Source of the DNA: Oscillatoriaceae cyanobacterium M7585_C2015_266
Lineage (GTDB): Bacteria > Cyanobacteriota > Cyanobacteriia > Cyanobacteriales > Oscillatoriaceae
Assembly: GCA_015295835.1 (NCBI GenBank)
Contig: DVEG01000022.1
Coordinates: 1-46,326, forward strand
Direction: 5' to 3'
Length of the DNA stretch: 46,326 nucleotides
The notes beneath the pieces were generated by a model. That model was not told the origin of the DNA. It made no database searches and saw only the letters and a program-made list of their open reading frames with translations. Below are positions 1 to 46,326 of the stretch, piece after piece. The position numbers were made by a program, and so were the translations under genes. Within the stretch, counting starts at the first letter, position 1. Each line of letters begins with the position of its first letter.

Positions 1-80
1 GCTTCACCCACTTCCAATTCTCGCATTAACACCTCTTCATAACTAAACTGGTTGACTTCTCTAAATACTTGTGCTTTCAC
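1..80 (-). CDS. Zinc-type alcohol dehydrogenase-like protein (N-terminus only)
   Basis: Only the first 26 codons lie in the window; the gene runs off the left edge. Reading the minus strand from a GTG at 80 gives MKAQVFREVNQFSYEEV followed by an acidic stretch ending in EVGEA. This is the usual opening beta-strand of medium-chain dehydrogenase/reductase (zinc alcohol dehydrogenase) proteins. The gene diverges from the FAD oxidoreductase at 136, leaving 55 bases for both promoters. The family call rests on a short N-terminus, so the substrate cannot be named. Confidence 0.5.
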   Translation of the reverse strand, partial: MKAQVFREVNQFSYEEVLMRELEVGE

Positions 81-135
81 AGTTTATCTTAAGATCTAGT
101 GAAATTAATTATTTATTATCAAAACTTAACAATTC

Positions 136-1989
136 ATGCAAGGGCAAGCCTGCTCGCTAGCAAAATTATCACAACTAACTACAGATGTCTTAGTCGTAGG
201 CGGCGGCACTGGCGGCACTTGTGCTGCTATCCAAGCAGCGCGTCGGGGAGCTAAAACCATTTTAGTCAGCGAGTTTCCCTGGCTTGGAGGTATGTTAACC
301 TCTGCTGGAGTTTGTGCTCCTGATGGCAATGAACCCGCTGCCTTCCAAACCGGTATTTGGGGAGCTTTCCTCCAAGAACTTCAACTGCGTCAACCTGGGG
401 GTCTAGATAATGCTTGGGTCAGTTTTTTTACTTATGACCCACGCATTGGTGCCCAGATATTTGCTGACTGGGTACGTCAGATTCCCTCCTTAAAGTGGAT
501 TATCGGTCAAGTGCCACTGGAAGTGTTCCGGCAAGGAAACCGTATCACTGGTGTTCGATTCACCGACTTTATTGTCCACGCCCACCTGACACTAGACGCA
601 ACTGAACTCGGAGACGTCTTAGCTTTGGCAGAAGTTCCCTATCGTTGGGGTTGGGAATTTCAATCTGAATGGAATGAACCAAGCGCTCCTGTTGCAGCAA
701 ATATTCTAACAGAAAAATACCCAGTACAGGCACCTACTTGGGTTTTTATTATGCGGGATTTTGGTGCTAATGCGATCGCTCCAGAAATTCCTCCTCCACC
801 CTCATACAACCCCGAGCGCTTTATTGGCGCTTGGGATAAATATGGAACACAACAGTTTCTCAACTACGGGCGCTTGCCTAACGGCTATTTCATGATCAAT
901 TGGCCCATTCGCGGCAATGATTATGGAGAAGGTGTCGCTCGCCTCATTCAATCTCAAGCCACACGGCAAGAGTTTCTCCAAGAAGCCCTCTGGCACTCCC
1001 AAAGTTTCGCCCGCTTCATCCAAACTCACCTTGAGCGCCGCTACGGATTAGCTGAAGATATTTTCCCCTTATCTGTCTCCAATACTCTCGGTGGTGGTGC
1101 CTATGCTCTACATCTTTATTATCGTGAAAGTCGGCGAGTGCGTGGATTAACAACTATACGAGAACAGGATATTTTGCCTCTTCCTGGTGGCCGAGTGGCC
1201 TGCCTCCCCCTTGATAACAATGGCCAAGTTAGTGCGATCGCCATCGGCAACTATCTCAACGACCATCATTACCCAATCGAAAAAACAGAACTTTTCCTAA
1301 ACTTGCATCAAAAATCTATCCGCTGGGGTGGCCGCTTGACTGGCACCGCTTTTACCATCCCCTACAGTTCCCTAATCCCAGCCGAAATCGATGGTCTTCT
1401 CGTTTGCGAAAAAAATATTTCCGTTTCCCATATCGCTAATGGTGCTACCCGCCTACAACCGGTAGTAATGGGAATCGGTCAGGCTGCTGGTATGGCAGCA
1501 GCACTTTGCGTAGCTCGCAACTGTCAACCCAGAGACTTGCCAGTCAGGATACTCCAAGAAGCTCTTTTACAAGACCCGCAATGTCCCGCTGCAATTATAC
1601 CCCTGTTCAATTTGACGAGCGATCGCTCCGATTGGCTCTACTGGCAACGCTATTACCTCGATCATCCTGACCTCTATCCTTCTAACGGTGATTGTCCTTT
1701 GCCAGAAAATAATCGCTTTTATTTTGCCAACTCAACGCCAGCAAAATCATCCTCTTTTTCTATTTTTTCAGGCATTTTTCAACGCCATGGCGATCAGGAT
1801 TACTCCCTCCAAATCACTCATCCCTACACCTTAGCCCATCAAACCTGGACCCTCGTCACACTGCGCCCCGAAGTAGATCAGCAGCTAAAAATTCTTCAGA
1901 CAAATCAGGCGATCGCAGTCGAAGGTCGTCTCAATCCCTCCGGTAATTGGATACTTGTAGAAAGAATTTGCCAAAAACTGCATATTTAA
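136..1989 (+). CDS. FAD-dependent oxidoreductase (pfam12831 type)
   Basis: A 617-aa flavoprotein. Near the N-terminus (about residues 17-35) there is a dinucleotide-binding Rossmann motif, VLVVGGGTGGTCAA, followed by a basic stretch and LVSEFPWLGGMLTSAG. That last segment is typical of the FAD_oxidored family, where FAD binds and a GG-M-T-S-G loop follows. A second cofactor-binding segment is visible late in the protein (about residues 435-465: ATRLQPVVMGIGQAAGMAAA), as in related oxidoreductases whose C-terminal half closes over the FAD. No signal peptide is obvious, so it is probably cytoplasmic. The start ATG at 136 leaves a 16-residue lead before the Rossmann strand. The gene stands alone; it diverges from the dehydrogenase-like gene ending at 80 and is followed by a long non-coding stretch. 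The substrate is unknown. Confidence 0.8.
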   Translation: MQGQACSLAKLSQLTTDVLVVGGGTGGTCAAIQAARRGAKTILVSEFPWLGGMLTSAGVCAPDGNEPAAFQTGIWGAFLQELQLRQPGGLDNAWVSFFTYDPRIGAQIFADWVRQIPSLKWIIGQVPLEVFRQGNRITGVRFTDFIVHAHLTLDATELGDVLALAEVPYRWGWEFQSEWNEPSAPVAANILTEKYPVQAPTWVFIMRDFGANAIAPEIPPPPSYNPERFIGAWDKYGTQQFLNYGRLPNGYFMINWPIRGNDYGEGVARLIQSQATRQEFLQEALWHSQSFARFIQTHLERRYGLAEDIFPLSVSNTLGGGAYALHLYYRESRRVRGLTTIREQDILPLPGGRVACLPLDNNGQVSAIAIGNYLNDHHYPIEKTELFLNLHQKSIRWGGRLTGTAFTIPYSSLIPAEIDGLLVCEKNISVSHIANGATRLQPVVMGIGQAAGMAAALCVARNCQPRDLPVRILQEALLQDPQCPAAIIPLFNLTSDRSDWLYWQRYYLDHPDLYPSNGDCPLPENNRFYFANSTPAKSSSFSIFSGIFQRHGDQDYSLQITHPYTLAHQTWTLVTLRPEVDQQLKILQTNQAIAVEGRLNPSGNWILVERICQKLHI

Positions 1990-2098
1990 AACCGTAATTA
2001 CAATTTTAAATGTGCTTAAAGTGAAAATTTATCCTGATAGACTAACTGGAGATGCGTAATAGGAAAAAGAAACTCTGATATAGACATCTCTCATACGG

Positions 2099-2199
2099 AC
2101 TCACGCTTGTATCCTCCTGTCAAGTTTATTATTTGTCTTAGGGTGAGCGAAAAAAATAAATGCTTTTTAGGAAACTTGATACCCTCTAAAGCCGTGAGT
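2099..2199. repeat. Imperfect inverted repeat in the hetR upstream region
   Basis: Within the gene-poor stretch 1990-2745, ACTCACG (2099-2105) and TCAAGTTT (2120-2127) are mirrored by AAACTTGA (2172-2179) and CGTGAGT (2193-2199). The arms are 28-29 bases long, match at both ends and mismatch in the middle. The centre is A-rich. It could be a weak RNA structure or a small degraded mobile element. No function can be assigned. Confidence 0.4.
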
Positions 2200-2426
2200 T
2201 CTGAGAATTAAATTTGGCCATACCCTGTTGTTTGGTAGGCCACTAGCTGGTATTCTTCATCTGTGGAATGTTGAAGGGGTGAGAAAAAGGCCAAATAAAC
2301 TTTCTGTTTATTATGCACTCATACTTCAAAATTGCAAGCGCACCTCCTCTGATAAACTCTCAACCTCGGTTTTCTAGGTTTTTATAATTAATATAGTTGA
2401 AGGCAATCATCTACATGTTAGCGACC

Positions 2427-3645
<1,219 letters not shown>

Positions 3646-3684
3646 TGAGTGTTTCTACAAACCTACTAGGGCGGTAGTAACACG

Positions 3685-3712
3685 GCGTGCCTTATAGGGG
3701 CACGCGCTTTTT
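3685..3712 (+). terminator. Rho-independent terminator of hetR
   Basis: GCGTGCC (3685-3691) pairs with GGCACGC (3699-3705) around a 7-base loop, followed by GCTTTTTC on the plus strand. It lies 40 bases after the hetR stop and separates hetR from the oppositely oriented tRNA. Confidence 0.8.
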
Positions 3713-3742
3713 CATTTTATTCAAATCAAATAATTCTCAAAT

Positions 3743-3815
3743 CGGGATGACAGGATTTGAACCTGCGGCTCCCTCGTCCCGAACGAGGTGCGCTACCAAG
3801 CTGCGCTACATCCCG
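3743..3815 (-). tRNA. tRNA-Pro(CGG)
   Basis: On the minus strand the 73 bases fold into a standard cloverleaf. The acceptor stem is CGGGATG/CATCCCG, the D-stem GCGC/GCGC, the anticodon stem CCTCG/CGAGG, and the T-arm GCAGG-TTCAAAT-CCTGT. The anticodon loop TTCGGGA gives anticodon CGG, decoding proline CCG. CCA is not encoded. It sits between the hetR terminator and lipA, on the opposite strand to both. Confidence 0.95.
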
Positions 3816-3906
3816 CGATCGCGTTTCACCGCTACAAGATATATGGTATCACAAAATCTTGAGTTACTATAAAAGAATTGTAAATAAAAAATGTAAATAA
3901 ACAAAC

Positions 3907-4782
3907 GTGACTATCAAGCCAGACTGGTTGCGGGTGAAAGCGCCTCAGAAAGAGCGCGTCGGCAACGTTAAAGAAATTTTACGAGATTTAGCCTTGAATA
4001 CAGTCTGCGAAGAAGCATCTTGTCCCAATATTGGTGAATGCTTTAACGCTGGTACGGCCACTTTCCTGATTATGGGACCTGCCTGTACACGGGCTTGTCC
4101 CTACTGCGATATCGATTTTGAAAAAAAACCCAAACCTCTAGATCCTACTGAACCATATCGCTTAGCTGAAGCAGTACAGCGATTAAAACTAGCTCACGTT
4201 GTAATTACTTCTGTTAATCGAGACGATCTTCCAGATGGTGGAGCATCACAATTCGTTCGCTGTATTGAAGCTGTGCGAATGGTATCTCCCCATACTACTA
4301 TTGAGGTTTTGATTCCAGACTTGTGCGGTAATTGGGAAGCTTTGGCGATAATTTTGGAGGCTAAACCAGAGGTACTCAACCATAATACGGAAACAGTTCC
4401 TCGGTTGTATAAAAAAGTTCGCCCCCAAGGAAATTACGATCGCAGTTTAGAGTTGTTACGGCGATCGCGTGCTGGGGCTCCCTCAACTTATACTAAATCG
4501 GGAATAATGGTTGGATTGGGCGAAACCGATCAAGAAATTGAACAAGTAATGCGGGATTTACGCTCAGTTGATTGTGATATTTTGACTATTGGTCAATATT
4601 TGCAGCCTAGTCCTAAACATTTGCCTGTTATGAGATGGGTAACGCCACAGCAATTTGATTTCTGGAAACAGTTAGGTGAATCTTTGGGTTTCTTACAAGT
4701 TGTTGCTTCCCCCTTGACAAGATCGTCTTATCATGCTGAAGAGGTGCGATCACTGATGGAACGCTATCCCAGAAAAAAATAG
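3907..4782 (+). CDS. lipA: Lipoyl synthase
   Basis: A radical-SAM enzyme that inserts two sulfurs into octanoyl groups on lipoyl domains of E2 and GcvH proteins. The N-terminal auxiliary-cluster motif C-x4-C-x5-C is present in [12 protein letters not shown], and the radical-SAM C-x3-C-x2-C in CTRACPYC. The C-terminal RSSY serine ligand of the auxiliary cluster is also there (TRSSYHAEE). Length is 291 aa, normal for a short cyanobacterial LipA. It starts at GTG 3907 with no strong Shine-Dalgarno. gpsA follows 33 bases or more downstream on the same strand. Cyanobacteria often carry two LipA paralogues; this window shows one. Confidence 0.95.
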
Positions 4783-4815
4783 TTTTTTCTTCTAGAGATG
4801 AGCTGGCCATTTTAG

Positions 4816-5832
4816 GTGAAAGCCAAAATTAGGAAATTAGGGAATGAAAGAAGCTTGTCATTTATCGATTTTTTCGCTGACAAGAAGTTGTTGACTTTTC
4901 AAATTGAAAAACTGAGGCGACCGGTAGAAATGGCCATAATTGGAGCAGGGGTTTGGGGGACAACCCTAGGAACTTTGGCTGCTAAAAATGGCCATAAAGT
5001 GCGGTTTTGGTCGCGAAATAGCTCAGAAAGTTTGAAAAAGCTAGTGGCTGGGGCTGAAATTGTAATTTCAGCTGTTTCTATCAAAGGTGTAAGAGAGATA
5101 GCAAACCAGCTTCAATGTGAACAACTTTCACAAGATACTATTTTAGTGACAGCAACTAAAGGTCTTGAGCCGCAAACAACTTGTACCCCTTCTCAAATTT
5201 GGCAAGAAGCGTTTCCGTATTTGTCAGTAGTTGTCCTTGCAGGTCCAAATCTATCCAAGGAAATTCAGCAAGGTTTGCCAGCAGCTACAGTAGTAGCAAG
5301 TACAGATTTGGAGGCAGCAGCAAAATTACAAGCAGTATTTTCTTCTAGAAATTTTCGGGTTTATACTAATAGCGATCCCTTGGGTGTGGAACTGGGGGGA
5401 ATCCTGAAAAATGTTATGGCGATCGCAGCAGGAGTGTGCGATGGGCTACAATTAGGCACTAATGCTAAAGCAGCTCTCCTTACACGTGCTCTTGCTGAAA
5501 TGATCCGCATTGGCACCCACTGGGGTGCTCAGACTGAAACTTTTTACGGCTTATCTGGATTGGGTGATCTTTTAGCTACTTGTAATAGCCCCCTTAGCCG
5601 TAACTACCAAGTAGGATATCAGTTGGCTTTGGGCAAGAGTCTTGAAGAAATCCTCTCTCAGTTGCAAGGCACTGCAGAAGGCGTTAACACGACTAGAGTG
5701 TTAATTGAGCGCGCCGAACGACACGGTATTTACGTTCCTATTTCGTACCAAGTCTATCGCTTACTCGAAAAGGAAATCACGCCCCAACAGGCAGTTGAAG
5801 CTTTAATGTTAAGAGATGTTAAGCCAGAATAA
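4816..5832 (+). CDS. gpsA: Glycerol-3-phosphate dehydrogenase [NAD(P)+]
   Basis: Reduces dihydroxyacetone phosphate to sn-glycerol-3-phosphate for glycerolipid synthesis. The Rossmann motif IIGAGVWGTTLGTLAAKNGH is near the N-terminus. The NAD-dependent G3PDH core follows: GPNLSKEI, ELGGILKNVMAIAAGVCDG with the catalytic lysine, and GLSGLGDLLATC. After the first beta-alpha unit the protein has the shortened linker seen in cyanobacterial GpsA (WSRNSSESLKKLVAGAEIV). The frame opens at GTG 4816 (338 aa), longer than the usual 305-330 aa. An ATG at 4930 would cut into the first beta-strand, so the true start probably lies between 4816 and 4930. It may be cotranscribed with lipA. Confidence 0.9.
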   Translation: MKAKIRKLGNERSLSFIDFFADKKLLTFQIEKLRRPVEMAIIGAGVWGTTLGTLAAKNGHKVRFWSRNSSESLKKLVAGAEIVISAVSIKGVREIANQLQCEQLSQDTILVTATKGLEPQTTCTPSQIWQEAFPYLSVVVLAGPNLSKEIQQGLPAATVVASTDLEAAAKLQAVFSSRNFRVYTNSDPLGVELGGILKNVMAIAAGVCDGLQLGTNAKAALLTRALAEMIRIGTHWGAQTETFYGLSGLGDLLATCNSPLSRNYQVGYQLALGKSLEEILSQLQGTAEGVNTTRVLIERAERHGIYVPISYQVYRLLEKEITPQQAVEALMLRDVKPE

Positions 5833-5881
5833 TCTCAGACTTATGCATTGAAGCAGATCATCGGGGGGCTATGTTATGCTG

Positions 5882-5919
5882 AAAGGATAGTATTTACTGT
5901 AAAGGATAGTATTTACTGT
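5882..5919. repeat. Tandem duplication of a 19-bp unit
   Basis: AAAGGATAGTATTTACTGT occurs twice, head to tail (5882-5900 and 5901-5919), 50 bases after gpsA and 460 bases before the sigma factor gene. The rest of 5833-6381 holds no convincing gene. The duplication may be replication slippage or a doubled operator. Confidence 0.85.
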
Positions 5920-6381
5920 AAAATTTAATTATTTGTTTGGGATTGATAAAATTCGCTCTTATACTATAACCGCGCTCGCCACACCACCGACAACAAACTA
6001 AGATAAGCTCAGACAAGCTCTTCAGTAGTGATCGGGATAACTTCTCAGGAGTGACATAAATTATCGCATCAGCTAACAAAGGTCACAACTTCTACCCCAT
6101 CTGAATTTTATACTATCTACTAGAAAAAGAAACGAATATCGTATTTTTTCCCGCTGACAGTCTAGCGGTTTGATAGCAGCTTGCTTATACCTGTTAGTAA
6201 CTGTCGCTTGCTTTCAGTAAAATCCGACTTTCTGAGGGGACCAGTTGAGGACAACCAGTCGTCACCTCGTTTCCTCAAGTTTAGTTATGCTTGCTAGTCG
6301 GTCAATGGCGGGAATAATAAAACAGAGCGACAGCACAGGTGTATCAAAAATCACCCAGAACCACTTTCGACGAACGCTATT

Positions 6382-7632
6382 ATGGCAGGAATCTTCTTCT
6401 ACTCTGATGCAGAATATGACGAACAACTGAATACCACTGGTATTCAGCCTGCTGGCACCGTAAGCGATGCCGAAAAGCTCGAGGATGATCTAATCAATAT
6501 GGAGGTGGAGGGTGCCGATACTGTCAGCTTTGGGACAAATATAAACTGCCGAACAACTGACTTGGTACGTTTGTATCTCCAAGAAATTGGTCGAGTACGT
6601 TTATTGGGGCGAGATGAAGAAGTATCGGAAGCTCAAAAAGTCCAGCGTTATATGAAGTTGCTGGAATTGCGCAAACAAGCGGCTGAGAAAGAAGATGGCC
6701 CAATTCGCCGTTATGTCCATTTGATAGAAGTGCGCGCTCGCTTAACTGCTCAACTGGGAATGCGCCCGTCTTTAGAACGGTGGGCTGAAGAAGCAGGAGT
6801 AGACAGCAGCGAACTGAAACAAATTTTGTCAGAAGGAAAACGTCGCTGGGCAGAAATCGCAGGTTTGAGTCTGGAAGAATTAGAGCAAATACAAACAGAA
6901 GGCATCCAGGCAAAAGAACACATGATCAAAGCTAACCTGCGGTTGGTGGTATCTGTGGCCAAAAAGTACCAAAATCGCGGATTGGAATTGTTGGATTTAA
7001 TTCAAGAAGGAACTTTGGGATTAGAACGGGCTGTAGAAAAGTTCGATCCCACGCGGGGTTATCGCTTCAGCACCTATGCTTATTGGTGGATTCGTCAGGG
7101 CATTACACGCGCGCTCGCCACACAAAGTCGTACCATTCGCCTACCAGTTCATATTACAGAAAAACTCAACAAGATTAAAAAAGCACAGCGCAAAATAGCC
7201 CAAGAAAAAGGTCGTACTCCCACAATTGATGACATCGCTGCTGAATTGGACATGACACCGGCGCAAATCAGAGAAGTTTTGTTAAAAGTTCCCCGCGCTG
7301 TATCTTTAGATACTAAAGTAGGCAAGGAGAAAGATACAGAACTCGGCGACTTACTAGAAACTGATGATATCTCTCCAGAAGAAATTTTGATGCGAGAAGC
7401 CTTGCAACGCGACTTGCAGCAACTGCTAAACGACTTAACCAGCCGTGAAAGAGATGTAATTGAAATGCGTTTTGGTTTAGGAGATGGCCATCCTTACTCT
7501 CTAGCAGAAATTGGGCGCGCTTTGGATCTTTCTCGAGAAAGGGTACGTCAAATTGAAGCTAAAGCCCTGCAAAAATTACGTCAACCAAAACGCCGCAATC
7601 GTGTGCGAGACTATCTGGAATCACTCAGCTAG
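6382..7632 (+). CDS. sigC: Group 2 RpoD-type sigma factor, SigC-like
   Basis: A 416-aa RNA polymerase sigma factor of the sigma-70 family. Region 1.2 is seen at TDLVRLYLQEIGRVRLL. The core regions 2.1-2.4 run from IKANLRLVVSVAKKYQNRG to YAYWWIRQGITRALATQ. Region 3 contains LPVHITEKLNKIKKAQRK. Region 4.2 is the helix-turn-helix YSLAEIGRALDLSRERVRQIE. The N-terminus lacks the long acidic region of primary SigA and resembles group 2 SigC (MAGIFFYSDAEYDE). In cyanobacteria SigC is linked to nitrogen, carbon and stationary-phase responses; that role is known of the family, not seen here. The start ATG at 6382 has a weak ribosome site. A hairpin at 7657-7677 ends it against the convergent gene. Confidence 0.85.
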   Translation: MAGIFFYSDAEYDEQLNTTGIQPAGTVSDAEKLEDDLINMEVEGADTVSFGTNINCRTTDLVRLYLQEIGRVRLLGRDEEVSEAQKVQRYMKLLELRKQAAEKEDGPIRRYVHLIEVRARLTAQLGMRPSLERWAEEAGVDSSELKQILSEGKRRWAEIAGLSLEELEQIQTEGIQAKEHMIKANLRLVVSVAKKYQNRGLELLDLIQEGTLGLERAVEKFDPTRGYRFSTYAYWWIRQGITRALATQSRTIRLPVHITEKLNKIKKAQRKIAQEKGRTPTIDDIAAELDMTPAQIREVLLKVPRAVSLDTKVGKEKDTELGDLLETDDISPEEILMREALQRDLQQLLNDLTSRERDVIEMRFGLGDGHPYSLAEIGRALDLSRERVRQIEAKALQKLRQPKRRNRVRDYLESLS

Positions 7633-7656
7633 ATTGCAAGTAAATTAGTGATTGTT

Positions 7657-7681
7657 GAGGGCTAGTTTTCAGCCCTCTACT
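7657..7681. terminator. Shared terminator between sigma factor and PG-binding gene
   Basis: GAGGGCT (7657-7663) and AGCCCTC (7671-7677) form a perfect 7-bp stem with a 7-base loop between two convergent genes. T-rich bases follow on the plus strand. It probably serves both directions. Confidence 0.6.
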
Positions 7682-7683
7682 TT

Positions 7684-8769
7684 CTAGAACCTGCCAGCAA
7701 GAATATCATTACTGCTGACACCGTAATAACGCTGAGCACTGACAACTGCCTGCCGAGTCAAAAAATTAAATTGATTATCCAAAGGTCCAGAGTAAAAGCC
7801 CCTCTGTTTTAGCCGCTTTTGCAGCTCCAATACACTATAACGGCGGGCAGGAAGACTACCTTTATCAATGTCAGAGAAATGTCTATCAGAAATATCTGTC
7901 TGTTCTAGTGCCAGTAGAGTGATTTCGTCAGCAACGCCTTCTGCTATCAACCCGACATCTTGCTGAAAGCAGATGACAGCAGCTTCAGTCAATTGACCAA
8001 ACACCCCATCTATCTCACCTTGATAATAGCCCAATTCTTGCAGTCTTTTCTGTAAATCCTCTACATCTTTACCCCTGTCACCACGCCTCAAAGTGCGGCG
8101 AGCGATTTTATCTTTATCTAAATTCGGCGGCAGGTTTGTTACTGTTAAATCTCTGAGTAAGTTTTGGGTTGATAAGTCGGCGATTCCATATGGGTACAAT
8201 CCCTGATTTTTCTGGAAACGTTTAACTGCTGCCTCGGTTAAAGTGCCGTAAAAGCCTGTTATCGGACCTTCATAATAACCTGCTGCTTGCAGTTTCTTTT
8301 GTAATTCTTCTACATCAGCGCCACTGTCGCCTCGCTTTATTATTCTTCTGGTTTGAGGGAAATTAGTAGTTTTAGTAGTTTGGGTGGGAAGTTGCTCAAC
8401 TTGTCTTTGCAAGGCTATTTCGGTATCCTCTCTTACAATCCCATCTGCTAATAATCGATTGGCTCGCTGAAATCGAATCACAGCATCTTCGGTGAGGGTA
8501 CCAAAAAAGCCGGTAATTGGGCCATAGTAGTATCCGGCAGCATTTAAATTTTTTTGTAAAGTTATGACTTGGGAACCGCTATCGCCTCGCTTTAAGATGG
8601 CTTGAGCGCTGCTAGCAAGAGTGAGAATGCTTGTAGCAGCAAAAATAGCAAGTAAGCGAATGAAAGCAAGGCTAGAGAGTTTTTTCCAATTTATTTGGGG
8701 AAAGATTTTTAGGTTTTGGCGAGCGCAGACGGTTTCGCTTATCACTTGAAGATAATCAGGGGTTTTCAT
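7684..8769 (-). CDS. Multi-repeat peptidoglycan-binding protein
   Basis: A 361-aa exported protein. A hydrophobic segment at about residues 32-56 (LAFIRLLAIFAATSILTLAS) follows a charged lead and acts as a signal or anchor. Three clear PG_binding_1 repeats follow, each opening with LKRGDSG/LRRGDRG, an LQ-LQ-GYY segment and then FG-LTE-AV-FQ. A degenerate fourth repeat is at the C-terminus (LELQKRLKQRGFYSGPLDNQF). PG_binding_1 domains bind cell-wall muropeptides; no catalytic domain is attached, so it is probably a structural or targeting factor. Cyanobacterial genomes carry many such repeat-only proteins. It stands alone, with a 3' hairpin shared with the sigma factor. Confidence 0.85.
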   Translation of the reverse strand: MKTPDYLQVISETVCARQNLKIFPQINWKKLSSLAFIRLLAIFAATSILTLASSAQAILKRGDSGSQVITLQKNLNAAGYYYGPITGFFGTLTEDAVIRFQRANRLLADGIVREDTEIALQRQVEQLPTQTTKTTNFPQTRRIIKRGDSGADVEELQKKLQAAGYYEGPITGFYGTLTEAAVKRFQKNQGLYPYGIADLSTQNLLRDLTVTNLPPNLDKDKIARRTLRRGDRGKDVEDLQKRLQELGYYQGEIDGVFGQLTEAAVICFQQDVGLIAEGVADEITLLALEQTDISDRHFSDIDKGSLPARRYSVLELQKRLKQRGFYSGPLDNQFNFLTRQAVVSAQRYYGVSSNDILAGRF

Positions 8770-8911
8770 AATTTTCTGTTAAATATTTATCAGATAGTTA
8801 TAGTGGTTAAAATAAACGACTGATACTCTTCTTCTTGCTATTTTCTCAGACGCAGGCAAGCTTTGATTGGATTCAATTGTTATAAAAAAATGAAAAATCA
8901 CCAAGTTGCTA

Positions 8912-8941
8912 TAAAAAAGCCCCAAGGTGTGCTTGGGGTTT
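8912..8941 (-). terminator. Terminator of the small membrane-protein gene
   Basis: CCCCAAG (8920-8926) pairs with CTTGGGG (8932-8938). On the minus strand the stem is followed by CTTTTTTATA, a good U-tract, 25 bases after the stop of the 57-aa ORF. T-rich bases on the other side may allow bidirectional use. Confidence 0.8.
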
Positions 8942-8965
8942 AGCTTTTATTATGCTAATATGTCG

Positions 8966-9139
8966 CTATGGCAGTAAGGAATCGTACATTAATGCGCTCG
9001 CTACGGCCAAACCAGTAATTCCCAATGCAATTAGGGGATTTTGACCTTGACTGACAGCAAATGAAGTTACAATCCCCGCTCCCAAGGCAGCAGTTACAGC
9101 AGCTCCCACTAAGTCTGTATTGGAATTTTTCTTGTACAT
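8966..9139 (-). CDS. Small two-helix membrane protein, function unknown
   Basis: A 57-aa protein opening MYKKNSNTDLVGAA, with glycine/alanine-rich hydrophobic segments at about residues 10-28 and 33-50. I chose the ATG at 9139, just after AGGAAAG, over the in-frame TTG at 9151. A strong terminator directly downstream supports a real gene. Overlapping frames give cysteine-rich nonsense. It looks like a conserved cyanobacterial small protein, but I cannot name a family. Confidence 0.6.
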   Translation of the reverse strand: MYKKNSNTDLVGAAVTAALGAGIVTSFAVSQGQNPLIALGITGLAVASALMYDSLLP

Positions 9140-9349
9140 CTTTCCTATCAATGCAGTTTTTAATCTTGAAGAGTAATCCTACCACTCTATTTTTCCTCTT
9201 TCTAAGTTTTGCTGAGATTTTGTAATTAAGATTTATATTTTTTCAATTTTCTTAACAAGTGAAGGCGCCTGGCAAAAAAAATAGCTATTAGTTATTTGCT
9301 AACAGCTACCAGCTAGGGAAATTTTAAGAAATTTAAAGCATTTAGGTTG

Positions 9350-9829
9350 TTATTCATCGCTGAGACGCTCTGTATTGCCACCTTTTACCCAACCTTTGAG
9401 ATCACTATTTTCTAAGCGCACACGCTGCCATTCTTTATCAGAAGTTTCTTCAAGTACGATAACCGTTTCGTTAAAACCCACCCCTCCCAGGGTATTGGCA
9501 TCAAAACTGGGGCGATCGCGTAACAATAGACCTTGGGGCCAAGTAACGCGGGCTCGGAAAGCACCGGGCTCCAGCTTTTTGGCAGCAGGGGTTTCTGTAG
9601 GAGTAGGAGTAGGAGAGGGGGTTTGTGCAGCTTTTGGTGTAGCAGTAGGATTTTTAGCTGGCTGGGTTGGTTTGGCAACCACCTGTTCTTCTGGAAAAAC
9701 AGGTCGCTCCGGATGCGAGGAATGTTTAGCGGCTAAGTAAAGGGCGGCAGCGATTCCTCCGGCAGCGAGGAGGGCGAGCGCCATAAACACACCAAGTATA
9801 AACTGTAATATCGCAACTATAGTTTTCAA
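9350..9829 (-). CDS. Membrane-anchored SH3-like domain protein
   Basis: A 159-aa protein. The N-terminal hydrophobic helix (about residues 5-33, rich in L/A/G) anchors it. A proline/threonine-rich linker follows (about 45-88, including TPSPTPTPTETP), then a C-terminal bacterial SH3-like domain (about 93-155) with the signature LLLRDRPSFDANTLGGV and a W-V-x-V-R segment. Such domains usually bind cell-wall or peptide ligands in the periplasm. It ends 33 bases after the upstream ycf46-like gene and is on the same strand, so the two may be cotranscribed. The repeated T/P codons make the linker low-complexity. Confidence 0.75.
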   Translation of the reverse strand: MKTIVAILQFILGVFMALALLAAGGIAAALYLAAKHSSHPERPVFPEEQVVAKPTQPAKNPTATPKAAQTPSPTPTPTETPAAKKLEPGAFRARVTWPQGLLLRDRPSFDANTLGGVGFNETVIVLEETSDKEWQRVRLENSDLKGWVKGGNTERLSDE

Positions 9830-9862
9830 GGCTATTCAGTCTTAGTACTTATTAATATTTAT

Positions 9863-11362
9863 TCAGAGCCGGCGAGGGAAACTGCTTTGCTTAGATGCTA
9901 GACGAGCTTTCCCTGCAGCCGCCCAATCTTGTAAAAACTTAATTTGCTCTTGGGCGGTACGAGCAAGGGGGACGATCTGGCTGGCGGCTTCTAAAATATC
10001 ATCAGTAGTAAAGTCTCGGTTCTGACTAAAGCCTATATGCATGGCTTCAATAATAGCCTGTTCAATTTCTGCCCCTGAAAAATCAGGCGTTTCATAAGCC
10101 AACCGTTCTAGATCGTAATTTTTCAGATTGTGGGGGCGCAATCGGGATAAATGTACAGCGAAAATAGCGCGGCGTTCTTCTTGGTTAGGCAACCCGACGA
10201 AAAAGATTTCGTCAAATCTCCCTTTGCGTAGCATTTCCGGCGGTAAAGATTGGATATTATTAGCCGTAGCTACCACAAAGACTGGGGAAGTTTTTTCTGC
10301 CAGCCAAGTAATAAAAGTGCCGAAAACGCGGCTACTCGTGCCGGCGTCTCCTTTGCTGTCAAAGCCAGCAAAAGCTTTATCGATTTCGTCAATCCACAAC
10401 ACACAGGGAGCTAATGCTTCTGCCACCTGAATCATTTGGCGGGTGCGGGATTCGGATTCCCCCACCAAGCCGCCGAACAAACGACCAACGTCCAAACGCA
10501 ACAAGGGCAGATGCCAGTGGTGAGCGATCGCCTTTGCCGTTAAAGACTTGCCCGTGCCTTGAATCCCCACCAGCAGCAAGCCTCTGGGATGGGGCAGCCC
10601 GTACTGTCGCGCTTTTTCCGAAAAAGCTCCGCCGCGCCGTAGCAGCCAATCTTTTAAATTGTCTAATCCGCCAATATCAGAAATTTTCTCGCTAGTGGGA
10701 TAAAAGTCTAAAATTTGGGTTTGGCGAATGGTTTGGCGTTTTTCTTCTAGAATCAGCTCTAAGTCGTCGGGTTCGATCTGACTGTGAGAAGCGATCGCTT
10801 TAGCCAAAACCCGCCGAATCCGCTCTGTGGAAAGTCCCTGACACGACTGCACCAATTCATCCAGAAATCGTCCTTCTAATGTTTGACCTGTAGCCGCTAG
10901 CAGTCTTTCCACCTCTGCTTTGATTTCTACCTTAGTGGGTAGAGGAAACTCCACAACCGTGAGAACTTCGCTTAACTCTTCGGGAATTGCCAGCGCCGGT
11001 GAGATGATAACAATATTTTTTGGCTGGGATTTAAGTAGTCTAGCCAGATTTCGGAGTTTGCGAGAAACCGAGACATCATCGAGAAAACGGTGAAAATCTC
11101 GCAGGATAAAAATCCCAGCAGCCGAAGATGGTAATTTCTCTAAATATTCCAAGGCTTGTAGGGGATTGCGTCGCCCAAAACCAGCGTCGTTGGGGTTACC
11201 CTGATAGCCATCTACGAAATCCCAGATATAGACTGCTCGATTGCCCTGTCGGTAAGCGCACTCTTGTATTGTCTTTTCTACTCGTTCTTCTTCACGAGTG
11301 GGAATATATATCAGCGGATAGCGAGCTCTCAGTAGCAATTCAAATTCTTCGCGGAAGGGCAT
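9863..11362 (-). CDS. ycf46: AAA+ ATPase, Ycf46 family
   Basis: A 499-aa protein matching the Ycf46 family of cyanobacteria and red-algal plastids. The N-terminal half (about 1-200) opens with FREEFELLLRARYPLIYIPT and ends in small helices. The C-terminal AAA module has Walker A GIQGTGKS (about residue 265), Walker B VLWIDEIDKAF, sensor-1 ATAN, and an arginine finger region in RKGRFDEIFFVGLP. The lid helix contains TPDFSGAEIEQAI. The fold is close to FtsH-type AAA domains but no peptidase domain is attached. Ycf46 has been linked to inorganic-carbon use in Synechocystis; I infer nothing more here. The start ATG at 11362 gives the normal length. Confidence 0.9.
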   Translation of the reverse strand: MPFREEFELLLRARYPLIYIPTREEERVEKTIQECAYRQGNRAVYIWDFVDGYQGNPNDAGFGRRNPLQALEYLEKLPSSAAGIFILRDFHRFLDDVSVSRKLRNLARLLKSQPKNIVIISPALAIPEELSEVLTVVEFPLPTKVEIKAEVERLLAATGQTLEGRFLDELVQSCQGLSTERIRRVLAKAIASHSQIEPDDLELILEEKRQTIRQTQILDFYPTSEKISDIGGLDNLKDWLLRRGGAFSEKARQYGLPHPRGLLLVGIQGTGKSLTAKAIAHHWHLPLLRLDVGRLFGGLVGESESRTRQMIQVAEALAPCVLWIDEIDKAFAGFDSKGDAGTSSRVFGTFITWLAEKTSPVFVVATANNIQSLPPEMLRKGRFDEIFFVGLPNQEERRAIFAVHLSRLRPHNLKNYDLERLAYETPDFSGAEIEQAIIEAMHIGFSQNRDFTTDDILEAASQIVPLARTAQEQIKFLQDWAAAGKARLASKQSSFPRRL

Positions 11363-11499
11363 AAAGTTTGTCTGGTGTCAGCAGTCAGCCGCTCATTTCA
11401 GTTAGGCTTTGAAAGTTATTAGGGAAAAACAATATTAAGTTTAAGTTTATTTATTATTACTAACTTACTATTGCTTTCCCCTTATTTTTGCTTGTTTTT

Positions 11500-12012
11500 T
11501 TAGTTCGGCAGCTTTCCTTTGAGGGCTTCTAAAGCCGCCCAACGGCGATCGCCTACTATTTCTGGTGAGGAAGTTTGTTTTTGAGGTTGAATTCCCTGAC
11601 AATTGGCATCGCACAACTGCCGATAGGGAATTGCCAGACACATTTGTTCATAAAGCCATTCTCCCGGCTGAAAATAGCCTTGTGGGGAAATGGTTTCTAC
11701 TAAATCTTCTAGGGTTGTTTCTTTTTCTAAGGAGCCAAAATCTTGCTGACTTGCAGCTGATTCTTCTAGCCAAATTAGTTCAGAGGGCGTGATTTTGACT
11801 CGGAAATTGTATTGCTGTAAACAGCGATTACAAGTTAGAGTTACGATAGTTTCTGCTTTTGCCGATATTTCTAAATAATTGCCATTATGTTTTACAGAAA
11901 TCCAGCCTCTCACGGGAGTAAGAGTTTCTAGCTCCGGCAAAAATTCTTCAAATTTAATTACTTGTGTTCGTTCCCGTGATTTAGTTAGCTGGGGAATATA
12001 AATTGCCTCCAT
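11500..12012 (-). CDS. YceD family (DUF177) protein
   Basis: A 170-aa protein. YceD-family proteins are linked to 23S rRNA/ribosome biogenesis and in many bacteria precede rpmF. The signature is the C-x2-C in LTCNRCLQQY (about residues 80-89), followed by an acidic segment and the C-terminal WAALEALKGKL. A second CDANC pair near residue 140 suits the family's metal-binding look. It is on the same strand as the rpmH-rnpA-yidC-jag cluster and lies 168 bases after the jag-like gene, so it may belong to that operon. The start ATG is 12012. Confidence 0.8.
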   Translation of the reverse strand: MEAIYIPQLTKSRERTQVIKFEEFLPELETLTPVRGWISVKHNGNYLEISAKAETIVTLTCNRCLQQYNFRVKITPSELIWLEESAASQQDFGSLEKETTLEDLVETISPQGYFQPGEWLYEQMCLAIPYRQLCDANCQGIQPQKQTSSPEIVGDRRWAALEALKGKLPN

Positions 12013-12180
12013 AATTTCCCGCCCTCCTGCCTAGGAAGCTTTCAGCCATCAGCTGTCAGCCTTCTGCTATTTGGTGGTGACTTTAGTTTACACTAAGTTG
12101 CCAATTTTTGGCATTGTAAATTAAACTACTGATGGCTGAGTGCTTGTATTTTTAGGGCTTTCTTTTGGCGAACGAATCGT

Positions 12181-12678
12181 TTAGCGCGCTCGCAGGCGCA
12201 CAACCAGACGTCGATCGGGTTCTTCTCCGCGACTTTCCGTTTTTAACTCACTCCACTCTTTCAAGATGGTGTGTATTTGACGTCTTTCTGCTGCCGACAG
12301 GTGTTTCATTTCAATTTCTTCACCAGTTGTGATCACCTGCTTGGCGACATACTCTGCCATTTTACGGAGTTCTGCGCAGCGACGAGCCCGATATCCTTGC
12401 AACTCAATTGTATAAGAACACTGGTCTTCTGGTTCTCTCCCTAGGTTCAGAATAGTATTAATCAGGTACTGAATGGAATCAATTACGCTCCCATCAGGAC
12501 CGATTAATATTTGAATTTGTTCTGGCGTCAGTTGTTTTTCGTCAATAATTAGCCAGTAGTTATTTTCCTCCTCTCCAAATGGAGAGAATTCTGCTCTCAC
12601 TGTTGAGGGGATTGATGCGAGGAGCAACAATTTTTCCAACCACTGCCGACCTCGCTGCATTTTACTCTCGTGATTCAT
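12181..12678 (-). CDS. Jag/KhpB-like KH-R3H RNA-binding protein
   Basis: A 165-aa protein with a KH-like segment (about residues 45-95, LIGPDGSVIDSIQYLINTIL) and a C-terminal R3H domain (about 100-165). The R3H domain shows RARRCAELRKMAEYVAKQV and then MKHLSAAERRQIHTILKEW. In many bacteria this RNA-binding protein is encoded next to yidC, as here: yidC ends 9 bases upstream of the start at 12678, which implies cotranscription. It lacks the long N-terminal Jag-N domain of firmicute homologues, the usual short cyanobacterial form. Confidence 0.85.
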   Translation of the reverse strand: MNHESKMQRGRQWLEKLLLLASIPSTVRAEFSPFGEEENNYWLIIDEKQLTPEQIQILIGPDGSVIDSIQYLINTILNLGREPEDQCSYTIELQGYRARRCAELRKMAEYVAKQVITTGEEIEMKHLSAAERRQIHTILKEWSELKTESRGEEPDRRLVVRLRAR

Positions 12679-12687
12679 AAAATACCA

Positions 12688-13833
12688 TCAGGCTTTTTTC
12701 TTAGAACGCCCGGGTTCAAAGGGAAGTGACTTTCTTTGTTTTATAGACTGTGCTTTTTCTTCAGCGTCCACCAGCTTCTGGAGGTTTTCCGGAAGTGGTT
12801 CTCTGGACAATATAAAAGCTTGAACTGTCTGAAAGATATTAGCAATCACCATGTACATCAGCACCCCAGCGGGTAAGGGAAAGAATAAAAACATTCCCGA
12901 AAAAATCACTGGTGTAAGTTTATTCACCGTGTCTTGCTGGGGATTAGCACTAGCTCCTGTTTGACCTTGTCCCGAAAGCAATTGGTTAATATACAAAGTG
13001 ACGCCAAAGACGATAACCATACCCACGATATCCCAGTGTATGGTTCCATCTTCATCAACTGCGCCAACTCTTCCGAGGGCTTCAATGAATAGGAATCCTT
13101 TATCTGCTGCCAAACCCGGAATAGTTCCTTGAATCGTTACTTCTCCGGGTTGTAAAGCTTCAAGAATACCATCTTCACTAATCCTGGCGCGCTCTTCACC
13201 TTTAATGATTTTCCAATGGGGAATAATTTTGCTTTCCGGATATTCGGCAAGAAGGGCTGTTAGTGGTTTTCCCTCAGTGGTTTGAAATTCAATTTTTGTT
13301 TTTTCTCCGACAATTAGTTGGTTCCCTCCAGGTAGTAATGCTATGATTGGCACGTGTACACCATCCGCCACGAAAATGTTTTGCGGCGGTGTTGAGAATG
13401 CTTGCGGCTGAATTCGCTCTATTTGTTCTTGAGGAAAGATTTGCAGGTTAACTGTGTAATTGACATCAGAAAAAGGCGAACCCCTTAGGGTGGCAAACAG
13501 GGCAAACAATATCGGCATCTGGATGAGCAAAGGCAGACAACCCGATAGGGGGTTGCCAAATTCTTGATATACCTTTTGCATCTCCTCATTCATTTTAGCC
13601 GGATTGTCTTTGTACCGCTCTTGTATTTCTTTTACTCGCTTTTGCATGACTGGCTGAGCCACTCGCATACGTCGCATATTGCGAATCGAGCCGGCATTGA
13701 GTGGATAGAGAGCAAAGCGAATAACTAATGTCAGAGCCACGATCGCTAAACCATAGCTTGGCACGATCCCGTAGAAGAAATCGAGGATCGGCAGCATGAC
13801 GTTATTGGAGAGAAACCCGACACCAAAGTCCAT
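12688..13833 (-). CDS. yidC: Membrane protein insertase YidC
   Basis: A 381-aa Oxa1/YidC/Alb3 insertase of the plasma or thylakoid membrane. The first membrane segment is at about residues 10-40 ([20 protein letters not shown]), followed by the conserved coiled region [20 protein letters not shown] and the [28 protein letters not shown] segment in two parts. A long soluble insert (about 150-270) lies between the second and third helices, and the terminal helices carry [19 protein letters not shown]. Insertion substrates include respiratory and photosynthetic subunits; that is family knowledge. It shares a strand with rnpA and rpmH upstream and the R3H gene 9 bases downstream. Confidence 0.93.
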
Positions 13834-14035
13834 TCGTTCTATGTCAACCTGTGTGCTCTGAAGTTTTTGTAATTTGACCTAACTAATAAAAATATATTAG
13901 CCAGCTTGAAGTCCATTTGCTACGCTGAGGGCGCAGTTTTTGGCAAGGGGCTATTTTTTGCCAGCATGTTTGAAATATGGAGCCAGAAGATGACTGGCTC
14001 CTGCTGGCACGATGCTGCCTAGATTTTTATCCGCT

Positions 14036-14437
14036 TTATTTACTTGTGCTGCCGATGGCACCGCTGACTTTCCTGGCATTGGCGGACAATTTATCGTCTA
14101 TATATTTGTAGATGTCCCGAAACTTAGGAATGGCTCTGAGTTCGAGACGGCTACCATCTTTTAAGGTAATCACCATATCTCCCCAGGTGCCAATCCCTCG
14201 GGGAATGGTGACGATTTTAGCAATTTCCGAGTAGATGATGTCGGTGCGTTCACGCCCCATCCAACCTCCTGTCACGGAGATGCGACGATTGGTAATTCGG
14301 TAGCGCAGCCAAAGCGCCCTTACGATCGCCCCTATAGTTAGGGGCAAGCAGACGATAGTAAAGCCCAGCAGGATATTTATAATCAGATCGCCAATGTGCG
14401 GTCCACCATCATAGTAGACTTCCTCTTTAATCCCCAT
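14036..14437 (-). CDS. PH domain membrane protein (bPH2/DUF304 type)
   Basis: A 133-aa protein with one long hydrophobic stretch at about residues 15-45 (IGDLIINILLGFTIVCLPLT) and then a bacterial PH domain (about 48-125). The domain includes RYRITNRRISVTGGWMGRE and a terminal FRDIYKYIDDKL helix. Its start overlaps the end of rnpA by 11 bases, so the two are translationally linked. It lies between rnpA and yidC, where many bacteria carry the YidD gene; this small PH protein is its cyanobacterial neighbour. The role is not known. Confidence 0.8.
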   Translation of the reverse strand: MGIKEEVYYDGGPHIGDLIINILLGFTIVCLPLTIGAIVRALWLRYRITNRRISVTGGWMGRERTDIIYSEIAKIVTIPRGIGTWGDMVITLKDGSRLELRAIPKFRDIYKYIDDKLSANARKVSGAIGSTSK

Positions 14438-14828
14438 TCAGTACCTCTGCCTGTGCCAACAACTGCTCTAATTCTTGCAGAATTTGACTGTAATTGCACT
14501 CTTGCGCTCCTGGTTGGGCGATAACAATTAAATCCCAACCAGGTGACACTCTTGGCAAGAGCTTACGTATAGCCGCCCGAATCAGACGTTTTACTCTATT
14601 GCGAACCACTGCACGCTTGCTCACTTTCTGACTTACTGACAGCCCGAAACGAGGAGCCAGAGCGATCGCTTTTGGCGGCGACTCACCCCCTGTATTACTA
14701 GCTTCTGATTCTACAACTTTTGCCCGCAAACCTCTAAGACTTATATTTTGTCCCCGGCGGCGGATGCCATTACGGTATACGGCATTGAAATCTTGCCGAT
14801 GCCTGAGTCGATTCTGGTTTGGCAACAC
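14427..14828 (-). CDS. rnpA: Ribonuclease P protein component
   Basis: A 133-aa RNA-binding subunit of RNase P, which matures tRNA 5' ends. The N-terminus, LPNQNRLRHRQDFNAVYRNG, and the basic RNR signature RAVVRNRVKRLIRAAIR (about residues 78-96) identify it. A short insert rich in T/E/S (about 38-52) separates the first strand from the core. It follows rpmH with a 21-base gap and overlaps the PH-protein gene by 11 bases. Confidence 0.93.
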   Translation of the reverse strand: MLPNQNRLRHRQDFNAVYRNGIRRRGQNISLRGLRAKVVESEASNTGGESPPKAIALAPRFGLSVSQKVSKRAVVRNRVKRLIRAAIRKLLPRVSPGWDLIVIAQPGAQECNYSQILQELEQLLAQAEVLNGD

Positions 14829-14849
14829 TAGCTTTTCGACTCTTTCCCT

Positions 14850-14990
14850 TCAGGCTACTGCCAAACGAGCCCGCCCTTTAGCTCTGCGTGCTTTAATTAC
14901 TCTGCGGCCATTTTTTGTCCTCATTCTCACTCTAAACCCTGATACTCTTTTTCTTTTGCGATTTGTCCCCCGTAATGTGCGCTGAGTCAT
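14850..14990 (-). CDS. rpmH: 50S ribosomal protein L34
   Basis: A 46-aa ORF, too short for most ORF cut-offs, starting at ATG 14990. The sequence opens [20 protein letters not shown] and continues with [17 protein letters not shown], the L34 signature. A purine-rich GGAGAAATTTCT stretch precedes the start. L34 heads the rpmH-rnpA-yidC cluster in nearly all bacteria, as here. Confidence 0.95.
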
Positions 14991-15221
14991 AGAAATTTCT
15001 CCGCTTTTTGCTCTTTAGTTCTTAAAAAAGTCACAAACTATTATCATATCACCCAAATCACTTAAAATATCTTAGAGTAAGCGGAGAATTCAGTTTGAGG
15101 ATGGCCTTTGGCTTGTGACTGCGCTGGTAGCGAGCGGTACAATTGACTGCAAGCTTCTCGCTGTTTTCAGAAGCCCCCTGATAAAAATGCTGAAAAAATC
15201 AAAAGTCTAGAAAAAATTAAC

Positions 15222-15752
15222 TTAACTAATAGTCAACACCCAACTACCGATATAGCGCAGGAGCGGCACATCTCCCGGTGTCAGGATCCGACAGTTAAAC
15301 TGGTACATACCACGACTGGTTGGGTTAAAGACGTTAGAGAAGACTATCTCGATATCGTTATTAGCGGCAATAGGCTCTTGAGGATAAATTTCAATCAGAC
15401 GGTTTTCTTTATCCCAAACTACTTCTTGTAGGGGAATTTTCTTACCTTCGACGCGAACGGAGATGGCATTTTTGTCAAACTTTCCTTTGTAGTGTTCTGG
15501 ATAATCAATAGAAAATTGCGCGATCGCTAGTTGCACTTTTTTCGCTGGAATTCTTAGCCGATAGCGATCCCATACTCCTGCTGTGCCATAGTCCAACCGA
15601 AAATTAAGCAAGTTTTCCCGTTTCGGTCCTCCAAACAGAGTCAACCCTGGCAATCCTTGGGCTAAACTAAGAGCAGGCACTGCGGCAATCAGACAAGTGC
15701 TTAGGGCTACTGCAGAAGCAAAACGGGGCACAGAGACTAGTTTAAGCAACAT
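15222..15752 (-). CDS. DUF2808 exported protein
   Basis: A 176-aa protein with a signal peptide (residues 1-32, VALSTCLIAAVPALSLAQG). The mature part matches the cyanobacterial DUF2808 family: YRLRIPAKKVQLAIAQFSIDYPEHYKGKF, EIVFSNVFNPTSRGMYQFN and a C-terminal RYIGSWVLTI, each read as shorter segments. Homologues are periplasmic or surface proteins of unknown function, common in filamentous cyanobacteria. It diverges from pntA across a 480-base gap. Confidence 0.85.
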   Translation of the reverse strand: MLLKLVSVPRFASAVALSTCLIAAVPALSLAQGLPGLTLFGGPKRENLLNFRLDYGTAGVWDRYRLRIPAKKVQLAIAQFSIDYPEHYKGKFDKNAISVRVEGKKIPLQEVVWDKENRLIEIYPQEPIAANNDIEIVFSNVFNPTSRGMYQFNCRILTPGDVPLLRYIGSWVLTIS

Positions 15753-16233
15753 GGTTTTTATACCTCAACACCAAATTATTAAAATATTCCAGTCTTAGTT
15801 TAATAAATAATAAAAAAAATAAAATATAAAATAAATATTACCTTTCCTGTGGGATAGGCGAGTGCGAGCGCGCTTGACGTACTGTCACCGCCAGAGGTTC
15901 CGCTCTTTTCACCTTGGCAACACTCCTCTTTCTCCCTCACCTTAATGAAACTTCTATTAAGAAAAGTTTAAAATATCCCTTGCTCTGTGGGGATCAAAAC
16001 AAAATAGGATGCGGAATGTAATTGCGCCCTAGAAGCTAGTCAGTATTATCTACCCATTTAAGTCTCTTGAACTGTCATGTTCTAGCAGAAATTTTACAGG
16101 CTCCCATATTGTGCAGGCTGGCTGCTGTGGCTGCTTTACTGCAATTGGGGAAGCATAAGTGCAGCAGACACTCTTCTGCCGGATGGCAAGACTAAAGCAA
16201 AGACAAACCAAACCAGAGGAGAATAGAAAATAT
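15753..16233. other. Divergent intergenic region before pntA
   Basis: No gene is convincing in these 480 bases. They hold the promoters of the DUF2808 gene (minus) and of pntA (plus). An open frame from 16159 only extends pntA upstream; the ribosome site argues for the start at 16234. The A/T-rich run at 15800-15840 is the most promoter-like part. Confidence 0.5.
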
Positions 16234-17388
16234 ATGAAAATTGCATTTGTAAAAGAAATAGAAGTTGGTGAAAGACGTGTGGCCGTGATTCCAGAGGTTG
16301 TAAGCCGTCTATTAAAACAGGGATTAGAAGTATGGGTAGAAAGCGGAGCCGGAGAGAGTTCATTCTTTTCTAATCAAGCTTACGAAGCGGTAGGAGCAAA
16401 AATCATTCACGAAACGGCAACTCTGTGGCGGGAAGCCGATGTAATCGCCAAAGTGGCGCCGCCAAAAGAAAGAGAAATAGAAATGATACGAGAAGGCGCA
16501 GTACTGATCGGGTTTTTAAATCCCCTGGGAAAGCCGGGAATAGTGCAACAACTGGCTCTGAAGGGGGTAACGGCATTTGCAATGGAGTTAATACCGCGCA
16601 CTTCTAGGGCGCAAAGCATGGATGCACTTTCCTCTCAGGCTGGAGTAGCTGGTTACAAAGCGGTATTGATTGCTGCCTCAGCGCTGCCAAAATTTTTCCC
16701 AATGCTGACAACAGCAGCGGGCACAATTCGTCCGGCAAAGGTATTTGTTATCGGAGCTGGAGTGGCTGGGTTACAAGCGATCGCCACTGCCCGACGTCTC
16801 GGTGCAGTCGTAGAAGCCTTCGACATCAGACCAGCAGTTAAGGAAGAAGTACAAAGTTTGGGAGCAAAATTTGTCGAAGTCCAACTGCCAGAAGACACAG
16901 TAGGAGAAAACGGCTACGCCAGAGAAATCTCTGAACAATCGAAACGCCTCACCCAAGAAGCGATCGCCTCTCACGTACGCACCGCCGACGTAGTCATCAC
17001 CACCGCCCAGGTTCCCGGTAAGAAAGCGCCGCTGCTAATCACCGAAGAAATGGTGGCGCAAATGCAGCCTGGTTCCGTAATTGTCGACTTAGCAGCTGAA
17101 CAAGGGGGCAACTGCGCCGTCACCGAACCGGGCAAAGACGTAGTACGCAATGGCGTAACAATTATCGGCCCGATAAACTTACCCTCATCCATGCCAGTAC
17201 ACGCCTCTCAAATGTATGCCAAAAACATTTTCACCCTAGTGCAATACCTAATCAAAGACGGGCAATTACAAATGAATTTTGACGACGACATCATCGCCGA
17301 AACCTGCGTCGCCTATGCAGGCGAGATTCGCAATCAACGAGTACGGGAAGCCCTGGAACAATTCAATCAAAGCACTATTCACGCCTAA
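16234..17388 (+). CDS. pntA: NAD(P) transhydrogenase alpha subunit, part 1
   Basis: The NAD(H)-binding domain I of the proton-translocating transhydrogenase that exchanges hydride between NADH and NADP+. The protein opens MKIAFVKEIEVGERRVA and contains the alanine dehydrogenase/PNT fold, RVAVIPE, the Rossmann motif VIGAGVAGLQAIATARRLGA (about residue 165) and the mobile loop AREISEQSKRL. I start it at ATG 16234 because GAGGAG lies about 10 bases upstream; an in-frame ATG at 16159 adds 25 unconserved residues. The protein is 384 aa, the usual length for a split alpha subunit. pntAB and pntB follow on the same strand, making the three-gene operon typical of cyanobacteria. Confidence 0.93.
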   Translation: MKIAFVKEIEVGERRVAVIPEVVSRLLKQGLEVWVESGAGESSFFSNQAYEAVGAKIIHETATLWREADVIAKVAPPKEREIEMIREGAVLIGFLNPLGKPGIVQQLALKGVTAFAMELIPRTSRAQSMDALSSQAGVAGYKAVLIAASALPKFFPMLTTAAGTIRPAKVFVIGAGVAGLQAIATARRLGAVVEAFDIRPAVKEEVQSLGAKFVEVQLPEDTVGENGYAREISEQSKRLTQEAIASHVRTADVVITTAQVPGKKAPLLITEEMVAQMQPGSVIVDLAAEQGGNCAVTEPGKDVVRNGVTIIGPINLPSSMPVHASQMYAKNIFTLVQYLIKDGQLQMNFDDDIIAETCVAYAGEIRNQRVREALEQFNQSTIHA

Positions 17389-17421
17389 TTAATCTGTTAA
17401 TCAAGAGGAAATTTCATATCT

Positions 17422-17715
17422 ATGGCAGAAGGATTAATTGCCGGTTTAGTGGTATTTGTACTAGCATCATTTGTAGGATTTGAAGTCATCAACAAAGTCC
17501 CGCCGACACTCCACACACCCTTAATGTCCGGGTCAAATGCTATTTCCGGAATAACATTGCTAGGAGCGATATTAATTTCCGGGCAGGGCAATTTAAAAGT
17601 CACCGCCATTTTGGGCGTGATTGCGATCGTGCTAGCTACCATAAACGTTGTAGGAGGCTTTCTCGTCACCGATCGCATGTTGCAAATGTTTAAAAAGAAA
17701 GAAGCAAAAACTTGA
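17422..17715 (+). CDS. pntAB: NAD(P) transhydrogenase alpha subunit, part 2 (membrane)
   Basis: A 97-aa membrane polypeptide supplying the first few transmembrane helices of domain II. Helices are visible at about residues 5-27, 33-55 and 58-82. The conserved PTLHTPLMSGSNAISGITL matches the family. It follows pntA by 33 bases, with AGAGGAAA before the ATG. In E. coli the same segment is fused to the alpha subunit; here it is separate. Confidence 0.92.
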   Translation: MAEGLIAGLVVFVLASFVGFEVINKVPPTLHTPLMSGSNAISGITLLGAILISGQGNLKVTAILGVIAIVLATINVVGGFLVTDRMLQMFKKKEAKT

Positions 17716-17729
17716 TAGTTTGCCTAACT

Positions 17730-17761
17730 AAAATAAGAGCGGCAAAGCTTGGCTTTATTTT
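17730..17761 (+). promoter_or_regulatory. Intra-operon hairpin between pntAB and pntB
   Basis: AAAATAAGAGC (17730-17740) pairs with GCTTTATTTT (17752-17761), with a single bulged base, in the 111-base gap between pntAB and pntB. It ends in a T-run. It could be a partial terminator or a processing site tuning pntB relative to pntAB. Confidence 0.4.
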
Positions 17762-17826
17762 GGAAAAGCAAACAGGTTCAAGAAATTTAAAAACCAACAA
17801 CTAATTACTAACAAATAACCCCAAGT

Positions 17827-19233
17827 ATGAACGATTTTATACCATCAGGCATTCAGCTTAGTTATTTATTAGCTGCAAGCTTATTCATACTCGGTTTAAA
17901 AAAGCTCAGTTCGCCAGTAACAGCTCGTCAAGGCAATGTAATCGCCGCCGTGGGAATGCTGATTGCGATCGCGGCCACTCTGCTCGAACGGCAAGTAGTG
18001 AGTTACGAGCTAATTCTGGTGGGAATAATCATCGGTTCGATTTTAGGAACCATAATGGCTCAAAAAGTGGCCATGACCGCTATGCCACAGATGGTTGGTT
18101 TACTGAATGGCTTTGGCGGTGCAGCCTCTGCCTTGGTTGCCGTAGGTGAATTCTGGCGCTACCGCAGTCTCTCAGAATCTCCCACCCCTGGTGCTACCAT
18201 TGTCATCACTCTGGGAGTGTTGATTGGGGGAATTACCTTTACAGGCAGTCTGATAGCTTTCGCCAAACTACAAGAAATCCTCCCCGGAGCCCCAATTACC
18301 TTTCCCCTACAGCAACCATTTAACGCTTGTCTAGCGCTAGCTCTTCTCGGCGGCAGCGCCTATCTTATCACTAATCCCGAAAATGTCTCAGTATTCCTAG
18401 CAATTGTCGCGCTCGCCAGTATCCTCGGCGTCATGTTCGTCTTGCCGATTGGCGGCGGAGACATGCCAGTAGTCATCTCCCTGTTAAACTCCTATTCCGG
18501 TTTGGCGGCAAGCGTGACAGGTTTCATCTTGATGAACAACATGCTGATTATCGCCGGCGCTCTGGTGGGAGCATCTGGGATTATCCTCACTCAGATTATG
18601 TGCAAGGCAATGAATCGCTCCTTAACCAATGTGCTATTCGGTGCATTTGGCTCCGGCAGTGGTGCAGCTGGGAGTGGCGGTAGCTCTGCCAAAATTAACA
18701 AAACTGTTCGCACCATCGATCCCGAAGAAGCTGCGATGATGCTGGGATATGCCCGTTCTGTAGTAATCGTGCCCGGTTACGGTATGGCGGTTGCACAAGC
18801 GCAACATACAGTCAGGGAATTGGCAGATCAACTCGAACGTCTAGGAGTTGACGTAAAATATGCAATTCACCCCGTTGCTGGGCGCATGCCGGGACACATG
18901 AATGTACTGCTGGCGGAAGCAAATGTTCCCTATCCACAATTGTATGATATGGAGGATATCAATCCGCTGTTTGAAGAGACGGATGTTGCCCTGGTAATTG
19001 GCGCAAATGACGTAGTAAATCCAGCAGCACGTCACGATAAGAATTCTCCGATTTACGGAATGCCAATTTTAGAGGTGGATAAGGCGAAGCATACAATTGT
19101 GATTAAACGCGGAATGAATACTGGTTTCGCTGGAATTGAAAATGAATTATTTTATAAGGATAGAACGATGATGCTGTTTGGCAATGCTAAGGAGGCAGTT
19201 GCCAAACTTGTTGCTGAAGTGAAGCAGTTGTAA
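17827..19233 (+). CDS. pntB: NAD(P) transhydrogenase beta subunit
   Basis: A 468-aa subunit with about eight transmembrane helices (residues 8-250, rich in GLA, including MPQMVGLLNGFGGAASALVA) and a C-terminal soluble NADP(H)-binding domain III (about 290-468). Domain III shows VVIVPGYGMAVAQAQH, HPVAGRMPGHMNVLLAEA and IGANDVVNPAA, which are signature segments. It closes the pnt operon. A HIP1-based hairpin separates it from the convergent DUF262 gene. Confidence 0.94.
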   Translation: MNDFIPSGIQLSYLLAASLFILGLKKLSSPVTARQGNVIAAVGMLIAIAATLLERQVVSYELILVGIIIGSILGTIMAQKVAMTAMPQMVGLLNGFGGAASALVAVGEFWRYRSLSESPTPGATIVITLGVLIGGITFTGSLIAFAKLQEILPGAPITFPLQQPFNACLALALLGGSAYLITNPENVSVFLAIVALASILGVMFVLPIGGGDMPVVISLLNSYSGLAASVTGFILMNNMLIIAGALVGASGIILTQIMCKAMNRSLTNVLFGAFGSGSGAAGSGGSSAKINKTVRTIDPEEAAMMLGYARSVVIVPGYGMAVAQAQHTVRELADQLERLGVDVKYAIHPVAGRMPGHMNVLLAEANVPYPQLYDMEDINPLFEETDVALVIGANDVVNPAARHDKNSPIYGMPILEVDKAKHTIVIKRGMNTGFAGIENELFYKDRTMMLFGNAKEAVAKLVAEVKQL

Positions 19234-19257
19234 AGGATAGGATAAGTAATTTAAAGG

Positions 19258-19287
19258 GCGATCGCTTAGCTAATTGTCTGCGATCGC
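19258..19287. terminator. Hairpin of two HIP1 sites between convergent genes
   Basis: GCGATCGC occurs at 19258-19265 and 19280-19287 and the two copies can pair across a 14-base loop, between the 3' ends of pntB and the DUF262 gene. There is no clear U-tract, so termination is inferred from position. Confidence 0.45.
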
Positions 19288-20952
19288 TCATTCTCTTAAT
19301 TCAAGAATCGATTGCACTACTTCTTGTATAGTTTTGCGCCTTTCAGCAATAAACCCGTCGATATTATTTTCTTTTAAAGCCAAATAAGCATCCATTGAAA
19401 TAAAATGACTTTTTAACGTTTCCAGCAATTTAAGCTCATCGCCCCCATGTTCATCTAAACACTCCTGTAAAAACTCTGATGGCGTTTTAGCTGCTGCTTT
19501 AATTTTATTTGTTTGTTTTGAAATCAACGTCCGACATAATATAGTCCTTCCATAATCCTCACCTGATTTTTTAACAAACGATTTTGGAAACAGAGATTCG
19601 TCTTCAAGTTCGCTTGGATCAACACGTTGCCCACTCAACAAATCTTTAGCACCTCCTTTACACACGATCAAATTCATTATCCCCCGGTATGAAGCCGACT
19701 GCTGAGTTTCATCGAAATCGAAATTCAAGTCTTGGATAGATAACTGTTGCAGCCATTGAGGTTCAAAACCTCCTGCCAACCAAGCTCCAACCTCGCGCAC
19801 GTCTTGGTGAGTTTTGGTATCCACTGCATTATCATAACGGCTACTAAAAACACATGCCCAATACCAGCGATCCAATTTTTGATAATTTTCAGCATAAGCT
19901 GAATTAGCTTTCAGCTTATGCAAGAAAATGGCGAGCGGAATCACCAAAGTCGTGTAGGGAATCCATTTAGGAGAGAATGCACCGTATTTTTGAGTCATTT
20001 GCTGAGTCGCCTCGACTATTGACTCAACTGCCTGATTCCAGAGTTTATTAAAAACATTGGGTTCTAAGTCAATCGCATCAAGTAAGGAACTCTTGCGAAT
20101 TTCCTTCCCTTGCAAAAGAGCAACCACGCGCAGCAAGAATTCAGGCTTGACTTCCGAGCCTATACCATTATCCAGGCTAACTTCTCTCCATAATTCGCGC
20201 AATTTTATATTTTTGCGGTATAATTGTGCTACTGCTAAATCAAAAATAGAAAGATTAACTCCAGTTCTATTTATACGCTCAAAAATATTAACAATATCAC
20301 CTTTACTTGTTTGCGGCGACAGCGATACCACCGGTACCATAAATCTGTCTATATTTTCATATATCTCTCGAATTTTATTGCGTTTTTGTTCCAGCCATTC
20401 TGATCTATTTGAATACAGCCATTCATGAAACTTATTAGAATCGTGCAATAGGGAAAAGCGTACAGCTTTACCTTCTTTACAAAGTTTTTTGTATTCTTGT
20501 GAACGCTTACCATCTTTGCCGGATATACCTACAACTGCTTCATCAATGTTGCCTTTCAAAGCTTCCTCGAAATTTAAATAAAATCGATAAGGTTTCTTAC
20601 CTTTACTTAAAGTGATATCTGGTTCGTACAAAGCATAAAATAGTGAAGTGATTCTCTGCTGCCCGTCTAAAACTAGTTGTACTGTTCCGTGATCTTTCCA
20701 GTTTACTTGGGGATTGACTCTTTCTACACCCTCAACGCTCCGAAAAGGAAACATTGGCTCGGTAGCAGACGTTTCCAACATCAGAAATGTCCCCGTGAAA
20801 TATCCATATAGGAGGGAGGTTAAGAAATCTTCAATATCTTGTCTTGTCCATACAAATGAGCGCTGAAATTCTGGAACAACTACCTTAGCGTTATAAACGT
20901 CGCGGATTAGCGCCATGAGGTTGACTGGATTAGCTTTGGGTGCTTCTGGCAC
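19288..20952 (-). CDS. DUF262 protein (GmrS/ParB-like nuclease-fold)
   Basis: A 554-aa protein beginning at a GTG, with an N-terminal DUF262 domain (about residues 1-260). It shows the segment VPEFQRSFVWTRQDIEDFL and the motif DGQQR (residues 96-100), the conserved active-site-type signature of this ParB/Srx-like fold. The NIFERINRTGVNLS segment (about residue 225) is also typical. The middle and C-terminal parts (about 270-554) are helical and carry no HNH motif that I can see, so this is a DUF262-only architecture rather than a fused GmrSD. In GmrSD and related defence proteins the DUF262 domain hydrolyses NTP and is coupled to DNA cleavage; whether this one defends against phage is an inference. 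A methylase remnant lies directly upstream on the same strand. Confidence 0.75.
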   Translation of the reverse strand: MPEAPKANPVNLMALIRDVYNAKVVVPEFQRSFVWTRQDIEDFLTSLLYGYFTGTFLMLETSATEPMFPFRSVEGVERVNPQVNWKDHGTVQLVLDGQQRITSLFYALYEPDITLSKGKKPYRFYLNFEEALKGNIDEAVVGISGKDGKRSQEYKKLCKEGKAVRFSLLHDSNKFHEWLYSNRSEWLEQKRNKIREIYENIDRFMVPVVSLSPQTSKGDIVNIFERINRTGVNLSIFDLAVAQLYRKNIKLRELWREVSLDNGIGSEVKPEFLLRVVALLQGKEIRKSSLLDAIDLEPNVFNKLWNQAVESIVEATQQMTQKYGAFSPKWIPYTTLVIPLAIFLHKLKANSAYAENYQKLDRWYWACVFSSRYDNAVDTKTHQDVREVGAWLAGGFEPQWLQQLSIQDLNFDFDETQQSASYRGIMNLIVCKGGAKDLLSGQRVDPSELEDESLFPKSFVKKSGEDYGRTILCRTLISKQTNKIKAAAKTPSEFLQECLDEHGGDELKLLETLKSHFISMDAYLALKENNIDGFIAERRKTIQEVVQSILELRE

Positions 20953-21241
20953 GAGTAATTCCCCTATTTTGTCTAAATTTTGAACTTGGTATAATTATAC
21001 TATATCTACAGGATACGTTACAGTCAAACTCTGGCAGGCGAGAACAGCTCTCGGCTTTTCCAGTGGTGAATCTGGCGTATCTAAGTAGAATAGTCAGGCA
21101 AATAGGCGGTTTTGAGCCTGCTCAAAAGTTAAAAATTGTAACAATTCGACAAATAATACGAAGCTGGGAAAGAGAGCGCTGTTTCTTGATTAAAGTATTC
21201 TTATGGGCGGCTTTCGCAGGCAGATTAATGTTTCGTAATAA

Positions 21242-21480
21242 TCATCGAGCGATCGCGGGCGAGCATTCCTTAAATTTAAGGTTAGAAAACTGATAAAAAG
21301 GACTATTTTTGCCAATTACTACTATTGCTATTCCTCCTGCTTTTAAGACGCGATCCAGTTGCGCATGGCACGCATGTCTAGAAAATATCGTGTCGTTGGT
21401 TTGGCTTTAACCGCAATTTATCTTTCTGTAACCACTTGACTGAATGCCTATTTGAATAAGGTTGATTTCTTGGCTTAATT
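21242..21480 (-). pseudogene. Frameshifted DNA-methylase C-terminal remnant
   Basis: On the minus strand two frames join to give a class I methyltransferase tail: TTRYFLDMR in one frame, then after a shift HAQLDRVLKAGGIAIVVIGK and NSPFYQFSNLKFKE, ending at TGA (21242-21244). R-Y-x-D-M-R followed by L-x-R-V-L-K-x-G-G and V-I-G-K/N is how many N6/N4 DNA methylases end. An upstream in-frame stop and the frameshift show it is dead. Most of 20953-21892 holds nothing else convincing. Confidence 0.4.
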
Positions 21481-21892
21481 CAGATTTTCATCAGACGGCT
21501 TCTAGTTTAGCAGTTGCGATCGCCACTGATAAGGTATTATTTAAGAGAGAAAGAGCTAAACGGGAAAAACTTAGTATAATAGTGTATGTCCTGGTATAAG
21601 TGAGAGCCAATTTCAGCGCCGCAGCCGCTATTTAAAAACAAAAATTGCTGGTTGAAGGTTCATAAAGTTTTATTGATGCGGGCTGACAGTTTCGAGGGCT
21701 ACTTTTTCTTTCCTTTTCTCTCTATAATAGCAAATATAAAATTTTAATATAATTTTAACATTTTTTAAACATGATTAGCTGGAGAATGGTTATAATTTGG
21801 TTGGATTTATCGTATTTCAGCGCTAGCAAGAAAACTTTTTTAGAGATATAAAATACAAGCCATATAGTTTTGGTGCTTTCGGGAGCTGTTCG

Positions 21893-22717
21893 ATGAAAAA
21901 AATCAGTACTGGGAAACTATCTATAGCGTTTGTAGCCTCGCTAATGTTTGGGGTTACGAATTTGACAGCAGCTTCTTATATAGCCAGGGCAAACACATCC
22001 TCGAATCAGGATGACAATCAAAAGGTAGTTACCCAGGCTTGCCGTCGGGTGAAGACGAGTGGCAACCCTCTGAATGTGCGATCAAGTCCTAATGGTACAA
22101 TTATAGGCACCTTAGCGAATGGAACGATTGTCACTATAGAAGGAAATGCTAGCAATGGCTGGGTGATGATTTCATCTCCCCAAAAAGGGATGGTGTTTGA
22201 ACAGTATCTTACCTCTTGTGACGCAAATACTACTACGACTACGACTCAGACAACTGCGACTCAGACAAAGCCTGAGACTACAGCCCAAGGCATGTGTCGC
22301 CGAGTGAAGACTGCAGGTGCTCCTCTTAATGTGCGCTCGAGCCCGAATGGTGCGATTATTGGCACTGTTGCTAATGGAACCGAGGTGACAGTGGAAAAAA
22401 ATGTTAATAATGCCTGGGTGATGATTTCATCGCCTCAGAAAGGGATGGTATTTACAGCTTATCTTGTACCGTGTTCAGAAAAGACTGCTACGGGCACGAC
22501 TGCGACTGCGACTTCTACTGAAAATTGTCGCCGTATTTTATCTTCGGAGGCGGTTAGTGTTAAGAAAGAACCTTCTGCCACCAGTGAGTCTGTAGGAACT
22601 CTTGTCAATCAGCAGCGGGTAACGATTGTTAATCGCGGTGCGAATGGCTGGGTGCCGATTTCAGAGCCGGTGAATGGTTATATTCCTGCTAATAAGCTGA
22701 TTCTCTGTCCGCGATAA
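21893..22717 (+). CDS. Exported protein with three SH3 domains
   Basis: A 274-aa protein with a signal peptide (residues 1-33, LSIAFVASLMFGVTNLTAAS) and three SH3b domains at about 48-108, 132-193 and 211-273. Domains 1 and 2 are nearly identical: both have CRRVKT, PLNVRSSPNG, and WVMISSPQKGMVF. Domain 3 is diverged (CRRILSSEAVSVKKEPSATS). Threonine-rich linkers separate them. Each domain begins and ends with a Cys, so intradomain disulfides in the periplasm are likely. GGGAG lies just before the ATG. Role probably at the cell wall; no catalytic domain. Confidence 0.8.
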   Translation: MKKISTGKLSIAFVASLMFGVTNLTAASYIARANTSSNQDDNQKVVTQACRRVKTSGNPLNVRSSPNGTIIGTLANGTIVTIEGNASNGWVMISSPQKGMVFEQYLTSCDANTTTTTTQTTATQTKPETTAQGMCRRVKTAGAPLNVRSSPNGAIIGTVANGTEVTVEKNVNNAWVMISSPQKGMVFTAYLVPCSEKTATGTTATATSTENCRRILSSEAVSVKKEPSATSESVGTLVNQQRVTIVNRGANGWVPISEPVNGYIPANKLILCPR

Positions 22718-22846
22718 TAGGGTTTTGCGGTTTTTTTGAGGTTGAGGGTTGTCGGTGGAAGTGGGCGGGTTCGCGCTCGCCCCTTGTTTATTTCGGTTAA
22801 AACCTGCAATTACCCTAGTTGCGTAGTAGTATTTTTGGTTTTTTCC

Positions 22847-23629
22847 ATGCAATCGAAAACACCTACAATTTTAGCGCTTGACTTTGATGGCGTCATCTGC
22901 GACGGATTGTTAGAATATTTCCAAACAGCATGGCGCACCTATTGTCAAATCTGGCAGCCGAGTCAGCAGACGCCGCCACCTGGTTTAGAAGAGATTTTTT
23001 ACCGCTTGCGCCCTGTTATTGAAACTGGCTGGGAAATGCCGGTGCTAATACGTGCGCTACTGCTGGGTATTTCCGAAGAAAAAATTTTGCAAAGCTGGGT
23101 GAGTATTGCGTCGCAGCTATTAGTTGAAGAAAATTTGCAAGCAAAAGATATAGGAGAGAAACTGGATAGTTTGCGGGATGAGTGGATTGCCAGGGAGCTG
23201 ACTGACTGGCTGAGTTATCATCGCTTTTATCCAGGTGTAATAGAGCGATTGCAGCAAGCGATCGCACTAGCAGTGAAAATAGTGATCATTACCACTAAAG
23301 AAGGGCGCTTCGTTTGTCAGTTATTGCAGCAGGCGGGAATCGAGCTGCCGCCTGGGTATATTTTTGGTAAAGAATTGCAGCGTACCAAGCATTATATTTT
23401 ACGGGAATTGTTGGAGAAAAATACTGAAACGCAAACAATATGGTTTGTAGAAGATCGCCTGAAAACCTTGCAAGTAATAAAACAGCAACCGGAACTGAAA
23501 AATGTTAGACTTTTTCTGGCAGACTGGGGATACAATACCCTAGTAGAGCGGGAATCAGTTAAACAAGATCCGCGCATTAAGCTGTTATCGCTTTCCCAAT
23601 TTACCGGGGATTTTTCAACATGGCCATAA
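22847..23629 (+). CDS. HAD-superfamily hydrolase
   Basis: A 260-aa phosphatase-type protein. I start it at ATG 22847, as the frame upstream (from 22736) encodes an unconserved basic stretch. HAD motif I is ALDFDGVICDG (nucleophile Asp12, acid Asp14). Motif II is IVIITTKEG, motif III a Lys in IFGKELQRTKH, and motif IV WFVEDRLKTL. A helical cap domain lies between motifs I and II (about residues 20-130). The substrate is unknown. The NurA gene follows on the same strand by 24 bases, suggesting cotranscription. Confidence 0.8.
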   Translation: MQSKTPTILALDFDGVICDGLLEYFQTAWRTYCQIWQPSQQTPPPGLEEIFYRLRPVIETGWEMPVLIRALLLGISEEKILQSWVSIASQLLVEENLQAKDIGEKLDSLRDEWIARELTDWLSYHRFYPGVIERLQQAIALAVKIVIITTKEGRFVCQLLQQAGIELPPGYIFGKELQRTKHYILRELLEKNTETQTIWFVEDRLKTLQVIKQQPELKNVRLFLADWGYNTLVERESVKQDPRIKLLSLSQFTGDFSTWP

Positions 23630-23653
23630 AGCAATTTCAAGTTTAAAAATCCA

Positions 23654-24868
23654 ATGCTCGATCTAACTAAACTCGCTGCCAAAATCCCAGGCATCAGTAA
23701 GCACTTGACGCAGGAAGCGGAAGCGTCTAGAAAGCGCTTGCAAGTAGCGTTGAAACTGATGCAGGAGATTTCGGCACGCTCTCAAGATTTGGTGACGCTA
23801 CAGCAAACTTGGCAGCATCGCTTGACGTTTACGGCAGCTGAACCGGTAGAAGGATTGAGCGATCGCATATATATTTCCCCACCGCAGAGCCAGCACACCG
23901 TCATAGCCACAGATGGATCTCAAATAGCCCCCAACCAGCACGAAATTGCCTACTGCTATCTGATAAATATCGGGCGAGTGGTGCTGCACTACAATCAGAG
24001 CCGCCATCCTTTTTTAGATAGTCTGCCAGAAGTTTTCTATCGCCCGGAAGAACTATATGAATCGCTGCAGTGGGGGATTCGTACAGAAGAGTGGATGGGA
24101 TATATGCGCACTGTCTTGGAAGCCACAGTGCTAGCAGAGCTGGCATGTGGAGTGTGGGCTTCTGAGAGTGAGCCACCTGTGCCGACAATTGCCTTGGTGG
24201 ATGGATCACTGATTTACTGGTTTCTAGAACCACTACCAGAAGAAGCGCGCGCTCGCATTCTCTGCCCAATTCTTACAGCCTGGGATAAACTCGAAAACGC
24301 CGGTATTCCGATTGTCGGCTATGTCAGTGCCTCCCGTAGCAGTGAATCAACTAACTTCCTGCGTCTAGCCGCCTGCCCCTACGAAACCCCTGACTGCATC
24401 GCCCATTGTTCCCCAACAATGCAACCGGATGTTAATGGCAAACCAAAGAAAGCACCCTGTCAGGTTTTTGAACCCCTGCGAGATGTTACTTTCTGGAGTT
24501 GTCTGTTGCAACCGGGAGAGCGCAGCCCCCTGTGGCGAAGTTCGGCTTCGATTTTAGAACTCTATGCTCACCACATTATTTATTTTTGTTATGTTAACGT
24601 CGGCAGGGAAATAGCTCGCATTGAGGTGCCGGAATGGGTGGTTAAAGATAAAGCCCTGCTAGAAAATGTTCTCAGCATAACCGTGGCTCAAGTACAGAAG
24701 GGTTACGGGTATCCTATAGCCCTAGCTGAGGCGCACAATCAGGCAGTGGTGAAAGCAAGCGATCGCGCCCGCTTTTTCTCTATGTTGGAACGCGAGATGA
24801 TCAAAGCAGGGCTGCAAAACGTCGGCACCTCCAATAAAGAAGCCCGCAAACGCGGTAGCATTGCATGA
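23654..24868 (+). CDS. NurA-domain nuclease
   Basis: A 404-aa protein. NurA is a 5'-3' exonuclease involved in DNA end resection, usually with HerA. The catalytic-site segment ATDGSQIAPNQHE (about residues 85-97) is the conserved N-terminal NurA motif, with the second acidic motif ALVDGSLIYWFL at about 180. The C-terminal GYPIALAEAHNQAVV (about 350) is another typical segment. No HerA helicase is encoded nearby in this window. It follows a HAD gene by 24 bases and precedes a 137-aa hypothetical by 22 bases, with recA further down, so a DNA-repair context is plausible. Assigned by motif only. Confidence 0.7.
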   Translation: MLDLTKLAAKIPGISKHLTQEAEASRKRLQVALKLMQEISARSQDLVTLQQTWQHRLTFTAAEPVEGLSDRIYISPPQSQHTVIATDGSQIAPNQHEIAYCYLINIGRVVLHYNQSRHPFLDSLPEVFYRPEELYESLQWGIRTEEWMGYMRTVLEATVLAELACGVWASESEPPVPTIALVDGSLIYWFLEPLPEEARARILCPILTAWDKLENAGIPIVGYVSASRSSESTNFLRLAACPYETPDCIAHCSPTMQPDVNGKPKKAPCQVFEPLRDVTFWSCLLQPGERSPLWRSSASILELYAHHIIYFCYVNVGREIARIEVPEWVVKDKALLENVLSITVAQVQKGYGYPIALAEAHNQAVVKASDRARFFSMLEREMIKAGLQNVGTSNKEARKRGSIA

Positions 24869-24890
24869 AGGAAGGCATGGGAGCGAACTT

Positions 24891-25304
24891 ATGAGCCAAG
24901 AAAATCTCGATCAGCCTCATCCTTTCAGTGACGAGGACCGTGAGCTAGCAAGAGAAATTCAAGAAGGGCGAGAACTTCGTAAACGTTTTTATGAACAACT
25001 TAATGGTTCTCTAAAAGCTCTTTTCAGCCATTGTGAGTGGCGCATCACCCGCCATGAAAACGCTATGACGGAACTGTTTGTTCGCTGCCCTACGATGGTG
25101 ATTTACAAGCGGCTTTATGAAAAGGTAATTACTATCCAAAGCCGCCTGGAAAAAACAGTGATCGTCAAGCACACGAAGTTTATTCTCTACTGCCCTCAAG
25201 ATCCTGATGCGTGGTATGAAAATGAAATTACTTGCAGCGATTGGATTCGCACGAATAACTATAGGACTATTTGGGATCTAGACTATCCAGAGGATTATTT
25301 CTAG
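24891..25304 (+). CDS. Conserved-looking hypothetical protein
   Basis: A 137-aa protein starting at ATG 24891, chosen because GGGAG lies about 10 bases upstream; a TTG at 24861 would overlap the NurA stop. It is predominantly helical at the N-terminus (ELAREIQEGRELRKRFYEQL) with mixed strands later (KTVIVKHTKFILYCPQD) and an acidic end. It has no motif that I recognise. It lies between NurA and recA on the same strand. Confidence 0.7.
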   Translation: MSQENLDQPHPFSDEDRELAREIQEGRELRKRFYEQLNGSLKALFSHCEWRITRHENAMTELFVRCPTMVIYKRLYEKVITIQSRLEKTVIVKHTKFILYCPQDPDAWYENEITCSDWIRTNNYRTIWDLDYPEDYF

Positions 25305-25330
25305 TACTATAGTGAAAGATGTACTATAGT
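25304..25330 (+). promoter_or_regulatory. Direct repeat in the recA upstream region
   Basis: GTACTATAGT occurs at 25304-25313 and again at 25321-25330, 17 bases apart, about 200 bases before recA. GTAC cores are part of cyanobacterial LexA boxes (consensus RGTACNNNDGTWCB), and the second copy runs into GTTAC, a near but imperfect match. Between here and recA lies an additional inverted repeat, TGACA/TGTCA (around 25358-25374). Confidence 0.35.
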
Positions 25331-25532
25331 TACTCACATAAAAATTTATAAAAAAGTGACATTGATTTTGTCATACAAAAATTAACAAAAATTATCAATT
25401 GCCGTACAGGAAAAACGGCGAAAAGACTTGCAGGCAGAATGAAGTCAACTGCAGATCCGATAGCGTAAACGCTACAATAAAATCTCTCCCCCCAACTCCT
25501 AACGATCCAAATTTCTCACCCCGAGGCGAGGC

Positions 25533-26606
25533 ATGGCTATAGTTACAGAAAAAGATGCAAAGCAAGAAGCCCTAAAACGCGTATTAGATCAAATCGAGCG
25601 CAATTTTGGCAAAGGGGCAATCATGCGGCTCGGTGATGCCGCCCGCATGAAGGTAGAAACGATATCCAGCGGAGCACTGACATTAGATTTAGCCTTGGGC
25701 GGCGGGTTGCCCAAAGGAAGAGTGATAGAAATATATGGTCCGGAAAGTTCCGGTAAAACAACTTTAGCACTGCACGCGATCGCTGAAGTGCAAAAAGCTG
25801 GTGGAGTCGCCGCCTTCGTCGATGCCGAACATGCCCTCGATCCCACCTATGCCGCCATACTAGGAGTCGATATCGAAAACCTATTCATTTCCCAGCCCGA
25901 CACTGGAGAGATGGCATTGGAAATTGTCGATCAGCTTGTTCGCTCCGTCGCCGTCGATATTGTCGTCATTGACTCAGTAGCCGCTCTAGTGCCTCGCGCT
26001 GAAATCGAAGGCGATATGGGCGATCCTCACGTCGGCTTGCAAGCTCGCTTGATGAGCCAAGCCCTGCGGAAAATTACCGGCAATATCGGTAAATCCAGCT
26101 GTACTGTCATCTTCCTCAACCAGTTGCGGCAAAAAATCGGCGCCAGCTACAACAACAACGAAATCACCACCGGCGGTAATGCCCTCAAATTCTACGCCTC
26201 CGTGCGCTTAGATATTCGCCGCAAAGAAATCATAAAGAAAGGAAACGAGGAGGTTGGCATCCGCGCCAGAGTTAAAGTCGCTAAGAATAAAGTCGCCCCT
26301 CCCCTCCGAGTTGCCGAATTTGACATCTTGTTTGGCAAAGGCATCTCCCGCCTTGGATGTCTTATAGATATCGCCCTAGAAACTGACGTAATCGGGCGCA
26401 AGGGAACTTGGTTTAACTATAAAGGCGACAATATAGGTCAGGGGCGAGACAACGCCATCCGCTATCTGGAAGAAAACCCCAAGTTAGCCGAGGAAATAGA
26501 AAAGTTAGTTTATCAAAAACTGGATGGAGGAGCCGTTGTTTCCGCTACCTCAGTGACACATGTGGATTCTGAAGGGGAAGGAGAAATTATAGAAGATGTC
26601 GAGTAA
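25533..26606 (+). CDS. recA: Recombinase RecA
   Basis: A 357-aa DNA strand-exchange ATPase. Walker A is GPESSGKT (about residues 69-76), and Walker B is [12 protein letters not shown]. The L1 and L2 loops are present, including [23 protein letters not shown], with its parts read separately. The C-terminal end is acidic ([13 protein letters not shown]). The length is normal. A strong terminator follows at 26639. The upstream region carries a doubled GTACTATAGT element. Confidence 0.97.
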
Positions 26607-26638
26607 ATAAAAATCTGCGGCACAATATTTTAAACTAC

Positions 26639-26672
26639 AAGGGAGATGGCATTGCTTTCTCCCTTTTTTTTC
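26639..26672 (+). terminator. Rho-independent terminator of recA
   Basis: AAGGGAGA (26639-26646) pairs with TCTCCCTT (26658-26665) and is followed by a run of T bases, 33 bases after the recA stop. Confidence 0.85.
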
Positions 26673-27042
26673 GCTTAGTGACTCACGCGCAATTATCTGA
26701 AAATTCGATTGTCAAACCTACACATTAAAAAGCTTTACCCTTTGAATATAATCAGTGTGACATTTTAAAAACAGTCTACTTTCAAAGTGCGCTCGCCTTT
26801 CCACGTGCTAATGGCGATGAAATACTTTATCAGAGAGTAATTCGATATATCGATAATTCGCAATAACTAGAGCTAAATCTGGGAATTTTAGTCAAAATGG
26901 GAACTTAAACAAGTGAATCTAAGTCATTATAGCGCTTTCAAACAGCATTTTTCTAAAATTTTTCGGAACTTTCTGAATTTAATAAACGACTCTGTAAGTA
27001 ACAGATAGGAACTAAATTTAAAGAGAATTCAAGGAGAAAAAT

Positions 27043-27573
27043 ATGAGAGCTAATTTGAAATTAGCTGTTACTATTTATGCTTTATCTGCACTAGCGATCG
27101 CACCTATTTTCATGCCAAAATCTGCCGCCGCTGTTGCCCCAACCGGCATGACTGGACACTATATAGGAGCTGGCATTTCCGCAGGCGTTACCAATGGTGG
27201 ACAAGACGGAGATGCTGCTACTTTAGGGGGAAATATACAAGGTCGTTATCAAATTTCTAATGCACCAATTTCTCTGCGAGGTGCCGTACTTTTCAGCGAC
27301 GAAACAAGCGCGATTATGCCGATGATTTCTTATGACTTGCCAATAAATAATAATTCCAACCTCTACTTAGGTACGGGCTATTCTTTCGTAGAAAGCGACG
27401 GCAAGCCAACTCCCCTCGGCAATAAAGATGCCGTTGTATTAACCGCTGGCATAGAAACAAACCTCACCAAAAAGATAGTATTCTACACCGATGCCAAACT
27501 AGGGATTAATGCTTACCAAGACAGCCCCGCTTCAGCTCTTAGCTTCCAGATGGGAGCTGGCTATCGCTTCTAA
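27043..27573 (+). CDS. Outer-membrane beta-barrel-like protein
   Basis: A 176-aa exported protein with a signal peptide (residues 1-30, ending PKSAAAVA). The mature part consists of alternating strands and turns with aromatic end residues: GHYIGAGISAGVT, NIQGRYQIS, ISLRGAVLF, LYLGTGYSFVE, VVLTAGIETNL and a final FQMGAGYRF. The C-terminal Phe after an alternating strand is typical of an outer-membrane barrel sorted by BamA. It is preceded by AAGGAG. The upstream stretch 26673-27042 holds no gene. A hairpin terminator follows. The substrate or ligand is unknown. Confidence 0.75.
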   Translation: MRANLKLAVTIYALSALAIAPIFMPKSAAAVAPTGMTGHYIGAGISAGVTNGGQDGDAATLGGNIQGRYQISNAPISLRGAVLFSDETSAIMPMISYDLPINNNSNLYLGTGYSFVESDGKPTPLGNKDAVVLTAGIETNLTKKIVFYTDAKLGINAYQDSPASALSFQMGAGYRF

Positions 27574-27642
27574 ACTCCCAGTCAGTAATATTTAACTAAT
27601 GCTCTGAGAAAACCGCTCTGCTAGAGCACTTCAGTTGCCAGG

Positions 27643-27676
27643 AACCCGTTTTCTATAATAAGAAAGCGGGTTTTTC
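27643..27676 (+). terminator. Terminator after the barrel protein
   Basis: AACCCGTTTTCT (27643-27654) and AGAAAGCGGGTT (27661-27672) form a 12-bp stem with one G-U pair and a 6-base loop, followed by a T-run. Confidence 0.85.
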
Positions 27677-27834
27677 TGCTTTTGTTGAAGCTAAATAGTA
27701 TTTAATCTTCACTCTGGAATAGGCTTTCGGCACAGCTAATCTTTTCTTCTCTTCCCCCTCTTTGCTTCCCCTATTTGCAGAATTGGCAGTAATACAGTGA
27801 AATTTTTTTGTAAGGGGTGGACATGGCTCTAGTA

Positions 27835-27850
27835 TCTACTGTACAGTAGA
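27835..27850. promoter_or_regulatory. Perfect 16-bp palindrome upstream of sulfite reductase
   Basis: TCTACTGTACAGTAGA reads identically on both strands. It lies 408 bases before the sulfite reductase ATG. Its half, GTACAGTAG, recurs at 28244-28252, just before that ATG. This symmetry suits a homodimeric regulator. Which one is unknown. Confidence 0.5.
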
Positions 27851-28041
27851 GATTACCAATCTCACTTGCAACAGCAGCGAGGTATAACCAATCTCAACCT
27901 TACCCAGCTATCTTTAAATTTAATTAAATTTTACGAATTATTAAGAATAAGATAGTAAGCACTAACATTCAGGTAGGGTTGAGGGATTGACATCAAATCA
28001 GATTGGCCGAAAAAATTCTGTATTGGGGACAAGGCCATGAT

Positions 28042-28203
28042 AAGATGGAAAGATAGAACTTAATTTCGACTGGATTGCCGGGAATAAGACGCCCGCTGAA
28101 TGGGGAGAAATGCTTGAAATCACCTCCTCCCTGGTTGAATCGGTTGCGGGCGGGAAGTACTCTTGGCAAGAGCAGCCTTTTCCCAGGCAGCCTTCCGCCC
28201 AAT
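28042..28203 (+). other. Structured leader or short protein-like frame before sulfite reductase
   Basis: CGCCCGC (28090-28096) can pair with GCGGGCG (28146-28152), enclosing GGGAG/CTCCC (28103-28107, 28127-28131). The right arm can instead pair as GGGCGGGAAG (28148-28157) with CTTCCGCCC (28192-28200), so two structures are mutually exclusive. The same bases also form an open frame of about 53 codons (28042-28203) with protein-like content (DWIAGNKTPAEWGEMLEI) but no start codon. Neither reading is proven. Confidence 0.3.
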
Positions 28204-28257
28204 AAAAAGCCGTCGAGTTTAACCGGGCAATTTTTTTGAATTCGTACAGTAGTAAAA

Positions 28258-30384
28258 ATGGTTAACGTAAAAAATCCCACTCCTACCGAACGCAAGCTTT
28301 CTAAGATAGAAGCTATCAAAGAAAAAAGCAATTATTTGCGCGAACCGGTGGCAACTGAGTTGCAGCAAGAAACAACGCACTTCACAGAAGATGGCGTTCA
28401 GATTCTAAAATTTCACGGCTCTTACCAGCAAGACAACCGCGATAATAGGGTGAAAGGGCAGGAGAAAGACTATCAGTTTATGCTGCGCACCCGTAGCCCA
28501 GGAGGGGTGGTTCCCCCACAGCTGTATCTGACGTTAGATAGGCTTTCTGACGAAGTAGGCAATCACACTATACGGGCAACTACACGGCAGGGATTTCAAC
28601 TACACGGTATACTCAAGAAAAATCTTAAACAGGCGATCGCGTCTATCGTTAAAAATATGGGATCGACTTTAGGAGCCTGCGGCGATCTCAACCGCAATGT
28701 GATGGCGCCGCCAGCTCCTTATACGAATCGCCCGGAATATCGCTATGCCTGGGAGTACGCAAACAATATCGCCGACTTACTAAAGCCACAAACCGGTGCT
28801 TATTACGAGATTTGGCTCGACGGGGAAAAAGTAATCACCGGCGAAGAAAATCCCGAAGTAGTGGCAGCGCGAATGCGGAATAACCACGGCACAAATTTTC
28901 CTGAGCTCGAAGAACCCATCTACGGCAAACACTACATGCCCCGGAAATTCAAAGTGGCAGTAACCGTACCGGGGGATAATTCCATTGATTTATTTTCTCA
29001 GGATGTCAGCTTAGTAGTCATAACTGACAGCAGCGGCAATCTGGAAGGATTTAATATATACGCCGGGGGTGGATTGGGGCGCACGCGCGGCAAAGAAGAA
29101 ACATTCCCCCGTCTAGCAGAGCCGCTGGGATACGTGGCCAAAGAAGATATTTACGATTTGATGAAGGCGATAGTGGCGACACAGCGAGATTTCGGCGATC
29201 GCAGCGACAGGCGGCACGCCCGTATGAAGTACCTCCTAGAAGAATGGGGCGTAGAAAAATTCCGCGAAAAAGTCGAATCTTACTTCGGCAAGCCAATCCA
29301 ACCCTTTAAACCGCTGCCCGAATGGAAATACGAGGATTTCCTGGGATGGCATCCTATGGGCAACGGCAAGCTATTTCTGGGCATTTCTATTCCAAATGGC
29401 CGCATAAAGGATGAAGGCAGCTTCCGCTTGAAAACGGCACTGCGGCAAATCGTGGAGAAATTTAACCTACCCATGCGAGTTTCGCCGCATCAAAATATAA
29501 TTCTCTACGAGATTGAGCCAGACTCCAAGGCAGAAATTCAGCAAATCCTCGACAAATCTGGAATTAAAAGCGAAAAAGACATCGATCCCATAGAACGGTA
29601 CGCGATGGCTTGTCCGGCTCTTCCCACATGTGGTTTGGCCATAACAGAATCAGAAAGGGCCATACCTGGTATACTGGATCGGGTTAGAGCATTGTTGGAC
29701 AAGCTGGGTATGAAGGATGAGTATTTTGTCATCCGCATGACTGGCTGCCCCAATGGTTGTGCTCGTCCATATATGGCAGAATTAGGGTTTGTCGGCAGTG
29801 GCCCTGACACTTACGAGGTGTGGCTGGGAGGCTCTCCCAACCAGACACGGCTGGCAAAACTCTATTTGGAAAAGCTATCCATTAAAGATTTGGAAGCTTT
29901 TCTAGAGCCTATTTTTGTTTACTTCAAGATGCATCGGCTTGCCGATGAGAGTTTTGGAGATTTTTGCGAGCGCGTCGGCTTTGAAGCGATGCGTCAATTT
30001 ACTACTACTTACTTAGCTGATTCGAAGATGACGACCGAAACTAACGAAACCGAAGTGACTTCTACTCCTACTGCTAATACAAGCGAACTGGAAACTCCCA
30101 CTCCAGCAGCAACCGAGCCAGAAGCTCCCGCAGCAGTCGCGACTGAAACTGAAAATCCTGTTGCTCCTGCCTCAACGGCAGCCGAAAATGGCCAAGCAAG
30201 CGCCCCAGCGCCGGAGACAACTACAACTATAAATACAAACAAAATTCGGCACAGGGTAAGCCTTCGCCATGAAGTGTACATACAACTGAAAGCCGAGGCT
30301 GAGCGTCAAGGTAAGCCGCTAGTACAACTGGCTACAGAGATAATCGAGGCTTACTTGAAAACCTTGAATAAGGAAGAAACCTAA
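28258..30384 (+). CDS. sir: Ferredoxin-sulfite reductase with C-terminal RHH-like extension
   Basis: Reduces sulfite to sulfide with ferredoxin electrons in sulfate assimilation. Residues 1 to about 590 form the siroheme/4Fe-4S enzyme: the N-terminal ferredoxin-like half includes [17 protein letters not shown], and the cluster/siroheme ligands are in CPALPTC and [17 protein letters not shown]. After the catalytic part comes a low-complexity linker rich in T/E/P/A (about 595-655). The final 46 residues (663-708) read as a ribbon-helix-helix motif: strand [10 protein letters not shown], helix [11 protein letters not shown] and helix [16 protein letters not shown]. Typical cyanobacterial Sir is about 635-650 aa, so this is about 60-70 residues longer. 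RHH domains usually bind DNA as dimers. The fusion frame is continuous, and the linker codon use shows no break. rsmE follows downstream. Confidence 0.92.
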
Positions 30385-30410
30385 AAGTCAAGGGATAGGA
30401 ATACGGAAAG

Positions 30411-30450
30411 GAAGCAGCGGGAAAATAAAACTTCCAAAAGCTGCTTTCTC
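30411..30450 (+). terminator. Hairpin after sulfite reductase
   Basis: GAAGCAGC (30411-30418) pairs with GCTGCTTTC (30440-30448), and the plus strand then continues T-rich. The loop is long (about 21 bases), so termination may be partial. Confidence 0.45.
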
Positions 30451-30511
30451 GTTTAATCTCTCCCTTGAGCTTGATTTTTCTACTACTCGTTACTAGCTGT
30501 AACCCTGTTCC

Positions 30512-31288
30512 TTGGCTCAACTGCAAAGATTAGCGATCGCTCCTTTCCAATTTCGAGACGGGCAAATTATTCTCACCGTCGAACAACAGCATTACTTATT
30601 ACGAGTATTGCGGTTACGGAAAGGCGATCGCTTCATTGCCATAGACGCACGAGGACAATGGTGGCTGGCGCAGCTAGAAGACGCGTCTTCGGCTCAAATT
30701 AAAGAGCCGATTGACGCTAAAACCGAGTTGCCCGTAGAAGTAACTCTGATAGTCGCCCTACCCAAAGGCTCTGGATTTGATGAAGTGGTGCGCCAAACTA
30801 CTGAGTTAGGAGTGACAATGATTGTGCCCGCCCTTTCACAGCGTACCCTCATCAAACCTAGCCCTCAAAAACTCGCTCGCTGGCAGCGTATCGCCACTGA
30901 AGCCGCCGAGCAATCCGAGCGTCAGATTGTCCCGGTGATTTTAGAGCCAGTTCCATTTTCCACTATTTTATCATCTCTTTCTCAGGAGGTTTCCCAAGAA
31001 GCCAATATGCAATTTATCTGTGTAGCCCGTGGCGAATCTAATCACCTACTCACCTGTCTGCAAGAAAAAAAACTCGCAAATATTGACGGCAAAAAAAATA
31101 TTAAAATTATTATAGCTACTGGACCGGAAGGGGGCTGGACACCCGCCGAAATCGAACACGCTCGTGCAGCACGCTTCCAACCCGTTTCTCTGGGGCGTCG
31201 CATTCTCAGAGCTGTCACCGCTCCCGTAGTCGCCATGTCTCTGATTGCAGCAGTCTGGGAATCGAATAATTTCATAGAAACATTTTAG
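30512..31288 (+). CDS. rsmE: 16S rRNA (uracil1498-N3)-methyltransferase
   Basis: A 258-aa SPOUT-class methyltransferase that modifies U1498 of 16S rRNA. The N-terminal PUA-like domain (about 1-75) includes HYLLRVLRLRKGDRF. The C-terminal trefoil-knot domain carries IIATGPEGGWTPAEIEHA and SLGRRILRAVTAPVVAMSLI, the SAM-binding knot. The frame begins at TTG 30512 with the residue run AQLQRLAIAPFQF, normal for RsmE. It is on the same strand as sir, 128 bases after it. Confidence 0.93.
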   Translation: MAQLQRLAIAPFQFRDGQIILTVEQQHYLLRVLRLRKGDRFIAIDARGQWWLAQLEDASSAQIKEPIDAKTELPVEVTLIVALPKGSGFDEVVRQTTELGVTMIVPALSQRTLIKPSPQKLARWQRIATEAAEQSERQIVPVILEPVPFSTILSSLSQEVSQEANMQFICVARGESNHLLTCLQEKKLANIDGKKNIKIIIATGPEGGWTPAEIEHARAARFQPVSLGRRILRAVTAPVVAMSLIAAVWESNNFIETF

Positions 31289-31346
31289 ATTAGATTTTAT
31301 TCTTATAAAAATAATTTATATTAGTAGCAAAATCAGGCCCACCCCC

Positions 31347-32444
31347 ATGAGCGAAATCGAACGAGTGGCCGCAGCCTTTGAGCAAAAAGACTATCGAACA
31401 GCATCCGAACTGCTAAAAAAACTCTATAAAACCTCGCCGCAAGACCCTTGGGTGCAATTGTATATCGGACGCTTGCAAGAAGTAAGCGGCAAAGTAGAAG
31501 CGTCGGAAAAAATTTATCGGCAATTGCTGCGAGGAACAACCATACCAAAAGTGCTAGCCCAAGCGCGTCAAGGATTGCAGCGCCTAGAAGAAAAAGAAAA
31601 ACAAAAGCGTCAACAAGCACTCGCCCTTGCCAAAGCCGATCCCCGCAATGCCGAACCGGGCATTTTAGTTTTAGAACCCGTCAGCGCAGAAGCAAAACCC
31701 CAAGCCGCCAAAAACTTGGCTCGCATAATGAACACCGATCCCTATACCGCACGACTGCTGCTGCCAAGCCAAGGTTGGCGCGCCTATCGCACTGGTGCGA
31801 TTGGAGAGTTGCAAGTTTATAGCCAGGAACTACTAAAAGCCGGCATTCCCAATTTTTGTGCATCCCTAGCAGAAGTTAATAAAATTAATGTTTTTCGTGT
31901 TTGCTACTTCCAGTCAGTATCCCCACAGGCCACCGTTATTTGCAAAAACGAAGCAGAGCAAATCGGAGTTTTGAGCTTTAACTGGTCAGAAGTCAGCCAG
32001 CGCGTCGAAGCACTTTTGCCAGTTTTTGAACAAATTGTCGAGTACAATCTTAGCCGCAACGAAGTAGAGCGCAAAGAATCCACTCAAGATTACGCACACT
32101 TTTGCGACTTGCATTTACCAAACCGCAACAGTATTCTGCGTCTTAACAGTTTTACTTATGAATTTCAACAGGGGGTGGAGCTGACTGCTGCTGCCGAAAA
32201 GCCTACAGACCACATCACTAATCGCCTATACTGGAATAATTTGATTGATTTGCTTAAACAAAAATTGCCAAATGCAACTGTCTGGTCGAATTTTTTTCTT
32301 TTTGCAGAAACAGTGCAAGACTACCCAGAATTGTTAAGGCGTGTCAAGCCTCACATTGATTTGTTTCGCCGCGAACCCACAGACTGGGACCCGGCTTTTC
32401 AACTTTACAGCGCGCTTGTCTTTGTGAAAAACAGGCGTAAGTGA
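31347..32444 (+). CDS. TPR-containing protein with conserved C-terminal domain
   Basis: A 365-aa protein. The N-terminal part (about 1-95) has TPR-like helices (EQKDYRTASELLKKLYKTSPQDPWVQLYIGRLQEVSGKVEASEKIYRQLL in shorter segments). The middle carries a basic helix (RLEEKEKQKRQQALALAKADP). The C-terminal part (about 120-365) is a mixed alpha/beta domain that I do not recognise, with MNTDPYTARLLLPSQGWRAY and WNNLIDLLKQKLPNATVW. No signal peptide. It follows rsmE by 58 bases. Probably a cyanobacterial conserved protein involved in protein contacts; function unknown. Confidence 0.75.
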   Translation: MSEIERVAAAFEQKDYRTASELLKKLYKTSPQDPWVQLYIGRLQEVSGKVEASEKIYRQLLRGTTIPKVLAQARQGLQRLEEKEKQKRQQALALAKADPRNAEPGILVLEPVSAEAKPQAAKNLARIMNTDPYTARLLLPSQGWRAYRTGAIGELQVYSQELLKAGIPNFCASLAEVNKINVFRVCYFQSVSPQATVICKNEAEQIGVLSFNWSEVSQRVEALLPVFEQIVEYNLSRNEVERKESTQDYAHFCDLHLPNRNSILRLNSFTYEFQQGVELTAAAEKPTDHITNRLYWNNLIDLLKQKLPNATVWSNFFLFAETVQDYPELLRRVKPHIDLFRREPTDWDPAFQLYSALVFVKNRRK

Positions 32445-32517
32445 TGAGTAATGAGTGCCGAGCGCTCGCTAGCTTCTAAAACTCAGCAGCACGCGGCACT
32501 CAAAACTCTACTCGCTT

Positions 32518-32898
32518 TTATCGAGACCGATTCATTTGCCGCGCCATGTCCAAGAATGAATTCATATTTGCGCCAGGTCGGCGACGAGGGAAGGTGACAG
32601 TAGGCACTAAATAGGTGGTAGCAAACCCACCCACAAGAGCAGGAGCTTTGGCAGGCTCAGATTTGGGAGGAGCAGAAACCTCTGGTTTAGACGGTTTTGC
32701 TGGAGCCGACGCAGGTGCAGTGGCTTTAGCCGATTTACTCTGCTTGGTTGCTGCTGGTTTAGCAGGCTGAGTGGTTGCAGCTGCTGCGTCTGCAGGAGCC
32801 GACTCGAATTCCAATACGTATTCGGACTTTTTGAAGCCCAGAAGACTGCCGAGAAAGCTAAAAATTCCGCCTAATAAATTCTTGAGAAAACCAAACAT
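32518..32898 (-). CDS. Small protein with amphipathic N-terminus and A/P/K-rich linker
   Basis: A 126-aa protein. The N-terminus MFGFLKNLLGGIFSFLGSLL (residues 1-20) is an amphipathic or membrane-surface helix. Residues 35-88 are low-complexity A/P/K/S (PAKPAATKQSKSAKATAP). The C-terminus is compact, with FATTYLVPTVTFPRRRPG and a final MNSFLDMARQM helix. The two ends look conserved, as in a family I have seen in cyanobacteria without a known function. It is convergent with the TPR gene. A purine-rich GGAG before the ATG at 32898 supports the start. Confidence 0.65.
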   Translation of the reverse strand: MFGFLKNLLGGIFSFLGSLLGFKKSEYVLEFESAPADAAAATTQPAKPAATKQSKSAKATAPASAPAKPSKPEVSAPPKSEPAKAPALVGGFATTYLVPTVTFPRRRPGANMNSFLDMARQMNRSR

Positions 32899-33156
32899 GC
32901 AAATAACTCCTAAACGATCAAGAAAAGTGCCCGTATCACTACAGGCAGTCTACAGCCCGGAAGTAAGGGTGGAACCTTAACACTTTTGCCGTTCATTATT
33001 AATTTTTTATAAGACATATTGCCAGATTATGATATTTAATTAAAAAAAGTTAACATACCTGAAAAAAATAAATCGCCAGATAAAGTTTTGTAACAATCCA
33101 CATCAAACTTCTGCCTAGAGCTGAGTGAAAAACAAATAGAGATGCACCCCAATGAC

Positions 33157-33182
33157 AACCCGCAACTACTGCGGGTTTTTTA
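33157..33182 (+). terminator. Terminator-like hairpin with no obvious gene before it
   Basis: AACCCGC (33157-33163) pairs with GCGGGTT (33171-33177) and is followed by TTTTT on the plus strand. No plus-strand gene ends here; the nearest plus gene stops at 32444 with a minus gene between. A short RNA starting between 32990 and 33130 could end at it. The same bases can be read as a short open frame (MTTRNYCGFF...), which I consider less likely. Confidence 0.5.
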
Positions 33183-33250
33183 TTATTTTGGAAAAGGAGC
33201 AGCAAAGCCCCTGCTTTTTAGAGAGGCTTTGGCGTCGTTGAGTAGCGCGT

Positions 33251-33433
33251 TCACAAAAAATAGTCTTCAGATTCGGGGAGAGGCGGCAGACCATAAGCCG
33301 CGCGCACCCAGTTTACATGACTCATACCGCCATGCCAAACAGGAAGCGGTAGCGTCAACATCCAGTCGAGCTTAACAGTAGTATGGACAGCTAGGTGCGA
33401 CTTTTCTCGGTAAAAATTAATTTCAAATTTCAC
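33251..33433 (-). CDS. Small hypothetical protein
   Basis: A 60-aa protein from GTG 33433, with GGGAG about 7 bases upstream. The sequence has well-formed protein composition (residues such as WMLTLPLPVWHGGMSHVNW and YGLPPLPESEDYF) rather than frame-shadow content. It has no transmembrane helix and no motif that I know. It may be a real small gene or a truncated one. Confidence 0.4.
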   Translation of the reverse strand: MKFEINFYREKSHLAVHTTVKLDWMLTLPLPVWHGGMSHVNWVRAAYGLPPLPESEDYFL

Positions 33434-33453
33434 GGTACTCCCTCACTGGGTTC

Positions 33454-33648
33454 GTGTTGTCTGCTAATCTGCGACAGCCGTTCGCGCCCAAGGTGGAAGG
33501 CAGAGCCAAACTCTGGCGCAATGGGCTGCAATATACAAGCATTGCTGTTGGAGAGCGCTCTACTCATCTCCCTCCTAAGTCACAGAATAGAGCAGACGTC
33601 ACACTTTATTATTGGGCAGCATTTTCGCTCAATGGTAGCCCTTGGTAA
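33454..33648 (+). pseudogene. CHAT-domain-like C-terminal fragment
   Basis: The open frame from GTG 33454 ends in TLYYWAAFSLNGSPW, very like the terminal P/Y-YWAAF-x-L-x-G-x-PW of caspase-like CHAT domains in cyanobacteria. The upstream His/Cys dyad region of a CHAT domain is absent, so this is at most a tail of about 64 residues left from a lost gene. It overlaps the end of the small minus-strand ORF at 33629. Low-moderate confidence. Confidence 0.35.
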
Positions 33649-33844
33649 TGTTGAGGTTATCTAAGCACAGTAAAAGCATTACTATGCCAAGTTGAACCGG
33701 CCAAGGAGCGATCGCCAACCCCACGAGCGAGCAGATACTGGCGATAATAGCACACAGCAAGCAATAAATTTCTTCCGAGCTTTGCAGGTAAATCCAGGCA
33801 GTGCTTAAAGCAATCGCCAGCAGGATAAATTCAGATAAAAACAT
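33629..33844 (-). CDS. Small two-helix membrane protein, function unknown
   Basis: A 71-aa protein starting at ATG 33844, chosen over the in-frame GTG at 33853 because AAGAGGTG lies 8 bases before it. Two hydrophobic segments are clear (about residues 1-18 and 26-62: LLCAIIASICSLVGLAIAPW). It is not similar to any family I can name. The ribosome site and hydrophobic pattern favour a real gene. Confidence 0.5.
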   Translation of the reverse strand: MFLSEFILLAIALSTAWIYLQSSEEIYCLLCAIIASICSLVGLAIAPWPVQLGIVMLLLCLDNLNITKGYH

Positions 33845-34372
33845 TGTTTTCACCTCTTAGCGTGGCATGATAAAGCATCCCACGAGGCGGTCATTAGCTG
33901 CTGGTGGCCAACTTCGAGGGTTATTTGCTTTGTATAATTTCTTTCTCTTTTCTATAGTGTTCCCTCTCCAGAGAAAAGTTTTCTCGAGTAAGGTGCAGAA
34001 AGCCGAACAAGTTTAGGGAGAAAATACGTCAAAAAGTAGAAGTAGAGATTGTTAAAAAAATCCAGATGGAAGAATTTTCCGGCTGGAGGAAATTTGGCTG
34101 ATTTTAAGCCGGTTTACAAATAACTTCTGTTCGTCTGGTTGACGATAATCGATAGGCACGCTTCAGCCCACTTGCGGTTTTGGGGTGGGATTAGGGCGGG
34201 AAAATTAACGGTTCGCTAAACCAGATGGTTAACTTATTAATAATTGCTTATTATGCAGTGGAGAACACTTTGGCAATGGTAGTGAATCTTAGCTTTTCGA
34301 GCTTATATTTTTCCTGATTTTATTTTTACAAAAATTCACAGCATATTATATAAGCCTATCTGGATGAATTAA
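33845..34372. other. Intergenic region before cas6
   Basis: About 530 bases with no gene that I can support. I looked for CRISPR repeats (units of about 28-37 bases repeated with spacers) and found none here or next to cas6 on the other side. Several A/T-rich stretches could hold promoters. Confidence 0.5.
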
Positions 34373-35209
34373 ATGCCTCATAGTTTAGTTCTTTCCATAC
34401 TACCTAAGTCTACAGTGCCACCGCAATTTCTCAGCGGTCGCCACCTGCACGCTTTGTTTTTAAATTTAGTTAGCTCTGCCGCTCCGCAACTGGGCACCTA
34501 TCTGCATGATCAAAAAACTGAAAAAGCTTTTACTCTTAGCCCTCTGCAAGTTGAAAATCTCTCGAAGCGTTCTCAAAGCCGCGAGAATACCCTACAGTGG
34601 GAACACCGCCATCCGCTCCCGCCTTATACTCGGTGTTGGTGGCGAATTTCTCTTTTAGACGATACTTTATTTGGTCATTTGATCCAGCTTTGGCAAAATA
34701 TCAATCCTGCTCATCCTTGGCATCTCGGACCCGCTGATTTATACATTACCGGGCTGGCAGACACGCCGCAAGATAATCAACCTTGGGCAAATTCCTGCAA
34801 CTATGAGCAGCTTTACGAACTCGCTTCCCATAGCGATCGCCATATTGCCTTTAGTTTCTGTACGCCTACTACTTTTCGTAAGGGGCGCTACGATGCTTCT
34901 TTCCCCACCCGAGAGTGCGTTTTTTTTAGTTTAATTCACCGCTGGAACAAGTACAGCTCTTTTCCTATTTCAGAAAAAGTTGTCGATTTTATTTTCCCTA
35001 GTTTTTTCAACATCCGCACAGAAGTTATTTCAGACAATCGTAGTAAACTTATTGGCTGTGTCGGAGAAGTTAGTTACCGTATTTTGGGAGAAGCGCCTGT
35101 TGATGCTGTCAAGCAAATTAATGCTCTTGCTAATTTTGCACTTTATAGTGGTGTAGGTCGCAAAACTACTATGGGTATGGGAATGGTGCGCCGTTTAAAT
35201 TTGACATGA
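34373..35209 (+). CDS. cas6: CRISPR-associated endoribonuclease Cas6 (isolated)
   Basis: A 278-aa Cas6-type RNase, which cuts pre-crRNA at repeat hairpins. The N-terminal ferredoxin-like fold opens with LVLSILPKSTVPPQFLSGRH, with LHALFLNLV next, holding candidate catalytic His residues. The C-terminal glycine-rich loop is diagnostic: FALYSGVGRKTTMGMGMVRR (about residues 256-275). The length fits the family. No other cas gene and no array is visible on either side: the neighbours are small ORFs and a pentapeptide-repeat gene. It could be a trans-acting Cas6 for arrays elsewhere in the genome, or a leftover of a lost locus. The frame is intact. Confidence 0.85.
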   Translation: MPHSLVLSILPKSTVPPQFLSGRHLHALFLNLVSSAAPQLGTYLHDQKTEKAFTLSPLQVENLSKRSQSRENTLQWEHRHPLPPYTRCWWRISLLDDTLFGHLIQLWQNINPAHPWHLGPADLYITGLADTPQDNQPWANSCNYEQLYELASHSDRHIAFSFCTPTTFRKGRYDASFPTRECVFFSLIHRWNKYSSFPISEKVVDFIFPSFFNIRTEVISDNRSKLIGCVGEVSYRILGEAPVDAVKQINALANFALYSGVGRKTTMGMGMVRRLNLT

Positions 35210-35226
35210 TAACTGCAAATTTTTAA

Positions 35227-36000
35227 TTAAAATAGAAACTGTAACAACAATCCTCCCAAAATTTGTAGCAAATTACTGCCACTGCCGCCGCCTCGCCCTC
35301 CTTCTCTTGCTCGCTTTTGTTGAATTTCTACTGCTTTTATCAAAGTTTCTGAGGCTTGAACGCCACTAGGATTGTTTTGTGCAGTAAAGAGTTCTGCGGC
35401 TAATTTAGCATCTGCGAGCGCTCCTCGATAATCATTCAATTCTGCACGTGCTGCTCCCCGCCCTAAATAAGCGGGGGCAAATTGAGGCTGTAGCGCCAAT
35501 GCTTGATTAAAATAAGCGAGCGCTCCTGGATAATTGCCTCTTTGCCCTTCTTCAAGTGCCCATTGATACAAATCATCAAATTGCCCTGGATAAGAAATTT
35601 TTCCTATAGCTCCCTTTAGGTTTGCTCCTGCCAAATTAGCACCTTCTAATTTCGCGCCAGCAAGGTTTGCCTCTCTCAAATCCGCACCTGCCAAATTAGC
35701 ACCCCTCAAGTCTGCCCCTTCCAGATTTGCACCAAACAAACTTGCACTTGTCAAATTTGCTTGCTTTAAATCTGCTCCTGCTAGTTGGGCGCGGCTCAAA
35801 TTCGCTCGATTCAAATTTGCACTGTTGAGATTTGCACCCTCTAGATTTGCTAAAACAAGCCCTGCATTACTCAATTCGCACTTAGGGCATTGTTTAGTCG
35901 CCAGTAATTGTCTTACGTGCTCTATATTTTCAGCAAATGCTGCACTGGCAACGCCCCAGACTGTTAGTGCAATTATAGTCGCTACAGTTTTTTCTTTCAT
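35227..36000 (-). CDS. Pentapeptide-repeat and TPR protein
   Basis: A 257-aa exported protein with a signal peptide (residues 1-23, [16 protein letters not shown]). Residues about 50-130 are pentapeptide repeats of the form A(N/D)LxG ([20 protein letters not shown] and on), forming a quadrilateral beta-helix. Two TPR-like units follow (about 145-225, with [20 protein letters not shown] and [20 protein letters not shown]). The C-terminus is glycine-rich. CKxC-like residues near 38-42 (TKQCPKC) may bind metal or form a disulfide. Function unknown. It is convergent with cas6, with 17 bases between them. Confidence 0.85.
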
Positions 36001-36120
36001 ATCTAGGGCTTACTCCTGCACTCAAAAATTTAATACATCGGGTGTCAGCAATATTTCTCAAACAATTTGATTTTATAACTGTCACCCGATTCAGTTGATT
36101 ATACCTTTCCCAAAACTGTT

Positions 36121-36705
36121 TTACTGTTCGGGGTTTAGCTCTTTTATGCGATTCATGGCGTCTTCATAGTCTGCGGTTTGCCCTTGTTTTTTGTACAACT
36201 CAGCTGCTTTTTGAAAATCTGCCAAAGCTTTTTCCGGTTTTCCTAATGCCGTATGAGCCAATGCTCGATTATAGTATGCGTTAGCATTTTCAGAATCTTT
36301 GTCGAGAGCGCGATCGTAATCTTCGATCGCTTTCTCATAATCTTTTAGTTCCGCATAAACCGTGCCCCTGTTATTATAGGCGTAGGTATTTTTAGGATCC
36401 AGACGAATCGCCTCGCTATAATCCTTAATTGCTTCTTCGTTATCTTCTAGTAAGTCGCGAGCCAACCCCCGGAAGTAGTAAGCGTCAGAGATATTAGGAT
36501 TGATTTTCAATACCTCCGTAAAGTCGTTAATAGCTCCCTGAAAGTTTCCCTGCTCTATTTTCTTCAAGCCTTCGCGGAAAATCTCTTCAGCATTATTTTT
36601 TTGCACGATTTGGATTGGCTGGGGCTGTGCCTGTACGGCTACTGCTCCTGCATTCAATAGAGTAACGATTCCCAAAATAGTTGTGATCCGGTGAAAGTGA
36701 TTCAT
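36121..36705 (-). CDS. Exported TPR protein
   Basis: A 194-aa protein with a signal peptide (residues 1-27, ILGIVTLLNAGAVAVQAQ). The rest is about four TPR units, each in the pattern A-I-D-F/Y...NP..A-Y-Y-N-R-G (GNFQGAINDFTEVLKINPN, then KDYEKAIEDYDRALDKD). Probably a periplasmic scaffold. It is 121 bases before the pentapeptide gene on the same strand and might be cotranscribed with it. Confidence 0.85.
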   Translation of the reverse strand: MNHFHRITTILGIVTLLNAGAVAVQAQPQPIQIVQKNNAEEIFREGLKKIEQGNFQGAINDFTEVLKINPNISDAYYFRGLARDLLEDNEEAIKDYSEAIRLDPKNTYAYNNRGTVYAELKDYEKAIEDYDRALDKDSENANAYYNRALAHTALGKPEKALADFQKAAELYKKQGQTADYEDAMNRIKELNPEQ

Positions 36706-37156
36706 TATTTTTACTTAAACTATGGCTTCTGTTTGACACTCCTATCGACTCTAGTCTAGGGATTCTTACGCAGTCTGTGAGAAGACTGGTAAAGGCTATG
36801 CCAAATAGCCCCTATTCTTTCAGTTTACTGCTCTTGGGTATAGACTTATTATACACCAAAACATCTTATGCGCATCTATCAAGCTAATTTTTGGTGTTGT
36901 TTGCCTTACTTACAGAGCGTCCTACTCTGAGATTTACTTTTTCTCTTTGTTGAGAGAAGTAGTATACTCATTTCTATTTTAAAACTAATATCTCAAATCG
37001 CAATTCCCTGTATCGGTATTTTCACTTATACGGCAAGCGATTAGAAGATTGATTTCAGCTCTATCGTCTGTTTGGCGTCAGGCATTGCACCCCTACCCAA
37101 ACATGCAGAAAGAAAAGCCATGTCGAAAATTTTTAAAAAATAAAAAATAAAGCTAG
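36706..37156. other. Intergenic region
   Basis: About 450 bases between the TPR gene and the end of the histidine kinase. No gene is visible. It presumably contains the TPR gene's promoter, since the histidine kinase on the same strand ends just before it. Confidence 0.5.
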
Positions 37157-40003
37157 CTAAGATGAAGGGGAGAGAGGAATTAAAATGACAAACTCAGTCC
37201 CCTGACCCGGAGCGGAATAGCACTGTAATTTACCGCCGTGTTTTTCAACGACAATATGATAACTAATAGACAAGCCGAGTCCGGTGCCTTTGCCTACAGG
37301 TTTAGTAGTGAAAAAAGGTTCAAAAATGCGCTGTTTAATCTCTTCAGTCATGCCGGGACCATTATCAGAAATGCGAATTTCCACTTGCTGATCATCCGTG
37401 ACAGAGGTACGAATCCAGATAATACTGCGATCGCTATTTTTATCCTGTTTTGAATTGGGGCGGTGTTGCTCTTCTAAAGCATCAATTGCATTACAGATTA
37501 TATTCATAAATACCTGGTTAAGCTGTCCGGCATAGCAGGGCACCAAAGGCAATTCTCCATATTCCTTTATTACCTCGATATCAGGGCGTCCCGCCTTAGC
37601 TTTGAGGCGATTTTGCAAAATTAACAAAGTGCTATCAATTCCCGAATGAATGTCAACAGGTTTTTTCTGGGGTTCATCTATGCGAGAAAAGTTTCGTAGG
37701 GACAAAACAACATCGCGAATGCGATCTGCTCCTACTTGCATAGAAGATATAAGTTTAGGAAAATCTTTGATCAGAAAACTGAGGTTAATGCGCTGAATGT
37801 GAGCTTGAATATCAGGAGTGGGATTAGGATACTGCTGAAGGTAAAGTTGCACTAATTCCAACAAGTCTTGGGTATATTGGCGGGCGTAAGTAAGATTACC
37901 GTAGATAAAGCTAACGGGATTGTTAATTTCGTGGGCGACACCGGCAACTAACTGCCCCAGAGAAGACATTTTTTCAGTTTGAATTAATTGAGTTTGCGTT
38001 TGTTTGAGTTCTTGCAAAGTCTTTTCTAACTGTTGAGCTTGTTGTCGGAATCGTTCTTCCGATTGCCGCAGTGCTTCTTCAGCTTGTTTGCGCTCGGTGA
38101 TATTTTGAATCATTATCAATCCAGCCAAAACTTCGCCGTGTTCATTGCGTACTGGGATAGCGTGCATAAGGTAAATGCGATCGCCATAAGGCACCTCAGC
38201 AACCGATTCTTTACCTGCGAGTGCAGCCCTACATAGAGGTTCACTAACAGTACAGGTTTCTGGCGGGAAAACTTCCCAGATAGTTTTGCCTTGCATCAAA
38301 TGTTTAGAAAGCCCGATTTTTGGTAATTCCGTACCTTCCGCTAAAGTAAAGCGCAGCTCAAAGTCAAACAAACATACTGCACCGTTAGGAAAGTTACGGG
38401 CAAGGGTGCGGTAAAGATTTTTACTGCGGCGCAGTTCAATTTCCATTTGTTTGCGATCGCTAATATCCAGCCCGACAATCACCGCTTTTGAACCGTTATG
38501 ATACTTCTGTGCCACCAACAAATAACTGCGGTTTTCTCCCCCCACCCCCAAACAAATTTCCTTGGATACAGTCTGTTCAGAACTAGCAAAAAACTGACGA
38601 ACAAATTCGGCAAATCCAGGGCGCGACTCTATAAATCCCACCTCTTTACCGACAAAACTTTCTGGGGGTAAATTGAAAGTCGCCGCCAACTGTCGGTTCA
38701 CTCCCAGATAACGTAAATCAGAATCAATGGAAGACACCAATCCCGGCACAGCATCCAACACAGCTTGCAGCCGATCTTTAGCACTTTGCAGCTCATCAGT
38801 TGCTTTCTTGCGGGCAGTAATATCTACTCCGACAAATACCGCTCTCGTGCCTTGATGGTATTTCTGAGCAACAATTAAATAACTTCGCCGTTCTCCCTCA
38901 ATCTCAATATTAACTTCCCGAGCTGTTGTCTGCTCCGGGCTGGCAAAAAACTCACGTACCAATTCAGAAAATTTCGGGCTAGTTTCTAAAAATCCAACTT
39001 CTCTACCGACAAAACTTTCTGGCGGCATGTCGAAAGCAGCAGATAAATGCCGATTTACTCCCAGATAGCGCAAATTGGAATCAATCCAAGACACTAATCC
39101 CGGCACGGCATCCAACACAGCTTGCAATTGCTCGTTGGCATTTTGCAGAGCTGCTTCTGCCTGCTTGCGCTCAGTAATATCCCGGGCAAAAGTGCAGTGA
39201 TATTCGTAGCCGTTGAATTTCAAGTAATTGACAGTCATTTCAACGGGAAAAATGCGGCCATCCTTACTGCGGCAAGTGGATTCAAAAGTTAAGGATTTCA
39301 ATTGTTTGATAGCGCGCCAGTGCGTCGCCCACATTTCAGGGGAAAATGCCGGATTAATGTTGTGCAAGGAAAGCGCCAGTAGTTCTTCTTTGCTGTAGCC
39401 TAGCAACTGGCAGGCAGCCTCGTTGACGTACCTGATTTTGGCATCCGGGGTCATCCAGAAAACGGCATCAGCAGCTTTGTCCATCGCTAGCTGCGTAAGC
39501 TGCAGCGCTTCTGCTAGGTGCTGACGCTCTGGGGCAGTCTCGGCAAATACGATTAAACCACCGACGGCACCATCTGAAAAGTACCAGGGAAAAATATTCC
39601 ACTTCACCCATTCTACGCGGCCATCAGGTCGAGTGGTATAATTTTCTAGATATTCTGTTTGTCCAGTCGTAACTGCTTGCTCAAATAGTTGCAGCCAGCG
39701 CTCGCTACACTCTGGAAAAATATCGCAGTGCGCTCGCCCTATGATTTCTTTAGCATCCAGTCCGAATACTACTTGCCACTGGCGAGAAACAGCCATAAAG
39801 CGCATCTGCAAATCTAGCATCGCCGCCGCGGCTGGTACGTGCTCTACAAATCGCCGAAATTGTTCTTCAGTTTCGTGCCGTGCCACGGGTTCCCTCTGGC
39901 GAGCTGGTAAACTTTTGCTTTCGCAGCATGTTTTTTTATTACAATTTTCTATGTCAGATGCTTGGCGGTGAATAGTCGGCCGCTGGACGGGCGTATTCTG
40001 CAC
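37157..40003 (-). CDS. Multi-PAS sensor histidine kinase
   Basis: A 948-aa soluble histidine kinase with no transmembrane segment. Five PAS domains lie at about 45-165, 170-285, 291-402, 409-522 and 527-645, several ending in the PAC-like DITERKQAE or DISDRKQM. PAS3 and PAS4 are near-duplicates (both begin LQAVLDAVPGLVS-IDS-LRYLGVNR). A coiled coil (about 645-690) leads to HisKA with the phosphorylated His in GVAHEINNPVSF (about residue 691). The HATPase has N-box NIICNAIDAL, G1 SDNGPGMTEEI and G2 GKGTGLGLSIS. No receiver domain is attached and no response regulator is adjacent, so its partner is encoded elsewhere. The signal is unknown; no heme or flavin motif is evident. It may use small ligands or redox. 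Confidence 0.93.
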   Translation of the reverse strand: MQNTPVQRPTIHRQASDIENCNKKTCCESKSLPARQREPVARHETEEQFRRFVEHVPAAAAMLDLQMRFMAVSRQWQVVFGLDAKEIIGRAHCDIFPECSERWLQLFEQAVTTGQTEYLENYTTRPDGRVEWVKWNIFPWYFSDGAVGGLIVFAETAPERQHLAEALQLTQLAMDKAADAVFWMTPDAKIRYVNEAACQLLGYSKEELLALSLHNINPAFSPEMWATHWRAIKQLKSLTFESTCRSKDGRIFPVEMTVNYLKFNGYEYHCTFARDITERKQAEAALQNANEQLQAVLDAVPGLVSWIDSNLRYLGVNRHLSAAFDMPPESFVGREVGFLETSPKFSELVREFFASPEQTTAREVNIEIEGERRSYLIVAQKYHQGTRAVFVGVDITARKKATDELQSAKDRLQAVLDAVPGLVSSIDSDLRYLGVNRQLAATFNLPPESFVGKEVGFIESRPGFAEFVRQFFASSEQTVSKEICLGVGGENRSYLLVAQKYHNGSKAVIVGLDISDRKQMEIELRRSKNLYRTLARNFPNGAVCLFDFELRFTLAEGTELPKIGLSKHLMQGKTIWEVFPPETCTVSEPLCRAALAGKESVAEVPYGDRIYLMHAIPVRNEHGEVLAGLIMIQNITERKQAEEALRQSEERFRQQAQQLEKTLQELKQTQTQLIQTEKMSSLGQLVAGVAHEINNPVSFIYGNLTYARQYTQDLLELVQLYLQQYPNPTPDIQAHIQRINLSFLIKDFPKLISSMQVGADRIRDVVLSLRNFSRIDEPQKKPVDIHSGIDSTLLILQNRLKAKAGRPDIEVIKEYGELPLVPCYAGQLNQVFMNIICNAIDALEEQHRPNSKQDKNSDRSIIWIRTSVTDDQQVEIRISDNGPGMTEEIKQRIFEPFFTTKPVGKGTGLGLSISYHIVVEKHGGKLQCYSAPGQGTEFVILIPLSPSS

Positions 40004-40459
40004 GGTTTAGAACCTCCTGCGCGGATAAAAGTGACTTATTTTTGGATGCAAAGTTTTAATCGGGCATGGGCTTTGGCATTGGGCTTAGCGAAAAATACCC
40101 ACTGCCCTCAGCTCGCCACTTTGGAGCTGGGCGATGCACCCTATTACTCGGTCAAGTCAAGTGACGTCGCAGATGCACGCTCGTCTGATGGCCTTTTTTC
40201 TCTGCCAACAGCAGGCCACTGCCAGACGTTATTGTTACCAATTGTAACTAACTTAACTTTTTTTTACGATATTTTTACGAAAAACGTCAATTTGACTTGC
40301 CAGTAAGGAAATATTTTTTACATAAACTTTTAGATTTTTACATAACTTGCTATATTATAACATTTAAGCGGAGTAAAAAAAATCGAAGAGCAAATCTTTT
40401 CAGGGGGAGTACAATGCAAAAAAGTGATATAATTACCTTTTACTGGCAAGGATTACAGA

Positions 40460-40819
40460 ATGGAAATATATATCCTCCGTCACTCCAATCACAGGAGCAA
40501 GACATGTGCCCTCGCACCCCCACAGTCGCTATTTTCCCATTTTAACCAAAAACCCCTCAAAGTAGCAATCTTAAGTCAGCAGCATATCCAAACTGTAATT
40601 TTACAAAATTGCTAAAGCGCTAAGATAACACATATTCTGCAAGACGGCAAGCTTTTATTCACTCAGCGATCGCTCGCAGAATTTATTGAAGCATGAAAAC
40701 AAGGCTTGCTGGAATCCCAACAATACGAAACATAATCTGCTTAATTAGACATTTTAAAATCTGAATATCAAGATAAGAAGGGGGGAATTTTAGAAATAGT
40801 TAAGTTTAAAAATCAATAA
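40460..40819 (+). pseudogene. Decayed gene with four in-frame stops
   Basis: From ATG 40460 one frame reads MEIYILRHSNHRSKTCALAP, then KVAILSQQHIQTVILQN, THILQDGKLLFTQRSLAEFI and KSEYQDKKGGILEIVKF. It is interrupted at 40613 (TAA), 40694 (TGA), 40733 (TAA) and 40742 (TAA) and ends at 40817 (TAA). The frame never shifts, so this is a gene inactivated only by substitutions. The family is not recognised. The upstream stretch 40004-40459 holds repeats of TTTTTACATAA and A/T-rich promoter-like sequence. Another short frame, 40414-40545, has a good ribosome site but its content is weaker. Confidence 0.55.
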
Positions 40820-40938
40820 ATCAATAAATTTAGTAATTTTAGTAATTTATCTGCTTACTATAGCCAGTCAGAGCTTCTTTTACTTACGCCTATTGCAAAA
40901 TAGATACAATCATAGAGATATGTAAATTTCACTTGCCT

Positions 40939-43900
40939 ATGAAAAGCGCGTTTCTTGCACGCCTGCATAGCCCCGAACGCTCTGTAATCGTCTTCGACGG
41001 GGCAATGGGCACCAACCTGCAACTGCAAAACTTGACAGCAGAAGACTTTGGTGGTAAAGAATACGAAGGTTGCAACGAATACCTAGTTCACACGAAGCCA
41101 GAAGCAGTAGAAAAAGTCCACCGCAGCTTTTTGGAAGTCGGAGCAGATGTCATCGAAACCAACACCTTTGGCGGCACATCAGTAGTACTAGCAGAATACA
41201 ATCTCGCCGACAAAGCCTATTACTTAAATAAAACCGCTGCCACACTTGCCAAACGTATTGCCGCTGAATATTCCACCCCGGAAAAACCCCGTTTTGTTGC
41301 AGGTTCAATGGGACCTGGGACAAAGCTTCCTACATTGGGACACATTGATTTTGACACTTTAAAAAACGCTTTTGTTGAACAGGCGTCGGGGCTATACGAC
41401 GGCGGCGTTGATTTGCTGATTGTAGAAACTTGCCAAGACGTATTGCAAATCAAGGCAGCACTTAACGCAATTGAGGAAGTTTTCCAGCAAAAAGGCTCGC
41501 GCCTACCCATAATGGTATCCGTAACTATGGAAACCACGGGTACAATGCTAATCGGCAGTGATATCAGTGCCGTAGTGGCAATTTTAGAACCCTACCCCAT
41601 AGATATTTTAGGGCTTAACTGCGCTACAGGTCCGGAAATGATGAAAGAGCACATCCGCTATCTGTCGCAAAACAGCCCATTTGTAATATCCTGTATTCCT
41701 AACGCCGGTTTGCCGGAAAATATCGGCGGCAAAGCTCATTATCGCTTGACACCGATGGAATTGCGGATGTCGCTAATGCATTTCGTAGAAGATTTAGGTG
41801 TACAGGTGATAGGAGGTTGCTGCGGCACACAACCGGCTCACATACAACAGCTTGCAGATATTGCTAAAACTCTACGTCCGAAACCTCGCCCCGTCAGAGT
41901 TGGGAATGGAAAATCTCGCCCAGTGCGAGAATTACTGCAATATATTCCTTCGGCGGCATCAATTTACAGCGCCCAACCCTATCAGCAAGATAATTCTTTC
42001 CTAATTATTGGCGAACGTCTCAATGCTAGCGGCTCTAAGAAATGTCGCGACTTATTAAATGCGGAAGATTGGGATGGATTGGTATCTATCGCCCGCGAAC
42101 AAGTGCGGGAGGGCGCGCACATTCTCGATGTTAACGTGGATTATGTCGGGCGCAACGGTGTACGCGATATGCGGGAATTAGTGTCGCGGCTGGTGACGAA
42201 TGTAACGCTGCCACTAATGCTCGACTCGACAGAATGGGAAAAAATGGAGGCGGGTTTAAAGGTTGCTGGCGGCAAATGTTTGCTTAATTCTACTAACTTT
42301 GAAGATGGGGAACCCCGTTTTTATAAGGTGTTGGAATTGGCAAAGCAGTATGGTGCTGGTGTGGTGGTGGGCACTATTGATGAAGAAGGAATGGCGCGAA
42401 CGGCTGAAAAGAAATTTGCGATCGCTTCTCGCGCTTATAAGGCAGCGCTCGCTTTCGGTATCCCCCCCTATGAACTCTTTTTCGATCCCCTCGCCTTACC
42501 AATTTCTACTGGTATTGAAGAAGATCGCGCTAACGGTAAAGCTACTATAGAAGCAATTCGACGAATTCGCCAAGAATTCCCTGAATGTCATATTCTTTTA
42601 GGTATTTCCAATATCTCTTTCGGCTTGAATCCTGCAGCCCGACAAGTGCTGAATTCAGTATTTTTACACGAAGCTGTTCAAGCAGGAATGGATGCTGCAA
42701 TCGTCAGCGCTAGCAAAATTCTTCCCTTGGCAAAAATCGAACCACAACATCAAGAAGTCTGCCGCAAATTAATTTACGACGAGCGCCAGTTTGAAGGAGA
42801 TGTTTGCATTTATGATCCCCTGGCAGAATTGACGAAATTATTTGAAGGCGTATCAACAAAACGCGAGCGCATCGCTGACGAAAACCTTTCTCTCGAAGAA
42901 AAACTCAAACGCCATATAATCGACGGCGAACGTATTGGCTTAGAAGAAACCCTCGCCAAAGCTCTCGAAAAATATCCCCCACTAGATATTATCAACACCT
43001 TCCTACTCGACGGCATGAAAGTCGTCGGCGACTTGTTTGCCTCCGGGCAAATGCAGCTCCCATTCGTATTACAATCAGCCGAAACTATGAAAGCTGCCGT
43101 CGCCTACCTAGAACCCTTCATGGAAAAAGCAGAAGTAGGCAATAATGCTAAAGGTACATTCGTTATCGCCACTGTCAAAGGTGACGTACACGACATCGGC
43201 AAAAACCTCGTCGATATCATTTTATCCAATAACGGCTACCGAGTCATCAACCTAGGCATCAAGCAGCCAGTAGAAAATATCATCGATGCTTATTACAAAT
43301 ATAAAGCAGATTGTATTGCTATGAGCGGATTGTTGGTAAAATCCACCGCTTTTATGAAAGAAAATTTAGAAACTTTCAACGAGCGGGGAATTACCGTACC
43401 CGTCATTCTTGGCGGAGCAGCACTGACGCCAAAATTTGTCTATGAAGATTGCCAAAACACCTATAAGGGAAAAGTCATCTACGGTAAAGATGCTTTTTCC
43501 GATCTTAACTTCATGGATAAATTAATGCAAGCTAAAGCAGCCGGAAAATGGGATGATATTAAAGGCTTTTTAGATGAAATAGACGAAAATCCCCCATCCG
43601 GAAACAAGCAAAAACAAAATTCTACTGCCGCTTCTCTTGTCGATTCTTCTAATCAATCAACTACCATAGATACTCGCCGCTCTGAAGCTGTTGCTGTCGA
43701 TATTGAGCGCCCAATACCACCTTTTTGGGGCACAAAAATATTACAGCCAGAGGATATTTCTCTAACAGAAGTCTTCTGGTACTTAGATTTACAAGCTCTT
43801 ATAGCAGGTCAGTGGCAGTTCCGCAAGCCTAAAGAACAATCACGGGAAGAATACGAGCGCTTTCTAGCTGAGAAAGTTTACCCAATTTTGGAACAGTGGA

Positions 43901-44535
43901 AACAGCGGATCTTAGAAGAAAAGCTTCTGCAACCGCAAGTGGTTTACGGCTATTTCCCCGTGCAATCAGAAGGTAATTCTCTGTTAATCTACGCCCCAGA
44001 ACTTTTGAATAATGAGCAACATATCAGTAACGCCTCCCCTATAGCAACCTTCGAATTTCCTCGACAAAAATCTCTGCGCCGCCTTTGTATTGCGGATTTC
44101 TTCGCGCCTAAAGAATCTGGGCATGTTGACGTTTTACCAATGCAAGCAGTGACGGTTGGGTATATAGCAACCGAGTACGCGCAAAAGCTTTTTGCTAACA
44201 ATCAATATACTGATTATTTGTATTTCCATGGATTGGCAGTACAAATGGCAGAAGCGCTTGCAGAATGGACTCATGCTCGTATTCGTCGAGAACTGGGATT
44301 TGCTAATGAAGAACCGGATAATATTCGTGATGTTCTCGCACAACGATATCGCGGTTCTCGGTATAGTTTTGGCTATCCGGCTTGCCCTAATATTCAGTAT
44401 CAATATAAACTGTTGGAATTGTTGGGATGCGATCGCATCAACCTTTACATGGATGAAAGCGAACAATTATATCCCGAACAATCTACTACTGCTATCATAG
44501 CTTATCACCCCGTCGCTAAATATTTCAGCGCTTAA
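40939..44535 (+). CDS. metH: Cobalamin-dependent methionine synthase
   Basis: Transfers methyl from methyltetrahydrofolate to homocysteine. I start at ATG 40939 rather than the TTG at 40933; this gives 1198 aa, normal for MetH. Domains in order: homocysteine S-methyltransferase (about 1-330) with [20 protein letters not shown] and the zinc ligands in GGCCGT; pterin-binding (about 350-610) with [12 protein letters not shown] and [12 protein letters not shown]12 cap; cobalamin-binding with [13 protein letters not shown] (about residue 750), including the ligating His; and the C-terminal SAM-binding activation domain (about 880-1198) with [14 protein letters not shown] and [11 protein letters not shown] linker of about 40 residues rich in S/T lies before the activation domain. 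All domains are intact, so it should be active when cobalamin is available. No riboswitch is recognised upstream. Confidence 0.97.
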
Positions 44536-44547
44536 AATCGCTTAAAA

Positions 44548-44572
44548 AGGGTGGCATCACCACCCTACTTTT
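44548..44572 (+). terminator. Rho-independent terminator of metH
   Basis: AGGGTGG (44548-44554) pairs with CCACCCT (44560-44566) around a 5-base loop and is followed by ACTTTTCC. It lies 12 bases after the metH stop and shows that the in-frame GTG at 44551 is not the start of the next gene. Confidence 0.75.
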
Positions 44573-44592
44573 CCCTACCACAAATTAAAAAA

Positions 44593-45438
44593 ATGGCTAT
44601 CGAATTATTTGCTCCAGATTTTTATTTTAATATCTACCCAGACTTGGGAGATGCTGGGCTGGTAACCGACGAAGAATTATTTAATCACTTCATCTTTAAT
44701 GGTTTAAACGAAGGGCGATTATTTTCCCCCTTAGTTGATCTCAATATTTATAGGGCTAATAACCCTGATTTAGCTGCTGCTGGCTTGACAACAAATCGTC
44801 AATTATTTGAGCATTTGCAAACATTTGGCATCAAAGAAGGGCGTATATATTCTCTAGTATTCGATGCCAATTATTATCGCTCGCTCTATCCAGACTTACA
44901 AGCAGCAGTTTTAGATAACGAAGAACTATTTGAACATTTCCTTAATAACGGCATTCGAGAAGGGCGAGTTGCTTCTAGAAATTTCGATGTCAACTTTTAT
45001 CTAAATAATAACCCCGATTTGCGTGCAGCTGGCTTTAATAACTTTCAGGCTCTCGAACATTTTGTCGTCAATGGCATAAAAGAAGGGCGTCAAGGCAGCC
45101 CCGGAGGTAGCACTGTCTTTGCAGGCAGCACTATAACTCCAGAATTTGTGGGTAATAACGAGGCTGTTGATATTTACAGATTTATTCTACCTAGGGCTAG
45201 CAATTTGAATGTTACTCTCAGTGGATTAACTGCAGATATTGATATAGAAGTAATTCGAGATTTCAACGGCAATAATCTTATTGAGAATAATGAAATTCTC
45301 GGTTTTTCTGAAAATGATGGCACTAGCAATGAAGTAATTAACCTCCAAAATTTAGCTCCAGGGACATATTTTGTACGAGTAATTCAATTTGAAGGCGAGA
45401 CAAATTATAATCTTACTATGACGACAACGGTGATTTAG
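44593..45438 (+). CDS. Repeat protein with PPC-type beta-sandwich domain
   Basis: A 281-aa protein starting at ATG 44593, because the GTG 42 bases earlier falls in the metH terminator stem. Four repeats of about 35 residues fill residues 1-165; each follows FD-xx-YY/YL-xx-NPDL-AAG and ends in HF-xx-NGI-xEGR. Calcium-binding and secreted cyanobacterial proteins often carry these. The C-terminal 110 residues (about 170-281) read as a bacterial pre-peptidase C-terminal (PPC) beta-sandwich, with VDIYRFILPRASNLNVTLSG and LAPGTYFVRVIQFEG. There is no classical signal peptide, so export may be by a type I system. It follows metH but is separated by its terminator. The role is not known. Confidence 0.75.
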   Translation: MAIELFAPDFYFNIYPDLGDAGLVTDEELFNHFIFNGLNEGRLFSPLVDLNIYRANNPDLAAAGLTTNRQLFEHLQTFGIKEGRIYSLVFDANYYRSLYPDLQAAVLDNEELFEHFLNNGIREGRVASRNFDVNFYLNNNPDLRAAGFNNFQALEHFVVNGIKEGRQGSPGGSTVFAGSTITPEFVGNNEAVDIYRFILPRASNLNVTLSGLTADIDIEVIRDFNGNNLIENNEILGFSENDGTSNEVINLQNLAPGTYFVRVIQFEGETNYNLTMTTTVI

Positions 45439-45469
45439 TTTTTTATTTTTAATAAAATTTTACAGATTT

Positions 45470-46051
45470 ATGAAACGGCGAACTTTTCTGCGACATAATA
45501 TTCAATTATTATCATTGATGGGGCTGTTGCTGGGCAGTTGTAAATCTGCTGAAAACAACCCAAACAGTAAATCTCAATTGGCAGCAAAAATTATGAAACT
45601 TGAAAGTAGTGCTTTTGAAGCCAACGGAATGATTCCGCCGAAATATACATGCGATCGCGAAAATATTTCCCCACCCCTGCGCTGGGATGAACCTCCAGTC
45701 GGCACCCAAAGCTTCGCCCTCATTTGCGACGATCCCGACGCCCCACTGGGAACATTTGTGCACTGGGTACTCTACGACTTACCACCAGAAACCCGTCAAC
45801 TCCCAGAAGCAATTCCTATTGTTGCCAAACTACCTAACGGAGGCATTCAGGGAAAAAATGATTTCCGCAAACTGGGATATGGTGGCCCTTGTCCACCCAG
45901 TGGCACTCACCGCTATTTTTTTAAACTCTATGCATTAGACAAAAAACTTGGGCTAGAACCCGGCGCCTCCAAAATCCAACTAGAAAAAGCTATGGAAAAC
46001 CACATCCTAGGAGCAGCTGAACTCATCGGACGTTATGCACGTCAACGGTAA
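45470..46051 (+). CDS. YbhB/YbcL-family PEBP lipoprotein
   Basis: A 193-aa protein. The N-terminus MKRRTFLRHNIQLLSLMGLL has a twin-arginine-like RRTFLR motif and ends in the lipobox LLGSC with Cys24, so it looks like a Tat-exported lipoprotein. The mature part is a phosphatidylethanolamine-binding (Raf-kinase-inhibitor-like) fold: PPKYTCDRENISPPLRW, then LICDDPDAPLGTFVHWVLYD and GYGGPCPPSGTHRYFFKLYA. These carry the conserved anion-binding D-P-D-A-P and H-W residues and the C-P-P-S-G-T-H-R loop. The ligand is unknown in bacteria. It follows the repeat protein by 31 bases, possibly cotranscribed. Confidence 0.9.
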   Translation: MKRRTFLRHNIQLLSLMGLLLGSCKSAENNPNSKSQLAAKIMKLESSAFEANGMIPPKYTCDRENISPPLRWDEPPVGTQSFALICDDPDAPLGTFVHWVLYDLPPETRQLPEAIPIVAKLPNGGIQGKNDFRKLGYGGPCPPSGTHRYFFKLYALDKKLGLEPGASKIQLEKAMENHILGAAELIGRYARQR

Positions 46052-46170
46052 ACTTTTGCCTTCTCTTTCTGCTTTTTATAGTATAGGGCGATATTATAAT
46101 TTTTAACCACAACTATACTAATTAATCGCTCTGGCATCATCGTTTACCAATAAATCCCTTAAAATCCACC

Positions 46171-46326
46171 ATGCTCAACCGTAGCCGTGCCCATCAGTAC
46201 CTCCAACAGTTTGATTTTGAATCACTATTTATTGAAGAATTGGGCTGGGATACCGTCAATCGCGAAACATTATCCCTTGAAATCGCTCAACAATCATTTG
46301 AAATAAACTCAATCGCCGAAAAGCGA
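46171..46326 (+). CDS. Probable restriction-methylase protein (N-terminus only)
   Basis: The window ends 52 codons into this ORF, so the reading frame is incomplete. It begins MLNRSRAHQYLQQF and continues with FDFESLFIEELGWD and INSIAEKR. A helix ending F-xx-L-F-xx-E-L-G-W and a later A/I-I-A-E-K-R is how Eco57I/PglX-type (COG1002) restriction-methylase proteins open. The identification uses only the N-terminus. The intergenic stretch before it (46052-46170) shows no clear ribosome site. Confidence 0.45.
   Translation, partial: MLNRSRAHQYLQQFDFESLFIEELGWDTVNRETLSLEIAQQSFEINSIAEKR

Follow-up and report, generated by a model that had tools for sequence, protein, structure and literature searches.

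Can an everyday metabolic enzyme also act on genes? The question is raised by the sulfite reductase gene (sir) of the window, the whole 46,326-nucleotide stretch of DNA that was analysed, because its product (Sir) carries what we identify as a ribbon-helix-helix (RHH) domain of the repressor type. The open reading frame (28258-30384, forward strand) starts with ATG and encodes 708 residues. The initial annotation had described it as an intact Sir followed in frame by a low-complexity linker and a strand-helix-helix segment, and the ORF, the profile match of the enzyme and residues 664-702 confirmed this layout. Residues 1-585 (28258..30012, + strand) form the catalytic part, with NIR_SIR Pfam domains. 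Residues 7-585 aligned with positions 3-581 of the 581-position NCBIfam model TIGR02042 (ferredoxin-dependent sulfite reductase) at 1045.9 bits for a curated cut-off of 731.5; since this full-length match lies above the cut-off, the enzyme is complete. The linker covers residues 586-663 (78 residues; 30013..30246, + strand) and is rich in threonine, glutamate, alanine and proline. In the whole-protein model residues 590-664 had a pLDDT below 50, while both tail helices were at about 83. The tail itself comprises 45 residues (664-708), in frame after the linker: an RHH domain delimited by profiles, predicted structure and structural alignment (residues 664-702; 30247..30363, + strand), made of a strand RHRVSLR (664-670) and two helices (about 671-684 and 688-702), then, from the ORF list, six terminal residues (703-708) and the stop codon (30364..30384, + strand). 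R664 is encoded at 30247-30249 and R666 at 30253-30255. The same in-frame tail segment was present in 30/30 Sir loci, the window's own plus 29 from relatives (40 genomes searched; a sequence pattern caught 26 and the remaining 4 were recognised by eye). This, together with the low dN/dS reported below, places the tail beyond chance. A second copy of the tail was not detected in the same genome at E 10.

Linker length ranged from 7 to 262 residues across 137 loci, with a median of 19. The longest linkers, of 198-262 residues and rich in Thr, Pro and Gln, were observed in genome G336 (L111/L060), a Microcoleaceae MAG (L143) and a Trichodesmium MAG (L170). The linker of L111 is repeated. The RHH domain is kept in these loci, L111 and L170 sharing 37/37 identical residues.

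The RHH identity of the tail had initially been proposed from its pattern only, and was borne out by Pfam, PHROG and PDB profiles, by a model of the tail and by two structural searches of this model. Compared alone with Pfam, the window tail matched RHH_5 at E 0.004, but with 17.3 bits, under the curated cut-off of 26; its match to an Arc-like repressor PHROG was at 2e-5, and this same PHROG was matched by 26/37 tails at E 0.001. When 22 tails were compared with Pfam, RHH_5 was found for 11, a FitA-like RHH for 8 and RHH_1 for 5 at E 0.1 or better. Searched against the PDB with a limit of E 10, a profile built from the tails of 22 relatives retrieved 14 sequences; the best was AvtR (2.8e-5), an RHH protein, followed by a CopG-family protein, ORF56 and ParG. 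In the model of the tail (57 residues, single chain, pLDDT 85.7) only the two helices were formed, with high confidence; the strand 664-670 was absent from the single-chain models of both the tail alone and the whole protein. An RHH strand takes shape only in the dimer. Foldseek placed ParG, MatP, ORF56, PutA, CopG and Arc among its first rows, none of its matches reaching E 0.001 (best 0.027). VIA-align ranked the DNA-binding domain of PutA (2gpe) at the top with a Z of 6.4 over 48 residues, a value below 8 that may reflect merely a common arrangement; further RHH antitoxins and repressors came next, along with a few plant TCP factors. The strand-helix-helix fold is thus represented by two confident helices and by RHH chains as leading structural matches. 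Each of these lines is weak to moderate alone, and their agreement supports the assignment of the tail as an RHH domain.

The structural alignments also indicated which residues could face DNA. Two DNA complexes were aligned by VIA-align over gapless ranges, PutA (2rbf, model residues 11-54 with chain residues 3-46) and AmrZ (3qoq, 11-57 with 16-62). R664, R666 and S668 fall on PutA residues 5, 7 and 9, which presumably touch DNA; Lys9 of PutA is reportedly named in the title of a study. As model residue 1 is Sir residue 652 and the alignment is gapless, the same three residues correspond to Lys18, Val20 and Arg22 of AmrZ, described in an excerpt of PMC3325190 as reading bases.

We then asked how common such a tail is. 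It had been assumed that ordinary cyanobacterial Sir ends before this segment; this was wrong. The tail is not unusual, and in the window's order a Sir genome without it is the exception. Among 386 genomes drawn across the phylum, 190 encoded a Sir at E 1e-100, and at least 118 of these 190, among the matches listed, carried the tail within the Sir-length frame, a survey of best matches that a very weak tail may escape. Among the matches listed, the tail was found in at least 99/100 Sir genomes of the window's order and at least 19/25 of the other families of the class outside f41, and in none of the 59 Sir genomes of this small-genome family f41 or of the 6 of a distant family, f53. The C-termini of tail-less proteins were read in 7/7 genomes outside these two families, 8/59 of f41 and 0/6 of f53. 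A tail special to this genome is ruled out by the relatives and by this survey. In a scan of 80 named loci, 36 had the tail in an intact frame, carriers including Microcoleus, Nostoc, Planktothrix, Prochloron, Trichodesmium and Pseudanabaena; in L178, a Richelia MAG whose reading frame is broken, it lay in another frame, and one locus (L176) was truncated by the contig end. The tail was missing from 9 cyanobacterial loci (two Calothrix, Chamaesiphon, Hyella, Adonisia, a Xenococcaceae, a Pseudanabaenaceae and two Synechococcales MAGs), from 23 loci of Prochlorococcus or small Synechococcus type and from 10 loci of other phyla (Planctomycetes, Meiothermus, Gracilimonas, Chloroflexi). A Sir tree with 131 rows showed at least 6 changes of the tail state, with losses in several lineages; we read this as probably one gain within cyanobacteria followed by several losses, the deep branches being unsure.

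Some side observations were made in the course of this survey. Three nearly complete genomes of family f29, in the same order (G035, G106 and G228), had no Sir at E 1e-100, the best match in G035 being at 1e-18; they may have a different route of sulfite assimilation. One tailed cyanobacterial Sir, 62% identical to the query, sits on a contig assigned to a Tatlockia MAG (L147), probably through a binning error. Two tail-less genomes, G305 and G203, encode stand-alone 88-residue RHH-like proteins (positions 1465-1731 of loci L237 and L238); neither genome yielded a split-off tail, the best RHH (E about 5e-5) differing in strand sequence.

Conservation of the tail was quantified on 26 disjoint pairs of relatives. 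Pooled dN/dS was lowest in the enzyme core (0.077) and highest in the linker (0.318); the tail, at 0.116, is under purifying selection. R666 was invariant in 63/63 dereplicated tails and in all 168/168 tails. Among the 63 dereplicated tails, L677, K678, A695 and Y699 were nearly invariant and the exposed helix positions varied. Position 664, aligned like 666 with a base contact of AmrZ, is mostly arginine, and the third contact position, 668, is variable. By alignment, R666 would be the central DNA-facing residue of the strand, on the face that a DNA binder would be expected to keep.

If the tail binds DNA, the region upstream of sir is an obvious place to look. The initial annotation had pointed to a perfect palindrome (CTACTGTACAGTAG, 27836..27849) as a possible site of autoregulation. 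This did not hold: none of the 24 other loci listed has an exact copy in its sir upstream region, and as an operator candidate it was rejected, copies with 2 mismatches occurring in 4 of these 24 loci at scattered positions. Within its own genome the palindrome was matched with at most 2 mismatches at 7 places, against 4 for the reversed pattern, and it is probably not part of the mechanism. An unbiased dyad and k-mer count over 75 tail-bearing upstream regions revealed another, shared element, ATTCCGACCGGATTACCGG, in which ACCGG steps lie 8 bp apart and which is mostly located 20-200 bp before sir. The window copy (ATTTCGACTGGATTGCCGG, 28063..28081, + strand) lies 195 bp before the sir ATG. 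The element was present upstream of sir in 11/11 genomes searched; 7 further matches, all with 3 mismatches, were spread over 5 of these genomes, and the reversed-pattern control also gave 7. It looks like a candidate undescribed control site of sir, whoever binds it, and occurs at tail-bearing and tail-less loci alike. No Rfam match was found at sir.

The presence of the element was then related to the residues of the tail. Elements were called with a weight matrix derived from sites of the same loci and a threshold set from shuffles (0.5% of 980). The element was present in 116/136 loci with R664, in 0/21 with Q664 and in 0/6 with E664, that is in 0/27 loci with a Q/E664 tail. These counts are redundant (225 Sir loci, 221 of them extending upstream by 100 bp or more, with several genomes counted twice), exclude loci whose Sir core is shorter than 500 residues (including L176 and L178) and can miss an element where the upstream stretch is short. 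On a dereplicated tree (118 rows, 108 of them tailed) dependent evolution of Q/E664 and the element was favoured, with a likelihood ratio (LR) of 14.3 and a nominal p of 0.0065; the optimiser is rough (LR 14.3 in one run, 13.3 in another) and the backbone support of the tree is weak. When scored as arginine or not, position 664 reached an LR of 16.7, the first of 19 scorable tail positions and above all 60 control columns of the Sir core (maximum 12.1, median 3.7; 60 of 67 candidate columns used). Contact position 668 did not covary with the element (LR 1.8), and 666 is untestable because it is invariant. Independent-pairs tests had too few pairs for a decision (2 supported contrasts on the dereplicated tree), and part of the 664 signal may thus be the history of one clade. 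In the Q/E664 clade (L020, L021, L023, L026, L028, L030, L087, L149, L152, L156, L166 and others), position 670 is often P or S. No second element stood clearly above shuffles in 11 loci of this clade.

These data bear on the idea that Sir adjusts the expression of its own gene through the RHH tail, which would read ATTCCGACCGGATTACCGG with R664 and R666 on the CCGG steps. The enzyme level, and perhaps sulfite or the redox state, would then feed back on sir; where R664 is replaced by Q or E the element would be lost as well, and in the few lineages that have the element without the tail it would persist either because another regulator uses it or as a remnant of recent date. The evidence for and against is mixed, and we therefore consider such autoregulation more doubtful than probable. 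A separate trans-acting regulator may read the element instead, the tail binding DNA elsewhere or generally, as a nucleoid tether; we hold this to be a serious contender, though short of an even chance. Strong elements are indeed kept in the tail-less lineages L095/L096, L106/L107 and L105/L150/L172 (marginally in L098), the element is absent from 49 tail-bearing loci, and presence of the tail is uncorrelated with the element (LR 2.0, p 0.73) on a tree with only 10 tail-less rows, since the trees omit the 50%-identity Sir of f41 and the outgroups. General binding would also have a precedent, as the RHH protein CdbA can be a nucleoid-associated protein according to extracts of PMC7156744. The covariation of residue 664 with the element speaks against such a separate regulator. 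With roughly one good copy in each of the 11 genomes, located at sir, the element points faintly to a local regulator; a scan of 10 neighbouring proteins from three tail-less genomes brought none to light (L307, L308 and L309; a subset of ORFs, two of the ten proteins without Pfam match, L310 left out).

The function of the tail might also be limited to dimerising Sir or docking another protein, its DNA-facing strand being a relic of its origin. RHH cores do dimerise, the RHH of PutA makes that enzyme a dimer (excerpt of PMC5293562), the tail does not follow the sir element from genome to genome and no other DNA target was identified. Yet the sole invariant residue, R666, lies on the DNA-facing side of the strand while the exposed helix positions vary, and residue 664 covaries with the element, so that we find this explanation quite unlikely. 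A neutral, decaying appendage would fit the repeated losses of the tail and the highly variable length of the linker. It is strongly disfavoured by the selection acting on the tail and by its breadth, and its fold is confidently predicted. A search with the tail profile 3' of 59 tail-less Sir loci, over 2.5 kb or as far as the locus extended (in many cases about 500 bp), returned one strong match, that of the frame-broken MAG L178. We regard neutrality as very improbable.

By analogy with PutA, the explanation that we favour, with a measure of confidence, is that the tail dimerises Sir and binds DNA, with no particular target specified. An ancestor of a normal ferredoxin sulfite reductase would have gained a C-terminal RHH domain, and the RHH of one Sir would pair with that of a second. 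In known RHH proteins the two chains intertwine; with such pairing, flexible linkers would therefore tie two reductases to one two-stranded sheet. This sheet would enter the DNA major groove through residues 664, 666 and 668, and Sir would moonlight as a DNA-binding enzyme, much as PutA does. First among the candidate targets would be the promoter region of its own gene, where Sir could tune sir transcription, whatever the sign of this regulation; general nucleoid binding is the other candidate. Dimerisation and DNA binding, which we infer, are favoured by the computed RHH profiles and fold, the C-terminal position of the domain, the invariant R666, purifying selection, breadth, the covariation of 664 with the element and the PutA precedent. 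Arguing against them are the single-sequence Pfam score, the Foldseek E values and the VIA-align Z, together with the strand left unformed in a single chain, the variable 668 and the loss of the tail in several lineages.

Whatever its function, the RHH tail on cyanobacterial Sir is real, widespread and selected. No published account of a Sir-RHH fusion was found in the open-licence PMC papers searched; the fusion of an enzyme with an RHH domain is already known as a type, and the Sir version appears to be new. Its interest rests on its breadth, on an invariant, putatively DNA-facing arginine and on a possible, undecided link to the conserved sir promoter element. If the favoured explanation is true, a housekeeping enzyme of many cyanobacteria would be a DNA-binding protein, and the tail would provide a clue to the control of sulfite reduction at sir.

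The favoured explanation would also give the nucleoid role of plant Sir a parallel in bacteria that relies on another domain. The initial annotation had already pointed to the plant enzyme: plant Sir is the chloroplast nucleoid protein DCP68 and is reported to bind and compact DNA (extracts of the review PMC4154389), its C-terminal region reportedly being important for localisation to the nucleoid (Kobayashi 2016, as cited in a portion of PMC6249382). The two share the enzyme, but the solved maize Sir (583-residue chain) has no RHH tail and aligns to residues 10-584 only, and none of the 14 PDB sequences retrieved with the tail profile is a Sir chain; no homology of the tail to the plant DNA-binding part is therefore shown, and a shared DNA behaviour would be convergent or based on the core. 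The small RHH proteins (CopG, Arc, ParG, ORF56, AvtR, AmrZ, CdbA and the antitoxins) share fold and strand pattern with the tail, and CdbA is described as acting on the nucleoid (extracts of PMC7156744), but they stand alone, whereas in Sir the RHH domain ends a metabolic enzyme. Both the window Sir and PutA combine a redox enzyme with one RHH in a single chain, and the RHH of PutA is also the top structural match of the tail. In PutA, a trifunctional protein of proline catabolism, this domain makes the enzyme a dimer and attaches to the control region of put, so that PutA can repress its own genes (excerpt of PMC5293562). The enzymes differ, the domain is N-terminal in PutA and C-terminal in Sir, and the Sir linker is disordered; any operator, dimer or redox switch of Sir is putative. 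For the mode of action presumed for Sir, PutA is the nearest system, beside which Sir would stand as another fusion of an enzyme with an RHH domain.
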